Shown here in pieces: positions 1 through 64,000 of a stretch of DNA of 64,000 nucleotides (within the stretch, counting starts at the first letter, position 1; every line of letters begins with the position of its first letter). The stretch is from Variovorax sp. dw_308 (GTDB lineage: Bacteria > Pseudomonadota > Gammaproteobacteria > Burkholderiales > Burkholderiaceae_C). Position numbers and translations under genes: made by a program. The notes beneath the pieces were generated by a model that ran no database searches, was not told the DNA's origin, and saw only the letters and a list, made by a program, of their open reading frames with translations. Where the stretch lies: NCBI RefSeq assembly GCF_019207085.1, contig NZ_JAATOM010000004.1:62001-126000 (forward strand), read 5' to 3'.

Positions 1-185
1 CGCGTCTGGCGCGTGACCTCCGCCGATGCGGTGAGATGCAGGGTCGACCCCTTGGTGCAGAGGCGGCCGAAGTTGGCCGGATGATCGGGGTCGCCACGCA
101 CGCCAGTGATCTGGTCGCCCTGCGACTCGATGATCACGCCGCAGCCTACGCCGCAGTAGGGGCAGGTGGACTTGGTTTCTTTCAT
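1..185 (-). CDS. nasA: assimilatory nitrate reductase catalytic subunit, N-terminal fragment
   Basis: Only the first 61 codons are present; the gene runs off the left edge. The start is the ATG at 183-185, reading MKETKSTCPYCGVGCGV. The spacing C-x2-C-x3-C followed about 30 residues later by LCTKG is the [4Fe-4S] motif at the N-terminus of molybdopterin bis-MGD oxidoreductases. The enzyme family reduces nitrate to nitrite in the cytoplasm. The gene lies downstream of nirB and nirD on the same strand, which favours the assimilatory NasA type over a formate dehydrogenase. A 687-base repeat-containing gap separates it from nirD, so it may need readthrough or its own promoter. The family is sure; the exact subtype rests on context. 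Confidence 0.88.
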   Translation of the reverse strand, partial: MKETKSTCPYCGVGCGVIIESQGDQITGVRGDPDHPANFGRLCTKGSTLHLTASAEVTRQT

Positions 186-232
186 GGCTTGCGTGCGGTG
201 GGGGCGGGAGTCGTCTCTTGGACAGAGCGCCC

Positions 233-412
233 GGTACGCGGTGCGGGCCGTGCGACCCTACTGCGCCGGTCGCTTCGCGACTGCCCTGCGCTGCTCGCGT
301 TTCGCGGGGTCCACATGAACTCGCTTCGCTCAGACAGCATGTGGCCCTGATCCGCGAAACGCTGCGCTGCTCGGCGGCGCAGAAGGGATCGCCCGACCCA
401 CACCGCGCACCG
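233..412 (+). repeat. palindromic MITE-like element, copy A
   Basis: About 180 bases that align with the reverse complement of copy B at 567-742. The central 50 or so bases (about 305-355) are identical between copies. The element is itself roughly palindromic: its outer parts carry imperfect terminal inverted repeats around GCGGTACGGG and CTGCGG, and its centre has CCACATG and CATGTGG flanking a GCTTCGCTC loop. No coding capacity is visible. It resembles a non-autonomous palindromic repeat, but no target-site duplication was identified. Confidence 0.65.
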
Positions 413-458
413 GGCTTGGGGGTGGCGAAACGCACCGTCCCCTTTGGGGGTGCGGCTG

Positions 459-494
459 CCCTCACTCCAGCCCTCTCCCAGGGGGAGAGGGAGC
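459..494. repeat. short GC-rich palindromic repeat (CCCTCAC...CTCTCC type)
   Basis: The sequence CCCTCACTCCAGCCCTCTCC is followed by GGGGGAGAGGGAGC, forming a CTCTCCC/GGGAGAG hairpin. The same repeat type occurs twice, in inverted orientation, inside nrtB at about 6850-6955. It is a REP-like element with no coding role here. Confidence 0.6.
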
Positions 495-566
495 AAGACC
501 GGGGCACTGCGTACGGGGGAGTGGGGGCAATGCTGATGCACCACGGACGTGTCCACGGCGGCGGGT

Positions 567-742
567 GGTATGCGGTACGGGTTGGTCGATCCCTTCTGCG
601 GTGCTGAGGAGCGCAGCTTTGGGCGGATCAGGGCCACATGCTGTCTGAGCGAAGCGAGTTCATGTGGACCCCGCCCAAAGCGAGCACCGCAAGGGAGCCC
701 CGAAGGGGCCGCCGCAGTAGGGTCGGCCGGCCCGTACCGCAT
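567..742 (-). repeat. palindromic MITE-like element, copy B
   Basis: Inverted partner of the element at 233-412. Its ends read GCATGCGGTACGGG and, in inverted form, GGTATGCGGTACGGG, giving imperfect terminal inverted repeats of about 30 bases. The two copies face each other and could form a long cruciform or RNA stem with a loop of roughly 155 bases. Confidence 0.65.
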
Positions 743-762
743 GCCGCCCGACGACGCGCTCC

Positions 763-834
763 CTGCACGCAATGCGCCCCCTGCACGCAATGCGCCCCCT
801 GCACGCAATGCGCCCCCTGCACGCAACACGTCCC
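763..834 (+). repeat. 18-base tandem repeat, 4 units
   Basis: The unit CTGCACGCAATGCGCCCC occurs three times perfectly (763-780, 781-798, 799-816) and once degenerate (817-834); a fifth, weakly related stretch follows to about 852. It ends about 40 bases before the nirD stop codon. The units abut without spacers, so it is a minisatellite rather than a CRISPR array. Confidence 0.85.
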
Positions 835-872
835 CTACATGCGCTGTGCCCACTCCACCAGCAGCGACGAAT

Positions 873-1301
873 TCAAGAGCCATGCGGCGCCTGCACATCA
901 AAGGTCTCGTCCCCCAACGGCCCTGCGGGCGCAGCCCTCCCGGGACCGGCACGGGGCGCTTCCAGGTCCAGCGCATGCGTCGCCAGTTCGTGCGCATCGA
1001 GCAGCACGTGGCCGTCCTCGACGCGGCACGAAAACTTCGGCGTGCATCCTTCGTCGGGTTGCCTCGCGCAGCCGTCATCGAGCCCGATCGTCCAGTTGTG
1101 CAGCGGACACGCCACGCTGGTGCCGAACACGATCCCTTGCGACAGCGGCCCGCCCCTGTGCGGGCAGCGGTCCAGCAGCGCGAACACCTCGTCCTGGCTG
1201 TTGCGGAACACCGCCACGGCCAAGCCCACCGGGCGTGAGACACGGCGCGAACCGAGCACCGGGATCTCGTCGACGCGGCAGATGGTTTTCCATTCGGTCA
1301 T
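873..1301 (-). CDS. nirD: nitrite reductase (NADH) small subunit
   Basis: This 142-residue protein is the Rieske-type small subunit of the cytoplasmic assimilatory NADH-nitrite reductase, which reduces nitrite to ammonium with NirB. It has the CPH (C46, H48) and CPLH (C65, H68) pairs of a Rieske [2Fe-2S] fold. Many NirD proteins lack the cluster ligands; here all four are present. The start at 1301 (MTEWKTICRVDEIP) was chosen because it follows nirB by 14 bases and gives a normal-length protein; a much longer upstream frame only overlaps nirB. The C-terminal 30 residues are Ala/Gly/Pro-rich. It is co-transcribed with nirB. Confidence 0.93.
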   Translation of the reverse strand: MTEWKTICRVDEIPVLGSRRVSRPVGLAVAVFRNSQDEVFALLDRCPHRGGPLSQGIVFGTSVACPLHNWTIGLDDGCARQPDEGCTPKFSCRVEDGHVLLDAHELATHALDLEAPRAGPGRAAPAGPLGDETFDVQAPHGS

Positions 1302-1315
1302 CGGTGCCTCCTGCT

Positions 1316-3829
1316 TCACGAGATATCGGCAAGGTCCGGCGAGGCAATGCTGGCCTTCGGCACGAAAGTCAGCGGTGCCGTGACCGCGTCGGCCACCGGC
1401 ACGAACTGGCGCACATCGACCTGCGCCCGGTTCGCTTCGAACCACGGATCCGGCTCGCCATCCAGCGCGAACTGCAAGCGCTCCCACAGCGCCTTGCGGC
1501 CGGCAACGTCCTCGAGAACCTTCTTCTTGACATGGTCCAGCCCCACGCGCGAGATGTAGTGGACCGTACGCTCCAGGTACCAGCCTTCCTCGCGGTACAG
1601 CTGCAGGAAGGCCCCCGTGTATTCCATCACTTCCTCGCTCGTCTTGAGCTTCACAAGGAACTGCGCCACCTCGGTCTTGATGCCGCCGTTGCCGCCAACG
1701 TAGACCTCCCAGCCCGAGTCCACGCCAATCACGCCCACGTCCTTGATGCCGGCCTCGGCGCAGTTGCGCGGGCAGCCCGACACCGCCAGCTTCACCTTGT
1801 GCGGCGAATACATCGCCCACAGCGCATGCTCCAGGTCCTTGCCCATCTGCGTCGAGTCCTGCGTGCCGAAGCGGCACCACTCGCTGCCCACGCAGGTCTT
1901 CACCGTGCGCAGCGACTTGCCGTAGGCGAAGCCGCTCGGCATGCCGATGTCCTTCCACACGTCCTGCAGGTCTTCCTTCTTCACGCCCAGCAGGTCGATG
2001 CGCTGCCCGCCGGTGATCTTGACCGTCGGGATCTTGTATTTGTCCGCCGCATCGGCGATGCGCCGCAGTTCGTCCGGCGTCGTGTGCCCGCCCCACATGC
2101 GCGGGATCACCGAATACGTGCCGTCCTTCTGGATGTTCGCGTGGCTGCGCTCGTTGATGAAGCGGCTTTGCGGATCGTCCTTCGCCTCCTTCGGCCAGGT
2201 GCTGATCAGGTAGTAATTGACGGCCGGGCGGCAGCTCGCGCAGCCGTTGGGCGTGCGCCAGCCCATGCCTTCGAACACCTCGGCATGCGTCAGGAATTTC
2301 TGGGCACGGATGGCGTCGCGCACGTCCTTGTGGCTCGCGTCGGTGCAGCCGCACATGGCCTTCTTCTTCGGCGCGGCGGAGTAGTCGCCGCCGGCGGTGA
2401 ACATCAGGATCTGCTCGACCAGCCCCGTGCACGAGCCGCAACTCGCGCTCGCCTTGGTGTGCTTCTTCACCTCGTCCAGCGTGAACAGGCCCTTGTCCTT
2501 GATCGCCTTGCAGATCGTGCCCTTGCTCACGCCATTGCAGCCGCAGACCTCGGCTTCGTCGGGCATCGTCGCCGCGCTGCTGTGGCCTTCATGGCCGACG
2601 TCGCCGATGTTCGATTCGCCGAACATCAGCTTCTCGCGGATGTCGTTCACGCTGCGGCCGTCGCGCAGCAGCTTGAAGTACCAGCTGCCATCGACCGTGT
2701 CGCCGTACAGGCAGGCGCCCACGAGCTTGTCGTCCTTGATCACGAGCTTCTTGTAGACCCCGCCGAAGGGATCGCTCATCACGATCTCCTCGGTGCCTTC
2801 GCCGCCCATGAACTGGCCGGCGCTGAACAGGTCGATGCCCGTCACCTTGAGCTTGGTCGAGGTCAGCGAGCCCATGTAGCGGCCGATGCCGAACTGCGCC
2901 AGGTGATTCGCCGCGACCTTGGCCTGCTCGAACAGCGGCGCCACCAGGCCATAGGCGATGCCGCGGTGCGCCGCGCATTCGCCGACCGAGTAGACGCGCG
3001 CATCGGTCACCGTCTGCATGGTGTCGTTGACCACGATGCCGCGGTTGCAGTGCAGGCGCATCGATTCGGCGAGCGCCGTGTTCGGACGGATGCCCACGGC
3101 CATCACGACCAGGTCGGCCGGCACTTCGGTGCCGCCCTTGAACTTGACCGACTTGACGCGTCCTTCGGCGTCGCCGACCAGTTCCTGCGTCTGCGCGCTC
3201 AGCAGGAAGTTGAGGCCGCGCGCTTCCAGCGACTGGCGAAGCAGCCCGCCCGCCACGTCGTCGAGCTGGCGCTCCATGAGCCACGCGTTGACATGCACCA
3301 CGGTCACGCTCATGCCGCGCAGCATCAGGCCGTTGGCGGCTTCGAGGCCGAGCAGGCCGCCGCCGATCACCACCGCATGCTTGTGCGTCTTCGCAGTCTC
3401 GATCATGGTGTTGGTGTCGGCGATGTCGCGGTAGGCGATCACGCCCTTCAGCTCCTTGCCCGGCACCGGCAGGATGAAGGGATTGGAACCGGTGCACAGC
3501 AGCAGCCGGTCGTATTCCGCTTCCACCACGCTGCCGTCCGCCGCCTCGGCACGCACGATGCGCTTCACACGGTCCACCTCGGTCACCAGCTTGCCGGCGT
3601 GCAGCGTGATGTCGTTCTCCGCGTACCACTCCCACGAGTTCAGGATGATCTGCTCGACCGTTTGCTCGCCGGCCAGCACCGGCGACAGCAGGATGCGGTT
3701 GTAGTTGGGATGCGGCTCGGCGCCGAACACGGTGATGTCGTAGAGGTCGGGCGCGAGCTTGATCAACTCTTCCACGGCGCGAACGCCGGCCATGCCGTTG
3801 CCCACCAGGACCAGTTTCATCTTTTTCAT
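1316..3829 (-). CDS. nirB: nitrite reductase (NADH) large subunit
   Basis: NirB, 837 residues, reduces nitrite to ammonium using NADH, FAD, an iron-sulfur cluster and siroheme. Visible domains: FAD-binding GNGMAG at 10-15; NAD-binding IGGGLLGLE near 155-163; a BFD-like [2Fe-2S] region with C429, C431, C464 and C467, followed by a second cysteine-rich repeat (CGC at 493-495, CASC at 530-533); then the siroheme/[4Fe-4S] module with C646, C652, C686 and C690 (CVGSEWC and CPRNC). Length is normal. The start ATG at 3829 has GGGAAG about 8 bases upstream. The gene lies 25 bases after the GAF gene and 14 before nirD, in the nitrate operon controlled by the leader upstream of nrtA. Confidence 0.97.
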   Translation of the reverse strand: MKKMKLVLVGNGMAGVRAVEELIKLAPDLYDITVFGAEPHPNYNRILLSPVLAGEQTVEQIILNSWEWYAENDITLHAGKLVTEVDRVKRIVRAEAADGSVVEAEYDRLLLCTGSNPFILPVPGKELKGVIAYRDIADTNTMIETAKTHKHAVVIGGGLLGLEAANGLMLRGMSVTVVHVNAWLMERQLDDVAGGLLRQSLEARGLNFLLSAQTQELVGDAEGRVKSVKFKGGTEVPADLVVMAVGIRPNTALAESMRLHCNRGIVVNDTMQTVTDARVYSVGECAAHRGIAYGLVAPLFEQAKVAANHLAQFGIGRYMGSLTSTKLKVTGIDLFSAGQFMGGEGTEEIVMSDPFGGVYKKLVIKDDKLVGACLYGDTVDGSWYFKLLRDGRSVNDIREKLMFGESNIGDVGHEGHSSAATMPDEAEVCGCNGVSKGTICKAIKDKGLFTLDEVKKHTKASASCGSCTGLVEQILMFTAGGDYSAAPKKKAMCGCTDASHKDVRDAIRAQKFLTHAEVFEGMGWRTPNGCASCRPAVNYYLISTWPKEAKDDPQSRFINERSHANIQKDGTYSVIPRMWGGHTTPDELRRIADAADKYKIPTVKITGGQRIDLLGVKKEDLQDVWKDIGMPSGFAYGKSLRTVKTCVGSEWCRFGTQDSTQMGKDLEHALWAMYSPHKVKLAVSGCPRNCAEAGIKDVGVIGVDSGWEVYVGGNGGIKTEVAQFLVKLKTSEEVMEYTGAFLQLYREEGWYLERTVHYISRVGLDHVKKKVLEDVAGRKALWERLQFALDGEPDPWFEANRAQVDVRQFVPVADAVTAPLTFVPKASIASPDLADIS

Positions 3830-3854
3830 CGTGTGCTTCCCGATTGAGAGGTGA

Positions 3855-4751
3855 TCAGAAGTGCAGCGCCATCACAGCGGTGATGCGGCCTTGCGGCGCG
3901 ACCGGGATGGCGATCATGGGTTCGGCGGTGTACGGAATCCCGCTCGCGAAGGCGCGGGCGATGGCGCCGGCCGCATCCGGTGCATCGCCCGTCATGGCGA
4001 TCGCTTCGAAGGCATCGTCGTCCTTGGCTGCGGTGTCGGAGAACCCGAGGCTGCGACGCAGGTGCGTGCCGCTGGTGTCGGGCTCCCAGATCTCGATGCG
4101 GCGCGCAATCGGCGTCGCGCGGGCCGACAGGAAGGCCATCACGAAGCTGGAGCCGTCCAGCGTCGAGCAGGGGATCGCGAAGCCGCGGTTGATGCCGACC
4201 TTCACCGCGCTGTCGGCGCGAATGAATCCCGCGCCCTTGCCGAGGTCCGGCAGGAACACCGGCTTTTGCGAATCCCACGCCATGCCGGGCAGCCCCGTGC
4301 CGCGACGAAACGCGGTGGCGCGCGAGATGAACTCGAAGGTGTCGCCGGTGGTGCCGTAGTAGCCGTCGACCAGCGTCATGTCGGTGGACTCTTCCGGGTC
4401 GTTGCCCCAGAGTTCGATGGCGCCGGCATGCTCTTCGTCGTCGCCGCAGAAGATCACGGCCACCGAACTCAGCCGGTCGCCCTTGAAGATCGGCACCGCG
4501 ATGCCGCAGGTCAGCCCCGCCGTCTTCGCTGCCGCGGCGCGCCGGAAGTAGGAGCCCGACAACTCCTTGAGCACGATCGGGCGCCCCGTCTCCCAGGCGC
4601 GGCCCGGCAAGCCTTCGCCACGGCCGAAGCACAGGTTCTGGCTCACGGCCGCGAAGCGATGTGCAGGGCCGAACAGGCCGCCACCAAATTCAAGCAGGCT
4701 GCCATCCTCGCTGGGCACCCAGTACTCGATGACGCGGATGAACGTCTTCAC
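3855..4751 (-). CDS. tandem GAF-domain protein of the nitrate operon
   Basis: The 298-residue protein consists of two GAF-like halves (about 1-140 and 145-298), each with the pattern GLPGRAW/GLPGMAW followed by an IP(C/V) strand and a long loop. There is no kinase, cyclase, DNA-binding or ANTAR output domain and no membrane segment, so it is a cytoplasmic sensor or ligand-binding protein of unknown output. Its start overlaps the globin stop by four bases (ATGA), indicating translational coupling, and nirB follows 25 bases later. GAF domains can bind small ligands, nucleotides, haem or NO. A role in sensing nitrogen oxides together with the globin is inference from position only. Confidence 0.8.
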   Translation of the reverse strand: MKTFIRVIEYWVPSEDGSLLEFGGGLFGPAHRFAAVSQNLCFGRGEGLPGRAWETGRPIVLKELSGSYFRRAAAAKTAGLTCGIAVPIFKGDRLSSVAVIFCGDDEEHAGAIELWGNDPEESTDMTLVDGYYGTTGDTFEFISRATAFRRGTGLPGMAWDSQKPVFLPDLGKGAGFIRADSAVKVGINRGFAIPCSTLDGSSFVMAFLSARATPIARRIEIWEPDTSGTHLRRSLGFSDTAAKDDDAFEAIAMTGDAPDAAGAIARAFASGIPYTAEPMIAIPVAPQGRITAVMALHF

Positions 4752-5188
4752 GCCTGCGCCTCCATGGCGGAGCCCTCAGCCGTCTTCCGGGCCGCCGCGA
4801 TCATCACGCCCGAAAGGGTGCCGTAGGCCGTCTCCCAGGCGTTGCGCACGTCGGGCGTGAATTCGGCGCCCAGCCCCTTGTCGAGCGTGTCGATGAGTGC
4901 GGCGCCGACCACCGCGTAGTGCGCTGGCTCCGCACCGTAGCCGACGTGCCGCTCGGCCAGGCGCTGTGCCACCGGCACCAGCGTATCGAGGTTGCCGAGG
5001 CCTCGAGTCACGCCGCCCAGCATCGTCATGAGCTTGCGCCCCTGTTCGACCATGTCGCCCTTGAAGAGTGCGCGCACCTCCGGCGCCAATTCGAAGAGCC
5101 GGCCATAGAAGATGGCCGCGGCCTGCTCGGATATCGGCACAACCTTGGCAAAGCTGGACTGCACCAGTTCGATCTGATTAGGGGTCAT
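4748..5188 (-). CDS. single-domain bacterial globin
   Basis: A 146-residue globin of the Vitreoscilla-haemoglobin/flavohaemoglobin-head type. The motif AERHVGYG places the proximal haem histidine at H81, and the CD-corner phenylalanine is probably F42 (VRALF). It lacks the FAD/NAD reductase half of flavohaemoglobin. The start at 5188 (MTPNQIELV) has GAGGA upstream; an in-frame start at 5245 would run into the nrtD stop region and adds a non-globin tail. Such globins bind O2 and NO. Placed between nrtD and the GAF gene, it may scavenge NO formed during nitrite reduction (inference). Confidence 0.92.
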   Translation of the reverse strand: MTPNQIELVQSSFAKVVPISEQAAAIFYGRLFELAPEVRALFKGDMVEQGRKLMTMLGGVTRGLGNLDTLVPVAQRLAERHVGYGAEPAHYAVVGAALIDTLDKGLGAEFTPDVRNAWETAYGTLSGVMIAAARKTAEGSAMEAQA

Positions 5189-5225
5189 CGTGGGGTTCCT
5201 CGTCGGTTGTTGTGCGGGCGAAAAA

Positions 5226-6053
5226 TCACGCGGCCTTCTCGACATGGCCCTGGCGCGTGTACAGGAAGTCGATCACCGCCTTGCGGTAGTGCACGTAGTT
5301 GCGGTCTTCCGCCAGTTCCACGCGATTGCGCGGACGTTCGAGGTTCACCGTGAGCAACTCGCCGATCGTGGCCGAGGGGCCATTGGTCATCATCACGATC
5401 TTGTCGGACAGCAGCACCGCCTCGTCCACGTCATGCGTGACCATGACGACCGTGCTCTGCGTCTTCTGCACGATGGCGAGCAGCTCGTCCTGCAGGCGTG
5501 CGCGGGTGAGCGCGTCGAGTGCGCCGAAGGGCTCATCCATCAGCAGCACCTTGGGCTCCATGGCCAGTGCGCGGGCGATGCCGACGCGCTGCTTCATGCC
5601 GCCCGAGATCTCGCCCGGTCGCTTGTGGGTGGCGGGCGTGAGGCCGACGAGTGCCAGCGCCGCATCGGTGCGCGCCTTCAATTGCACCCTCGATTCTGCG
5701 GAGCCGAACACGCGCTCCACACCAAGGTAGATGTTCTCGTAGCAGGTCAGCCAAGGCAGCAGCGAATGGTTCTGGAACACCACCGCGCGCTCCGGGCCCG
5801 GGCCGTTGATTTCCTTGTTGGCGCAGAGCAGCCCGCCATGCGTCGGCTTGGTCAACCCGGCGATCAGGTTCAGCAGTGTCGACTTGCCGCAGCCCGAGTG
5901 CCCGATGAGCGCCACGAACTCGCCCTTGGCGACCGTGAGGTTGATGTCGCGCAGCGCCTGGAAGCTGCCCTTGGGCGTCTTGAAGGTCTGCTCGACTTCG
6001 CTGATGTCGATGAACTTCCTGTCTGCCTTCTCCAGGGTCGTGGCTTCACTCAT
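5226..6053 (-). CDS. nrtD: nitrate ABC transporter ATP-binding protein
   Basis: The 275-residue ATPase of a nitrate/nitrite (NitT/TauT-family) importer. Walker A is GHSGCGKST at 51-59, the signature is ISGGMKQRVGIARAL, Walker B is VLLMDEPFGALD, and the H-loop is VTHDVDEA. The start at 6053 (MSEATTLEKAD) overlaps the nrtB stop by four bases. It lacks the C-terminal NrtA-like extension of cyanobacterial NrtC. It energises uptake of nitrate delivered by NrtA through NrtB. Confidence 0.95.
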   Translation of the reverse strand: MSEATTLEKADRKFIDISEVEQTFKTPKGSFQALRDINLTVAKGEFVALIGHSGCGKSTLLNLIAGLTKPTHGGLLCANKEINGPGPERAVVFQNHSLLPWLTCYENIYLGVERVFGSAESRVQLKARTDAALALVGLTPATHKRPGEISGGMKQRVGIARALAMEPKVLLMDEPFGALDALTRARLQDELLAIVQKTQSTVVMVTHDVDEAVLLSDKIVMMTNGPSATIGELLTVNLERPRNRVELAEDRNYVHYRKAVIDFLYTRQGHVEKAA

Positions 6054-6991
6054 GACTTCACCTCTTCGAACGTGAACGCGGTGGCGATCTTGATGAGCGC
6101 GAACTCCAGCAACAGGCCGACGATACCGATGACGAAGATCGCGATGATGATGTTCTTGACGTTGAGGTTGTTCCACTCGTCCCAGACCCAGAAGCCGATG
6201 CCGACGCCGCCGGTCAGCATCTCGGCCGCGACGATTACCAGCCATGCGGTGCCGACCGCGAGCCGCACGCCGGTGAGCATGTAGGGCAGCACGGCGGGGA
6301 AGAGGATCTTGGTGATGATCTTCCACTCGCTGAGGTTGAGCACCTTGGCCACGTTCATGTAGTCGCTCGGCACGCGCTGCACGCCCACGGCCGTGTTGAT
6401 GACCATCGGCCAGATCGAGCAGATGAAGATGGTCCAGATGGCGGCCGGGTTGGCGCCCTTGAAAACGAGCAGGCCGATCGGCAACCAGGCCAGCGGCGAC
6501 ACGGGCCGCAGCAGGCTGATCAGCGGATTGAACATGCGCGCCAGGAACTCGAAGCGCCCGATCGCAAAGCCCGCCGGAATGCCGACCGCGGCCGCGAGCC
6601 CGAAGCCCAAGGCGACACGCTGCAGCGACGAGAGCACGTTCCAGCCGACGCCTTGGTCGTTCGGCCCCTTGCTGTAGAACGGATCGCTGAAGACATCGAG
6701 CGCCTGCTTCCAGGTCTCCAGCGGCGAGGGAAAGCCATTGGTGCTCCGGAGTGCCACCAGTTCCCAGATCAGCAGCAGCAGGCCGAAGCCCGCGAGCGGC
6801 GGCAACACGCGCATCCAGAGCCATCGCAGGTCTAGGACTTTGCGCCGTTGCTCCCTCTCCCCCGTGAGGAGAGGGCTGGGGTGAGGGGCAGCCTGGACAC
6901 GAGGTACACCCTCACCCCGACCCTCTCCCGCACGCGGGAGAGGGAGAGGAATGGACGCATCGAGCGGGGAGTGAAAAACAGCGCTGACCAT
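6050..6991 (-). CDS. nrtB: nitrate ABC transporter permease with repeat-derived N-terminal insertion
   Basis: A 313-residue inner-membrane permease of the NitT/TauT family. The body from LDLRWLWMRVLPP onward has the usual hydrophobic segments and the EAA-type loop. The ATG at 6991 has GAGGAG seven bases upstream, so the N-terminus is probably translated. Residues roughly 14-48 are encoded by two inverted copies of a GC-rich palindromic repeat (6850-6955) and read as a Pro/Gly/Arg-rich stretch (LPLPRAGEGRGEG) with no counterpart expected in permeases. The insertion keeps the frame, so the protein may remain functional with an altered cytoplasmic tail. It lies between nrtA and nrtD. Confidence 0.92.
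   Translation of the reverse strand: MVSAVFHSPLDASIPLPLPRAGEGRGEGVPRVQAAPHPSPLLTGEREQRRKVLDLRWLWMRVLPPLAGFGLLLLIWELVALRSTNGFPSPLETWKQALDVFSDPFYSKGPNDQGVGWNVLSSLQRVALGFGLAAAVGIPAGFAIGRFEFLARMFNPLISLLRPVSPLAWLPIGLLVFKGANPAAIWTIFICSIWPMVINTAVGVQRVPSDYMNVAKVLNLSEWKIITKILFPAVLPYMLTGVRLAVGTAWLVIVAAEMLTGGVGIGFWVWDEWNNLNVKNIIIAIFVIGIVGLLLEFALIKIATAFTFEEVKS
6850..6955. repeat. inverted pair of GC-rich palindromic repeats inside nrtB
   Basis: Two copies of the CCCTCACCCC...CCTCTCC / GGAGAGGG element face each other: one ends near 6888 as GGCTGGGGTGAGGG, the other begins near 6910 as CCCTCACCCCGACCC. A third copy lies at 459-494. The pair lies wholly inside the nrtB reading frame and adds about 35 codons. 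Confidence 0.75.
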
Positions 6992-7001
6992 GTCGTGCTC
7001 C

Positions 7002-8246
7002 TCAGGCCTGGACCTTGAACGAATCGGCGTACTTCTTCGGGTCCTTGCCGTCCCACACCACGCCGTCGAAGAGCTTGCTGGTGCGCATCGGGTCCTTCGG
7101 CACGCTGACCTTCATCGCGCTGGCGACGTCCTTGTAGAGGTCGATCTGGTTGATCTGCTTCGCGACCGCGAGGTAGTCCGGGTGCTCCTTCAGGATGCCC
7201 CAGCGCTTGTGCTGCGTGAGGAACCACATGCCGTCGGACAGGTAAGGGAAGTTGACCTGGCCGTCGTCGAAGAACTTCATGTGGTTGGGGTCGTCCCAGG
7301 TCTTGCCCATGCCGTTGTCGTAGCGGCCCAGGATGCGCTGGTTGATCGCGTCGGCGCTGGTGTTGATGTACGACTTCTCGGCCACCGTCTCGGCCATCTT
7401 TGTCTTGTTCTGCAGGTTGGCATCGATCCACTTGCCGGCCTCCATCACGGCCATCATCACGGCGCGGCAGGTGTTCGGATTGGCCTTGACGAACTCGGCG
7501 CGCGTGCCGAGCACCTTCTCCGGGTGGTCCTTCCAGATGTCCTGCGTGGTGATCGCGGTCACGCCGATCTTGTCGATGATGGCCCGCTGGCCCCACGGCT
7601 CGCCGACGCAGAACCCGTCCATGTTGCCCACGCGCATGTTGGCCACCATCTGCGGCGGGGGCACCACGATGACCTTGGCATCGCTGATCGGGCTGATGCC
7701 CGAGGCCGACAGCCAATAGTTGAGCCACATCGTGTGCGTGCTGGTGGGGAAGGTGCCGGCGAAGGTGTATTCGCGCTTCTCCTTGGCCATCAGTTTGGCC
7801 AGCGACGGGCCGTCGACCGCGCCCTTGTCGGCCAGCGCCTTCGACAGCGTGATCGCCTGGCCGTTGCGGTTCAGGCCCATCAGCACGGCCATGTCCTTCT
7901 TCGCGCCGCCAGCGCCGACGTGCACGCCGTAGACCAGGCCGTAGAGCACGTGCGCCATGTCGAGCTCGCCGTTGACGAGCTTGTCGCGCACGCCGGCCCA
8001 ACTGGCCTCCTTGCTCAGCGTGAGCTTCACGCCGTGCTTCTTGTCGAGGCCCAGCACCGAGGCCATCACCACGCTGGCGCAATCGGTCAGCGGTATGAAG
8101 CCGATCTTCACCTCGGGCTTCTCGGGCTTGTCGGAGCCTTGCGCCCAGACGGTGGCGCGCAACGCGGGGGCGATAGCGACCGCGCCTGCGGCGGCGGCTT
8201 TCAGTGCGGTGCGTCGGCTCAATTTGAATTTCAGCGCATCGGTCAT
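7002..8246 (-). CDS. nrtA: nitrate-binding protein of the ABC transporter
   Basis: A 414-residue NrtA/CmpA-type solute-binding protein. The start at 8246 gives MTDALKFKLSRRTALKAAA, a twin-arginine signal followed by a hydrophobic stretch ending at VWAQG, so export in the folded state through Tat is likely. The mature part begins KPEVKIGFIPLTDCA, typical of nitrate-binding family members. It is the first gene after the regulatory leader, and CCGGAG lies about ten bases before the ATG. A longer frame to 8333 reads through the terminator and is not used. Confidence 0.95.
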   Translation of the reverse strand: MTDALKFKLSRRTALKAAAAGAVAIAPALRATVWAQGSDKPEKPEVKIGFIPLTDCASVVMASVLGLDKKHGVKLTLSKEASWAGVRDKLVNGELDMAHVLYGLVYGVHVGAGGAKKDMAVLMGLNRNGQAITLSKALADKGAVDGPSLAKLMAKEKREYTFAGTFPTSTHTMWLNYWLSASGISPISDAKVIVVPPPQMVANMRVGNMDGFCVGEPWGQRAIIDKIGVTAITTQDIWKDHPEKVLGTRAEFVKANPNTCRAVMMAVMEAGKWIDANLQNKTKMAETVAEKSYINTSADAINQRILGRYDNGMGKTWDDPNHMKFFDDGQVNFPYLSDGMWFLTQHKRWGILKEHPDYLAVAKQINQIDLYKDVASAMKVSVPKDPMRTSKLFDGVVWDGKDPKKYADSFKVQA

Positions 8247-8281
8247 GGGGCGAACTCCGGTCAAAACAACAAACGAAAAAC

Positions 8282-8350
8282 AAAAAAGGCGTCCTTGCCG
8301 CGCATCTGCTGCTCGAAATGAATACGAGTGCATGCGGGCAAGGACGCCTT
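8282..8350 (-). terminator. leader intrinsic terminator upstream of nrtA
   Basis: On the minus strand AAGGCGTCCTTGCC pairs with GGCAAGGACGCCTT, followed at once by a T-run (TTTTTTG). The intervening bases can extend the stem with CGCAT/ATGCG. It lies after the promoter and before the nrtA ATG, so it must be bypassed for operon expression. This is the expected target of NasR-type antitermination. Confidence 0.9.
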
Positions 8351-8359
8351 TGTCCTGTT

Positions 8360-8412
8360 GGTGGGCGACACCCTTCGTTGGATGCCACCTGCCTGAAGAC
8401 CGTCTTTGGTCT
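8360..8412 (-). ncRNA. ANTAR dual-hexaloop RNA motif in the nrtA leader
   Basis: Two stem-loops precede the terminator on the transcript. P1 (8397-8412) is AGACC-AAAGAC-GGTCT. P2 (core 8370-8383) is ATCC-AACGAA-GGGT, extended below by GGTGGC/GCCCACC. Both have six-base loops with A at position 1 and G at position 4, the pattern described for RNAs bound by ANTAR-domain antiterminators. P1 starts within a few bases of the predicted +1. The NIT-ANTAR gene is the neighbouring gene. Confidence 0.88.
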
Positions 8413-8426
8413 ATGGCTGAAGTGGT

Positions 8427-8442
8427 TGCAAGCGGCGTGCCA
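8427..8442 (-). promoter_or_regulatory. sigma-54 promoter of the nitrate operon
   Basis: On the minus strand TGGCACGCCGCTTGCA matches the -24/-12 consensus TGGCAC-N5-TTGCW exactly. The predicted start is about 8416, leaving a leader of about 170 bases before nrtA that begins almost at the first ANTAR stem. Confidence 0.88.
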
Positions 8443-8460
8443 GCGCTTCCGAGTTGCTTA

Positions 8461-8481
8461 TTGCTATCAAAATGATAGCAA
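8461..8481. promoter_or_regulatory. 9-base inverted repeat upstream of the sigma-54 promoter
   Basis: TTGCTATCA-AAA-TGATAGCAA is a perfect palindrome lying about 45-65 bases upstream of the predicted start. The half TTGCTATCAAAA recurs upstream of pnp near 15384, so it may be a dispersed repeat rather than a specific operator. Confidence 0.5.
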
Positions 8482-8535
8482 TGAACTGTTACTCAACAAG
8501 CATCTCCGCGCGATTTGAATGAGATCGACCCGGAG

Positions 8536-8550
8536 GCACCCGATTTGTGC
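8536..8550. promoter_or_regulatory. NtrC-like enhancer site
   Basis: GCAC-N7-GTGC (GCACCCGATTTGTGC) matches the core of NtrC binding sites. It lies about 120-135 bases upstream of the predicted sigma-54 start, a normal enhancer distance, between the nasR stop codon and the promoter. Confidence 0.6.
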
Positions 8551-8560
8551 AGCGCACCAA

Positions 8561-9820
8561 TTAGTTTCCGGAGGGCAGGAAGTCGGCCATCGAAAGCACC
8601 GACTCGGCCACATCGACCAGCCGCCGGTTCTGGTTCATCGCGGTCTGGCGCAGCATCTTGTGCGCCTCCTCTTCCGTCATGCGCTTGTGGGCCATCAACA
8701 GGCCCTTGGCCCGCTCCACCAGCTTGCGCTCGTTGAGGCCGGCGCGCACGGCTTCCAGTTCGTCGCTCATGGCCTGCAGGCGCTGCGACTGCTCCTGCAG
8801 CATGTCCAGCACCGAGCGCTCGAGCTGGTGTCCATAGGCCTTGACCGTGGGCGGCTGGGGCGCGATGTCGTCGAAGAAGGCCGTCGGCACGCCGGTCTCC
8901 TGCGCGCCGGTCACCTGGTCCAGCAAGGCCTCGTTGGCATCGGCCTCGGCCCGGGCCTCGGCGATCTTGCGGTCGCACAGCGCGCGCAGGTCGCTCGCCA
9001 GCCGTTCCTCGATCGCCTTCATTGCGTCGATGCGAAGCGAGCAGCAATCGAACCAGACCGTGCTGAGTTCGGCGTCGAGCGGCTCGCCGGGTGCGGTCGT
9101 GATGGCCGCGCGGCGCAGCCGTTCCAGCTCGGCGGTTTCCTCCGCGGGTTGGCTGTCGCGCCACAACCTCGCCAGCACAGGCCCGGCAAACTCGGTGAAC
9201 ACATGGAAGCAGCGCTCCTGCGCCGCAATGAGTTGCAGCCATCGCTGCTGGCGGGTGCCGTCATCCTGGCCCGCGGCAAACGCGGCCGCTCCACAGGCAC
9301 GCTCCTGGCCCGCGAATTCCTTGCCCTGCATGAAATTGAACATGGCGGCGAGCAGTCGCGAAATTTCCGGGTCGGTCGCGCCATCGGCCGCCTCGAACAC
9401 CACCGCCAGCAGTCCGGTGATCAGCTTGGCAAAGGCCGCCGCCGCGTCGGCCACGCCGATCTCCAGCGCGCCGATGCGCCGCCGCAGAACGGGCAGGGCA
9501 TCCAGCCCCGGCAGCACCCAGGCGATGCGGCTGAACAGGCGCGTGCCGCTGCCCAGGCGGCGTGCTTCCGCATGCAACCTGTCGAAGCCGGCACGCACCT
9601 CCTGCTCCAGCCGAATGGATTCGCCGACCTGCACGCTGCGTTGCGCGGCAAAACGCTTGCCCTGCGAGGCCAGCAGCACGTTCGACAACCCGCGCTCGCG
9701 CTGCAGCGCATGCACCAGACGGCCGATCGTCCCGACCAGTTCACTGGTGCGCGCGAGCTGGTCCAGTTCGTCGATTTCGCAGCGCCGGGCTGCGACAAGA
9801 AAGCTCAGTCCTGATTTCAT
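8561..9820 (-). CDS. nasR: nitrate/nitrite-sensing ANTAR antiterminator (NasR type)
   Basis: A 419-residue protein with an N-terminal NIT (nitrate/nitrite-sensing) domain of about 270 residues, beginning with the [14 protein letters not shown] helix, and a C-terminal ANTAR RNA-binding domain (about 350-412) with [10 protein letters not shown] and [13 protein letters not shown]. In Klebsiella NasR, nitrate or nitrite binding to NIT lets ANTAR bind leader RNA and stop terminator formation. The leader with two hexaloops lies directly downstream, before nrtA. The gene ends 11 bases from the NtrC-like site and is divergent from tsaD by 60 bases. Confidence 0.93.
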
Positions 9821-9868
9821 CGTGGAAGGTCATGCAGCAACATCCGTGCCCCCAAGCCGTGCGGCTCC

Positions 9869-9874
9869 TACACT
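9869..9874 (+). promoter_or_regulatory. -10-like element giving a leaderless tsaD start
   Basis: TACACT lies six bases before the tsaD ATG with no Shine-Dalgarno sequence in between, so transcription would begin at or next to the start codon. No convincing -35 is seen. Confidence 0.45.
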
Positions 9875-9880
9875 CCCCGG

Positions 9881-10918
9881 ATGCTTGTACTCGGAATCGA
9901 ATCGTCTTGCGACGAAACCGGCGTCGCGCTCGTGGAAGCGCAAGGCAGCGCCACACCGCTGCTGCGCGCCCACGCGCTGCACAGCCAGATCGCCATGCAC
10001 CAGGCCTATGGCGGCGTGGTGCCGGAACTGGCAAGCCGCGACCACATCCGCCGTGTGCTGCCGCTCGCGCAGACCGTGTTCGCGGAGGCCGGGCGCCAAC
10101 TGGCCGACGTGGATGTGGTGGCCTACACGCGAGGGCCGGGCCTGGCCGGCGCGCTGCTGGTGGGCGCCGGCGTGGCATGCGCGTTGGGCGCGGCGCTCGG
10201 CAAGCCGGTGCTCGGCGTGCATCACCTCGAAGGCCACCTGCTGTCGCCTTTCCTGAGTGCCGACCCGCCGGAGTTTCCCTTCGTCGCGTTGCTGGTGTCG
10301 GGCGGCCATACCCAGTTGATGCGCGTCGACGGCGTGGGCCACTACGAGATCCTCGGCGAGACCATCGACGATGCCGCCGGCGAAGCCTTCGACAAGAGCG
10401 CCAAGCTCATGGGCCTGCCGTATCCCGGCGGCCCGTGGCTGGCCAAGCTGGCGGAGCAGGGCGATGCCGCGGCGTTCAAGCTGCCGCGTCCCTTGCTGCA
10501 CAGCGGAGACCTCGACTTTTCCTTCGCCGGCCTCAAGACCGCGGTGATGACGCAGGCGAAGAAACTCGGTGGCGAACTCGAGGCCCGCAAGGCCGACCTG
10601 GCCGCATCGACCCAGGCGGCCATCGTCGAAGTGCTGCTCAAGAAAAGCATGGCGGCGCTGGAGGCCACCGGCATGAAGCGGCTGGTCGTGGCCGGCGGCG
10701 TCGGCGCCAACCACGACCTGCGCCGGCAACTCGACGCGGCCTGCGCCAGGCGCGGCGTGCGTGTGCACTACCCCGAGCTTCATCTGTGCACCGACAACGG
10801 CGCCATGATCGCGATGGCCGCGGCCATGCGCCTGCAAGCCGGCATGGCCGCGGCCACCCCGCGCTATGCCTTCGACGTCAAGCCCCGATGGCCACTGGAT
10901 TCGTTGCAGGCTGCGTAG
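9881..10918 (+). CDS. tsaD: tRNA N6-adenosine threonylcarbamoyltransferase
   Basis: TsaD, 345 residues, transfers the threonylcarbamoyl group to A37 of ANN-decoding tRNAs with TsaB and TsaE. It begins [14 protein letters not shown], and the metal-binding H115-x3-H119 lies in HHLEGH. The sugar-kinase-like ASKHA fold motif VSGGHTQL and the C-terminal CTDNGAMIA motif are present. The length is standard. Its last 41 bases overlap the convergent esterase gene. Confidence 0.97.
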
Positions 10919-11627
10919 CGAGAGCTTGCAGATCCCGCTGCGCGGACACCGGGCGCAGTATCGGCAGCGGCAGGACCTGGAGCATGTCGCGCCAGAGCCG
11001 AGCCCATTGCGGCCAGTCGTGGCCGCCCTCGGTCGTGAACACATGGCCTTCGGGCAGCACCTCGGCCAGCACCTTGTGGTTGCACGCGAAGCGGTCGCTG
11101 GTCCCGAAACCCAGGTAGAGCGGCGGCAGGCGCCTGGATGGCGTCGGGAAGGCGTATTGCTGCAGCCATGGCCACAACAGACGGTCGGCCTCCGAATCCG
11201 ACGGCGGCCCTTCCAGCGGGCGCCAGGAGCGCAGGCCGCCGGCCCGGGCAATGTCGGCGCCCAGCGGCCGGCGTCCGAGATAGGGCGCGATGGTCACGAT
11301 GCCGTCGACGCTGCCCGGCGAAGCCAGTTCATGTATCAGCGCACCAAAGCCACCGATCGAAATGCCGACGAGCCAGATCGACTTGTATCCGCGCTCCCGT
11401 TGCGGCTGGATCACGCTCGATTGCAGGCGTTCGATGAAGGTCTGGTCGTAGTAGTAGGAGACGTTGGCATCCACGATCAGCACGTCGGCGTCGATCCGGC
11501 GCTGCCGTACGGCATCCACAAAGCCTTCGCGCTCGAACTCTTCCGGCTTCAGGAACGCGCCGGGCAGGAACACCAGCAGCGTGTCGGCGCGCGAAAGCGA
11601 GTGGGCGGCGTGCAAATGCGTGTCCAT
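10878..11627 (-). CDS. alpha/beta hydrolase (esterase family)
   Basis: A 249-residue cytoplasmic alpha/beta-hydrolase. The nucleophile elbow GISIGG places the catalytic serine at S90, the strand LVFLPGAF resembles the oxyanion region, and GGHDWPQW near residue 205 supplies the expected histidine. That C-terminal pattern is typical of esterase-D/putative esterase proteins. The substrate cannot be told. The 3' end overlaps tsaD tail-to-tail by 41 bases. An AT-rich stretch (about 11690-11760) lies upstream. Confidence 0.8.
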
Positions 11628-11760
11628 CGGTGATTCGTGTTGGCAACAAGGGCACCGTGACGGGTCAGCGCATCGGCGAAACCCGCGGTGTCAATGTAAG
11701 AAATTAAGTTTAATAAACGTCACAATATGTGAGATTTGTAGGTATTGTGGCTGCAAAAAC

Positions 11761-11791
11761 AAAAAAGCCGGCAACTAAAAGTTACCGGCTT
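11761..11791 (-). terminator. intrinsic terminator after the Hsp20 gene
   Basis: On the minus strand AAGCCGGTAACT and AGTTGCCGGCTT form a strong stem with a short T-rich loop, followed by TTTTTTG. It starts about 18 bases past the stop of the small heat-shock gene. Confidence 0.88.
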
Positions 11792-11808
11792 GTGGCTGGG
11801 AAGGCGAG

Positions 11809-12183
11809 TTACTGAATTGACAAATCGACCTTGTTGGACACAGGTTGCAGCTTGCCCAGCTTGAGGGTCAGCACGCCGTTTTCCAGCTTGGCTTCGCTGG
11901 CCGCGGTGTCGATTTCCAGCGGCATCTCGTAGGCTGCCTTGACCTGGCGCCTGGCTTCTGCCTTGCTCTCGACGCGAACCACGGCGCCTTCGATGCTGAC
12001 CGACAGGTCGTCGCGGGTCAGGCCCGGCACGTCGAAGGACAGGGTCCAGCTGGTGTCGTCCTGCTCGATGTTCACCCCATGGCGCGACACGGTGGCGTTG
12101 GCAAAGGCGCGATTGACGAAGCGTTCGAAGCTGCGGTCATGGGCGCGGGGCGAGCAGTTGTAGAGGGCCGGTGCAAAGAACAT
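11809..12183 (-). CDS. small heat-shock protein, Hsp20/alpha-crystallin family
   Basis: A 124-residue ATP-independent holdase chaperone. The alpha-crystallin core runs from about residue 30, with FDVPGLTRDDLSVSIEG and a C-terminal ENGVLTLKLGK strand. The flexible tail is short (QPVSNKVDLSIQ), containing VDL rather than a clear IxI motif. The start at 12183 (MFFAPALYNC) has CAGGAG seven bases upstream; a longer frame to 12219 lacks such a site. It is monocistronic, with its own terminator. Confidence 0.92.
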   Translation of the reverse strand: MFFAPALYNCSPRAHDRSFERFVNRAFANATVSRHGVNIEQDDTSWTLSFDVPGLTRDDLSVSIEGAVVRVESKAEARRQVKAAYEMPLEIDTAASEAKLENGVLTLKLGKLQPVSNKVDLSIQ

Positions 12184-12318
12184 GTTGATCTCCTGGTCTC
12201 GTAGGGTCATTGAGGACAAAAGGGGCGGGCATGGGGCTGCCCCTTACACTGCGCGGCCTTTTCATCATGAGTGCCGCATGCCACCTCATCTAGGCCCGTG
12301 CGGACGCCTTTCAAGAGC

Positions 12319-13614
12319 ATGAATTTCCCCAATATTTCGCGCCGCCGGGCCTTGAAATCCGGCGCGCTGGCGCTAGGCGGCGCCCTTGCCGCATCGATGT
12401 CGCTCCCATCGCGCGCCAAGTCTCCCGAGCCCATTTCCCTGGCCCTGATCGAAAGCCTCAGCGGCCCATTCGCCAACACCGGCGAGGCCGTGTTCCGCAA
12501 CCTGCAATGGGCGGTGGAGCGCGTCAACGCGCGCGGAGGCGTCAGGCTGCCCGGCGGCGCCCGGCCGCTCAAGCTCGAGCGCTATGACAGCAAGGGCCAG
12601 AACGAAGAAGCCTTGTCCGCCCTGCGCGCCGCCATCGACGACGGTTCGCGCATCGTCCTGCAAGGCAACTCGTCCGCCACCGCCGCCGCGCTGCTCGACG
12701 CCATCGACAAGAACAACGAGCGCGACCCGTCCCGGCGGGTGGTCTTCCTGAACTATTCGGCGGTCGATCCGATCCTCACCAACGAGCGCTGCAGCTTCTG
12801 GCACTTCCGCTTCGACGCCCATGCCGACATGCGCGTGACCGCGCTGATGGACGTGATGAAGGACGACGCGTCGCTGGAACGCGTCTACCTGATCGGGCAG
12901 GACTACAGCTTCGGCCAGTCGGTGCTGCGCGAATCGAAGCGCCAGCTCGGCCAGCTCCGGCCCGATATCCGGATCGTCGGCGAGGAACTGCATCCGATGG
13001 GCCGCGTGAAGGACTTCGCTCCTTATGCCAGCAAGATCCTCGCGAGCGGCGCGCAGGCCGTGGTCACGGGCAATTGGGGCAATGACCTGACGCTGCTGGT
13101 GAAGGCTGCGCGCGAGGCCGGTTACCAAGGCAAGTTCTACACCTTCTATGGCAATGCGCTGGGCGCGCCGGCCGCCATCGGCGACGCCGGGGTCGGCCGC
13201 GTCGTCGCGGTCGCCGACTGGCTGCCGAACGTACAGACGCCGGCCTCGGAGGCCTTCTACAAGTCCTTTCGCACGCGCTTTCCCAAGCCTGCCGACGACT
13301 ACGTGCACATGCGCATGCAGCTGTTGGTCGAGGCGCTGGCGCAGTCGCTGGAGCGCGCCGGCAGTACGGAGGCGCTGCCGCTGGCCAAGGCGCTGGAGCA
13401 TGCCGATGTCACCCTCGCCGGTCGCCGCGGGCACATGCGCGCAAGCGATCACCAGTTCCAGCAGCAATTGGTGGTCGGCATCATGGACAGGCAGGGTGCG
13501 CCTGGTGTGCGCTTCGACGTCGAGGGCTCGGGCTACGGCTTCCGCGTGATCAGGACGATCGACGCGGCACGGGCAGAAATGCCCACGACATGCCGCATGC
13601 GTCGTGAGGCCTGA
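12319..13614 (+). CDS. ABC transporter substrate-binding protein (branched-chain amino acid type)
   Basis: A 431-residue periplasmic binding protein of the LivJ/Peripla_BP_6 family. The N-terminus MNFPNISRRRALKSGALALG is a twin-arginine-type signal, followed by EPISLALIESLSGPFANTG, the family's first strand and ligand loop. No permease or ATPase genes adjoin it, so it is an orphan binding protein; its ligand is unknown. The start at 12319 places the RR motif near the N-terminus; an in-frame ATG at 12271 would add 16 residues. The next gene is an aminotransferase on the same strand, 38 bases away. Confidence 0.85.
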   Translation: MNFPNISRRRALKSGALALGGALAASMSLPSRAKSPEPISLALIESLSGPFANTGEAVFRNLQWAVERVNARGGVRLPGGARPLKLERYDSKGQNEEALSALRAAIDDGSRIVLQGNSSATAAALLDAIDKNNERDPSRRVVFLNYSAVDPILTNERCSFWHFRFDAHADMRVTALMDVMKDDASLERVYLIGQDYSFGQSVLRESKRQLGQLRPDIRIVGEELHPMGRVKDFAPYASKILASGAQAVVTGNWGNDLTLLVKAAREAGYQGKFYTFYGNALGAPAAIGDAGVGRVVAVADWLPNVQTPASEAFYKSFRTRFPKPADDYVHMRMQLLVEALAQSLERAGSTEALPLAKALEHADVTLAGRRGHMRASDHQFQQQLVVGIMDRQGAPGVRFDVEGSGYGFRVIRTIDAARAEMPTTCRMRREA

Positions 13615-13652
13615 AGCCCGGCGCGGCCTTGCTCGGCAGGCAGAATCGCCCG

Positions 13653-14825
13653 ATGCGTCAAACCATCCTCCATCTCGAAGCTTCCAAGATCCGTGAAGTC
13701 GCCAATGCTGGCCTGGGCCGCGACGACGTGCTCGCCTTCTGGTTCGGCGAAAGCGACGAAGTCACGCCCGAATTCATCCGTCAGGCCGCCATCGACTCGC
13801 TCGCCAGGGGCGAAACCTTCTATGCCCATAACCTCGGCCTGCCCGAGTTGCGCGAAGCCATCGCGGCCTATGCCAGCAAATTGCACCCGCGCATCGACGC
13901 CGGCCGCATCGCGGTCACCTCCGGCGGCGTCAATGCGCTGATGCTGGCCGTGCAGGCGCTGGTCGACGCGGGTGACGAGGTCGTCGCGGTCACGCCGGTC
14001 TGGCCCAACCTCACGGCCCAGCCGGCAATCCTTGGCGCCCAGGTGCGATGCGTCTCGCTGGTGCCCAAGGCCGGCGAATGGACGCTGGACCTCGATGCCT
14101 TGCGCGCCGCCGTCACCCGACAGACCAAGCTCCTGATCATCAACGCCCCGAACAACCCCACCGGCTGGACGCTCACCCGCGAGGAACAGCAAGCCATCCT
14201 CGACCATTGCCGCGCCACCGGCACCTGGATCCTGGCCGACGAGGTCTACGAGCGCCTCTACTTCGAGCCCACGCCCAACGGCTGCGCGCCGAGCTTCCTC
14301 GACATCTGCACGCCGGACGACCGCCTGGTGGTCGCGCACAGCTTCTCCAAGAGCTTCCTCATGACCGGCTGGCGCCTAGGCTGGCTGGTGCTGCCGCCTT
14401 CGATGATGGACGGCATCGGCAAGCTCATCGAGTACAACACCTCCTGCGCCAGCGTCTTCACCCAGCGTGCCGGCATCGAGGCCCTGCGGCGCACCGACGA
14501 AGTCACGCCCCGCGTGGTCGCGCACCTGAAGCAGTGCCGCGACACGCTGGTGCCCTTGCTGCAATGCGTTCCCGGCGTCAAGGTCGCACCGGCGAGGGGC
14601 GGGATGTACGCCTTTTTCCAGCTCGAAGGCTTTTCCGACTCCCTGGAAGTCGCCAAGCGCTTGGTCGCCGAAGCCGGCCTTGGCCTCGCCCCCGGCAACG
14701 CCTTCGCGCCGGAAGCCCAGGGCTGGCTGCGCTGGTGCTTCGCCTCCAGGGATCCTCAGCGGCTGGTGCAGGGTGTCGAGCGCCTCGAGAAGTGGCTCGC
14801 GGTCCAGCAAAAACCAGCCCGCTGA
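13653..14825 (+). CDS. class I/II pyridoxal-phosphate aminotransferase
   Basis: A 390-residue fold-type I aminotransferase. N167 lies in NAPNNPTG, D196 and Y199 in ADEVYE, and the Schiff-base lysine is K233 in SFSKSFLMTGWRLG. These are the canonical aspartate/alanine-type aminotransferase features. Substrate specificity is not evident. The start at 13653 (MRQTILHLEASK) lies six bases after a -10-like CAGAAT; a longer frame to 13629 adds an unrelated leader peptide. It precedes rpsO. Confidence 0.9.
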   Translation: MRQTILHLEASKIREVANAGLGRDDVLAFWFGESDEVTPEFIRQAAIDSLARGETFYAHNLGLPELREAIAAYASKLHPRIDAGRIAVTSGGVNALMLAVQALVDAGDEVVAVTPVWPNLTAQPAILGAQVRCVSLVPKAGEWTLDLDALRAAVTRQTKLLIINAPNNPTGWTLTREEQQAILDHCRATGTWILADEVYERLYFEPTPNGCAPSFLDICTPDDRLVVAHSFSKSFLMTGWRLGWLVLPPSMMDGIGKLIEYNTSCASVFTQRAGIEALRRTDEVTPRVVAHLKQCRDTLVPLLQCVPGVKVAPARGGMYAFFQLEGFSDSLEVAKRLVAEAGLGLAPGNAFAPEAQGWLRWCFASRDPQRLVQGVERLEKWLAVQQKPAR

Positions 14826-14836
14826 AGCGGACGCGC

Positions 14837-14842
14837 TATAAT
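14837..14842 (+). promoter_or_regulatory. -10 element of the rpsO promoter
   Basis: A consensus TATAAT lies 92 bases upstream of the rpsO ATG, leaving a leader of about 85 bases. No good -35 hexamer is seen at 17 bases. Confidence 0.6.
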
Positions 14843-14934
14843 CGACAGGCTTTGCATGCCGCAAGGCGCACGGTGCGTGCAGTTCCAGCGCACACCGCAA
14901 GTCAAATTCCCATCGGAACAAGGAAATTTTTCAA

Positions 14935-15201
14935 ATGATCGCAGCCTCCATCAAGGCCGAAGTCGTCAAAGACAACGCCCGCGCCGCCAACGACACTGGC
15001 AGCCCCGAAGTGCAAGTCGCACTGCTCACCGCCCGCATCAACGAACTCACCCCTCACTTCAAGACGCACGCCAAGGACCACCACGGTCGCCGCGGCCTGC
15101 TGCGCATGGTGAGCCGTCGCCGCAAGCTCCTCGACTACCTCAAGTCCAAGGACGCTGACCGTTACACCGCGCTGATCGCCAAGCTGGGTCTGCGCAAGTA
15201 A
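14935..15201 (+). CDS. rpsO: 30S ribosomal protein S15
   Basis: S15, 88 residues, binds 16S rRNA early in assembly of the small-subunit platform. The sequence has the hallmark [28 protein letters not shown] and [11 protein letters not shown] motifs. The ATG at 14935 is preceded by AAGGAAATTTTTCAA. It has its own promoter-like -10 and a strong terminator, and lies upstream of pnp as in most proteobacteria. Confidence 0.98.
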
Positions 15202-15215
15202 GCCAACCGCATGCA

Positions 15216-15254
15216 AAAACGCCTGAGTTAGTCCGCTAGCTCAGGCGTTTTTTA
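15216..15254 (+). terminator. rpsO intrinsic terminator
   Basis: AACGCCTGAG pairs with CTCAGGCGTT, extended inward by TTAG/CTAG, and runs into a six-base T-tract. It begins 15 bases after the rpsO stop and separates rpsO from pnp. Confidence 0.93.
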
Positions 15255-15298
15255 CTTCGCGGTTCCATTTCGGAGTGCAAGACAGAGCGAAGCTGTGT

Positions 15299-15335
15299 CA
15301 TTCCAGGGAAGTTCGAGCCGAGCTTCGCTGGAATG
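15299..15335 (+). ncRNA. stem-loop in the pnp leader
   Basis: CATTCCAG pairs with CTGGAATG and, after one mismatch, GAAG pairs with CTTC around an 11-base loop, about 70-110 bases before the pnp ATG. There is no T-tract, so it is not a terminator. In enterobacteria the pnp leader is autoregulated through RNase III cleavage of a stem; a similar role here is inference. Confidence 0.5.
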
Positions 15336-15406
15336 GCATCGTGTTCTGACAAGCGCTCCAAAGCCTCGCAGGGTCGCGTGACCTTGCTATCAAAACAGGA
15401 GCAAAC

Positions 15407-17776
15407 ATGAGCCTCTTCAACAAAGTCACCAAGTCCTTCCAATGGGGCGACAAGACCGTCGTCCTGGAAACCGGTGAAATCGCCCGCCAGGCCAGCGGCG
15501 CGGTCAAGGTCGACATCGACGGCACCGTCATCCTCGCCACCGTGGTTGCCTCCAAGTCCGCCAAACCTGGCCAGGACTTCTTCCCGCTGACCGTCGACTA
15601 CATCGAGAAGACCTATGCCGCCGGCAAGATCCCCGGCAGCTTCTTCAAGCGCGAAGCCAAGCCCAGCGAACACGAAACGCTGACCAGCCGCCTGATCGAC
15701 CGTCCGATCCGCCCGCTGTTCCCCGAAGGCTTCCTGAACGAAGTGCATGTGGTCATCCACACGCTGTCCCTCAACCCCGAAGTCGATGCCGACATCGCCG
15801 CCATGGTCGGGGTGAGCGCCGCACTGTCGATCTCCGGCATCCCGTTCAGCGGCCCGATCGGTGCCGCCCGCGTGGGCTACATCAACGGCCAATACGTGCT
15901 GAATCCGGGCCAGACGGCCCGCAAGGATTCGCAGATGGACCTGGTCGTCGCCGGCACCGAAGCGGCGGTGCTGATGGTCGAATCCGAAGCCCTGCAACTG
16001 AGCGAAGAAATCATGCTCGGCGGCGTGGTGTTCGGCCATGAACAAGCCAGCATCGCGATCAATGCGATCCACGAACTCGTGCGCGACGCCGGCAAGCCGG
16101 TGTGGGATTGGCAAGCGCCTGCCGAAGACGAGAACTTCGTCGCCAAGGTCAAGGGCCTGGCCGAAGAAAAGCTGCGCGCCGTCTACCAGATCCGCAGCAA
16201 GCAAGCCCGCACCCAAGCCCTGCGCGAAGCCAATGCTTCGGTGATGGCCTCGCTCAAGGAAAGCGGCGAACCCTTCGACGCCGGCAAGGTCAACGACCTG
16301 CTGTTCAGCATCGAAGCCAAGATCGTCCGCAGCCAGATCCTCGAAGGCGAACCGCGCATCGACGGCCGCGACACGCGCACCGTCCGCCCGATCGAGATCC
16401 GCAACTCCGTGCTGCCGCGCACCCACGGTTCGGCCCTGTTCACCCGTGGTGAAACGCAGGCGCTGGTCGTGACCACGCTGGGCACCGAGCGCGATGCACA
16501 GCGCATCGACGCACTCGCCGGCGAGTACGAGGACCGCTTCCTGTTCCACTACAACATGCCTCCCTTTGCCACCGGCGAAGTGGGCCGCATGGGCTCGACC
16601 AAGCGTCGCGAAGTCGGCCACGGGCGCCTGGCCAAGCGTGCGCTCGTCGCAGTGCTTCCGAAGAAGGAAGAGTTCCCGTACACGATCCGCGTCGTCTCGG
16701 AAATCACCGAGTCGAACGGCTCCTCTTCGATGGCTTCGGTCTGCGGTGGCTGCCTGTCGATGATGGATGCCGGCGTGCCGATGAAGGCGCACGTCGCCGG
16801 CATCGCCATGGGCCTGATCAAGGAAGGCAACCGCTTCGCAGTGCTGACCGACATCCTGGGCGACGAAGATCACCTCGGCGACATGGACTTCAAGGTAGCG
16901 GGTACCACCAACGGCATCACCGCGCTGCAGATGGACATCAAGATTCAGGGCATCACCAAGGAAATCATGCAGGTCGCACTGGCGCAGGCCAAGGAAGCGC
17001 GCATGCACATCCTCGGCAAGATGCAGGAAGCGATGGGGGAGGCCAAGGCCGAAGTGTCGAACTTCGCTCCGCGCCTGTTCACGATGAAGATCAACCCCGA
17101 GAAGATCCGCGACGTGATCGGCAAGGGCGGCTCGGTCATCCGTGCGCTGACCGAGGAAACCGGCTGCCAGATCAACATCGACGAAGACGGCACCATCACC
17201 ATCGCGTCGACCGATCCTGAAAAGGCGGAACACGCGAAGAAGCGCATCGAGCAGATCACCGCCGAAGTCGAAATCGGCAAGGTCTATGAAGGCCCGGTCA
17301 CCAAGATCCTGGACTTCGGCGCGCTGATCAACCTGCTGCCCGGCAAGGACGGCCTGCTGCACATCAGCCAGATCGCGCACGAACGCGTCGAGAAGGTCAC
17401 CGACTACCTGAGCGAAGGCCAGATCGTGAAGGTCAAGGTCCTGGAAACCGATGAAAAGGGCCGCGTCAAGCTGTCGATGAAGGCCCTGACCGAGCGTCCG
17501 GCCGGCATGGAATTCCAGGAGCGTGCGCCGCGTGAAGACCGTGGTGATCGCGGCGACCGTGGCGGCGAACGCCGTGAACGTGGCGATCGCCCGCCGCGTG
17601 GCGACCGCGAGCCGCGCGCCCCGCGCTTCGAAGGCGAGCGCAACGAAGCGCCGCGTGAGCAGCGCAACGAGCCGCAGCAGCAGCAACCGCGTGAAGCCGC
17701 ACCGGCCCTGGCCGAGCCGCAGCAAAGCGTGTATGCCTCGCGCGTCGAGAGCGACAACGGCGAACGCCAGCCCTGA
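15407..17776 (+). CDS. pnp: polyribonucleotide nucleotidyltransferase (PNPase)
   Basis: PNPase, 789 residues, is the phosphorolytic 3'-5' exoribonuclease of the degradosome. Two RNase PH domains, a helical linker, a KH domain ([12 protein letters not shown]) and an S1 domain ([18 protein letters not shown]) are all present. After the S1 domain the protein has a roughly 90-residue tail, first rich in [12 protein letters not shown] repeats and then in Gln/Pro/Ala. This makes it longer than the usual 700 or so residues. The ATG at 15407 has AGGAG at the right distance. Confidence 0.98.
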
Positions 17777-17787
17777 GGCCGGCAGGC

Positions 17788-17818
17788 AGGGGCCGTCGCG
17801 AGGCGGCCCTTGTCGTTT
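17788..17818 (+). terminator. probable pnp terminator
   Basis: AGGGGCCG and CGGCCCT form a GC-rich hairpin 12 bases after the pnp stop, followed by a T-rich but interrupted tract (TGTCGTTTGTTT). Confidence 0.55.
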
Positions 17819-17866
17819 GTTTCACAGCGTTGTCGTCCTGGGGACGGGATGCAGTCCGAAGAGACC

Positions 17867-18862
17867 ATGAAAGCCATTGAAATCACTACGTTCGGCGCCC
17901 CTGAGGTGCTGCGCGTCGGCGAGCGCCCGGCGCCCGTGGCGGGCGCGGGTGAATTGCTGGTTCGAGTCGCGGCCAGCGGCGTGAACCGGCCCGACGTGCT
18001 GCAGCGCATGGGTCACTATCCCGTGCCGCCCGGCGCCTCCGATTTACCCGGCCTCGAACTGGCAGGCGAGATCGTCTCTGGCGACGCCGTGGCGATGGCC
18101 GCGGCCGGCTTGAAGGTCGGCGACCACGTCTGCGCGCTCGTCGCGGGCGGTGCCTATGCCGAACTGTGCGTCGCGCCGGTCGCGCAATGTCTGCCGGTGC
18201 CCAAGGGTTGGAGCGATGTCGAAGCAGCGACGCTGCCCGAGACCTTCTTCACCGTCTGGAGCAACGTGTTCGAACGCGGTCGATTGCAGGCCGGTGAAAC
18301 GCTGTTGGTGCAGGGTGGATCCAGCGGCATCGGCGTGACGGCCATCCAGTTGGCCAAGGCGCTCGGCGCGACCGTCATCGTGACGGCTGGCAGCGACGAC
18401 AAGTGCGAAGCCTGCCTGAAGCTTGGCGCCGACCATGCGATCAACTACAAGACCGCCGATTTCGTCGAGGAAGCAAAGAAGCTCACCGGCGGCAAGGGCG
18501 TCGACGTGGTGCTCGACATGGTGGCCGGCAGCTACGTGGCGCGCGAGATCGAGTGCCTGGCCGAAGACGGCCGGCTCGTGATCATCGCCGTGCAGGGCGG
18601 CATCAAGAGCGAGATCAATGCCGGCCTGGTGCTGCGCAAGCGCCTGACCGTCACCGGTTCGACGCTGCGTCCGCGCCCCGTCGCATTCAAGGCCGCCATC
18701 GCGAAGGCCCTGCGTGAAAAGGTCTGGCCCTTGCTGGAACGCGGCGCGATCAAGCCCGTGATCCACAGCAGCTTCGCGGCGGCAGAGCAGGGCGGCGCGG
18801 CGAAGGCGCACGAACTGATGGAGTCGAACCAGCACATCGGCAAGATCGTGCTGACCTGGTAG
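17867..18862 (+). CDS. NAD(P)H-quinone oxidoreductase, PIG3 family
   Basis: A 331-residue zinc-free member of the medium-chain dehydrogenase superfamily. The N-terminal GroES-like domain reads MKAIEITTFGAPEVL, and the Rossmann motif GGSSGIGVTAIQLAK binds NAD(P)H. The family reduces quinones. The start at 17867 was chosen because this N-terminus is canonical; a frame to 17810 adds an unlikely leader. It is followed 12 bases later by tpiA, so the two are probably co-transcribed. Confidence 0.92.
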   Translation: MKAIEITTFGAPEVLRVGERPAPVAGAGELLVRVAASGVNRPDVLQRMGHYPVPPGASDLPGLELAGEIVSGDAVAMAAAGLKVGDHVCALVAGGAYAELCVAPVAQCLPVPKGWSDVEAATLPETFFTVWSNVFERGRLQAGETLLVQGGSSGIGVTAIQLAKALGATVIVTAGSDDKCEACLKLGADHAINYKTADFVEEAKKLTGGKGVDVVLDMVAGSYVAREIECLAEDGRLVIIAVQGGIKSEINAGLVLRKRLTVTGSTLRPRPVAFKAAIAKALREKVWPLLERGAIKPVIHSSFAAAEQGGAAKAHELMESNQHIGKIVLTW

Positions 18863-18874
18863 GGCAATCAATAG

Positions 18875-19630
18875 ATGACAACTCACAAGAACAAGCTGAT
18901 CGCGGGCAACTGGAAGATGAACGGCAGCTTGGCTGCCAACTCGGCGTTGGTGGAAGCGCTGAAGCAGGGCGTGGACGATCCGGCCTGCGACGTCGCACTG
19001 TGCGTGCCCGCGCCCTACCTGGCGCAGGTGCAGTCGCTGGTTGCAGGCTCGCCCATCGAACTGGGCGCGCAGGACGTGTCGATGCACGCGCAAGGCGCCT
19101 ACACCGGCGAGCAGTCGAGCGCGATGCTGAAGGACTTCGGCGTGCGCTATGCCATCGTCGGCCATTCGGAGCGCCGCCAGTACCACGGTGAGACGGACGC
19201 GACGGTGGCCGCGAAGACGGCCGCCGCATTGACCAACGGTATTACGCCGATCGTCTGTGTCGGCGAGACGCTGGCGGAACGCGAGGCGGGGCAGACCGAA
19301 GAGGTGGTCAAGCGGCAACTTGCCGCGGTGATACATGTCAACGGCCATTGCATCAGCGAAATCGTGGTGGCCTATGAGCCCGTGTGGGCCATCGGCACCG
19401 GCAAGACCGCCACGCCGGCGCAGGCGCAAACCGTGCACGCGCTGCTGCGTGCGCAGTTGCATCACGCGGCCAGCGAACATGCTGCCGGCATTCGCATCCT
19501 CTACGGCGGCAGCATGAATGCAGCCAATGCGGCCGAACTGCTCTCACAGCCCGACATCAACGGCGGCCTGATTGGCGGTGCTTCGCTCAAGGCCCCTGAC
19601 TTTTTGCAAATCATTGCGGCGGCGCGCTGA
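18875..19630 (+). CDS. tpiA: triosephosphate isomerase
   Basis: TpiA, 251 residues, interconverts dihydroxyacetone phosphate and glyceraldehyde 3-phosphate. Catalytic residues are visible: N12 and K14 in AGNWKMNG, the histidine in VGHSERR and the glutamate in [10 protein letters not shown], with phosphate-binding GGS near the C-terminus (YGGSMN). The length is normal. It lies between the quinone oxidoreductase and secG. Confidence 0.98.
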
Positions 19631-19670
19631 GCGTGCGCTGCGGTACGAATCGAACCTGGAGTAAGAACGA

Positions 19671-20099
19671 ATGAACGTGTTTCTCAACATCTTGACGGGC
19701 GTGCAGATGCTCGCGGCGCTGGCGATGATCGGGTTGATCCTGATCCAGCACGGCAAGGGTGCCGACATGGGTGCGGCCTTCGGCAGCGGCAGCGCCGGCA
19801 GCCTGTTTGGTGCAAGCGGTAGCGCCAACTTCCTCTCGCGCACCACGGCGGTGTTGGCGGCGGTCTTCTTTGCCTGCACGCTGGGCCTGGCCTACCTGAG
19901 CCACGCCCGCCCGAGCAGTGGTGGTGGCAGCCTGATCGAACGCGCCGCGGTCAGCGCGCCGGCGCCTGCGCCGGCTGCTCCAGCATCGGGTTCGGCCGCG
20001 CAGATTCCGGCGACGCCGGCACCGGCAACGGGCACGAGCGCACCCGCGGCGGAGCCTGTTGCACCAGCAGGTGGCGCTGCCCAGATCCCGGCAAAGTAA
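19671..20099 (+). CDS. secG: protein translocase subunit SecG
   Basis: SecG, 142 residues, is the small accessory membrane subunit of SecYEG. Two transmembrane helices (about 3-23 and 57-76) flank the conserved GKGADMGAAFGSG loop. The C-terminus is extended by roughly 60 Ala/Pro-rich residues beyond the E. coli protein. The order tpiA-secG-tRNA-Leu-nuoA is a common arrangement in this bacterial group. Confidence 0.96.
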   Translation: MNVFLNILTGVQMLAALAMIGLILIQHGKGADMGAAFGSGSAGSLFGASGSANFLSRTTAVLAAVFFACTLGLAYLSHARPSSGGGSLIERAAVSAPAPAPAAPASGSAAQIPATPAPATGTSAPAAEPVAPAGGAAQIPAK

Positions 20100-20213
20100 A
20101 TGCATCGTTCGATGCACTCGGTGCAAGAAAACGTTTCATTTCAGGGTAAACTCTGACTCTGTCTGGAAAGCCAAATCCTTCACGGTCCTCATGCCATCCA
20201 GATAAGACAAACC

Positions 20214-20298
20214 GCGGTCGTGGTGAAATTGGTAGACACGCTATCTTGAGGGGGTAGTGGCGAAAGCTGTGCGAGTTCGAGTCTCGCCGACCGCACCA
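20214..20298 (+). tRNA. tRNA-Leu (anticodon GAG)
   Basis: The acceptor arms are GCGGTCG and CGACCGC followed by ACCA, so CCA is encoded. The anticodon stem CTATC/GGTAG encloses the loop TTGAGGG, with anticodon GAG at 20248-20250, reading CUC and CUU. The variable arm is long, as in class II tRNAs, and the T arm is GCGAG-TTCGAGT-CTCGC. Confidence 0.97.
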
Positions 20299-20303
20299 AA
20301 TCT

Positions 20304-20330
20304 CACGAGCAGGAACACTTCCTGCTCGTG
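20304..20330 (+). ncRNA. perfect 12-bp stem-loop between tRNA-Leu and nuoA
   Basis: CACGAGCAGGAA and TTCCTGCTCGTG pair perfectly around a CAC loop, five bases after the tRNA 3' end. No T-tract follows, so it is unlikely to be a terminator. It would become the 5' end of the nuo mRNA after tRNA processing. Confidence 0.7.
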
Positions 20331-20354
20331 GCAAGCGGTGATAGAACCTTCCCG

Positions 20355-20714
20355 ATGAACCTCGAAACATACCTCCCAGTCCTGTTGTTCATCCTGGTCG
20401 GTATCGGGGTAGGCATTGCGCCCCAGATCCTCGGCTACATCCTCGGGCCGAACCGTCCCGATTCTGCAAAGAACTCCCCCTACGAGTGCGGCTTCGAAGC
20501 TTTCGAGAATGCCCGCATGCAGTTCGATGTCCGCTATTACCTGGTGGCCATCCTCTTCATCCTTTTCGATCTTGAGATCGCTTTCCTGTTTCCCTGGGCC
20601 GTCGCGCTGAAGGAAGTAGGTGCAGCAGGTTTCTGGGCCGTCGTCATCTTTCTCGCCATCCTTGTCGTGGGCTTCGTCTACGAATGGAAAAAGGGCGCGC
20701 TTGACTGGGAATAA
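20355..20714 (+). CDS. nuoA: NADH-quinone oxidoreductase subunit A
   Basis: NuoA, 119 residues, is a small three-helix membrane subunit of complex I. The loop contains [12 protein letters not shown], which carries the conserved cysteine near the quinone chamber. The start at 20355 ([12 protein letters not shown]) is the normal one; upstream in-frame codons lie in the tRNA-nuoA hairpin region. It is the first gene of the nuo operon, two bases from nuoB. Confidence 0.97.
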
Positions 20715-20716
20715 CA

Positions 20717-21199
20717 ATGGCCATTGAAGGCGTTTTCAAGGAAGGCTTCGTCACCACGTCGTACGACTCCGTGGTGAACTGGGCCAAGACCGGCTCGCTG
20801 TGGCCCATGACCTTTGGTCTGGCCTGCTGCGCCGTCGAAATGATGCATGCGGCCGCCGCACGCTATGACATCGGTCGCTTCGGCGCCGAGGTGTTCCGGG
20901 CCAGCCCACGCCAGTCCGATCTGATGATCGTGGCTGGCACGCTGTGCAACAAGATGGCGCCGGCGCTGCGCAAGGTCTACGACCAGATGGCGGAGCCGCG
21001 CTGGGTGCTGTCGATGGGCTCGTGCGCCAACGGCGGTGGCTACTATCACTACAGCTATTCCGTGGTGCGCGGCTGCGACCGCATCGTGCCCGTCGACGTC
21101 TATGTACCGGGCTGCCCGCCAACCGCCGAAGCGCTGATCTACGGGATCATCCAGCTTCAGCAGAAGGTTCGCCGAACCAACACTATCGCGCGGGCCTGA
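20717..21199 (+). CDS. nuoB: NADH-quinone oxidoreductase subunit B
   Basis: NuoB, 160 residues, carries cluster N2, the last electron donor to quinone. The tandem cysteines in LACCAVEMM and the further cysteines in MGSCANGGG and PGCPPTAE supply the four ligands. The length matches the family. It lies between nuoA and nuoC in the operon. Confidence 0.98.
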
Positions 21200-21206
21200 G
21201 CACTTC

Positions 21207-21815
21207 ATGACCACTTTTGCGATTGCTCCCGAAGTCCTCAGGGACACGATCTCCAGCGCGCTCGGCGACAAGCTCGCCAGCATCAAGGTGGCGCTGGGCG
21301 AGGTCACCGTCACCGTCAAGGCCGACGTCTATCTCGAGGCGATGGAAACATTGCGCGATGCACCTGGCTGCAAGTTCGAGCAGCTCATCGACATCTGCGG
21401 CATGGACTACTCGGCTTGGCGAGACACGGAATGGGATGGGCCGCGCTACTGCGCCGTCTCCCACCTGTTGTCGGTATCCCTGAACCAGCGCGTGCGCGTC
21501 AAGGTGTTCTGCCCGGACGACGACTTCCCGGTCATTCCCTCGGTGATGCACATCTGGAACTCGGCCAACTGGTTCGAGCGCGAGGCTTTCGACCTGTACG
21601 GCATCGTGTTCGATGGCCACGTCGACCTGCGCCGCATCCTGACCGACTACGGCTTCATCGGCCACCCGTTCCGCAAGGATTTCCCGCTGTCGGGCCATGT
21701 CGAGATGCGCTACGACGAAGAGCTGCGGCGCGTGGTCTACCAGCCCGTGACGATCGAGCCGCGTGAAGTCACGCCGCGCATCATCCGCGAAGAGAACTAT
21801 GGAGGCCTGCAGTAA
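21207..21815 (+). CDS. nuoC: NADH-quinone oxidoreductase subunit C
   Basis: NuoC, 202 residues, is the 30-kDa-type peripheral-arm subunit. It has the family signature [12 protein letters not shown], then RRILTDYGF and PFRKDFPL. It is separate from nuoD, not fused as in E. coli. The stop abuts the nuoD ATG directly. Confidence 0.98.
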
Positions 21816-23069
21816 ATGGCCGACATCAAGAACTACACCCTGAACTTCGGGCCCCAGCATCCGGCAGCGCACGGCGTACTGCGCCTCGTGCTGGAGCTGG
21901 ACGGCGAGGTCGTGCAGCGCGCCGACCCGCACATCGGCCTGCTGCATCGCGCGACCGAAAAGCTGGCAGAAGGCAAGACCTTCATCCAGTCGCTGCCGTA
22001 CATGGATCGTCTCGACTACGTGTCGATGATGTGCAACGAGCACGCCTACTGCCTGGCGATCGAGAAGCTGCTCGGCCTCGAAGTGCCGATTCGCGCGCAG
22101 TACATCCGCGTGATGTTCTCGGAAATCACACGCTTGCTGAACCACCTGATGTGGCTCGGCTCCCACGCGAACGATTGCGGCAGTTCCACCGTGCTGATCT
22201 ACGCGTTCCGTGAACGCGAAGACCTGTTCGACATGTACGAAGCCGTGTCCGGCGCGCGCATGCATGCAGCCTACTTCCGTCCGGGCGGTGTTTACCGCGA
22301 CCTGCCGGACACCATGCCGCAGTACAAGCACAGCAAGATCAAGAATGCCAAGACCATGGCGCGCCTGAACGAGAACCGCCAGGGTTCGCTGCTGGACTTC
22401 ATCGATGACTTCTCGAAGCGTTTCGTGAAGCACATGGAGGAGTACCACACGCTGCTCAGCGACAACCGTATCTGGAAGCAGCGGACCGTCAACATCGGCG
22501 TGATGACGCAGGAACGTGCCTTGAGCCTCGGCCTGACCGGTCCGATGCTGCGTGGCTCCGGCATCGCCTGGGACCTGCGCAAGACGCAGCCGTACGATGT
22601 CTACGACCGCATGGATTTCGACATCCCCGTGGGCAAGACCGGCGATTGCTACGACCGCTACCTGGTGCGCATGGAAGAGATGGCGCAGTCCAACCGCATC
22701 ATCCAGCAGTGCTCCGCCTGGCTGCGCGCGAACCCCGGCCCCGTGATCACCGACAACCACAAGGTGGCCGCACCCGCGCGCGAATCCATGAAGTCCAACA
22801 TGGAAGAGCTGATCCACCACTTCAAGCTCTTCACCGAAGGCTTCCATGTGCCGGAGGGAGAGGCCTATGCGGCGGTCGAGCATCCGAAGGGCGAGTTCGG
22901 CATCTACCTGGTCAGCGACGGCGCCAACAAGCCCTATCGCCTGAAGATTCGCGCACCTGGTTTTGCGCACCTTGCCGCGCTCGACGAGATGGCGCGCGGC
23001 CACATGATCGCCGACACCGTGGCGGTGATCGGAACGCTGGACATCGTGTTCGGAGAGATCGATCGATGA
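21816..23069 (+). CDS. nuoD: NADH-quinone oxidoreductase subunit D
   Basis: NuoD, 417 residues, is the 49-kDa subunit that forms the quinone-binding pocket with NuoB. It opens with [16 protein letters not shown], the conserved N-terminal loop carrying the quinone-site histidine, and contains [10 protein letters not shown] and GSGIAWDLR. It ends overlapping nuoE by four bases. Confidence 0.98.
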
Positions 23070-23596
23070 GCAATCCCCACCACACACCTGCGAGCACGCA
23101 AGCGATCGACGACGCGATGCTCGCGCTGTTCGCGCGCGAGGTCGCCAAGTACCCGGCCGACCAGGCGCAATCGGCCGTGATGGCCTGCCTGCAGATCGTG
23201 CAGAAGGCGCACGGCTGGGTCAGCCTCGAAAGCGAAAAGGTCATTGCCGACTACCTCGGCATGCCACAGATCGCGGTGCATGAAGTCACCACCTTCTACA
23301 ACATGTACAACCAGCATCCGGTGGGCAAGTTCAAGCTCAACGTGTGCACGAACCTGCCGTGCCAGTTGCGCGATGGCGTGGTCGCGCTGGCGCACCTGGA
23401 GAAGAAGCTCGGCATCAAGATGGGCGACACCACGGCCGACGGCCTGTTCACCCTGCAGCAGAGCGAATGCCTCGGGGCCTGCGCCGATTCGCCTGTGATG
23501 CTGGTCAATGACGTGACCATGTGCAGCTTCATGAGCAATGACAAGCTCGACCAGCTCATCGACGGCCTCCGTACGGCCCAGGGGAGTGCCTCGTGA
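23066..23596 (+). CDS. nuoE: NADH-quinone oxidoreductase subunit E
   Basis: NuoE, 176 residues, is a thioredoxin-fold subunit binding the [2Fe-2S] cluster N1a. The ligands are the cysteines of CTNLPC and CLGAC. The start at 23066 overlaps the nuoD TGA (ATGA), and its own TGA shares a base with the nuoF ATG, so translation of D, E and F is coupled. Confidence 0.97.
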
Positions 23597-24936
23597 TGAA
23601 CGCCGACCAAGTCCTCGCCCAGTTCCAGGCCACTGGCGTCCAGACCTGCTTCCACAACCGCCATATTGAGCCGCAGATCTATGCGGGTCTCGACGGCACC
23701 AACTGGCGCCTGGCCGACTACGAAGCGCGCGGCGGCTACAAGGCGCTGCGCAAGATCCTGAGCGAAGGCATGACGCCGGAGCAGGTGATCGCCGAAGTCA
23801 AGGCTTCCGGGCTGCGTGGTCGCGGTGGCGCCGGCTTTCCCACCGGCCTGAAGTGGAGCTTCATGCCGCGCCAGTTCCCGGGCCAGAAATACCTGGTCTG
23901 CAATTCGGACGAAGGCGAGCCGGGTACGTGCAAGGACCGCGACATTCTGCAGTTCAACCCGCACATCGTGATCGAAGGCATGGCCATCGCCGCGTATGCG
24001 ATGGGCATCAGCGTCGGCTACAACTACATCCACGGCGAGATCTTCGCGTCGTACGATCGTTTTGAAGAAGCGCTGGAAGAGGCGCGTGCCGCCGGCTATC
24101 TCGGCAACGGCATCATGGGCAGCAGCTACAACTTCCAGCTGCATGCGGCCCACGGCTTCGGCGCCTACATCTGCGGCGAGGAAACCGCGCTGCTCGAATC
24201 GCTCGAAGGCAAGAAGGGCCAGCCGCGCTTCAAGCCGCCGTTTCCGGCGAGCTTCGGCCTCTACGGCAAGCCGACGACCATCAACAACACCGAGACCTTC
24301 GCGGCGGTACCGTGGATCATCATCAACGGTGGCCCGGCTTACCTCGAATGCGGCAAGCCGAACAACGGCGGCACCAAGATCTATTCGGTGAGCGGCGACG
24401 TCGAGTTGCCAGGCAACTACGAAGTGCCGATGGGCACGCCGTTCAGCAAGCTGCTGGAACTGTGCGGCGGGGTGCGCAAGGGCCGCCAGCTCAAGGCCGT
24501 GATCCCCGGCGGATCGTCGTCGCCGGTGCTGCCCGCGTCCATCATGATGGAATGCACGATGGACTACGACTCCATCGCCAAGGCCGGCTCGATGCTGGGT
24601 TCGGGTGCGGTCATCGTCATGGACGACAGCCGTTCGATGGTCGAGTCGCTCAAGCGCCTTTCGTATTTCTACATGCACGAATCCTGCGGCCAGTGCACGC
24701 CCTGCCGCGAAGGCACGGGCTGGCTCTATCGCGTGGTCGAGCGCATCCACAACGGGCAAGGCAAGGCGACCGACATGGACCTGCTGAATTCGGTGGCCGA
24801 CAACATCCAGGGCCGCACCATCTGCGCACTGGGCGATGCCGCTGCGATGCCGGTGCGCGCGATGATCAAGCACTTCCGCCACGAGTTCGAGGCGCTCATT
24901 CCGGGCTACGTCCCTGCAGCGGCCGCCAAGGCCTGA
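23596..24936 (+). CDS. nuoF: NADH-quinone oxidoreductase subunit F
   Basis: NuoF, 446 residues, oxidises NADH with FMN and passes electrons to cluster N3. The flavin/NADH-binding glycine-rich stretch is [13 protein letters not shown], and the [4Fe-4S] ligands lie in [12 protein letters not shown]. The start was taken as the ATG at 23596; a GTG one codon earlier is possible. It is 16 bases from nuoG. Confidence 0.97.
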
Positions 24937-24952
24937 GGGACGGGAAAAACAT

Positions 24953-27133
24953 ATGGTTGAACTGGAAATCGACGGCAAGAAGGTGGAGATCGTTGAAGGC
25001 AGCATGGTCATGCATGCGGCCGACAAGGCGGGAACCTACATCCCCCACTTCTGCTATCACAAGAAACTCAGCATCGCGGCCAACTGCCGCATGTGCCTCG
25101 TCGACGTCGAGAAGGCGCCCAAGCCGATGCCGGCGTGCGCCACGCCGGTGACGCAGGGCATGATCGTCCGCACCAAGAGCGACAAGGCCATCAAGGCCCA
25201 GCAATCGGTGATGGAGTTCCTGCTCATCAATCACCCGCTGGACTGCCCGATCTGCGACCAGGGCGGTGAATGCCAACTGCAGGACCTGGCGGTGGGTTAC
25301 GGTGGCTCGTCGTCGCGCTATGAAGAAGAGAAGCGCGTCGTGTTCCACAAGGACGTCGGCCCGCTGATCAGCATGGAAGAGATGAGCCGCTGCATCCATT
25401 GCACGCGCTGCGTCCGCTTCGGCCAGGAAGTGGCCGGCGTGATGGAACTCGGCATGATCCATCGCGGCGAGCATTCCGAGATCACCACGGTGCTCGGCGA
25501 GACCGTGGATTCCGAACTCTCGGGCAACATGATCGACATCTGCCCGGTCGGCGCGCTCACCAGCAAGCCCTTCCGCTACAGCGCTCGCACCTGGGAACTG
25601 TCGCGCCGCAAGTCGATCGCGCCGCACGATTCATCGGGCGCCAACTTGATCGTGCAGGTCAAGAACAACAAGGTGATGCGCGTCGTTCCGCTCGAGAACG
25701 AAGACGTCAACGAATGCTGGATCGCCGATCGCGATCGCTTCTCCTACGAATCGCTCAACAGCGACGAGCGCCTGACGCAGCCGATGCTGAAGCAGGGCGG
25801 CAAGTGGCAGGCGGTCGATTGGCAGACTGCGCTCGAATATGTCGCGAACGGCCTGCGCCAGATCAAGACGGACCATGGCGCTTCGGCCATTGGTGCCTTG
25901 GTGAGCCCGCACAGCACGGTGGAAGAACTGGCGCTGGCCAGCGGCCTCGTGCGCGGCCTCGGCAGCGACAACATCGACTACCGCCTGCGCAACGCCGACT
26001 TCACGCCAGCCAGCGGCATTCGCTGGCTCGGTACCTCGATCGCCTCGCTGTCGCAACTGCAACGCGTCCTCGTCGTCGGTTCGAACCTGCGCAAGGACCA
26101 TCCGCTGTTCGCGCAACGCATCCGCCAGGCTGCGCGCAAGGGTGGGGCGGTTCACTCGATCAATTCGAGCAAGGAACTCGCTTCGCGTGATGCATGGGCG
26201 ATGTCGCTCGCGAGCGCGCAGACGGCCTCGTCGGGCGAATGGATCGCGGCGTTGAACAATCTGGCCTCGGCCATCGGGGCCGAGAAGGGCGTTTCTGTGC
26301 CTGTCAACGGTGATGCCAGCGACGCCGCCAAGGCGCTTGCCAAGTCCTTGCTCGGCGGCGAACGCAAGGCCATCCTGCTCGGCAACGCTGCCGCCCACCA
26401 TCCGCAAGCCTCGCAATTGTTGGCCATCGCGCAGTGGATTGGCGAGCAGACCGGTGCCAGCGTCGGCTACCTGACCGAAGCCGCCAACACGGTCGGGGCG
26501 CAATGGGTTGGTGCCACGCCGAAGAACGGCGGCCTCAACGCAGCCCAGATGCTGACGGGCGGCCTGAAGGCCGTGATCCTGCTGAACAACGAGCCTGAGT
26601 TCGACTCGGCCCTCGGCAGCGATACGCCCGCGGGTCTCGAGCATGCGCAGATGGTCGTGACCTTGAGCCCGTTCAAGGCCAATCTCGCGTTCAGCGATGT
26701 GTTGCTGCCGATCGCGCCGTTCACCGAAACACCGGGCACCTTCGTCAATGCCGAAGGCCGCGTGCAGAGCTTCCATGCGGTGGTCAAGCCGCAAGGTGGC
26801 GCACGCCCCGGTTGGAAGGTGCTGCGCGTCCTGGGCAACATGCTGGGCCTGCAAGGCTTCGACTTCGAGTCGTCGCAGGAAGTGCTGGCGCAAATCCAGG
26901 GCGCCCAGGACGTGGCGACGGCGCAGGTGCCGGCGGATCGTCTGAGCAACGCGGCGCCTGCGGGCATCGATCTGTCTGCCGCAGCGCAAGGCGCCTCCGT
27001 CGTGCCGGTAGTCGCTGCCATTTATCAACTCGACGGCCTGGTGCGACGCGCGACTTCGCTTCAGCTGACAGCAGATGCCCGTGGCCAAGCAGTGCGCGGC
27101 ACTGTTCCGACGCTCGACGGAGTGCCCGCATGA
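24953..27133 (+). CDS. nuoG: NADH-quinone oxidoreductase subunit G
   Basis: NuoG, 726 residues, is the largest peripheral-arm subunit. An N-terminal ferredoxin-like [2Fe-2S] domain (CYH, then CRMCLV and CATPV) is followed by [18 protein letters not shown] and [11 protein letters not shown] for [4Fe-4S] clusters. The rest is a degenerate molybdopterin-oxidoreductase domain with low-complexity Ala-rich segments near the C-terminus. It overlaps nuoH by four bases. Confidence 0.97.
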
Positions 27134-28206
27134 TCGACGCCATCTATGGTTTTGGCCGTGGACTGAGTTCCGCGAACTGGTGGGTCGGCGGCGGTTGGCC
27201 GGTGATCTGGTCGCTGATCAAGATCGTGGCCGTGCTGCTGCCGTTGCTGGGTGCGGTGGCGTACCTGACCCTGTGGGAGCGCAAGTTCCTGGGCTTCATC
27301 CAGGTGCGCTTGGGGCCGAACCGCGTCGGTCCCTTCGGCTTGCTGCAGCCCATCGCTGACGCGTTGAAGCTGCTGACCAAGGAATTGATCAACCCGTCGG
27401 CGGCGAGCCAGGGCCTGTTCCGCCTCGGCCCGATCATGGCCATCATGCCGGCGCTCGCCGCGTGGGTGGCGATCCCCTTCGGTCCCGAAGCGGTGCTGGC
27501 CAACGTCAATGCCGGCTTGCTGCTGATCATGGCGATCACCTCCATCGAGGTGTATGGCGTGATCATCGCGGGCTGGGCGTCGAATTCGAAGTACGCCTTC
27601 CTTGGCGCACTACGCGCCTCCGCTCAGATGGTGAGCTATGAAATCGCCATGGGCTTCTGCCTGGTTGTGGTCATCATGGTGTCGGGCAGCCTGAACCTGG
27701 GTGACGTCGTCGCGATGCAAGGCAAGGGCACCTTCGCGAACATGGGCCTGGGCTTCCTGTCGTGGAACTGGCTTCCGCTGCTGCCGATCTTCGTCGTCTA
27801 TGTGATCTCGGGCGTGGCCGAAACCAATCGCCATCCGTTCGACGTGGTGGAAGGCGAGGCCGAGATCGTGGCGGGTCACATGGTCGAGTACTCCGGCATG
27901 GGCTTCGCGATCTTCTTCCTGGCCGAGTACGCCAGCATGTGGCTGGTGGCCATCCTGGCCGCACTGATGTTCCTGGGCGGATGGCTTTCGCCGGTCGGCT
28001 TCCTCGATTTCATTCCGGGCTGGATCTGGCTGGGCGCGAAGACCTTCTTCGTGGTCTCGCTGTTCATCTGGATTCGCGGCACCTTCCCGCGCTTCCGGTA
28101 TGACCAGATCATGCGTCTGGGATGGAAGATCTTCATTCCGGTCACCCTGGTGTGGCTGCTGGTGGTCGGGGGCTGGATGCAGACGCCCTGGAACATCTGG
28201 AAATAA
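27130..28206 (+). CDS. nuoH: NADH-quinone oxidoreductase subunit H
   Basis: NuoH, 358 residues, is the eight-helix membrane subunit linking the quinone site to the proton path. It has the loop motif [28 protein letters not shown] with its essential acidic residues, and [14 protein letters not shown] near the end. The start at 27130 overlaps the nuoG stop. Confidence 0.98.
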
Positions 28207-28220
28207 GCGGAGAGAAAAAA

Positions 28221-28730
28221 ATGACAGCCGTTGCTGCCTCCTCCTTTTCGGTCAAGGACTTCTTCAAGAGCTTCATGCTCGCGGAATTGTTCAAGGGCAT
28301 GATGCTGACCGGAAAATACGCGTTCAAGCGCAAGATCACGGTTCAATTCCCCGAGGAAAAGACGCCGCTTTCCCCGCGCTTCCGCGGCCTGCATGCGCTG
28401 CGCCGCTATGAAAACGGCGAAGAACGCTGCATTGCCTGCAAGCTTTGCGAGGCCGTGTGTCCGGCGGTGGCGATCACCATCGAGTCGGAAGTGCGCGACG
28501 ACGGTTCGCGCCGTACCTCGCGCTACGACATCGACCTGACGAAGTGCATCTTCTGCGGCTTCTGCGAAGAAAGCTGCCCGGTCGACTCGATCGTCGAAAC
28601 CCATATCCTCGAATACCACGGCGAAAAGCGCGGCGACCTGTATTTCACGAAGGAAATGCTGCTGGCCGTGGGCGACCGCTACGAAAACGAGATCGCGGCC
28701 GCCAAGGCCGCGGACGCGAAGTACCGCTAA
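28221..28730 (+). CDS. nuoI: NADH-quinone oxidoreductase subunit I
   Basis: NuoI, 169 residues, carries two [4Fe-4S] clusters (N6a and N6b) in the motifs [12 protein letters not shown] and [12 protein letters not shown]. The N-terminal region has an amphipathic helix for membrane contact. GGAGAG lies about nine bases before the ATG. It lies between nuoH and nuoJ. Confidence 0.98.
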
Positions 28731-28758
28731 ACGGCAGACGCCCCGAAGAAAAAAATCC

Positions 28759-29424
28759 ATGGACGTCAAGACTGGCTTCTTCTATCTGTTCTCGGTCGTG
28801 CTGCTGTTCGCAGCCTTCCGGGTGATCACCGCGCGCAATCCCGTGCATGCGGTGCTGTACCTGATGCTCGCGTTCTCGCAGGCATCGGCGGTGTGGCTGC
28901 TGCTGCAGGCCGAGTTCCTGGCCATCGTGCTGGTGCTTGTGTACCTGGGCGCCGTGATGGTGCTGTTCCTGTTCGTCGTGATGATGCTGGACCTCAACAT
29001 CGACAGCCTGCGACAGGGCTTCTGGAAGCACTTCCCGTTGGCGGCGCTCGTCGGCGTGGTCATCGCGCTTGAAATGGCCTACGTGTTGATGGGTGGCTTC
29101 CGCCAGTTGCCGGCAGCGGCGCAGGCAGCCGCCAGCCAGGTGTCCAACACCAAGGCGCTGGGCATCCTGCTCTACACCGAATATCTTTACCCCGTGCAGA
29201 TCGCGGCCGTCATCCTCGTGGTGGCGATGATCGCGGCCATTGCGCTGACGCTGCGGGCGCGGAAGGACACCAAGTTCGTTCACGTCGATGACCAGGTCAA
29301 GGTCAAGGCGCGCGACCGCATGGCGCTGGTCAAGCTGGCGGCGACACAACCGCCACAAGCGCCGGCCTCCCCGGCCACACCAGCAGAAGGCGCCCCGGCG
29401 GCCGCAGCGGAGAAAAAAGCATGA
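28759..29424 (+). CDS. nuoJ: NADH-quinone oxidoreductase subunit J
   Basis: NuoJ, 221 residues, is a five-helix membrane subunit near the E-channel. Conserved features include NPVHAVLYL and the third-helix region [15 protein letters not shown]. The C-terminal 30 residues are Ala/Pro-rich and extend beyond the core fold. It overlaps nuoK by four bases. Confidence 0.96.
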
Positions 29425-29729
29425 CCTTGTCGCTCCATCATTACCTGTCGCTTGGCGCGATGCTGTTCGCGATGGCGGTCGTCGGCATCTTCCTCAACCG
29501 CAAGAACCTGATCGTGCTGCTGATGTGCATCGAACTGATGCTGCTCGCGGTCAACATGAACTTCGTCGCGTTCTCGCACTACCTGGGCGACATGCACGGC
29601 CAGGTGTTCGTGTTCTTCATCCTGACAGTGGCCGCGGCCGAGTCAGCCATCGGGCTGGCGCTGCTGGTGCTCCTGTTCCGCAACAAGTCGAACATCAACG
29701 TCGACGAACTGAACGCACTCAAGGGATAA
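29421..29729 (+). CDS. nuoK: NADH-quinone oxidoreductase subunit K
   Basis: NuoK, 102 residues, is a three-helix MrpC-like subunit. Two membrane glutamates essential for proton transfer are visible in [11 protein letters not shown] and [12 protein letters not shown]. Its length and start are standard. Confidence 0.97.
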
Positions 29730-29741
29730 CAAGAGATCACC

Positions 29742-31769
29742 ATGAGCGCAACGCTTTCCGCATCCACCCTGCTGGTCGTGCCATTGGCGCCGCTGGTCGG
29801 CGCCGTCGTCTCGGGCGTGTTCGGGACCAAGTTCGCCGGCGACCGCCTTGGCCGCACGGTGACCCATTCGCTGACCATCCTCGGCGTGTTCGTGGCTTTC
29901 GTCATCTCGGCGCTGACGCTCAAGAGCGTGGTGTCCGACGGCGCCCGCTTCAACGAGACCATCTACGAATGGATGGTTGTCGGCGGGCTGAAGATGGAGA
30001 TCGGCTTCCTCATCGACGGCCTCACCGCCATGATGATGTGTGTCGTGACTTTCGTGTCGCTGATGGTGCACATCTACACCATCGGCTACATGCAGGAAGA
30101 CGACGGCTACAACCGTTTCTTCGCGTACATCTCGCTGTTCACCTTCTCGATGTTGATGCTCGTGATGAGCAACAACATGCTGCAGCTGTTCTTCGGCTGG
30201 GAAGCGGTGGGCCTCGTGTCGTACCTGCTGATCGGCTTCTGGTACAACCGCCCGACCGCGATCTTCGCGAACATGAAGGCCTTCCTGGTCAACCGCGTGG
30301 GTGACTTTGGCTTCATCCTCGGCATCGGCCTCATCGCGGCCTACGCCGGTACGCTGAGCTACGCCGAGGCCTTTGCCAAGGCCGACAGCCTGGCCAAGCT
30401 GACCTTCCCCGGCACCGAGTGGATGCTGATCACGGTCATCTGCATCTGCCTGTTCATCGGTGCGATGGGCAAGAGCGCGCAATTCCCGCTGCACGTGTGG
30501 CTGCCCGACTCGATGGAAGGCCCGACGCCCATCTCCGCGCTGATCCACGCGGCCACGATGGTGACGGCCGGCATCTTCATGGTGGCGCGCATGTCGCCGC
30601 TGTTCGAACTGAGCGACACGGCACTGAGCTTCGTGCTGGTGATCGGTGCGATCACGGCGCTGTTCATGGGGTTCCTTGGCATCATCCAGAACGACATCAA
30701 GCGCGTGGTGGCGTACTCGACGCTCTCGCAGCTGGGCTACATGACGGTGGCGCTGGGCGCCTCCGCCTATTCGGTCGCGGTGTTCCACCTGATGACGCAC
30801 GCCTTCTTCAAGGCCCTGCTGTTCCTCGGGGCGGGCTCGGTCATCATCGGCATGCACCACAACCAGGACATCCGCTGGATGGGCGGCGTGCGCAAGTACA
30901 TGCCGATCACCTGGATCACTTCGCTGCTGGGTTCGCTGGCGCTGATCGGCACGCCGTTCTTCGCGGGCTTCTACTCCAAGGACAGCATCATCGAAGCGGT
31001 CCATGAGAGCCACCTGTGGGGCTCGGGCTTTGCCTACTTCGCCGTGATGGCCGGCGTGTTCGTGACGGCTTTCTATTCGTTCCGCATGTACTTCCTCGTG
31101 TTCCACGGGAAGGAGCGCTACGACCAGAACCCCGACGCGCACCACGACGACCATCACGGCCATGACGATCACCACGGGCACGATGCCAAGCCGCACGAGT
31201 CGCCGTGGGTGGTCTGGCTGCCGCTGGTGCTGCTGGCCATTCCTTCCGTGGTGATCGGCTTCATGACGATCGACCCGATGCTGTTCGGCGAATTCTTCAA
31301 GGACGCGATCGCGGTCGACGGCACCAGGCATCATGCGATGAAGGAATTGGAAGAAGCCTTCCATGGCCCGGTCGCCATGGCCCTCCACGGCTTCACGTCA
31401 CCGCCGTTCTGGCTGGCGCTGGCCGGCGTGGCTCTCTCGTACTACATGTACATGATCAACCCGGCGCTGCCGGCCGCGATCAAGCGCATGTTCAGCCCGA
31501 TCTACAACCTGCTCGAGAACAAGTACTACATGGACTGGTTCAACGAGAACGTCATTGCACGCGCCACGCGCGGCCTTGGCACCGGTCTGTGGAAGGGCGG
31601 CGACCAGGCCATCATCGACGGCGCGATCGTCAATGGCTCCTGGAAGCTGGTCGGCCGTATTTCCGCCGCGGTGCGCTGGTTGCAGACCGGCTACATCTAT
31701 CACTACGCATTCGCGATGCTGCTTGGCGTCTTCGTCCTGATGACGTACTTCATCTGGGTCAAGCCTTAA
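29742..31769 (+). CDS. nuoL: NADH-quinone oxidoreductase subunit L
   Basis: NuoL, 675 residues, is the distal antiporter-like proton-pumping subunit with the long lateral helix at its C-terminus. The conserved GWEAVGLVSYLLIGFW and KSAQFPLHVWLPDSMEGPTP segments carry the helix-5 glutamate and helix-7 lysine. A loop at about residues 463-487 is strikingly histidine-rich (DAHHDDHHGHDDHHGHDA), facing a soluble side between helices. It is followed by nuoM after 24 bases. Confidence 0.97.
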   Translation: MSATLSASTLLVVPLAPLVGAVVSGVFGTKFAGDRLGRTVTHSLTILGVFVAFVISALTLKSVVSDGARFNETIYEWMVVGGLKMEIGFLIDGLTAMMMCVVTFVSLMVHIYTIGYMQEDDGYNRFFAYISLFTFSMLMLVMSNNMLQLFFGWEAVGLVSYLLIGFWYNRPTAIFANMKAFLVNRVGDFGFILGIGLIAAYAGTLSYAEAFAKADSLAKLTFPGTEWMLITVICICLFIGAMGKSAQFPLHVWLPDSMEGPTPISALIHAATMVTAGIFMVARMSPLFELSDTALSFVLVIGAITALFMGFLGIIQNDIKRVVAYSTLSQLGYMTVALGASAYSVAVFHLMTHAFFKALLFLGAGSVIIGMHHNQDIRWMGGVRKYMPITWITSLLGSLALIGTPFFAGFYSKDSIIEAVHESHLWGSGFAYFAVMAGVFVTAFYSFRMYFLVFHGKERYDQNPDAHHDDHHGHDDHHGHDAKPHESPWVVWLPLVLLAIPSVVIGFMTIDPMLFGEFFKDAIAVDGTRHHAMKELEEAFHGPVAMALHGFTSPPFWLALAGVALSYYMYMINPALPAAIKRMFSPIYNLLENKYYMDWFNENVIARATRGLGTGLWKGGDQAIIDGAIVNGSWKLVGRISAAVRWLQTGYIYHYAFAMLLGVFVLMTYFIWVKP

Positions 31770-31793
31770 ACGGCAGGCTGGAGAAAAAGAAAA

Positions 31794-33269
31794 ATGGGTT
31801 TGTTGAGCCTTGCCATCTGGATGCCGATCATCATCGGCGCCGTGCTGCTGGCGTTCGGTCGCGAAGAGCAGGCGCGCATGGTGCGCTGGGTCGCACTCGT
31901 CGGCTCCATCGCGAGCTTCCTGGTCACGATACCGCTGTACACGCGCTTCGACATCACGACTGCGAAGATGCAGTTCGTGGAGAAGGCGAGCTGGATCGAT
32001 CGTTTCCACATCAATTACCACGTCGGCGTCGACGGCATCTCGCTCTGGCTGGTGCTGCTGACCGCCTTCATCACCGTGGTGGTGGTGATCTCCGCGTGGG
32101 AAGTGATCACCGAACGCGTGAACCAGTACATGGCCGCGTTCCTGATCCTGTCGGGCTTCATGATCGGCGTGTTCAGCGCGCTCGACGGCATCCTGTTCTA
32201 TGTGTTCTTCGAGGCCACGCTGATACCGATGTACCTGATCATCGGTATCTGGGGCGGCCCGAACAAGATCTACGCTGCGTTCAAGTTCTTCCTCTACACG
32301 CTGCTCGGCTCGCTGTTGACGCTGGTTGCGCTGGTCTACCTCTACAACACCTCGGGCGGCAGCTTCGACATCCTGAGCTGGCACCAGCTGAAGCTGAGTG
32401 GCACCGCGCAGACGCTGTTGTTCTTTGCGTTCTTCGCAGCCTTCGCGGTCAAGGTCCCGATGTGGCCGGTGCACACGTGGTTGCCCGATGTGCACGTCGA
32501 GGCGCCGACCGGCGGCTCCGCCGTGCTGGCGGCCATCATGCTGAAGCTCGGTGCCTATGGCTTCCTGCGCTTCTCCTTGCCGATCGCGCCGGACGCATCG
32601 CACGAGTGGGCCTGGCTCATCATCGCCTTGTCGGTCATTGCCGTGATCTACGTCGGCCTGGTGGCGCTGGTCCAGCAGGACATGAAGAAGCTGGTGGCTT
32701 ATTCGTCGGTGGCCCACATGGGTTTCGTGACGCTCGGCTTCTTCATCTTCAGCGACCTCGGCGTGTCGGGCGGCATCGTGCAGATGATCTCGCACGGCTT
32801 CGTGTCGGCCGCGATGTTCCTTTGCATCGGCGTGTTGTATGACCGCGTGCATTCGCGGCAGATCGCGGACTACGGCGGCGTGGTCAACACCATGCCCAAG
32901 TTCGCTGCTTTCGCGCTGCTGTTCGCGATGGCCAATTGCGGCTTGCCGGCCACTGCCGGGTTCGTGGGCGAGTGGATGGTGATCCTCGGTGCGGTCAAGG
33001 CCAACTTCTGGCTCGGCTTCGCGGCGGCCACGGCGCTGATCTTCGGCGCGGCCTACACGCTGTGGATGTACAAGCGCGTCTACCTCGGCGAGCCCGGCAA
33101 TGAGCACGTCAAGGAACTGTCGGACATCAACGGGCGCGAGTTCCTGATGCTGTCCCTGCTGGCGATTGCCACCTTGTGGATGGGTATCTATCCGAAGCCC
33201 TTTACCGACGTGATGAACGCTTCGGTGGGTGAATTGCTGCGCCACGTCGCCGTGTCGAAGCTGCCTTGA
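31794..33269 (+). CDS. nuoM: NADH-quinone oxidoreductase subunit M
   Basis: NuoM, 491 residues, is the second antiporter-like proton pump. The family motifs YVFFEATLIPMYLIIGIWG and VKVPMWPVHTWLPDVHVEAP, and the KKLVAYSSVAHMGF loop, are all present. The start at 31794 is preceded by GGAG. It lies between nuoL and nuoN. Confidence 0.98.
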   Translation: MGLLSLAIWMPIIIGAVLLAFGREEQARMVRWVALVGSIASFLVTIPLYTRFDITTAKMQFVEKASWIDRFHINYHVGVDGISLWLVLLTAFITVVVVISAWEVITERVNQYMAAFLILSGFMIGVFSALDGILFYVFFEATLIPMYLIIGIWGGPNKIYAAFKFFLYTLLGSLLTLVALVYLYNTSGGSFDILSWHQLKLSGTAQTLLFFAFFAAFAVKVPMWPVHTWLPDVHVEAPTGGSAVLAAIMLKLGAYGFLRFSLPIAPDASHEWAWLIIALSVIAVIYVGLVALVQQDMKKLVAYSSVAHMGFVTLGFFIFSDLGVSGGIVQMISHGFVSAAMFLCIGVLYDRVHSRQIADYGGVVNTMPKFAAFALLFAMANCGLPATAGFVGEWMVILGAVKANFWLGFAAATALIFGAAYTLWMYKRVYLGEPGNEHVKELSDINGREFLMLSLLAIATLWMGIYPKPFTDVMNASVGELLRHVAVSKLP

Positions 33270-33291
33270 ACCCGCTGAAGAAGAGAACGAG

Positions 33292-34782
33292 ATGATTGAC
33301 AAACTCAGCTGGCTGGCGCCGATCTACCCTGAGGTCGTTTTGCTGGCGATGGCCTGCATCATTTGCCTGGTCGACCTGTCTGACACCAGCCCGCGCCGCT
33401 CGCGTACCTACTTGCTGACGTCGCTGACGCTGGCCGTCGTAGCCTTGCTGACCGGCCTCAACGCGGCCGGCGGAGCCACCGTCTATGCCTTTGGCGGCCT
33501 GGTGGTGAGCGATCCGATGGGCAACTGGCTCAAGTGCTTCGCCACCATCGCGCTGATGGTGACGCTGGTCTATGGTCGCCCGTACGCGGCCGATCGCGGC
33601 ATGTTGCGTGGCGGCGAGATGTTCACCATCAGCATGTTCGCGCTGCTGGGCATCTTCGTGATGATGTCGGGCGCCAACTTCCTGATGATCTACCTTGGTC
33701 TCGAGTTGCTGACGCTGTCGAGCTATGCGCTGGTGGCACTGCGCCGCGACAACGCGGTGGCGAGCGAGGCGGCGATGAAGTACTTCGTGCTCGGCGCCAT
33801 GGCGAGCGGCTTCCTGCTGTACGGCATGTCGATGATGTACGGCGCCACCGGTTCGCTCGACATCAACGAGGTCTACAAGGCCATCGCGAGCCGCAAGGTG
33901 GACCACCAGGTGCTGGTGTTCGGCCTGGTGTTCATCGTCTCGGGCCTGGCATTCAAGGTCGGCGCCGCGCCGTTCCACATGTGGGTCCCGGACGTGTACC
34001 AGGGGGCGCCGACGGCGGTGACGCTGCTGATCGGCGCCGCGCCGGAACTGGCCGCCTTCGCGATCATCATCCGCCTGTTGGTGGAGGGCCTGTTGCCGCT
34101 CGCGATCGACTGGCAGCAGATGCTCGCCGTGCTGGCCGTGGCCTCGCTGCTGGTCGGCAACCTGGCGGCGATTGCGCAAAGCAACCTGAAGCGGATGCTG
34201 GCCTTCTCGACGATCGCGCAGATGGGCTTCCTGCTGCTCGGCCTCGTCGCGGGCGTGGTCAACGACAACACCTACAACGCCCAGTACGCGTACAGCGCAT
34301 CGATGTTCTACGTCATCAGCTACGTGCTGACGACGCTGGCGAGCTTCGGCATCATCCTGCTGCTGGCGCGCGAAGGGTTCGAGAGCGAGGAGATCGTCGA
34401 CCTGGCAGGTCTCAACCAACGCAGCCCGCTGTATGCCGGCGTGATGGCGATCGCGATGTTCTCGCTGGCAGGCTTGCCGCCGCTGGTCGGCTTCGATGCC
34501 AAGTTCGCGGTGCTGCAGGCGCTCATCGCGTCGGGCCAGCCGATCTACATCGGGCTCGCGGTGTTCGCCGTGATGATGTCGCTGGTCGGCTCGTTCTACT
34601 ACCTGCGCGTGGTCAAGGTCATGTATTTCGATGAGCCGGTGACGGCGACGACGGTGTCGGCGCCTTTCGACGTGCGCACGGTGCTGTCGATCAATGGTGC
34701 GTTGATCCTGATCCTGGGCATCCTGCCGGGCGGCCTCATGACGCTCTGCGCGAAGGCGATCGTGGCCACGCTGGCCACCTGA
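33292..34782 (+). CDS. nuoN: NADH-quinone oxidoreductase subunit N
   Basis: NuoN, 496 residues, is the third antiporter-like subunit. It has YLGLELLTLSSYALVA, FKVGAAPFHMWVPDVYQGAP and the LKRMLAFSTIAQMGF loop. The start at 33292 (MIDKLSWLAPIYPE) follows nuoM by 22 bases; an in-frame codon at 33229 lies inside nuoM. It is followed by the DUF2818 gene after four bases. Confidence 0.97.
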   Translation: MIDKLSWLAPIYPEVVLLAMACIICLVDLSDTSPRRSRTYLLTSLTLAVVALLTGLNAAGGATVYAFGGLVVSDPMGNWLKCFATIALMVTLVYGRPYAADRGMLRGGEMFTISMFALLGIFVMMSGANFLMIYLGLELLTLSSYALVALRRDNAVASEAAMKYFVLGAMASGFLLYGMSMMYGATGSLDINEVYKAIASRKVDHQVLVFGLVFIVSGLAFKVGAAPFHMWVPDVYQGAPTAVTLLIGAAPELAAFAIIIRLLVEGLLPLAIDWQQMLAVLAVASLLVGNLAAIAQSNLKRMLAFSTIAQMGFLLLGLVAGVVNDNTYNAQYAYSASMFYVISYVLTTLASFGIILLLAREGFESEEIVDLAGLNQRSPLYAGVMAIAMFSLAGLPPLVGFDAKFAVLQALIASGQPIYIGLAVFAVMMSLVGSFYYLRVVKVMYFDEPVTATTVSAPFDVRTVLSINGALILILGILPGGLMTLCAKAIVATLAT

Positions 34783-34786
34783 CCGC

Positions 34787-35104
34787 GTGTCGCAGGCGGC
34801 GTCGTGCTGGGTGGTCCTGCTGGTGGCGCTGGTCGCTGCCAACCTGCCTTTTGTCAACGAACGCTTGATGGCCGTGGTGCCGCTGGCGGGGCGCGGCAAG
34901 CCGCTTGCACTTCGGGTCGCCGAACTGGTGGTCCTGTATTTCCTGGCAGGCGGTGTCGGCATGCTCTTCGAGCGTCGCGTGGGGCAGATCGCCCCGCAAG
35001 GCTGGGAGTTCTATGCCGTGACGGGCGCACTGTTCCTGGTGCTGGCCTTCCCCGGCTTCACCTGGCGCTACCTCCTCAAACATCGCAAGGGCGGCCATGC
35101 CTGA
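34787..35104 (+). CDS. DUF2818 family membrane protein
   Basis: A 105-residue protein starting at GTG 34787, four bases after nuoN. It has about three hydrophobic segments (residues 7-22, 44-60 and 76-93) and ends in a basic tail (WRYLLKHRKGG). The family is known in betaproteobacteria next to nuoN, and I recall no assigned function. Tight spacing, and overlap with the Nudix gene (35097), place it in the nuo operon. A role as an accessory or assembly factor of complex I is inference. Confidence 0.85.
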   Translation: MSQAASCWVVLLVALVAANLPFVNERLMAVVPLAGRGKPLALRVAELVVLYFLAGGVGMLFERRVGQIAPQGWEFYAVTGALFLVLAFPGFTWRYLLKHRKGGHA

Positions 35105-35687
35105 TTCACATCTGAGAGAAGAACCCACGGACAGCCAGTTGCTGTTCGAGGGCAAGTTCCTGGTGGCGCGGCGCGACACGGTTCGCCTGCCTGACGGGCA
35201 CAGCGCCACGCGCGAATACGTGGTGCATCCGGGCGCCGTGGTCGTGGTGCCCCTGCTCGACGATGGGCGGGTGGTGCTGGAGCGGCAATTCCGCTATCCG
35301 ATCGGGCACGTGATGACGGAGTTTCCTGCCGGCAAGCTCGACGCGGGCGAGGATCCATTCGTTTGCGGGCAGCGCGAACTGCTGGAAGAAACGGGCTACC
35401 GCGCACGCGAGTGGGCGCATGCGGGAGCGATGCACCTGGCCGTGGCCTATTCGACGGAGATCATCCACGTGTATTTCGCGCGGGGGCTGGAGCTTGGCGC
35501 GCGCCAGCTCGACCACGGCGAGTTTCTCGACGTGATCACTGCAACGACCGAGGAATTGCTGGCATGGTGCCGGGATGGCACCGTGACAGACGCCAAGACC
35601 CTGACCTGCGCGCTGTGGCTGCAGAACGTGCAGTCGGGCGCGTGGTCACTCGACTGGAAGCCCCTGGACGGAGCGGGCGGGGCCTGA
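35097..35687 (+). CDS. Nudix hydrolase, ADP-ribose pyrophosphatase type
   Basis: A 196-residue Nudix enzyme. The box G79-x5-E85-x7-R93-E94-x2-E97-E98-x-G100 is perfect (GKLDAGE and RELLEETG). The preceding FPAGKLD and RQFRYPIG segments are typical of ADP-ribose diphosphatases, which cleave ADP-ribose to AMP and ribose 5-phosphate. It overlaps the DUF2818 gene by eight bases and so is expressed with the nuo operon. Confidence 0.93.
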   Translation: MPDSHLREEPTDSQLLFEGKFLVARRDTVRLPDGHSATREYVVHPGAVVVVPLLDDGRVVLERQFRYPIGHVMTEFPAGKLDAGEDPFVCGQRELLEETGYRAREWAHAGAMHLAVAYSTEIIHVYFARGLELGARQLDHGEFLDVITATTEELLAWCRDGTVTDAKTLTCALWLQNVQSGAWSLDWKPLDGAGGA

Positions 35688-35691
35688 TAAT
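35686..35691 (+). promoter_or_regulatory. -10-like element giving a leaderless DUF1178 start
   Basis: GATAAT lies seven bases before the ATG of the DUF1178 gene, at the very end of the Nudix gene, with no Shine-Dalgarno sequence between. It would allow separate leaderless transcription. No -35 was recognised. Confidence 0.4.
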
Positions 35692-35698
35692 TGGCGGC

Positions 35699-36124
35699 AT
35701 GAAGGTCCTCAACCTCCAATGCGCGCTGGGGCATGGCTTCGAAGGGTGGTTCGCGTCCAACGAAGCGTTCGAGACGCAGCTCGCCGGCGGACTGGTCGAA
35801 TGCCCGGTTTGCAGCGACACCCGGGTCACGAAGTTACTCAGCGCGCCTCGCATCAACCTGGGCGCCGTGGCGCCTTCGCAGCCCGGCGCACCGGCGGCCG
35901 AAGCTTCGGCGCGCTGGATGCAGGCCGCGCGTGAACTGATGGCGAAGACCGAGGACGTGGGTGATCGCTTTGCCGACGAGGCCCGCAAGATCCACTACGG
36001 AGAAGCGACTGACCGGGGTATCCGAGGTCAAGCCACGCGCGAGCAGGCCGAGGCGCTGGCGGAGGAGGGCATTCCCGTGCTCCAGCTGCCGATCCCGGCG
36101 GCACTCAAGGAAACGCTGCAATAG
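35699..36124 (+). CDS. DUF1178 family protein
   Basis: A 141-residue protein of a conserved proteobacterial family without a known function. The N-terminus MKVLNLQCALGHGFEGWF and the zinc-ribbon-like pairs (C8, H12; C35-x2-C38) suggest metal binding. The C-terminal half is helical and acidic, ending EEGIPVLQLPIP. It starts 11 bases after the Nudix gene. It is the last gene of the plus-strand nuo region and converges on the ABC exporter gene. Confidence 0.88.
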   Translation: MKVLNLQCALGHGFEGWFASNEAFETQLAGGLVECPVCSDTRVTKLLSAPRINLGAVAPSQPGAPAAEASARWMQAARELMAKTEDVGDRFADEARKIHYGEATDRGIRGQATREQAEALAEEGIPVLQLPIPAALKETLQ

Positions 36125-36210
36125 CGGCGTCGACCGGCGCTCCATCCGTGGGGCACGGCCCGGCTCGTCGCTGAGCCTTGCGCCTTGCAACCGGCCGCGA
36201 AAGCGCTTCC

Positions 36211-37998
36211 TCAGGCGGCGAACTGCAATGCAGCCAGGCGCGCGTAGACCCCGCCCTGCGCCACCAGCGTCGCGTGATTTCCCTGCTCCACGATGCCGCC
36301 GTGGTCGAGCACGATGATGCGGTCTGCCTTCTGCACCGTGGCCAGCCGGTGCGCGATCACGAGGGTGGTGCGACCTTCCATCGCGGATTCCAGCGCGGCC
36401 TGCACCATGCGTTCGCTTTCGGCGTCGAGCGCGCTGGTGGCTTCGTCGAGCAGCAGCAGCGGCGGGTTCTTGAGGATGGCGCGCGCTATGGCGATGCGCT
36501 GGCGCTGGCCGCCCGACAGGCGCACGCCGCGCTCGCCCAGGAAGGTGTCGTAGCCCTCGGGCAGGGCGCGCAGGAAGTCGTCGGCAAACGCGGCGCGGGC
36601 GGCTTCGTGGACCTCGGCCTCGGTGGCTTCCGGACGTCCGTAGCGGATGTTTTCCAGTGCGCTGGTCGAGAAGATCACGGCATCCTGCGGCACCAGCCCG
36701 ATGCGGTGGCGCAGCTGGTCGAGCGAGAGTTCGGTCAACTGCGCGTTGTCCAGCACGATGCGGCCCGACTGCGGGTCGTAGTAGCGCAGCAGCAACTGGA
36801 ACACCGTGCTCTTGCCCGCGCCGCTGGAGCCGACCAGCGCCACCGTTTCGCCGGGCGCCACGTCCAGGCTGAAGTGGCGCAGCGCCGGCGTTTGTGGCCG
36901 CGAGGGGTAGTGGAAGCCAACGTCCTCGAGGCGGATCGCGCTGCCGGCGGCGGGCACTGGCGTTTGCGCCGGGTTCGCTGGCGACACGATGGCTGATTCC
37001 GCATGCAGCAGTTCCATCAGGCGCTCGGTCGCGCCCGCGGCCCGCAAGAGGTCGCCATACACCTCGCCCAGCACCGCGGCCGAGCTGGCCAGGATGATCA
37101 CGTAGACCACGGTCTGGCCCAAGTGCCCCGCCGTGATGTCGCCATGCAGCACCGCCTGCGTGCCCTGGTACAGGCCCCACAGCAGCGCGGCCGAGGTCGC
37201 GATGATGATGAAGGCCACCAGCACCGAGCGCGCCTTAGTGCGCCGCACGGCGGTGAGGAAGGCATGTTGCGTCGAAGTGCCGAAGCGCTCGGCCTCGCGC
37301 GCTTCGGCCGTATAGCTCTGCACCACCGGAATGGCATTGAGCACTTCGGCGGCGATGGCGCTGGAGTCCGCCACGCGGTCCTGGCTGGCGCGCGAGAGCT
37401 TGCGCACGCGGCGCCCGAACCACATGCTCGGCAGCACCACCAGCACCAGGATCAGCAGCACCTGGAACATCACATAAGGGTTGGTCCATACCAGCATGGC
37501 CAGCGCGCCCGCGCCCATCACCGCGTTGCGCAAGCCCATGCTCAGCGAGGAGCCGACCACGGTCTGCACGAGGGTGGTGTCGGCGGTCAGGCGGGACAGC
37601 ACCTCGCCGGTCTGCGTGGTCTCGAAGAAGGCGGGGCTTTGCCGCAACACGTGGGAGTACACCGCATTGCGCAGGTCGGCCGTGATGCGTTCGCCGAGCC
37701 AGCTCACGGTGTAGAAGCGTGCAGCCGAGAACATGCCGAGCGCCACCGCCACGCCGAACAGCGCCAGGAAGTGGTCGCGCAGCGCCATCGTCTGCTCACC
37801 CTTGTCGGTGGAAACGAGGCCGCCGTCGATCAGGCTGCGCAAGGCCATCGGGAAGACCAGCGTGGTGACAGCCGCCAGCACCAGGAACAGGGCCGCGAGC
37901 GAGATCTGGAGTCGGTAGGGCCGCAGGAAGGGCCTCAGGCCGGAGAGCGATTGGGGCGAGCCCTTCGCAGGGGAAGACGTCGAAGCGATTGCAGCCAT
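36211..37998 (-). CDS. ABC exporter, fused membrane and ATP-binding domains (MsbA-like)
   Basis: A 595-residue half-transporter. Residues about 30-330 form the six-helix type IV exporter domain, and the ATPase follows with Walker A GSSGAGKST, signature RLSGGQRQRIAIARAI, Walker B LLLLDEATSALD and the H-loop IAHRLATV. It would work as a homodimer in the inner membrane. The substrate (lipid, peptide or drug) is not evident. The start ATG at 37998 lies six bases after a -10-like TACAAT on the minus strand. It is divergent from the marR efflux operon by 76 bases. Confidence 0.9.
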   Translation of the reverse strand: MAAIASTSSPAKGSPQSLSGLRPFLRPYRLQISLAALFLVLAAVTTLVFPMALRSLIDGGLVSTDKGEQTMALRDHFLALFGVAVALGMFSAARFYTVSWLGERITADLRNAVYSHVLRQSPAFFETTQTGEVLSRLTADTTLVQTVVGSSLSMGLRNAVMGAGALAMLVWTNPYVMFQVLLILVLVVLPSMWFGRRVRKLSRASQDRVADSSAIAAEVLNAIPVVQSYTAEAREAERFGTSTQHAFLTAVRRTKARSVLVAFIIIATSAALLWGLYQGTQAVLHGDITAGHLGQTVVYVIILASSAAVLGEVYGDLLRAAGATERLMELLHAESAIVSPANPAQTPVPAAGSAIRLEDVGFHYPSRPQTPALRHFSLDVAPGETVALVGSSGAGKSTVFQLLLRYYDPQSGRIVLDNAQLTELSLDQLRHRIGLVPQDAVIFSTSALENIRYGRPEATEAEVHEAARAAFADDFLRALPEGYDTFLGERGVRLSGGQRQRIAIARAILKNPPLLLLDEATSALDAESERMVQAALESAMEGRTTLVIAHRLATVQKADRIIVLDHGGIVEQGNHATLVAQGGVYARLAALQFAA

Positions 37999-38004
37999 GT
38001 ATGC

Positions 38005-38010
38005 ATTGTA
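38005..38010 (-). promoter_or_regulatory. -10-like element of the ABC exporter gene
   Basis: On the minus strand TACAAT is followed by six bases and then the ATG, without a Shine-Dalgarno sequence. It suggests a leaderless transcript; the -35 is weak. Confidence 0.45.
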
Positions 38011-38038
38011 ACTATCCCCTGCCGATACAAAGGTCGCC

Positions 38039-38067
38039 TTGACAATAATTGCCGAGGCAACTAATAT
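38039..38067 (+). promoter_or_regulatory. sigma-70 promoter with internal palindromic operator for marR
   Basis: TTGACA (38039-38044) and TAATAT (38062-38067) are spaced by exactly 17 bases. The spacer holds the palindrome TTGCC-GA-GGCAA (38049-38060), well placed for a MarR dimer to block RNA polymerase. The -10 is seven bases from the marR ATG. Confidence 0.8.
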
Positions 38068-38074
38068 TCAGGCC

Positions 38075-38626
38075 ATGACAGTTCGTGACATTCCTGCGTC
38101 TCTCGGTGCTCCCGATGCCGATCCGGAGCGCGCCGTGCCGAGCTTTTACACGGGCGAAAACTACCGCTCGGAAGAGAGCATCGGCTACCTGATGCGACGC
38201 ATCATGACGGCGGTGGGGCAGTCGGTCGAACTCAACATGTGCGAGCCCGGCAGCCCGACCTTCCCGCAATGGGTGCCGCTGCACAAGCTGCACATGAGAC
38301 AGGCCGCCACGGTGGCCGAACTGGCGCGAGAATGCCAGCTCGACAACGGCGCCATGACGCGCCTGCTCGACCGTCTCGAAGCCAAGGGCCTGTGCCGCCG
38401 CGTGCGCTCGGTGGCCGACCGCCGGGTGGTCAACATCGAACTGACCGACGAAGGCCGCATCGCCGCCGAGCAGGTGCCCTACATCCTGAGTCGCGTGCAG
38501 AACGAGCACCTGGCCGGCTTCAGCCCCGAAGAGTGGGAACAGCTCAAGAACTTCCTGCGCCGCATCCTCGACAACGCACAGGCCCTGTCGGCCCGTGGAG
38601 AAAAAAATGACCCTTCTTCCTCCTGA
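38075..38626 (+). CDS. MarR family transcriptional regulator
   Basis: A 183-residue winged-helix repressor. The recognition region ATVAELARECQLDNGAMTRLLD and the wing RRVRSVADRRVVNIELTDEG (about 85-140) are typical. As the first gene of a marR-OMF-emrA-emrB operon it most likely represses its own transcription until an efflux substrate binds. The start was taken as the ATG at 38075: the TTG codon at 38039 in the same frame is part of the -35 box. The ATG lies at or next to the predicted +1, so the mRNA is probably leaderless. Confidence 0.9.
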   Translation: MTVRDIPASLGAPDADPERAVPSFYTGENYRSEESIGYLMRRIMTAVGQSVELNMCEPGSPTFPQWVPLHKLHMRQAATVAELARECQLDNGAMTRLLDRLEAKGLCRRVRSVADRRVVNIELTDEGRIAAEQVPYILSRVQNEHLAGFSPEEWEQLKNFLRRILDNAQALSARGEKNDPSSS

Positions 38627-40094
38627 TTCCCTTGCCATGAAGACGGCGCGCCGAGGCACCGTCGTGGCCGCCGCCGCGCTGGCGCTGCTGCTGGCCGGTT
38701 GTGCCGAGATGGGCCACATCGACTCCGCTGCCCAGATGCGCGACGCCGCGGCGCTAGACCTGCCCGCCCAAGCCGCGCCGGAAGTGACTGTGGCAAGTCA
38801 ATGGTGGCTGGCCTTCGGCGACACCCAGCTCAACGCGCTGGTCGACCAGGCCTTGCAGGGCAACCCGAACCTGCAGGTGGCCCAGGCCCGCATCGCCCGT
38901 GCACGGGCGCAGAGCCAGGTGGTCGGCGCCGCGGAGCTGCCGCAAGTCGGCGCTGGCCTCGACCTGACGCGCCAGCTGTTCAGCGAGACCTACATCTACC
39001 CGCCACCGCTCGGCGGATCGATCCAGGAGACCGGCACGCTGCAGCTCAACGGCAGCTGGGAGATCGACTTCTTCGGCAAGAACCGTTCGGCCCTGAATGC
39101 CGCCATCGGCGCGACCAATGCTGCCGCCGCGGACGCCGACGCCGCACGTGTGCTGCTCGCCAGCAACGTGGTGCGCGGCTATCTGCAATGGGCCCGCTGG
39201 AACGACCAGCTGGTGGTCGCCAAGCGCACGTTGGCCCAGCGCGAAGAGACCTTGCGCCTGGTGCGCGACCGCGTCTCGGCCGGACTCGACACCCGCCTGC
39301 AATTGCGCCAGAGCGAAGGCGGCATCCCCGAGGCACGCCAGCAGATGGAGGCGATCACCGAGCAGATCGCGTTGTCGCAGCATGCGCTCGACGCGCTGGT
39401 CGGCCAGCCCAATGCCACCGCGAACCTGAAGTCGCCCGAACTGACGGCGATCAAGAACATCGCGCTGCAACCGGTGCTGCCGGCCGACCTGCTCGGCCGC
39501 CGCGCCGACATCGCCGCTGCACGCTGGCGCGTCGAGGCCGCCACGCAGGACGTGAAGAACGCGAAGACCCAGTTCTATCCCAACGTCAACCTGGTCGCCT
39601 TCGCCGGCTTCCAGTCGATCGGCGTCGATTCGCTGTTGAAGTCGGCCAGCCAGCAGTGGGGCATCGGCCCGGCGATCCGCCTGCCGATCTTCGAAGGCGG
39701 CAGGCTGCGTGCCAACCTGCGCGGCAAGTCGGCCGACCTCGATGCGTCCATCGAGAGCTACAACACCACCGTGCTGGACGCCGTGCGCGACGTGGCCGAT
39801 TCGGTGACTTCCGTGCAGTCGGTGGTGCGCCAGCAGGCCCAGCAGCGCGAAGCACAGGCCGCAGCCGAAAGCGCCTACGACATCGCGATGCAGCGATACG
39901 GCGCAGGGCTCGGGAACTTCCTCGACGTCCTGTCGGCCGAAACCACCGTGCTGCTGCAGCGCCGCCAGGGTGTCGATCTCGCGGCCCGCGCACTCGACAC
40001 GCAAGTCGGCCTGGCCCGCGCCCTCGGCGGCGGCTGGCAGCCGACCCCGGAGACCAGCACCGCCGCGCTGGTCGCCCCCAACAAGATCCAGTGA
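38607..40094 (+). CDS. NodT-family outer-membrane efflux lipoprotein
   Basis: A 495-residue TolC-like outer-membrane factor. A lipoprotein signal ends in LLAGC with the acylated cysteine at C32, counting from 38607. Two OEP repeats follow, with WWLAFGDTQLNALV near the start of the mature protein. The start at 38607 has GGAG at good spacing and overlaps the marR end by 20 bases; a start at 38637 has a poor ribosome site. It provides the outer-membrane duct for the EmrAB-type pump encoded next. Confidence 0.9.
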   Translation: MTLLPPDSLAMKTARRGTVVAAAALALLLAGCAEMGHIDSAAQMRDAAALDLPAQAAPEVTVASQWWLAFGDTQLNALVDQALQGNPNLQVAQARIARARAQSQVVGAAELPQVGAGLDLTRQLFSETYIYPPPLGGSIQETGTLQLNGSWEIDFFGKNRSALNAAIGATNAAAADADAARVLLASNVVRGYLQWARWNDQLVVAKRTLAQREETLRLVRDRVSAGLDTRLQLRQSEGGIPEARQQMEAITEQIALSQHALDALVGQPNATANLKSPELTAIKNIALQPVLPADLLGRRADIAAARWRVEAATQDVKNAKTQFYPNVNLVAFAGFQSIGVDSLLKSASQQWGIGPAIRLPIFEGGRLRANLRGKSADLDASIESYNTTVLDAVRDVADSVTSVQSVVRQQAQQREAQAAAESAYDIAMQRYGAGLGNFLDVLSAETTVLLQRRQGVDLAARALDTQVGLARALGGGWQPTPETSTAALVAPNKIQ

Positions 40095-40125
40095 ACGCAT
40101 CACCACCCATTCAGAGAGCCCGCAA

Positions 40126-41502
40126 ATGACCGACACCGCCAACCCCAGCGCCGCAACTGCAGTACCGGCAGAACCGGCAGCCGCCCCCGCACCCAACGGC
40201 AAGCGTCGCCGTGCACTCACCGCGCTCGCGGCCGTCGTCGTCGTTGCCGGCGGCGCGTGGGGCGCCTATGAATGGCTGGTCGCGAGCCACTACGAGGACA
40301 CCGACAACGCCTACGTTCAGGGCAACGTCATCCAGATCACGCCGCAGATCAGCGGCACCGTGATGTCCATCAGCGCCGACGACACCGATTTCGTGAAGGC
40401 GGGCCAGCCGCTGGTGCAGTTCGACCCGGCCGATGCCAGGGTTGCGCTGGAGCAGTCGGAGGCCGCGCTGGCCCAGGCCGTGCGCCAGGTGCGCACGCTC
40501 TATGCCAACAACGGTTCGCTCGCGGCCCAGGTCAACCTGCGCCAGGCCGACATCGTGCGCGCCCAGAGCGACATCGAACGCGCCCAGGAGGACCTGAAGC
40601 GCCGCCAGGCGCTTTCCGGCAACGGCGCCGTGTCGAAGGAAGAACTGAGCCACTCGGAGACGGCGCTGTCGAACGCCAGGAGCCAGTTGGCCGCGGCGCA
40701 GGCCGGCGTGGTGTCGGCGCGCGAGCAACTGGTGAGCAACCAGTCGCTGACCGAAGGGACCAGCATCGAGAAGCACCCCGCCGTCCTCGCCGCCGCCGCC
40801 AAGGTGCGCGAGGCCTACCTGGCCACGCAACGCGTCGCCATGCCCGCGCCGGTGGATGGCTACGTCGCCAGGCGCACCGTGCAACTGGGCCAGCGCGTCG
40901 CAGCCGGCACGCCGATGATGTCGATCGTGCCGCTGAACCAGGTCTGGGTCGATGCCAACTTCAAGGAAGTGCAGCTGCGCAACATCCGCCTCGGCCAGCC
41001 GGTGAAGATGACCGCCGACCTGTACGGCAAGAAGGTCGAGTACACCGGCAAGGTCGCAGGCCTGGGCGTGGGCACTGGGTCCGCCTTTGCGCTGCTGCCC
41101 GCGCAGAACGCGACCGGCAACTGGATCAAGGTGGTGCAGCGCGTGCCGGTTCGCATCTCGCTCGACCCCGAGCAGCTCAAGACCAATCCGCTGCGCGTGG
41201 GCCTGTCGATGGATGCGACCATCGACGTGTCGAAAAAGGACGGCAAGATGCTGGCCGATGCTCCGCGCGCCGCGGCGTTTTCGCAGACCGCTGTCTATAG
41301 CGCGCTGAACGAGGGCGCCGAAGCCGTGGTCAACGGCATCATCGCGGCCAACGTGGGCGGTGCGCGTGCGCCCCAGGCCGGCAAGCAGCCGGGCACACCG
41401 GCGCCAGCGCCAGCGGTGCCCAGCCCGGGCGCCTCGGCCGAGCCGCCGCAAGCCAGCGGCCCACACTCGGCTGCGGTCGCGCTGTCGACGCCGCGCAGCT
41501 GA
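40126..41502 (+). CDS. EmrA/HlyD-type membrane fusion protein
   Basis: A 458-residue periplasmic adaptor. There is one transmembrane helix (about 29-48), then the lipoyl half-motifs (DTDNAYVQGNVIQITPQISG and APVDGYVARRTV), a long coiled coil with many Ala/Gln residues, and a beta-barrel (VWVDANFKEVQLRNI). The last 45 residues are Pro/Ala-rich. It links the MFS pump in the inner membrane with the outer-membrane factor. The symbol emrA is by analogy. Confidence 0.92.
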   Translation: MTDTANPSAATAVPAEPAAAPAPNGKRRRALTALAAVVVVAGGAWGAYEWLVASHYEDTDNAYVQGNVIQITPQISGTVMSISADDTDFVKAGQPLVQFDPADARVALEQSEAALAQAVRQVRTLYANNGSLAAQVNLRQADIVRAQSDIERAQEDLKRRQALSGNGAVSKEELSHSETALSNARSQLAAAQAGVVSAREQLVSNQSLTEGTSIEKHPAVLAAAAKVREAYLATQRVAMPAPVDGYVARRTVQLGQRVAAGTPMMSIVPLNQVWVDANFKEVQLRNIRLGQPVKMTADLYGKKVEYTGKVAGLGVGTGSAFALLPAQNATGNWIKVVQRVPVRISLDPEQLKTNPLRVGLSMDATIDVSKKDGKMLADAPRAAAFSQTAVYSALNEGAEAVVNGIIAANVGGARAPQAGKQPGTPAPAPAVPSPGASAEPPQASGPHSAAVALSTPRS

Positions 41503-41528
41503 TCCCGCGGTAGCTTTCCAGTCCTTTC

Positions 41529-43091
41529 ATGGCTACCGCTCCCGCCCACGTAGCCCACGCACCCCTCGAAGGCGCCGCGCGCGTCTGGGGGACCATTGCG
41601 CTCTCCGCGGCTACCTTCATGAACGTGCTCGATTCATCGATCGCGAACGTGTCCTTGCCTGCCATCTCGGGTGACCTCGGCGTCAGTGCGACGCAGGGCA
41701 CCTGGGTCATCACCAGCTTCGCGGTCGCCAACGCGATCGCCGTGCCGCTGACCGGCTTCATGACGCAGCGCTTCGGTCAGGTGCGCCTGTTCGTGCTCAG
41801 CATCGCGCTGTTCATGCTGACCTCGCTGTTGTGCGGCCTGGCGCCGAACATGACCACGCTGATCCTGTTCCGCGCGGCGCAGGGCTTCGTTGCCGGGCCG
41901 ATGATCCCGTTGTCGCAGACCCTGCTGCTCGCCAGCTATCCGAAGGCCAAGGCCGGGCTGGCGATGGCCATGTGGGCGATGACCACGCTGGTCGCGCCGG
42001 TGATGGGGCCGCTGCTCGGCGGCTGGATCACCGACAACATCTCGTGGCCGTGGATCTTCTACATCAACCTGCCGGTCGGTTTCGTCGCCGCGGCCATCAC
42101 CTGGGCGCTCTACCGCAATCGCGACAGCGCGACCTACAAGGTGCCGATCGACGCGATCGGACTCGGGCTGCTGGTGCTGTGGGTCGGCTCGCTGCAGTTG
42201 ATGCTGGACAAGGGCAAGGAGCTCGATTGGTTCCATTCGAGCACGATCGTCGCGCTGGCCGTGATCGCGGTGGTCGCGTTTGCCTTCTTCCTGATCTGGG
42301 AGCTGACCGAGGAGCATCCGGTGGTGGACCTGTCGCTGTTCAAGCGCCGCAACTTCTGGACGGGCGCCTTCGCGACGGCCATCGCCTACGGCCTGTTCTT
42401 CGGCAACGTGGTGATCATGCCGCTGTGGCTGCAGCAGTGGATGGGCTACACCGCGACCGATGCCGGCATGGTGACGGCGCCGGTCGGATTGCTGGCGATC
42501 GTGTTCTCGCCGATCGTCGGGCTGACCGTGGCCAAGGTGGACCCGCGGCGCTACACGACCTTCTCGTTCCTCGTGTTCGCGCTGGTGCTGTTCATGCGAT
42601 CGCGCTTCAGCACGCAGGCCGACTTCTGGACGCTGATGATCCCGACCATCATCCAGGGCGTGGCGATGGCGTTCTTCTTCATTCCGCTGGTCACGATCAC
42701 GCTGTCGGGCCTCACGCCGGACCGCATTCCGGCGGCGTCGGGCCTGTCGAATTTCCTGCGCATCACGGCGGGCGCGATGGGCACGTCGATCGCGACCACG
42801 GTGTGGGAGAACCGCGCGGCGCTGCACCACGCGCAACTCGTGGAAGCGGTGACCAGCGGCAGCTCGGCGACAGCCAGCGCGATCACGGGGCTGGGCGGCA
42901 CTGGGTTCAGTGCGGACCAGGTGCTGGGGCAGCTCAATCGGATGGTCGACCAGCAGGCCTTCATGCTGGCTGCGGACGACCTGTTCTATGCGTCCGCGGT
43001 GATCTTCATCCTGCTCATTCCGCTGGTGTGGCTGTCGCGTCCGCCGAAGGGTGGCGCAGGCGCCAGCGACGCCGCGGCCGGGGCTCACTGA
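41529..43091 (+). CDS. DHA2-family MFS multidrug transporter (EmrB-type)
   Basis: A 520-residue major-facilitator protein with about 14 hydrophobic helices. It carries the DHA2 signature motifs FMNVLDSSIANVSLPAISG in helix 1 and the GPLLGGWI motif C in helix 5. It starts 26 bases after the adaptor gene. It is a proton-driven drug or toxic-compound exporter completing the tripartite pump. Confidence 0.93.
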   Translation: MATAPAHVAHAPLEGAARVWGTIALSAATFMNVLDSSIANVSLPAISGDLGVSATQGTWVITSFAVANAIAVPLTGFMTQRFGQVRLFVLSIALFMLTSLLCGLAPNMTTLILFRAAQGFVAGPMIPLSQTLLLASYPKAKAGLAMAMWAMTTLVAPVMGPLLGGWITDNISWPWIFYINLPVGFVAAAITWALYRNRDSATYKVPIDAIGLGLLVLWVGSLQLMLDKGKELDWFHSSTIVALAVIAVVAFAFFLIWELTEEHPVVDLSLFKRRNFWTGAFATAIAYGLFFGNVVIMPLWLQQWMGYTATDAGMVTAPVGLLAIVFSPIVGLTVAKVDPRRYTTFSFLVFALVLFMRSRFSTQADFWTLMIPTIIQGVAMAFFFIPLVTITLSGLTPDRIPAASGLSNFLRITAGAMGTSIATTVWENRAALHHAQLVEAVTSGSSATASAITGLGGTGFSADQVLGQLNRMVDQQAFMLAADDLFYASAVIFILLIPLVWLSRPPKGGAGASDAAAGAH

Positions 43092-43167
43092 CAGGAGTCT
43101 TACGGCGGCGCGTAGGACCGCGCGCCGTTGCACTGCAGCATAGGCATTTGCCCCAGTAGGAAGGGCA

Positions 43168-43182
43168 TTAGGCCGCGCCTAA
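43168..43182. promoter_or_regulatory. inverted repeat upstream of the livG cluster
   Basis: TTAGGC-CGC-GCCTAA is a perfect palindrome about 85 bases before the livG start. It lacks a T-tract. It could be an operator or a weak hairpin after the efflux operon. No promoter was recognised nearby. Confidence 0.35.
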
Positions 43183-43265
43183 CATCCGTCCGCGCTCGCT
43201 TGGTAGCGCGAACAGATGGACTGCATGACCGTAAATTTCCGCCAGCAAGAGGGCGAGCGCGCGAG

Positions 43266-44036
43266 ATGAGCGACATCATTCTTGAAACGCGCCAGCTCAC
43301 CAAGGAATTCAAGGGCTTCACCGCTGTCAGCAAGGTCGACCTTGCCGTGAAGCGCGGCGCGATCCATGCGCTGATCGGGCCCAACGGCGCTGGCAAGACC
43401 ACCTGCTTCAACCTGCTGACCAAGTTCCTGGAGCCCACGTCCGGCACGATCCTCTTCAACGGCCAGGACATCACCCAGGAACGCCCCGCGCAGATCGCGC
43501 GTCGCGGCATCATCCGCTCGTTCCAGATCTCGGCCGTCTTTCCGCACCTCACCTTGATGGAGAACGTGCGGTTGGGCCTGCAGCGTTCGCTGGGAACTTC
43601 GTACCACTTCTGGAAGAGCGAGAAGTCGCTCAAGCCGCTCGAGGCGCGGGCGCGTGAACTGCTGTCCGAGGTGGGGCTCGAGGAAATGGCCGACGAGCTG
43701 ACGGTCAACCTGCCGTACGGCCGCAAGCGCGCGCTCGAAATCGCGACCACGCTCGCGATGGAGCCCGAATTGATGCTCCTCGACGAGCCCACGCAGGGCA
43801 TGGGCCACGAAGACGTGCACCGTGTGGCCGAACTCATCAAGCGCGTGTCGGCGGGCCGCACCATCCTGATGGTCGAGCACAACATGAGCGTGGTCTCCAC
43901 GATTGCCGACACCATCACCGTGCTGCAGCGCGGCGCCGTGCTGGCCGAAGGGCAGTACGCCGAGGTCTCGAAGAATCCGCTGGTCATGGAGGCCTACATG
44001 GGCACGACCGACGGCCAACTGCAGGGAGCACATTGA
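43266..44036 (+). CDS. livG: branched-chain-amino-acid-type ABC transporter ATPase LivG
   Basis: A 256-residue ATPase of the HAAT family. Walker A is GPNGAGKTT, Walker B LMLLDEPTQGMG, and the H-loop VEHNMSVV. The usual LSGG signature reads LPYGRKRALEIA, as in many LivG-like proteins. It is the first gene of a transport cluster and its stop shares a base with the livF start. The transported compound need not be a branched-chain amino acid. Confidence 0.93.
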   Translation: MSDIILETRQLTKEFKGFTAVSKVDLAVKRGAIHALIGPNGAGKTTCFNLLTKFLEPTSGTILFNGQDITQERPAQIARRGIIRSFQISAVFPHLTLMENVRLGLQRSLGTSYHFWKSEKSLKPLEARARELLSEVGLEEMADELTVNLPYGRKRALEIATTLAMEPELMLLDEPTQGMGHEDVHRVAELIKRVSAGRTILMVEHNMSVVSTIADTITVLQRGAVLAEGQYAEVSKNPLVMEAYMGTTDGQLQGAH

Positions 44037-44746
44037 TGGCCGCCCCCGCACTCGAAATCAAGGACCTGCACGCCTGGTACGGCGAGTCGCATGTGCTGCA
44101 TGGCGTCGACATGGTGGTGCAGCCCGGCGAAGTGGTCACGCTGCTGGGCCGCAATGGTGCAGGGCGCACCACCACGATGCGCGCAGTGCTCGGCCTGACC
44201 GGCAGCCGCAAGGGCAGCATCAAGGTGCACGGCACCGAGACGGTGGGCTTGCCGACGCACAAGATCGCGCATCTCGGCATCGGCTATTGCCCGGAAGAGC
44301 GCGGCATCTTCGCGAGCCTTTCCGCGGAAGAGAACCTGCTGCTGCCGCCGGTGCTCAAGGGTGCCGACAAGGGCATGTCCGTGGAAGAGATCTACGCGAT
44401 GTTTCCCAACCTGGCCGAGCGCCGCAACAGCCAGGGCACGCGGCTCTCGGGCGGCGAGCAACAGATGCTCGCAGTGGGGCGCATCCTGCGCACCGGCGCC
44501 AGGCTGCTGCTGCTGGACGAAATTTCCGAAGGACTCGCACCGGTGATCGTGCAGGCGCTGGCCCGCATGATCGTCACGCTGCGGTCAAAGGGCTACACCA
44601 TCGTCATGGTGGAGCAGAACTTCCGCTTTGCCGCGCCGCTGGCCGATCGTTTCTACGTGATGGAGCACGGCCGCATGGTCGAGGCCTTCAGCGCGAAGGA
44701 ACTCGAGGCCAAGATGCCGGTGCTCAATGAACTGCTGGGCGTCTGA
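44036..44746 (+). CDS. livF: branched-chain-amino-acid-type ABC transporter ATPase LivF
   Basis: A 236-residue ATPase of the HAAT family. The signature is LSGGEQQMLAVGRIL and Walker B LLLLDEISEGLAP, followed by VEQNFRFA. The Walker A motif reads GRNGAGRTT, so the invariant lysine is arginine (R44, codon 44165-44167). Whether this subunit hydrolyses ATP normally is uncertain. It is coupled to livG, and the first binding-protein gene follows after 43 bases. Confidence 0.92.
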   Translation: MAAPALEIKDLHAWYGESHVLHGVDMVVQPGEVVTLLGRNGAGRTTTMRAVLGLTGSRKGSIKVHGTETVGLPTHKIAHLGIGYCPEERGIFASLSAEENLLLPPVLKGADKGMSVEEIYAMFPNLAERRNSQGTRLSGGEQQMLAVGRILRTGARLLLLDEISEGLAPVIVQALARMIVTLRSKGYTIVMVEQNFRFAAPLADRFYVMEHGRMVEAFSAKELEAKMPVLNELLGV

Positions 44747-44789
44747 TTTTTCCCTTTTACGTTTTTCCATCGATCGCACAGAGGAATCC

Positions 44790-45986
44790 ATGAAATACCG
44801 TCTTACCGCACTGACACTGGCCATCGGCGCGCTCGCGTTGGCAGCGGTCCCGGCCTACGCGCAGGAGAAAGTCAAGATCGGCTTCGTCACCGACCTGTCG
44901 GGCCTCTACGCCGACCTGGAAGGCAAGGGCGGCGCCACCGCGATCCAGATGGCCATCGACGACTTCGGCGGCAAGGCGCTGGGCCAGCCGATCGAGCTGC
45001 TCACGGCCGACCACCAGAACAAGGCCGACATCGCCGCCTCGAAGGCGCGCGAATGGATCGACACCGCCGGCGTGACCATGGTGTTCGGCGGCACCAACTC
45101 CGGCGTGGCGCTGGCCGCGGCCAAGGTGGCGCAGGAAAAGAAGCGCGTCTACTTCAACAACGGCGCGGGCTCATCGGCGCTGACCAATGAAGCCTGCAGC
45201 CCCTACACCGTGCACTATGCCTACGACACCGTGGCGCTGGCCAAGGGCACCGGCGGCGCGGTGGTGGACAACGGCGGCAAGAGCTGGTTCTTCCTGACGG
45301 CCGACTATGCCTTCGGGCAGGCGCTCGAGGCCGACACCACGACCGTGGTCAAGGCCAAGGGCGGCACGGTGGTCGGCTCGGTCAGGCATCCGCTCAACGC
45401 GTCGGACTTCTCGTCCTTCCTGCTGCAGGCGCAGAACTCCAAGGCGCAGATCCTGGGTCTGGCCAATGCCGGCGGCGACTTCATCAACTCGATGAAGGCG
45501 GCCAAGGAATTCGGCATCACCAAGACCATGAAGGTCGCCGGCCTGCTGGTGTTCCTGAGCGACGTGCACAGCCTGGGCCTGAAGAACACCGAAGGCCTGC
45601 TGCACACCACGAGCTGGTATTGGGACCTGAACGACGACACGCGCAAGTTCGCGACCCGCTACTTCGAGAAGACCAAGCGCATGCCGACCGACGTGCAGGC
45701 CGCCGACTACTCGGCCACCATGACCTACCTGAAGGCCGTGACGGCCGCCAAGACCACCGACAGCGACAAGGTGATGGCCCAGCTCAAGAGCATGAAGATC
45801 GACGACTTCTATGCCAAGGGCCAGATCCGCGCCGACGGCAGCTTCATCCACGACATGTACCTCGTGGAAGTGAAGAAGCCCGAGGAATCGAAGCGGCCGT
45901 GGGACTACCTCAAGGTGATCAAGAAGATGCCGGGCGACCAAATCTTCACGACCCAATCCGAATCGAAATGCGCTCTCTGGAAATAA
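44790..45986 (+). CDS. ABC transporter substrate-binding protein, paralogue 1
   Basis: A 398-residue periplasmic binding protein (LivJ/Peripla_BP_6). The Sec signal peptide runs to VPAYAQ and cleavage is likely after residue 24. The mature start EKVKIGFVTDLSGLYADLEG is followed by the ligand-loop segments ADHQNKADIA and GAGSSALTNEAC. It is very similar to the next gene over its whole length, a tandem duplication. The start at 44790 has GAGGAATCC upstream. The ligand is unknown. Confidence 0.92.
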   Translation: MKYRLTALTLAIGALALAAVPAYAQEKVKIGFVTDLSGLYADLEGKGGATAIQMAIDDFGGKALGQPIELLTADHQNKADIAASKAREWIDTAGVTMVFGGTNSGVALAAAKVAQEKKRVYFNNGAGSSALTNEACSPYTVHYAYDTVALAKGTGGAVVDNGGKSWFFLTADYAFGQALEADTTTVVKAKGGTVVGSVRHPLNASDFSSFLLQAQNSKAQILGLANAGGDFINSMKAAKEFGITKTMKVAGLLVFLSDVHSLGLKNTEGLLHTTSWYWDLNDDTRKFATRYFEKTKRMPTDVQAADYSATMTYLKAVTAAKTTDSDKVMAQLKSMKIDDFYAKGQIRADGSFIHDMYLVEVKKPEESKRPWDYLKVIKKMPGDQIFTTQSESKCALWK

Positions 45987-45997
45987 GGAATCCGACC

Positions 45998-47191
45998 ATG
46001 AAAAAGGTACTCGCACTCTCCGCCGTCTCCCTCGCCATCGCACTGGCGTCTGGCGCCGCGCAAGCCCAGGAAAAGGTCAAGATCGGCTTCATCACCGACA
46101 TGTCGAGCCTCTATGCCGACGTCGAAGGCAAGAACGGCGCACTGGCCATCCAGATGGCCATCGACGACTTCGGCGGCAAGGTCAACGGCATGCCGATCGA
46201 ACTGCTCACCGCAGACCACCAGAACAAGGCCGACATCGCCGCCTCGAAGGCACGCGAGTGGATCGACACGCAAGGCCTGACGATGCTGTTCGGCGGCACC
46301 AGCTCGGGCACCGGCCTGGCGATGGCCAAGGTGGCGCAGGAGAAGAAGCGCGTGTTCATGGTCAACGGCGCCGGCAGCTCGGCCCTGACCAACGAGCAGT
46401 GCAGCCCCTACACCGTGCATTACGCCTACGACACGGTGGCGCTGGCCAAGGGCACCGGCAGCGCCGTCATCGCGCGCGGCGACAAGAGCTGGTTCTTCCT
46501 CACGGCCGACTACGCCTTCGGCCAGGCACTCGAAGCCGATGCCACCAAGGTCGTGAAGGAGAAGGGCGGCACGGTGGTGGGCTCGGTCAAGCATCCGCTC
46601 AATACCTCCGACTTCTCGTCCTTCCTGCTGCAGGCGCAGAACTCGAAGGCGCAGGTGCTGGCGCTGGCCAACGCCGGCGGCGACACCATCAACGCGATCA
46701 AGGCGGCCAAGGAATTCGGCATCACCAAGACGATGAAGATGGTCGGCCTGCTGGTGTTCGTGACCGACGTGCACAGCATCGGCCTCAAGAATGCCGAGGG
46801 CCTGCTGGTCACGACGAGCTGGGACTGGAACCTCGACGACAAGACGCGCGAATTCGGCAAGCGCTTCTTCGAAAAGACCAAGCGCATGCCCACCGACATC
46901 CAGGCGGCGGACTACTCGGCCACCATGACCTACCTGAAGGCGCTGCAGGCCGCCAAGACCATCGACGCCGACAAGGTCATGGACCAGATCAAGAAGACGC
47001 CGATCGACGACTTCTATGCCAAGGGCACGGTGCGCGCCGACGGCCGCTTCGTGCACGACATGTACCTGATGCAGGTCAAGTCGCCGGCCGAATCGAAGCA
47101 GCCGTGGGACTACTACAAGCTGGTGCAGAAGCTCAAGGGCGACGAGGTCTTCACGACCAAGGCCGAGTCGAAGTGCGCCCTCTGGAAGTAA
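45998..47191 (+). CDS. ABC transporter substrate-binding protein, paralogue 2
   Basis: A 397-residue binding protein, paralogous to the preceding gene and 11 bases after it. The signal peptide ends at AAQAQ. Shared segments include TADHQNKADIAASKAREWID and the C-terminus SKCALWK. Differences lie in places near the ligand cleft (for example NSGVALAAAKVA against SSGTGLAMAKVA), so the two may favour different ligands. It precedes livH. Confidence 0.92.
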   Translation: MKKVLALSAVSLAIALASGAAQAQEKVKIGFITDMSSLYADVEGKNGALAIQMAIDDFGGKVNGMPIELLTADHQNKADIAASKAREWIDTQGLTMLFGGTSSGTGLAMAKVAQEKKRVFMVNGAGSSALTNEQCSPYTVHYAYDTVALAKGTGSAVIARGDKSWFFLTADYAFGQALEADATKVVKEKGGTVVGSVKHPLNTSDFSSFLLQAQNSKAQVLALANAGGDTINAIKAAKEFGITKTMKMVGLLVFVTDVHSIGLKNAEGLLVTTSWDWNLDDKTREFGKRFFEKTKRMPTDIQAADYSATMTYLKALQAAKTIDADKVMDQIKKTPIDDFYAKGTVRADGRFVHDMYLMQVKSPAESKQPWDYYKLVQKLKGDEVFTTKAESKCALWK

Positions 47192-47230
47192 CCGTCTCGC
47201 TGCCAACCTGACCCGCGCGCTCCCAACCAC

Positions 47231-48106
47231 ATGAACATTTCGATCCAGGGCCTGTTGAGCCAGCTCCTCCTGGGGCTGGTCAACGGCTCGTTCTACGCGA
47301 TCCTGAGCCTCGGGCTCGCGGTGATCTTCGGGTTGCTCAACGTCATCAACTTCGCGCACGGCGCGCTGTTCATGCTGGGCGCCATCTTCACGTGGATGGC
47401 GGCGGAGTATTTCGGCATCAACTACTGGTTCATGCTGCTGCTGGCGCCGATCGTGGTCGGCATCGTCGGCGTCCTGATCGAGCGATTGCTGCTGCGCTGG
47501 ATCTACAAGCTCGACCACCTCTACGGCCTGCTGTTGACACTCGGGCTCACGTTGCTGATCGAAGGGGTGTTCCGCTCGGTCTATGGCTCGTCCGGCCTGC
47601 CTTACGACGCACCCGACGCGCTGGCGGGCGCGACGGATCTCGGCTTCATGGTCCTGCCCAACTACCGCGCCTGGGTCGTGCTGGCGTCGCTGGTGATCTG
47701 CTTCGCGACCTGGTACGTGATCGAGAAGACCCGGCTCGGCGCCTACCTGCGTGCCGGCACCGAGAACCCGCGGCTGGTCGAGGCCTTCGGCGTCAACGTG
47801 CCGCTGATGATCACGCTGACCTATGCCTTCGGATGCGCACTGGCGGCCTTTGCCGGCGTGCTGGCGGCGCCGGTGATCCAGGTGTCGCCGTTGATGGGGC
47901 AGAACCTCATCATCGTGGTGTTCGCGGTGGTGGTGATCGGCGGCATGGGCTCGATCATGGGCGCCATCCTGACCGGGCTCGGGCTCGGCGTCGTGGAGGG
48001 CTTCACCAAGGTGTTCTATCCGGAAGCTTCGTCCACGGTCGTGTTCGTGATCATGGTCATCGTGCTGCTCATCCGTCCGGCCGGCCTGTTCGGAAAAGAA
48101 AAATAA
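47231..48106 (+). CDS. livH: branched-chain-amino-acid-type ABC permease LivH
   Basis: A 291-residue inner-membrane permease of the HAAT family with about eight helices. The N-terminal LVNGSFYAILSLGLAVIFG and the conserved AFGVNVPLM loop are typical. It pairs with LivM to form the membrane channel. It lies eight bases before livM. Confidence 0.94.
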   Translation: MNISIQGLLSQLLLGLVNGSFYAILSLGLAVIFGLLNVINFAHGALFMLGAIFTWMAAEYFGINYWFMLLLAPIVVGIVGVLIERLLLRWIYKLDHLYGLLLTLGLTLLIEGVFRSVYGSSGLPYDAPDALAGATDLGFMVLPNYRAWVVLASLVICFATWYVIEKTRLGAYLRAGTENPRLVEAFGVNVPLMITLTYAFGCALAAFAGVLAAPVIQVSPLMGQNLIIVVFAVVVIGGMGSIMGAILTGLGLGVVEGFTKVFYPEASSTVVFVIMVIVLLIRPAGLFGKEK

Positions 48107-48114
48107 AGCGCGGC

Positions 48115-49101
48115 ATGAAGAAGATCTCTACTGTCGTCTACGCGCTGCTGCTGGTCGCGCTGGTCCTGGCGCCGTTCTTCGGCGCGTACCCCGTGTTCGT
48201 GATGAAGCTGATGTGCTTCGCGCTGTTCGCCTCTGCATTCAACCTGCTGCTCGGCTACACCGGGCTGCTGTCCTTCGGGCATGCGGCCTTCCTCGGCGGC
48301 TCGGCCTACGTCGCCGGCCATGCGATCAAGGTCTGGGGATTGACGCCGGAACTCGGCCTGCTGGCCGGCACGCTCACCGGCGCGCTGCTGGGCTGGCTGT
48401 TCGGCGTGCTGGCGATCCGCCGCCAGGGCATCTACTTCGCGATGATCACGCTGGCGCTGGCCCAGATGATGTTCTTCGTCGCGCTGCAAGCCAAGTTCAC
48501 TGGCGGCGAGGACGGCCTCCAGGGCGTGCCGCGCGGCAAGCTGTTCGGCGTGATCGACCTGTCGAACGACCTCACGATGTACTACGTCGCACTCGTGGTC
48601 GTGGTGCTCGCTTTCCTGCTGATCGTGCGCACCATCCATTCGCCGTTCGGGCAGGTGCTCAAGGGGATCAAGGAGAACGAGCCGCGTGCGCTGTCGCTGG
48701 GCTATGACGTGAGCCGCTTCAAGCTGCTGGCCTTCGTGATCTCGGCGGCGCTGTCGGGCCTGGCGGGTTCGCTGAAGACGCTGGTGCTGGGCTTTGCCAC
48801 CTTGAGCGACGTGCACTGGACGGCATCGGGCCAGGTCATCCTGATGACGCTGGTGGGCGGGCTGGGCACGCTGTCGGGACCGCTGGTCGGCTCGGCCGTC
48901 GTGGTGCTGCTGGAGAACAAGATCGGCGAACTCGGCAACCTGCTGGCGCGCATCACCACCATCGACTGGTTCAATACGCTGGGCGAGTCGGTCACGATGG
49001 TCACGGGCCTGATCTTCGTGGTTTGCGTGCTGGCGTTCCGGCGCGGGATCATGGGCGAGATCATCGCGTTCATCGATCGGCTTCGGGGGCCGGCGAAATG
49101 A
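48115..49101 (+). CDS. livM: branched-chain-amino-acid-type ABC permease LivM
   Basis: A 328-residue permease with the LivM-type NLLLGYTGLLSFGHAAFLGG segment, the LSLGYDVSRFKLLAFV loop and multiple helices. The start at 48115 (MKKISTVVYALL) gives a normal length. Its stop overlaps the start of the SMP-30 gene by four bases. Confidence 0.94.
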   Translation: MKKISTVVYALLLVALVLAPFFGAYPVFVMKLMCFALFASAFNLLLGYTGLLSFGHAAFLGGSAYVAGHAIKVWGLTPELGLLAGTLTGALLGWLFGVLAIRRQGIYFAMITLALAQMMFFVALQAKFTGGEDGLQGVPRGKLFGVIDLSNDLTMYYVALVVVVLAFLLIVRTIHSPFGQVLKGIKENEPRALSLGYDVSRFKLLAFVISAALSGLAGSLKTLVLGFATLSDVHWTASGQVILMTLVGGLGTLSGPLVGSAVVVLLENKIGELGNLLARITTIDWFNTLGESVTMVTGLIFVVCVLAFRRGIMGEIIAFIDRLRGPAK

Positions 49102-50054
49102 GCTGGCAGGCCGCCACGCGCTACCCGGATCCCGCGGTGCGGGCGCTGGACCCGCGCTTCGGCAAGTACATGATCTTCAGCGCCGCCATCGAGCGGATCG
49201 CCACCGGCATGCGCTGGGCGGAGGGTCCGGTCTGGTTCGGCGACCATCGCTGCCTGCTGTGGAGCGACATCCCCAACAACCGCGTGATGCGTTGGGACGA
49301 AGCGAGCGGCGACGTGACCGTGTTCCGGCAGCCGTCCAACTTCGCGAACGGACACACGCGCGACCGGCAAGGACGGCTGCTGAGCTGCGAGCACGGCAGC
49401 CGCAGCGTCACGCGTACCGAGCACGATGGGCGCGTGACCGTGATCCTCGACAAGTTCGACGGCAAGCGGCTCAACTCGCCCAACGACATCGTGGTGAAGT
49501 CCGACGACTCGATCTGGTTCACCGATCCGCCCTTCGGCATCCTGGGCCACTACGAAGGCCATCGCGCCGAGGCGGAGTTGCCCACCAACATCTATCGCGT
49601 GGACTGCAAGACAGGCCACGCGACCGTGGTCAGGAGTTCGGTGAACCGGCCCAATGGACTGTGCTTCTCGCCGGACGAGAAGCGGCTGTACGTGGTCGAG
49701 TCCGGCACCACACCACCCCGCATCCGCGTGTTCGATGTCAGCGATGGCGGTGATCAGCTCTACAACGACGGCGTGTTCTACAGCTGCAAGAAGGGCGAGC
49801 GCCCTGATGGCTTCCGCTGCGATGTCGACGGCAACCTCTGGGCCGGCTGGGGCACGGGCGAGGGCCAGGACGGGGTGCGGGTGTTCGCACCGGATGGCAA
49901 GCCCATCGGGCACATCACGCTGCCGGAGCGTTGCGCCAACCTGTGCTTTGGCGGCGTGGCGCGCAACCGGCTGTTCATGGCGGCGAGCCAGTCGGTGTAT
50001 GCGCTGTACGTGAACACGCAGGGCGCTCATACGACTTCGCAATCAAACGCATGA
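49098..50054 (+). CDS. SMP-30/gluconolactonase family protein
   Basis: A 318-residue six-bladed beta-propeller lactonase-type enzyme. Metal-site residues are expected at E42 in WAEGPVW, in the RLNSPNDIVV segment (asparagine) and in PDGFRCDVDGNLW (aspartate). Family members hydrolyse sugar or other lactones. It is translationally coupled to livM, so it probably acts on the transported compound or a product of it (inference). Its last codons lie inside a palindromic element. Confidence 0.88.
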   Translation: MSWQAATRYPDPAVRALDPRFGKYMIFSAAIERIATGMRWAEGPVWFGDHRCLLWSDIPNNRVMRWDEASGDVTVFRQPSNFANGHTRDRQGRLLSCEHGSRSVTRTEHDGRVTVILDKFDGKRLNSPNDIVVKSDDSIWFTDPPFGILGHYEGHRAEAELPTNIYRVDCKTGHATVVRSSVNRPNGLCFSPDEKRLYVVESGTTPPRIRVFDVSDGGDQLYNDGVFYSCKKGERPDGFRCDVDGNLWAGWGTGEGQDGVRVFAPDGKPIGHITLPERCANLCFGGVARNRLFMAASQSVYALYVNTQGAHTTSQSNA

Positions 50055-50131
50055 CTGCGTTGGATCGCCTTGCCGTGCTACAGCACTGTCTGCGGCGCTC
50101 CGCCTTGTCCTGCGCTTGATTGCAAAGTCGC
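50031..50131. repeat. long imperfect palindrome at the convergent gene ends
   Basis: ACGACTTCGCAATCAAACGCA (21 bases; two mismatches) pairs with TGCGCTTGATTGCAAAGTCG plus one base, and the 60-base middle contains a smaller GTGC/GCAC hairpin. It covers the last codons of the SMP-30 gene and ends next to the stop of the convergent hydrolase gene. It may be a bidirectional terminator or a dispersed palindromic repeat. Confidence 0.6.
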
Positions 50132-50132
50132 G

Positions 50133-51185
50133 TCAGAGCCGTAGCGCAGCCGCGTAGCCCGTCATCTCCAGGTAGCCCCGCCCGACGGGCTTGCCTTTTT
50201 CATCCAGAAGGTCGCTCAGGCCTTCCCAATAGATCGCGCCGGTCGAGCCGCGGCTGTCGAGTTCCTGGTCATCCAGCAGGGCCTTGACGACAAAGCTCCC
50301 CGCAGGCGTGCGCACTTTCCATTCGACCGGGTAGCTCGCCTGGCTGGCCGTGCTCTTCCACACGCGCAGCGGCTCGAATGCCACCTCGTCCGGCGCGAAC
50401 GGCTTCGGCACGCCGCCGGCCGCCCGGAACGAGCCACCGGCCCACAGCACGCCCCCCGTCTTGAGGCGCATCCGAAAAGCCATCAGCGCGCTGCCGTCCG
50501 CGAGGTTCATGCCGATCCAGTCCCAGCCGGCCGCGTCGGGGTGCAGGTAGGCTTCGCTCCATTCGTGGTCCAGCCAGGCCTTGCCCTGCACGTCGAAGGG
50601 CTGGCCGTGCAGGGTGATGCGGCCGCTCGTCGCGAGTTGCGGCTCGCTGTAGTAGTAGCTGGCCTGCGCGACCTCCGGGCCCTTGCGCGACAGGCCGGCG
50701 TCACCTTGGAGCAGCGGCGGTTGCGTGGGCATGAAACGCAGGTCCAGCGCGAAGCCGCTGGCCGGAATGCGGGCGCTGTACTCCTCGGCCTTGCGTTCCA
50801 GCAGCCAGTCGCGCAGATGCACGCGGGTATCGCCTTCGCTCGCCTCGGCCACGCCCATGCCGGCCCGCGCGATGCGCTGGTCGTGCAGCAGCTTGCCGCC
50901 GGCGAGATCGGTCATTGCGGCATGCGCAAAGATCAGTTGCCTGGCCGCGAAGGCCGATTGCATGGCTTGCGTCTCTGCGATGCGCGATCGAAAGAAGGTC
51001 ACCTGGAAGCCGAACACGCGCGCGCCGGACGTGGCCTGGCCGGTGATGTACCACCACTCGGTGCGCAAGTCGGGATGGCTGCCGAAGTCGCGCGGAAACT
51101 GCAAGCCGCGGGGCGGCAGGGCCCAGGCCGGCAGCGGCATCAGCGCGCCCAGCAGCAGGTGGCGACGCGACAGGCGCAGCGTCAT
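50133..51185 (-). CDS. secreted lipocalin-like hydrolase (AttH/CrtC-like)
   Basis: A 350-residue protein of the family of predicted secreted hydrolases related to carotenoid 1,2-hydratase. The N-terminus [17 protein letters not shown] is a twin-arginine-like signal. Family markers are [21 protein letters not shown] and [10 protein letters not shown]. Its function is not established; lipid or carotenoid substrates are guesses. The ATG overlaps the stop of the upstream cysteine-synthase-like gene by four bases. No LolE/FtsX-type ABC genes, its usual company, are adjacent. Confidence 0.82.
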
Positions 51186-52246
51186 TTCAGCAGCGCCTCG
51201 ATGCGTCGCTGGTCCGCGCTCACATCGCCGAACGCTTCGCGCACCCAATCGGCATCGTGGTAGCTGGGCAGGTAGCGTTCGCCGGCATCGCAGAGCAGCG
51301 ACAGGATCGAGCCCTGCCGGCCGGCATCGCGCATCTCCTGCGCGATCGCCAGCATCGCCACCAGGTTGGTGCCGGTCGAGGGTCCGACCTTGCGGCCGAG
51401 CAGCGCCGAGAGCGCGCGCATCGCGGCCACCGAGTCGGCGTTGGACACTTCGACCATCCGGTCCACCAGCGTGCGGATGAAGCTGGGCTCCACGCGCGGA
51501 CGGCCGATGCCCTCGATGCGCGAGCCCGGGGCGGTCAGCGATGCATCGCCCGTGCGGTGGTAGGCGCCGAACACCGAGCCCTCGGGATCGGCCACGCAGA
51601 TCGAGGTGTCGTGGCAGCGATAGCGCACATAGCGCCCGATGGTTGCGCTGGTGCCGCCCGTGCCGGCGCCGACCACGATCCAAGCCGGGACCGGATGCCG
51701 CTCGTGCGTCATCTGCTCGAACATGCTCTGCGCGATGTTGTTGTTGCCGCGCCAGTCGGTGGCGCGTTCGGCAAACGTGAACTGGTCCATGTAGTGGCCG
51801 TTGCTGCGCTCGGCCAGCGCGCGCGCCTCGTCGTAGACCTGCGCGGCGCGCTCGACGAAATGGCATTGGCCGCCGTAGAAGCCGATCTGTGCGATCTTTT
51901 CAGGCGAGGTGGTGCGCGGCATCACCGCGACGAAGGGCAGGCCCAGCAGCCGCGCGAAGTAGGCCTCGCTCACGGCCGTCGAGCCGCTCGATGCCTCGAC
52001 GACCGTGGTGCCTTCGCGGATCCAGCCGTTGCACAAGGCGTAGAGAAACAGCGAGCGCGCGAGCCGGTGCTTCAGGCTGCCCGTGGGATGGGTCGACTCG
52101 TCCTTCAGGTACAGGTCGATGCCGGCAGCGGCGAGGCCGGGCAGCGGCAGCGGGATGAGGTGCGTGTCGGCGCTGCGCTGGTAGTCGGCCTCGATGCGGC
52201 GGATCGCCTCGGTCTGCCAGCCTGGGGTGTGGGGGGGACGCGTCAT
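51182..52246 (-). CDS. PLP-dependent cysteine synthase/desulfhydrase family protein
   Basis: A 354-residue fold-type II PLP enzyme. The Schiff-base lysine is K59 in [11 protein letters not shown], the substrate loop is [11 protein letters not shown], and the phosphate cradle is [13 protein letters not shown]. The motif set differs from CysK/CysM (no SVKDR-type PSGSVKDR) and resembles Cds1-like L-cysteine desulfhydrases, which release sulfide from cysteine. The start at 52246 was chosen from the conserved N-terminal length. It is coupled to the hydrolase gene downstream. Confidence 0.85.
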
Positions 52247-52326
52247 CGGGGGATTGTCACCAAACCGCCTGCGATCGGGGACGCGGCGCTTGGTATTTCG
52301 CTCGGAGGCGTCGACGAATAGCTTCC

Positions 52327-54780
52327 CTAGCTGGAGACGTAGACCGGCCGTTGGTATTCGTCGTCCGGCTCTCCATGTTCGGCGGCGCCTCCATCGTGCC
52401 CGCTGCCCGAACTTGTCGACGGCGGATTGCCCCATTTCCAGTTCCGGATCTCGGGCATGTCCTGCCCATGCTGGCGGATGTAGTGCTGGTGCGCGATCAG
52501 CTTGTCCTGCGTCATCTGCTTCAGGTAGGCGCCCTTGCTCCCCAGGTTGGGCAGGTAGTCGATCACGTCCTGCACCAGGTGGAAGCGGTCCAGCTCGTTC
52601 TGCACGCGCATGTCGAACACGGTGGTGATGGTGCCTTCTTCCCGGTAGCCGTGCACGTGCAGGTTGCGGTTGGCGCGCCGGTAGGTCAGGCGATGAACCA
52701 GCGACGGATAGCCGTGGAAGGCAAAGATGATGTGCTTGTCGATGGTGAACAGCGAGTTGTAGTCCGACTCGTTCAGCCCATGCGGATGCTCGCTCGCGGA
52801 TTGCAGCTTCATCAGGTCGACGACGTTGATGACGCGGATGCGGATCTCGGGCAGGTGTTCGCGCAGGATCGAGACGGCCGCCAGCACTTCCAGCGTGGGC
52901 GTGTCGCCGCAGCAGGCCATGACGATGTCGGGCTCGGCGTCCTGGTCGTTGCTGGCCCACTGCCAGATGCCGATGCCTTCGGTGCAGTGCATGACGGCGG
53001 CCTCCATGTCCAGCCACTGCGGCAATGCATGCTTGCCGGCCACCACGACGTTGACATAGTGCCGGCTGCGCAGGCAGTGGTCGAACACCGACAGCAGGCA
53101 GTTGGCATCGGGCGGCAGGTAGATGCGAACGATGTCGGCTTTCTTGTTGACCACGTGGTCGAGGAAGCCCGGGTCCTGGTGCGTGAAGCCGTTGTGGTCC
53201 TGCTGCCAGACATGCGAGGCGAGCAGGTAGTTCAATGAGGCGATCGGGCGCCGCCACGGCAGTTCCGACGTGACCTTCAACCACTTGGCATGCTGGCTGA
53301 ACATCGAATCCACGATGCGAATAAAGGCCTCGTAGCTGTTGAACACGCCGTGGCGGCCGGTCAGCAGGTAGCCTTCGAGCCAGCCTTCGCACTGGTGCTC
53401 GCTGAGCATCGAATCGAGCACGCGGCCGGCCGGCGCGAGGAACTCGTCGCCGGGTACATGCCGCGCGTCCCACTGGCGCGCGGTGGCTTCGAAGACGGCG
53501 CCCAACAGGTTCGAGAGCGTTTCGTCCGGCCCGAAGAGGCGGAAAGTCTGCGGATTGAGCTTGATCACGTCGCGCAGAAACTTGCCGAGCACCACCGTGT
53601 CGCCCATGTCGACCGCGCCGGGGCTCTCCACTGCGATGGCGTAGGACCGGAACTCGGGCATGCGCAGGTCGCGCAGCAGCATGCCACCGTTGGCATGGGG
53701 ATTGGCGCTCATCCGGCGCGTGCCCCTGGGTGCCAGCTCGGCCAATTCGGGAAGCAAGCCGCCCCGCTCGTCGAACAGGGTTTCGGCGCCATAGCTCTTC
53801 ATCCAGGCTTCGAGTTGCAACAGGTGGTCGGGGTGCGCGGGATCGACCACCAGCGGCACCTGGTGCGACCGGAAGGTGCCTTCGACCGGCAGTCCGTCGA
53901 CCACCTTCGGCCCGGTCCATCCCTTGGGGGACCTGAAGACGATCATCGGCCAGCGCGGCCGCTCGTGGTCGCCGGTGCCGCGCGCATCCTGCTGGATCCG
54001 CCGGATCTGCTCGACGGCGTAGTCCATCGTGGCGGCCATGAGCTGGTGCATCTGTTGCGGGTCCTCGCCCTCCACGAACAGCGGTGTCCAGCCGCAGCCG
54101 CGGAAGAACTGCGCCAGTTCGTCGCGCTCGATGCGTGCCAGCACGGTCGGGTTGCTGATCTTGAAACCATTGAGGTGAAGGATTGGCAGCACTGCGCCAT
54201 CGTTGATCGGGTCGAGCATCTTGTTCGAATGCCAGGCCGTGGCCAGCGGGCCAGTCTCGGCTTCGCCGTCGCCGACCACGCAGGCGACGATCAGGTCGGG
54301 GTTGTCGAATACCGCGCCGAACGCGTGGCTGAGCGAGTAGCCCAGTTCACCGCCTTCGTGGATGGAGCCTGGCGTCGTCGGCGCGACGTGACTCGAAATG
54401 CCGCCGGGAAACGAGAACTGCGCGAACAGCTTCTTCATGCCGGCCTCGTCCTGCCCGATGTCCGGGTAGATCTCGCTGTAGGTGCCTTCTAGCCAGGCGT
54501 TGCCCACCAGCGCCTGCCCGCCATGGCCGGGGCCGGCGACATAGATCATGTTCAGGTCGTGCTCCCTGATGACCCGGTTCAGGTGCACGTAGATGAAGTT
54601 CTGGCCCGGCACGGTGCCCCAGTGCCCGACCACGAGCGGCTTGACATGCGACAGCTTCAGCGGCACGCGCAGCAGGGGGTTGTCGTAGAGATAGAGCTGG
54701 CCGACGGACAGGTAGTTGGCGGCGCGCCAATACGCGTCCATGCGGGAGAGCAGTTCGGGGGGCAGGGTGGCGATCTTCAT
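52327..54780 (-). CDS. xfp: phosphoketolase
   Basis: An 817-residue thiamine-diphosphate enzyme that cleaves xylulose 5-phosphate and/or fructose 6-phosphate to acetyl phosphate. The ThDP/Mg motif [18 protein letters not shown], the [11 protein letters not shown] segment and the [11 protein letters not shown] region are typical. The length is normal. The start at 54780 has a TATAAC -10-like sequence five bases upstream, also overlapping a short AAGG. It is divergent from the alternative ATPase operon by 139 bases. No acetate kinase gene is in the window. Confidence 0.95.
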
Positions 54781-54916
54781 GCCTTGTTATAGAAGTCGCC
54801 GGGCCGCACCGTCTGTGCGCGGGCGCGCATAGGCGGTGCGCCTCGCTATGTTGTGCAGCGCACAGACCGCCGGCGATGCGAGACCTACGCTGGTTTTCTC
54901 GCTCCTGCTTTCTTGA

Positions 54917-56769
<1,853 letters not shown>

Positions 56770-56777
<8 letters not shown>

Positions 56778-57096
56778 CGACGAGGACACCCCCTGGCCGC
56801 CCATGGCCCATCAGGTGGGCGCCAAGGCACAACGCAAACTCAAGGCGCGGCGTGATGGCACGCCCGGCGTCTGGCTCGGCCTCGGCATGATGGGCCTGGT
56901 CGGATGGTCGGTCGCGGTGCCGACCTTGCTGGGCGCCGCACTCGGCCTTTGGCTGGACAGGCACTACGCGGGCCAGCATTCGTGGACGCTCGCGCTGCTG
57001 GTGGCCGGCCTGGTGCTTGGTTGCGTGAACGCATGGCGCTGGGTTGCCAACGAAGACCGCGCGATGCACGAAGAAGGGGGGGCCGGCGATGCGTGA
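56770..57096 (+). CDS. atpQ: N-type ATPase membrane subunit AtpQ (AtpI-like)
   Basis: A 108-residue protein with two hydrophobic segments (about 35-60 and 70-88) and a basic N-terminal region (KAQRKLKARRDG). AtpQ is a diagnostic small membrane protein of N-ATPase operons, related to AtpI. It probably assists c-ring assembly. It overlaps atpR by eight bases. Confidence 0.85.
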
Positions 57097-57403
57097 AGCG
57101 CTGTTCCTGTCGTTGTCCTTCATTGCCGGCGCGGTGCTCGGGGCAATCTTCTTTGGCGGCCTGTGCTGGACGGTCTACCGCGCCACCACGGCGAGGCAGC
57201 CCGGCCTGTGGATTTTCACCAGCCTGCTTCTGCGCATGGCCCTGACCTTGACGGGCTTCTATGTCGCCGGGGCGGGCCATTGGGAACGGCTGCTGGCGTG
57301 CCTGCTCGGCTTCGTGATCGCACGTGGCATGGTGACCTGGCTCGCACAGCCCGCGTCATCGCCACGCCGGCGCCTGGACCCTGGAGGCTCCCATGCGCCT
57401 TAG
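57089..57403 (+). CDS. atpR: N-type ATPase membrane subunit AtpR
   Basis: A 104-residue protein with three predicted helices, found only in N-ATPase operons. FGGLCWTVYRAT and LLLRMALTLTGFYVA are conserved-looking segments; the arginine in the second helix is a candidate partner for a c-ring acid. It overlaps atpB by 11 bases. Confidence 0.85.
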   Translation: MREALFLSLSFIAGAVLGAIFFGGLCWTVYRATTARQPGLWIFTSLLLRMALTLTGFYVAGAGHWERLLACLLGFVIARGMVTWLAQPASSPRRRLDPGGSHAP

Positions 57404-58127
57404 CCCGGACCAATGGATCTTCTGGCAACACGGATTCGTCAAGCTCAACGCAACCATCGTCTTCACGTGGGCGCTGATGCTGGTGCTGGTCGCAGGGTCC
57501 GCGCTCGTCACGCGCAGGCTCGGCAGCGGGCGGCAGCTCTCGCGCTGGCAATGCCTGCTCGAGATCGTCGTGACAGGCATCGCCGGACAGATCAGGGAGG
57601 TCGGCTTGAGCGAGCCTGGCAAGTACCTCGCATTCATCGGCACGCTGTTCGTCTTCGTCGCGGCCTCGGCCCTGTGCACCGTGCTGCCCGGCTTCGAGTC
57701 GCCCACCAGTTCGTTGTCGACCACCGCCGCCCTGGCGCTGTGCGTGTTCGTGGCGGTGCCTTTCTTCGGCATCGCGAGCCAGGGCCTGCGCGGCTACCTC
57801 AGGTCGTACCTGGAGCCCACCATCCTGATGCTGCCCTTCAACATCATCGGCGAGGCATCGCGCACGCTGGCGCTCGCCGTGCGTCTGTTCGGCAACATGA
57901 TGAGCGGCGCGATGATCGCCGGCATCCTGCTGACGATCACGCCCTTTCTCTTTCCGGTCGTCATGACCTTGCTGGGCCTGCTCACCGGCATGGTGCAGGC
58001 CTACATCTTCAGCATCCTGGCGGCGGTCTACATCGCCGCCGCCACGCGCGTTGCCACGCCCAAGTCGGTCGAGCAACCCGCCGCGCCAACCACCCCACCA
58101 CCCGAGGCCCGCCCATGGACAGCCTGA
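57393..58127 (+). CDS. atpB: N-type ATPase subunit a
   Basis: A 244-residue membrane subunit holding the half-channels. The essential arginine lies in ALAVRLFGNMMSGAM. FVAASALCTVLPGF and SLSTTAALALCVF resemble other N-ATPase a subunits. It overlaps atpE by 13 bases. Confidence 0.94.
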   Translation: MRLSPDQWIFWQHGFVKLNATIVFTWALMLVLVAGSALVTRRLGSGRQLSRWQCLLEIVVTGIAGQIREVGLSEPGKYLAFIGTLFVFVAASALCTVLPGFESPTSSLSTTAALALCVFVAVPFFGIASQGLRGYLRSYLEPTILMLPFNIIGEASRTLALAVRLFGNMMSGAMIAGILLTITPFLFPVVMTLLGLLTGMVQAYIFSILAAVYIAAATRVATPKSVEQPAAPTTPPPEARPWTA

Positions 58128-58405
58128 CCCTGATTGCCATCGCATCGATCGTCATCGCCGGCCTCACCACCGGATTCGGCACCATGGGCCCCGCACTGGC
58201 CGAGGGCAGGGCGGTGGCGACGGCGTTGACGGCGCTGGCGCAACAGCCCGACGCCGCAGCCACCATCACGCGCACCCTGTTCGTCGGCCTGGCGATGATC
58301 GAGTCGACGGCCATCTATTGCTTCGTGGTGTCGATGATCCTGATCTTCGCCAACCCGTTCTGGAATGCCGCCGTGACGGCCGCGGCCCACGTCGCCGGGA
58401 AGTAA
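58115..58405 (+). CDS. atpE: N-type ATPase subunit c
   Basis: A 96-residue hairpin subunit that forms the rotor ring. Helix 2 carries the ion-binding glutamate E63, followed by S64 and T65 (AMIESTAIYCF). Helix 1 carries a second acid, E30, in GPALAEGRA. The polar loop is AQQPDAA. Na+-type c subunits use a Gln/Glu-Ser-Thr set, whereas a Burkholderia N-ATPase ring has been reported as proton-specific, so the coupling ion is left open. Confidence 0.94.
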   Translation: MDSLTLIAIASIVIAGLTTGFGTMGPALAEGRAVATALTALAQQPDAAATITRTLFVGLAMIESTAIYCFVVSMILIFANPFWNAAVTAAAHVAGK

Positions 58406-58408
58406 GCC

Positions 58409-59215
58409 ATGCTGATCGACTGGTTCACCGTCGGTGCGCAGGCGCTGAACTTCCTCGTCCTCGTCTGGCTGATGAAGCGCTTTCTCTACAAGCCGGTACA
58501 GGACGCCATCGCCGCTCGCGAAAAGCGCATTGCCGACGAACTCGCGGATGCAGACGCGAGGAAGGCCGAGGCGATCAAGGAACGCCAGGCTTTCCAGCGC
58601 AAGAACGCCGACTTCGATCGCGACCGCGCCGCGCTGTTTGCCACTGCGACGAGCGACGCCAACGCGGACCGCCAGCGGCTGGACGATGTGGCACGTGGCG
58701 CGGCGGAGGCGCTGGCGGTCAAGCGCCAGGAGACACTGGCCGGCGACGCACAGAGGCTGAACGAATCGGTGCGCGACCGCACGGTGCAGGAAGTGTTGGC
58801 CATTGCGCGCCGCACGCTCGCAGACCTGGCCTCGGCGAGCCTTGAAGCCAGCGCCTGCGACGTGTTCACACAGCGCCTGCGGGCGCTGGACGGCAACGCC
58901 AGGGAAGGGCTCGACGCGGCACTGAAATCCGGCAATGGCCCTGCGCTCGTCCGCAGTGCGTTCGCGCTGCCACAGCCGCAACGCGATGCCGTCCAGCATG
59001 CGATCAACGAGACCTTTTCAATGGATGCCCCATTGCAGTTCGAAGTTGCCCCGGAGCTCGTGGGCGGCATCGAACTCAGCACGCAGGGGTACAAGTTCGC
59101 GTGGAGCATCTCCGACTACCTCGGTTCGTTGGACCGGGGCGTGAGCGAACTGCTGAAGGCGCGGGCCGCACCCGCCTCAACCCCGTCATCGAGCCCTGCG
59201 CCGAGCACTGCATGA
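58409..59215 (+). CDS. atpF: N-type ATPase subunit b (long form)
   Basis: A 268-residue peripheral-stalk subunit: an N-terminal membrane helix (about 6-24), a long charged coiled coil ([13 protein letters not shown] onward) and a globular C-terminal part. It is much longer than the E. coli b subunit (156 residues), and the operon has no delta gene, so the C-terminal part probably takes over delta's role, as in other N-ATPases. It overlaps atpA by four bases. Confidence 0.92.
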
Positions 59216-60779
59216 ACGCACCCACTGCCACGTTGCAGCAGACCTTCGACACCGCCTTCGAACTGCTGGCCCAGGCGCGCGATGCATTGGTGCCGCGCCT
59301 CGTGCCGCGCGAGGTCGGCACGGTCGTTTCCGTCGACACCGGCGTGGCCCATGTCAGCGGGTTGCCCGGCGTCGGCTATGCGGAAGTGATCCGCTTTCCC
59401 GGCGATGTGTCGGGCATTGCCTTCAACGTCGACGACACCGAAATCGGCGTGGTGCTGTTGGGCGACCATGCCCATCTGCATGCGGGCGACGAGGTCCAGC
59501 GCACGGGCCGGGTGATGGATGTCGCGGTCGGCGAAAGCCTGCTCGGCCGCGTGATCGATCCGCTGGGTCGCCCGCTCGACGGACAGGATGTGCCGACCGG
59601 CACCACCCGCTTGGCCATAGAGCGCCCGGCACCGGCGATCATGGACCGCGAGAGCGTCAACGTGCCGCTGCAGACCGGCCTGAAGGTGGTGGACGCGTTG
59701 ATCCCGATCGGACGCGGCCAGCGCGAACTCATCCTCGGCGACCGGCAGACCGGAAAGACCTCGATGGCGATCGACACCATCATCAACCAGCGGGGCCAGG
59801 ATGTCGTGTGCATCTATTGCGCGATCTGCCAGCGCGCGTCGGCAGTGGCCCGCGTCGTGGCCGTGCTGCGCGCCCAGGGCGCGATGGACTACACCGTGGT
59901 GGTCGTGGCCGAGGGCAACGACCCGCCGGGGCTGGCGTATGCCGCACCGTACGCCGCGACCAGCATCGCCGAGCACTTCATGGAAGCCGGGCGCGACGTG
60001 CTCATCGTCTACGACGACCTCACCCAGCATGCGCGCTCGTACCGCGAGTTGTCGCTGCTGCTGGAACGCCCGCCCGGACGCGAGGCCTTCCCCGGCGACA
60101 TCTTCTACATCCACTCGCGGCTGCTGGAGCGTGCCACCCATCTGCGCAAGGAACTGGGCGGCGGGTCGCTCACGGCGCTGCCCATCATCGAAACCGAGGC
60201 GGAGGACATCTCGGCCTACATCCCGACCAACCTCATCTCCATCACGGACGGCCAGATCTACCTGTCGCCGACCCTGTTCGAACTCGGCGTGCTGCCTGCG
60301 GTCGACGTCGGCAAGTCGGTGTCGCGTGTAGGCGGCCAGGCGCAGCGCGCGGCTTTCCGGGCGGTGACAGGCGATCTCAAGCTGGGCTACGCGCAGTTCG
60401 AGGAACTCGAGTCTTCGCGCGGTTCGGCGCCAGGCTGGACGACGACACGCAGCAGGCCATCGTGCATGGACAACGCATCCGCGCGTGCCTGCAGCAGGCG
60501 GAGTTGTCGCCGGTGCCCGTGCCGGCGCAGATCGCGATCCTGATGGCGCTGAAGTCGCGCCTCTTCGAGCCTGTGACGCTGGATCGCATGACGCAAGCCC
60601 AGCGCGCGGTGCAGGAGGCTGCTGCGGGGATGCCCGTCGACCTGGCTACCCGGCTTGTCAGCGCCGACAAGCTGCGCGAAGAAGACCAGGTGGCGATCAT
60701 CGAACTGGCCCGCAAGGCCATCGTGCCTTTCCTGCCGCATGCCGAGGCGAGCAAGACTGCGCCGACGGAAGCGCCCTGA
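59212..60779 (+). pseudogene. atpA: N-type ATPase subunit alpha, interrupted by a one-base frameshift
   Basis: Residues 1 to about 401 read as a normal alpha subunit (Walker [27 protein letters not shown]). After [10 protein letters not shown] the frame is lost, and the reading frame from the ATG ends at 60543 after about 43 unrelated residues. The expected continuation ([15 protein letters not shown] to the C-terminus) lies in the -1 frame and ends at 60779, overlapping the atpG start. A missing T in the TT at 60414-60415 (TCTTCG for TCTTTCG) explains it. Corrected length is about 522 residues. It could be a real mutation or a sequencing error. Confidence 0.88.
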
Positions 60780-61702
60780 TGGCCGACACGTCCGCAAGCC
60801 TGCGGCGCAAGATCGCCAGCGCTGGCGACCTGCAATCGGTCGTTCGCGCGATGAAGTCGCAGGCGGCCGCGAGCGTGGGCCAGTACGAGCGGTCCGTGGC
60901 TGCGCTCGGCGACTATGCCCGCACGGTGGAACTCGGACTGGGCGCGTGCTTTCGCAGTAGCGCGCCGCTCGATGGCGCGCCGCCATCGCACGGACAGGCC
61001 GGCCGCGCCATCCGCGCCGTGATCTTCGGTTCCGACCAGGGCCTGGTCGGACGCTTCAATGACGTGGTGCTCGACCATGCACGCGCCACGCTGGCCGCGT
61101 TGCCTGCAACGGCGCAGGTCTGGGCGGTGGGCGACCGAATCAGTTCCGGGCTCGCGGACCGCCGCACGCTGGCGGCGGGTGTCTTCGCCGTACCGCGATC
61201 GGTGCAGGCGATCACGGCATTGGTCGGGCAGGTCATGGTGAAGGTCGTCGGGCAAGACGAGGCGCATGAAGCGCCCGGTGCACGCGCGTCACTCTACCTG
61301 TTCAACAACCGCCCGGTCTCGGGTTCGGCGTACGAGCCAGTGAGCCAGCGCCTGTTGCCACTCGACGAGAGCTGGCGACGAAAGCTCGCCGATCAGCCCT
61401 GGCCGACCGGCATGCTGCCCGAGGTGCTGGGTGAGGTGCCGCGTGAGGTGCCGGGCGAAGGCGCCATGACGCTGCGTGCGCTGATCCGCGAGTACCTGTT
61501 CGTCTCGATCTTCCGGGCCGCCGCGGAGTCGCTCGCAAGTGAAAACGCGAGTCGCCTGGCGGCAATGGACCGCGCCGACCACAACATCGAAAAAATGCTG
61601 CGCACACTCGGCGGCAGCTTTCATCGCCTGCGGCAGAGCAGCATCGACGATGAGCTGTCCGACGTGGTTGCGGGATTCAAGGCGCTGGGCGCCGGGCGAT
61701 GA
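60779..61702 (+). CDS. atpG: N-type ATPase subunit gamma
   Basis: A 307-residue central-stalk subunit. The N-terminal SLRRKIASAGDLQSVVRAMK helix, the FGSDQGLVGRFN segment and the C-terminal SENASRLAAMDRADHNIE helix match the family. The start overlaps the atpA stop by one base. It is the last gene of the N-ATPase operon. Confidence 0.92.
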   Translation: MADTSASLRRKIASAGDLQSVVRAMKSQAAASVGQYERSVAALGDYARTVELGLGACFRSSAPLDGAPPSHGQAGRAIRAVIFGSDQGLVGRFNDVVLDHARATLAALPATAQVWAVGDRISSGLADRRTLAAGVFAVPRSVQAITALVGQVMVKVVGQDEAHEAPGARASLYLFNNRPVSGSAYEPVSQRLLPLDESWRRKLADQPWPTGMLPEVLGEVPREVPGEGAMTLRALIREYLFVSIFRAAAESLASENASRLAAMDRADHNIEKMLRTLGGSFHRLRQSSIDDELSDVVAGFKALGAGR

Positions 61703-61872
61703 TTGGCGCCTGGTGCGGGAACCGCTTGCGATGTGCGGTGTCGCACGGACATGAGCCCGGGATTCCGCGATGCTTTCAGGTGACAGTCTGTCGGCGCTGG
61801 TAGAGGATGCTTCGGCGCCCGCCCATCACACTGAGCGGTCCTCGATGCCGGCGACTGTCCCCCTCTCCGCGC
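61703..61872. other. intergenic region after atpG
   Basis: Convergent 3' ends of the N-ATPase operon and the small minus-strand gene. No clear terminator, RNA gene or additional coding sequence is visible. Confidence 0.5.
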
Positions 61873-62103
61873 TCAGCGCTCGCCGGACCGGGCCTTCGCG
61901 GCCACGTGGCCGCTGGGCGTTACCCGCATCACGATGGCATTGCCGGTATAGGACTGGCTGCCGCGAACCTGGTGCGTCGGCGGCAGATCGGCTTCGACCA
62001 GGCCCGCCGTTCGAAGTATCTCCAGCTTGCCGATCTCGCTGTCGTCAACGATCCTGGCTGGAAGCCTTGCGCAGCGGAGGCGCTCAAGAAGAACGTAGGG
62101 CAT
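61873..62103 (-). CDS. small hypothetical protein
   Basis: A 76-residue frame starting MPYVLLERLRCARLPARIV and ending in a basic tail. It has no membrane segment or recognised domain. Reasons to believe it: the composition is balanced rather than Arg/Pro/Ala-skewed, it contains VVD-type acidic and QVRGSQSYTG segments, and it lies 21 bases after the GNAT gene on the same strand. I do not recognise the family. Confidence 0.55.
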   Translation of the reverse strand: MPYVLLERLRCARLPARIVDDSEIGKLEILRTAGLVEADLPPTHQVRGSQSYTGNAIVMRVTPSGHVAAKARSGER

Positions 62104-62124
62104 CGCCGGTTTCCTCAGGTCGGA

Positions 62125-62736
62125 TCATGCGGCGCTGGCTGCCGCCGGCTGAAGCGCAGGCTTTCGCAAGTCGACGGTGTACAAGACCTGCGTGATGTCA
62201 TCCGGGTCGCGCTTGTGGTCGAGCTGCAGGTGTGCCGCGAACTTGCGCATCAGGTTGTTGTCTTCGAGGTCGCTCGAATGCATCTGCTCGATGCCGAGTT
62301 TTTTCGCGGCCACGATGAGGTACTTCATCAACAGCGTGCCGAGTCCCTTGTTTTGCCACGCGTCGCTGACGGTCACGGCAAACTCGCATTCCTTGCCTCC
62401 CGCCTGCGCGCTGAATCGCGCAACGCCCACTTCGATCTCCTTCGCGTTCTCCTCGATCACCGCGACGTACGCCATGTCCGTCGACGGGTCGATCGTCGTC
62501 AACTTTTGAAGCAGCGCATCGCCCGGTGAGTTCAAGGTCTCCAGAAAGCGGAATCGCCGCGACGCGGGCGACAGGGCCTCGATGAACTTGCGCTCCATCT
62601 CGACATCGTCCTTGTGGATCGGCCGAATCAACACCCTGTCGCCGCCGCGCAGCATTTCGTGCCGGCCGCCATTCAATCCTTCGTTGCCGGCCGCGGAATC
62701 GTTGTTGGCCGCCGCGTCCTTCGATGCGCTGATCAT
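62125..62736 (-). CDS. GNAT-family N-acetyltransferase
   Basis: A 203-residue protein with an N-terminal Ala/Asn-rich leader of about 30 residues and one GNAT domain. The acetyl-CoA loop is QNKGLGTLLMKYLI. The substrate is unknown; related domains occur in stress-linked protein acetyltransferases. The start at 62736 (MISASKDAAANN) has AAAGGAAAC upstream; a frame to 62865 has no support. Confidence 0.88.
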   Translation of the reverse strand: MISASKDAAANNDSAAGNEGLNGGRHEMLRGGDRVLIRPIHKDDVEMERKFIEALSPASRRFRFLETLNSPGDALLQKLTTIDPSTDMAYVAVIEENAKEIEVGVARFSAQAGGKECEFAVTVSDAWQNKGLGTLLMKYLIVAAKKLGIEQMHSSDLEDNNLMRKFAAHLQLDHKRDPDDITQVLYTVDLRKPALQPAAASAA

Positions 62737-62941
62737 GTTGTTTCCTTTGAGATTGCGAGATGGCGCCGCAGTGCCTTCGCGCGCCTGACACGAAGCGCCA
62801 CGAACACCGCGCAGCGTCAACGTCGCGCGAGGTGTCTCCCGGTGGGACGTGTCAAGGTTCGTCATGGCAATGGGCCCGTGTCTGGATCCACAAAGCTTGC
62901 GCCGATAGCGCAGTTCAGTCTGTGCGGTGACGTACCGATGC

Positions 62942-63769
62942 TCAATGCGAAACCAATGCGCATCGATTCGGGCTCACCAGCAGATCACTCGTGACACCAC
63001 CCAGCGCCCATTCCCGCAAGCGACTGTGGCCGTATGCACCCGCAACAATCAAGTCGATGTCGATGTCCTGACCCAAGGCATAAAGCGCTTCGGCATCGTC
63101 ACCGGTCGATGGTGATGCGATGCACTTCGCAGTAACGCCATGCCGCTGCAGCCAGGCGGCGACATCCGCGAGGCGGATTCGACACGCGGCTTGATCGGCG
63201 TGCGTGCAAATCTCGACCAGGCTCACGTGCGCGGCTTTCTGTAGCAGCGGGATCGCATCGACGATGGCCCGGCGCGCCTCGCGCGTGTCCTTCCATCCGA
63301 TCATCACGCGATCGAGGTCGACCTTGTCGGTGGCGGCCGGCACCAGCAGCACGGGTCGTCCGGCCCGCATGATGAGATCGTTGGTGTTGAGGCAGCGGGC
63401 AGCATCGAGCATGCGGTTCGTGTCGACGGTGGTCAGGATGAGATCGGCGCTGCGCGCTTCGCCTGCGACGTAGTCGGCCAACAGGTCAAAGGGCATCGAG
63501 CAGCGCCACTCGGGCGGTTCCGGCATGCCCTGCAGTGCGCTTCGAAAACCTGCCTCGACATCCTTCAGCAGCCTGGCGGTTTGCGCCCGGCTCTCCTCAT
63601 ACATTTCTTGCGGAACAATTCCGTCGCCGTACGCCATCTCCAGAGGCTGTTGGGCTGCGATGCCGATCACGTTGGCGCCATGGCTTTCTGCGAGATGACG
63701 GGCCATCTTCAGCACGCCGCTGTTCAACTGCCCGATCTGCAGGTGCACCATCAATGTTGCGTAGGTCAC
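62942..63769 (-). CDS. universal stress protein, tandem UspA domains
   Basis: A 275-residue protein with two USP domains (about 1-145 and 150-275). The second ends with the nucleotide-binding pattern GAYGHSRLREWALGG (G-x2-G-x9-G). The start is GTG at 63769, with AAAGGAC eight bases upstream. Such proteins accumulate under stress or low oxygen. It fits the neighbouring phosphoketolase, N-ATPase and GNAT genes as a stress-related group (inference). Confidence 0.9.
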   Translation of the reverse strand: MTYATLMVHLQIGQLNSGVLKMARHLAESHGANVIGIAAQQPLEMAYGDGIVPQEMYEESRAQTARLLKDVEAGFRSALQGMPEPPEWRCSMPFDLLADYVAGEARSADLILTTVDTNRMLDAARCLNTNDLIMRAGRPVLLVPAATDKVDLDRVMIGWKDTREARRAIVDAIPLLQKAAHVSLVEICTHADQAACRIRLADVAAWLQRHGVTAKCIASPSTGDDAEALYALGQDIDIDLIVAGAYGHSRLREWALGGVTSDLLVSPNRCALVSH

Positions 63770-63799
63770 GATAGTCCTTTGGCCTCAATGTGCGAGCAC

Positions 63800-64000
63800 T
63801 TATGCAGTGGCCTGCGCGATCGACCCGGCAAGAACAGATCTCACCTTTGATTGATCTTCCGCGCCGCCATGGACCAGAAGAACGTACTTGTCGACCTTGA
63901 CGGCAGTTTCGTACTTGATGACCTGATCCTTGGGCACACCGACTTGCGTCAGCGCCGCGCCCAGCGCAGAAAGGCTGCCAACCAGGACGGCGCCTTCCAG
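63800..64000 (-). CDS. C-terminal fragment of a general-stress-type protein (DUF1269-like)
   Basis: The last 66 codons of a gene that enters from the right edge, ending at TAA 63800-63802. It reads LEGAVLVGSLSALGAALTQV and continues with VPKDQVIKYETAVKVDKYVL, then VHGGAED. The Gly/Ala-rich hydrophobic part followed by a ferredoxin-like strand pattern resembles the C-terminus of DUF1269/general stress proteins. It is upstream of the universal stress gene on the same strand. The assignment is from a partial sequence. Confidence 0.7.
   Translation of the reverse strand: MEGAVLVGSLSALGAALTQVGVPKDQVIKYETAVKVDKYVLLVHGGAEDQSKVRSVLAGSIAQATA

Follow-up and report, generated by a model that had tools for sequence, protein, structure and literature searches.

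The locus considered here raises the question of how a nitrate-assimilation operon of Variovorax sp. dw_308 is switched on, and which hairpins of its leader RNA would be recognized by the regulator encoded next to it. In the window, i.e., the whole stretch of 64,000 nucleotides that was analyzed, the original prediction had seen a sigma-54/NtrC promoter, two ANTAR hexaloop hairpins and a terminator, arranged in this order ahead of nrtA and beside a NIT-ANTAR gene. All coordinates given below are those of the window, and all features described lie on its minus strand.

Downstream of the leader there is a closely spaced run of genes. It starts with the gene of an nrtA-like nitrate ABC transporter binding protein (7002–8246; PF13379, the name being taken from the context), whose start codon at 8246 is preceded by GGAG, and continues with a nitrate ABC permease (6050–6991; TIGR01183, over the cut-off), a nitrate ABC ATPase (5226–5954; TIGR01184, over the cut-off, the limits being those of the domain and the stop codon and not of the gene start), a globin (4748–5245), a GAF-domain protein (3855–4751), nirB (1316–3829; TIGR02374, over the cut-off) and a nirD-like Rieske protein (873–1301, start approximate). 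The name of the last was assigned by eye on the motif CPHRGG...CPLHNW, which we take to mark a NirD-like Rieske protein. A nasA-like molybdopterin reductase gene is present with its 5' end (1–185) and runs beyond the window; its scores with the nitrate reductase models were below the NCBIfam cut-offs. The 687 bases between the nirD-like and nasA-like genes (186–872), with 18-bp tandem repeats at 756–826, may separate nasA from the operon. The same gap also holds stretches that look REP-like by eye.

Ahead of this run, the sequence TGGCACGCCGCTTGCA (8427–8442) is an exact match to the -24/-12 consensus, by which we presume it to be a sigma-54 promoter, and it is the sole match in the window at one mismatch or fewer. 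Shuffled versions of the window contain on average 2.04 matches at this tolerance, and the exact pattern TGGCAC-N5-TTGCW occurs at four sites in the whole genome, the reversed control pattern occurring at four as well. An NtrC-like enhancer, TGCAC-N7-GTGCc (8535–8551), is located 93–109 bases upstream of the -24 box; its core GCAC-N7-GTGC (8550–8536) is not significant alone, with three occurrences in the window vs. 3.75 expected. For GGACAANGGCGTCC, the exact match in the window was the only one in the genome among 22 places at one mismatch, the reversed control pattern giving 37. As stand-alone evidence, the palindrome and the sigma-54 box were both rejected, their counts being no higher than chance. 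Since neither motif alone exceeds chance, the weight of both comes from their conservation in the relatives described below: the sigma-54 box was found in 75 of 78 leaders, 37–40 or 57–68 bases ahead of loop B, and of 75 upstream stretches, 67 gave the NtrC-like palindrome a score of 8/10 or better, vs. approximately 10% of base-shuffled stretches, the palindrome starting 97–119 bases upstream of the sigma-54 box in 56 of the 75 (rows counted by hand). An NtrC protein is encoded in the genome, over its family cut-off, and with it all features of a sigma-54/NtrC promoter (the -24/-12 consensus, the NtrC-like site and the genomic NtrC) are present. The palindrome and the promoter box, as well as the 5'-most hairpin at 8397–8412, are indeed where the original prediction had placed them on the minus strand. 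Transcription is predicted to start near 8416, as a sigma-54 start site is expected some 12 nt past the -12 GC, and a sigma-70 consensus scan, the sole type of scan used for this purpose, revealed no second promoter past the terminator.

The leader (8416–8270) folds with -70.1 kcal/mol (z -8.3), none of 200 shuffles being equally stable. The predicted terminator with a T-run before nrtA is present as a stem at 8351–8285 of about -41 kcal/mol, followed by the T-run TTTTTTGTTTTT (8276–8287, position counted on the sequence), the first T's of which close the stem. Upstream of the T-run, a scan for six-base loops with A in the first and G in the fourth position (A1 and G4) revealed three hairpins and not two. 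Hairpin A (8397–8412) has a 5-bp stem and the loop AAAGAC. Hairpin B (8364–8389), with the loop AACGAA, had been placed at 8370–8383; the hairpin is there, whereas its full stem is longer, comprising 10 bp from 8389 to 8364. Hairpin C (AGGAC-AAAGGC-GTCCT, 8356–8341) is embedded in the terminator: the bases of its loop and 3' arm serve also in the 5' arm of the terminator stem. Hairpin B has no base in common with the terminator, whereas C has, and the earlier suggestion of competition between the terminator and the stem or linker of the AACGAA hairpin is not supported. The original prediction paired the wrong hairpins because this terminator-competing hairpin had been overlooked.

Hairpin C and the terminator exclude each other on paper. 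When the growing transcript was folded in steps of 4 nucleotides, C belonged to the best fold until nucleotide 123 and was replaced by the terminator from nucleotide 127. Keeping C by force cost 18 kcal/mol and left a shorter terminator stem at a distance from the T-run; in this modeled fold, hairpin A would open and pair with the freed 3' arm of the terminator. In the eut, amiE and nasF leaders, the second hexaloop is reported to lie where the terminator begins, at its 5' base (PMC8934654, PMC3369931, PMC7496416, PMC3369936), the hexaloops of published ANTAR leaders to carry A1 and G4 (PMC8934654, PMC3369931, PMC3369936), the linkers of the eut leaders to measure 5–12 nt (PMC3369931), and the RNAs selected by NasR in SELEX to have a C-G closing pair beneath the loop (PMC7496416). 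Hairpins B and C have the same dual-hexaloop layout: A1/G4 loops, overlap of the second hairpin with the terminator, a short linker (7–8 nt) and C-G closing pairs in both. Since C, lying inside the 5' arm of the terminator, matches the published arrangement, the canonical ANTAR pair is B and C and not A and B, with B as the functional P1 carrying a putative recruitment hexaloop and C as the functional P2 carrying a putative antiterminator hexaloop.

Conservation of this layout was analyzed in the best 80 of the 176 loci obtained in a scan with the NIT-ANTAR protein of the window, which belong mostly to Comamonadaceae, the nearest being from Variovorax (79–80% identity). In a pattern search, B and C were found within 650 bases of the regulator gene in 77 of the 80 relatives (78 of 81 with the window). 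In Ramlibacter monticola (L080), the B–C element (5523–5578) was observed about 1.3 kb downstream of the regulator gene and is not adjacent to it. Two contigs (L018 and L025) end ahead of the element and were left out of the readable set, and the element is present in all 79 readable leaders, i.e., the one of the window and those of 78 relatives. The sequence GGAC-AAMGGC-GTCC (M being A or C) forms the core of hairpin C in all 78 pattern-found leaders and in L080; the pattern for C, however, fixed all letters except the outer pair and loop bases 2–3, and the C patterns as well as the first search for B required A1 and G4, so that pattern matches alone prove little. In an alignment of 57 rows that spans the leader from the promoter through C, loop B has A1 and G4 without exception, and the C-G pair closes both B and C in 54 of 54 rows, L080 having U-G at B. 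The stem of hairpin B changed on both sides in 77 cells vs. 19.3 in shuffles, and its covariation score was 0.40 vs. 0.12, none of 500 shuffles scoring as high; the number of its pairs with two-sided change (5 of 7) was not above shuffles (mean 4.9, with 448 of 500 reaching 5). For the 17 leaders from outside the Variovorax clade, the corresponding values for B were 17 two-sided cells vs. 3.8 in shuffles and 4 pairs vs. 2.5 (54 of 500). In L056, L067 and L070 the B stem counts fewer than four unbroken pairs; in L006 it is broken. The stem of hairpin C is invariant and offers no covariation support, its letters being also constrained by the terminator. One or the other of two patterns detected the 3' arm of the terminator with its T's in 77 of 78 leaders (65 by the strict and 76 by the loose one), and L067 has such an arm by eye. 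The original prediction had named the loss of the A1/G4 bases and of the terminator in close relatives as an observation that would speak against it; such loss was found for hairpin A and was not found for B, C and the terminator.

The distance between the B and C loops is 39–44 nt in 16 of the leaders that do not belong to the Variovorax clade (L049, L054, L056, L057, L063–L065, L067, L069, L072, L073, L075–L079) vs. 27–31 nt elsewhere, and in several of these wide-spacing leaders a small hairpin was observed in the B–C linker. For eutP, strict hexaloop spacing has been reported (PMC3369931), with which these leaders are in tension.

Hairpin A was analyzed in the 75 leaders in which the promoter as well as B and C could be located. 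There is a hairpin between the promoter and B in 58 of them, the other 17 leaving no room for it. A stem of at least five pairs can be formed in all 49 distinct A regions vs. 19.8 expected from shuffles, although a single region taken alone is not unusual, 16% of its shuffles scoring equally well on average. The loop of A is not conserved: in the 58 best folds it comprises four bases in 32, five in 9, three in 1 and six in 16, and several of the four-base loops are GNRA or UUCG. An A1/G4 hexaloop is the best fold at A only in the window, L003, L005 and L055, and it can be folded alternatively in L006 and L014, which makes up to six. The regulator tree has a supported branch (63 rows, 100/96) with the A-bearing rows all to the same side of it, and A was lost once, in the Variovorax sister pair L015 and L019 (read by eye from the tree drawing), while its A1/G4 state is scattered and needs three changes. 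Hairpin A is absent from this pair and from 15 more leaders, all of which keep B and C. The proposal that A is a general ANTAR site was rejected, as its loop varies and carries A1/G4 in only 4 of the 58 best folds. Judging from these comparisons, A is probably a clade-specific 5' hairpin. It is sensible to read it as a structural hairpin beginning about 5 nt past the predicted start site, where it would perhaps protect the 5' end of the RNA, and to suppose that the hairpin A of the window became ANTAR-like by drift or, less likely, by recruitment.

The protein that would act on the leader is encoded by the neighboring gene at 8561–9820. As had been predicted, it combines NIT and ANTAR domains in one polypeptide (PF08376, 178 bits, and PF03861, 70 bits), and its closest PDB entry is Klebsiella NasR, 4AKK (1.6e-50). 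This NasR-like regulator is the only ANTAR protein found in the genome. The RNA-binding residues of NasR, R340, K345, K347, W362, R366 and N373, correspond to R, R, K, H, R and N in the window protein; the K345R replacement is tolerated in NasR, and W362 of the Klebsiella protein is needed for RNA binding and autoinhibition, according to PMC7496416. Among the 77 of 81 regulators that were read at these positions, R340 and K347 are present in 77, R366 in 69, N373 in 48 and W362 in none; the position of W362 (residue 387 of the window protein by our own residue count) is occupied by His in 65 of the 77, including the window, and by Tyr in 12.

Targets of this protein were sought with two models. 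The model R1, built from 54 B–C stretches with the window sequence included, gave 58.2 bits for the window site in its own genome and 17 bits for the next match (best 150 of 7,371 candidates scored). The model R2, built only from the 17 leaders outside the Variovorax clade with the window held out, ranked the site first within the window with 22.8 bits (E 2e-5), ahead of a match with 11.9 bits; over the whole genome, where the best 150 of 6,682 candidates were scored, the window site was not returned and other places reached up to 20.5 bits. Candidates for a second genomic target, namely the R1 runner-up (17 bits) and the four best R2 matches, were rejected, all of them lying in open frames and having no intact hairpin C, the open frames being weak counter-evidence in such GC-rich DNA. 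By these searches, the genome combines a single ANTAR protein with a single recognizable target. In the class as a whole, with the best 15 candidates per genome scored, R1 matched (E 0.01) at least 46 of 369 genomes; an ANTAR protein is encoded in 42 of these 46 and, of the remaining 323, in 72 (own genome included; Fisher p 4e-20), and 42 of the 52 matches listed are situated at most 10 kb from an ANTAR gene.

At the gathering threshold, the Rfam search of the window returned nothing beyond one tRNA. Below it, the leader matched RF00625 (P11) with 26.3 bits against a gathering score of 70 and RF03032 (narK) with 22.4 bits against 43.2, both matches spanning its promoter and hexaloops; in a search of the own genome, the narK family had no match at E 0.001. 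Within the class, P11 matched 12 of 369 genomes (one match over the cut-off) and narK 15 of 369 (two over the cut-off). R1 also matched at every one of the three over-cut-off places, and genomes with any match to P11 or narK are also R1 genomes in 9 of 12 and 11 of 15 cases, respectively. Each of the three over-cut-off members (L127, L133 and L134; genomes G162 and G136) has a terminator-like 3' arm in addition to two A1/G4 hexaloops, and an ANTAR gene is situated no more than about 10.5 kb away. In the P11 member, which precedes a NirB-like gene, the first hexaloop sits on a three-pair stem, and the sigma-54 pattern was found in this member only; the narK member of G162 precedes an MFS-like gene (both neighbors named by eye). 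These likenesses suggest that in P11 and narK, Rfam contains two families of ANTAR leaders, which could be re-described as such.

Three other readings of the locus have to be weighed against antitermination by B and C. That A (AAAGAC) and B (AACGAA) form the ANTAR pair, with B or the linker competing with the terminator, would agree with the window itself, where both loops have A1, G4 and C-G closing pairs and are separated by 7 nt. The terminator, however, shares bases with C and none with B, and in the relatives the A1/G4 hexaloop at A is restricted to a few best folds, while L015, L019 and the 15 other leaders without A retain B and C; we regard this pairing as very improbable. The original prediction stands as regards the class of the switch, the sigma-54/NtrC features and the NIT-ANTAR protein in a betaproteobacterium being supported, with Variovorax as the nearest relatives, and fails as regards the pair, in which A has an unconserved loop and C was missed.

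A related possibility is that of a three-hexaloop array, in which the structural 5' hairpin A has gained an ANTAR-type loop in the Variovorax subclade of the window and pre-loads the regulator dimer before B and C. The A1/G4 hexaloops at A of the window, L003, L005 and L055, together with the possible folds in L006 and L014, the about equal A–B and B–C spacings (7 and 7–8 nt) and the presence of G4 in 12 of the 16 six-base A loops by our own reading could be understood in this way; but the A1/G4 state needs three changes on the tree, the sister loops GACGAA of L002 and L004 lack A1, and 42 of the 58 A loops are not of six bases in the best fold, so that we consider such an array unlikely. It also appears highly doubtful that the terminator is unregulated and the terminated transcript acts chiefly as a small RNA. 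The similarity of the leader to P11, which Rfam types as a gene and not as a leader, points in that direction, against which stand the position of the terminator between the promoter and nrtA, the conservation of the hexaloops beside the ANTAR gene and the NirB-like gene that follows the sole over-cut-off P11 match.

We hold it highly probable that the operon is governed by ANTAR antitermination through B and C under sigma-54/NtrC control. Such a system would be a two-signal switch of nitrate assimilation, responding to nitrogen limitation and to nitrate. Under nitrogen limitation, phosphorylated NtrC bound near 8535–8551 would activate the sigma-54 promoter, with transcription starting near 8416, and as the polymerase advances, hairpins A, B and then C would fold in turn, A serving as the structural 5' hairpin of the Variovorax clade. 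If nitrate is absent, the long terminator would reclaim the bases of C, and transcription would halt at the T-run. If nitrate is present, the NIT domain would release the ANTAR domain, and the dimer, recruited at hexaloop B, would hold hexaloop C; the terminator stem would then be shorter and detached from the T-run, allowing read-through into nrtA and the rest of the operon.

The present analysis puts a NIT-ANTAR leader in Comamonadaceae on a firm comparative footing and corrects which of its hairpins are relevant. The A-less leaders L015 and L019 and the wide B–C leaders outside the clade would provide natural tests of ideas on hairpin number and spacing. Among the titles and abstract openings searched, most subscription journals being outside the scope, no title dealt with the Variovorax leader or with any ANTAR leader of three hairpins, and we make no claim that it is unpublished. 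The logic of sigma-54, NtrC and ANTAR antitermination is already described for Pseudomonas NalA (PMC12830290), and the prototype of NIT-ANTAR control is NasR with the nasF leader; to call the locus a clean model, as was originally done, is an overstatement, as nasF and NalA already serve in this capacity.

Of the known systems, that of Klebsiella oxytoca has in common with the Variovorax locus a NIT-ANTAR protein, a nitrate operon and a leader with P1 and P2 hexaloops, P2 lying in the terminator (PMC3369931, PMC7496416, PMC3369936); the Variovorax leader differs by the additional 5' hairpin A and its regulator by His in the place of W362 (own residue count). Enterococcus EutV and the eutP leader share with it the dual hexaloops with A1/G4 and an antiterminator hairpin within the terminator, whereas EutV is a phosphorylated response regulator and the signal is ethanolamine (PMC8934654, PMC3369931). 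Pseudomonas NalA, as reviewed in PMC12830290, likewise combines a sigma-54 start, NtrC and ANTAR antitermination before nirBD, but its regulator is of the NasS/NasT kind and not a one-component NIT-ANTAR protein, and its leader directly precedes nirBD.
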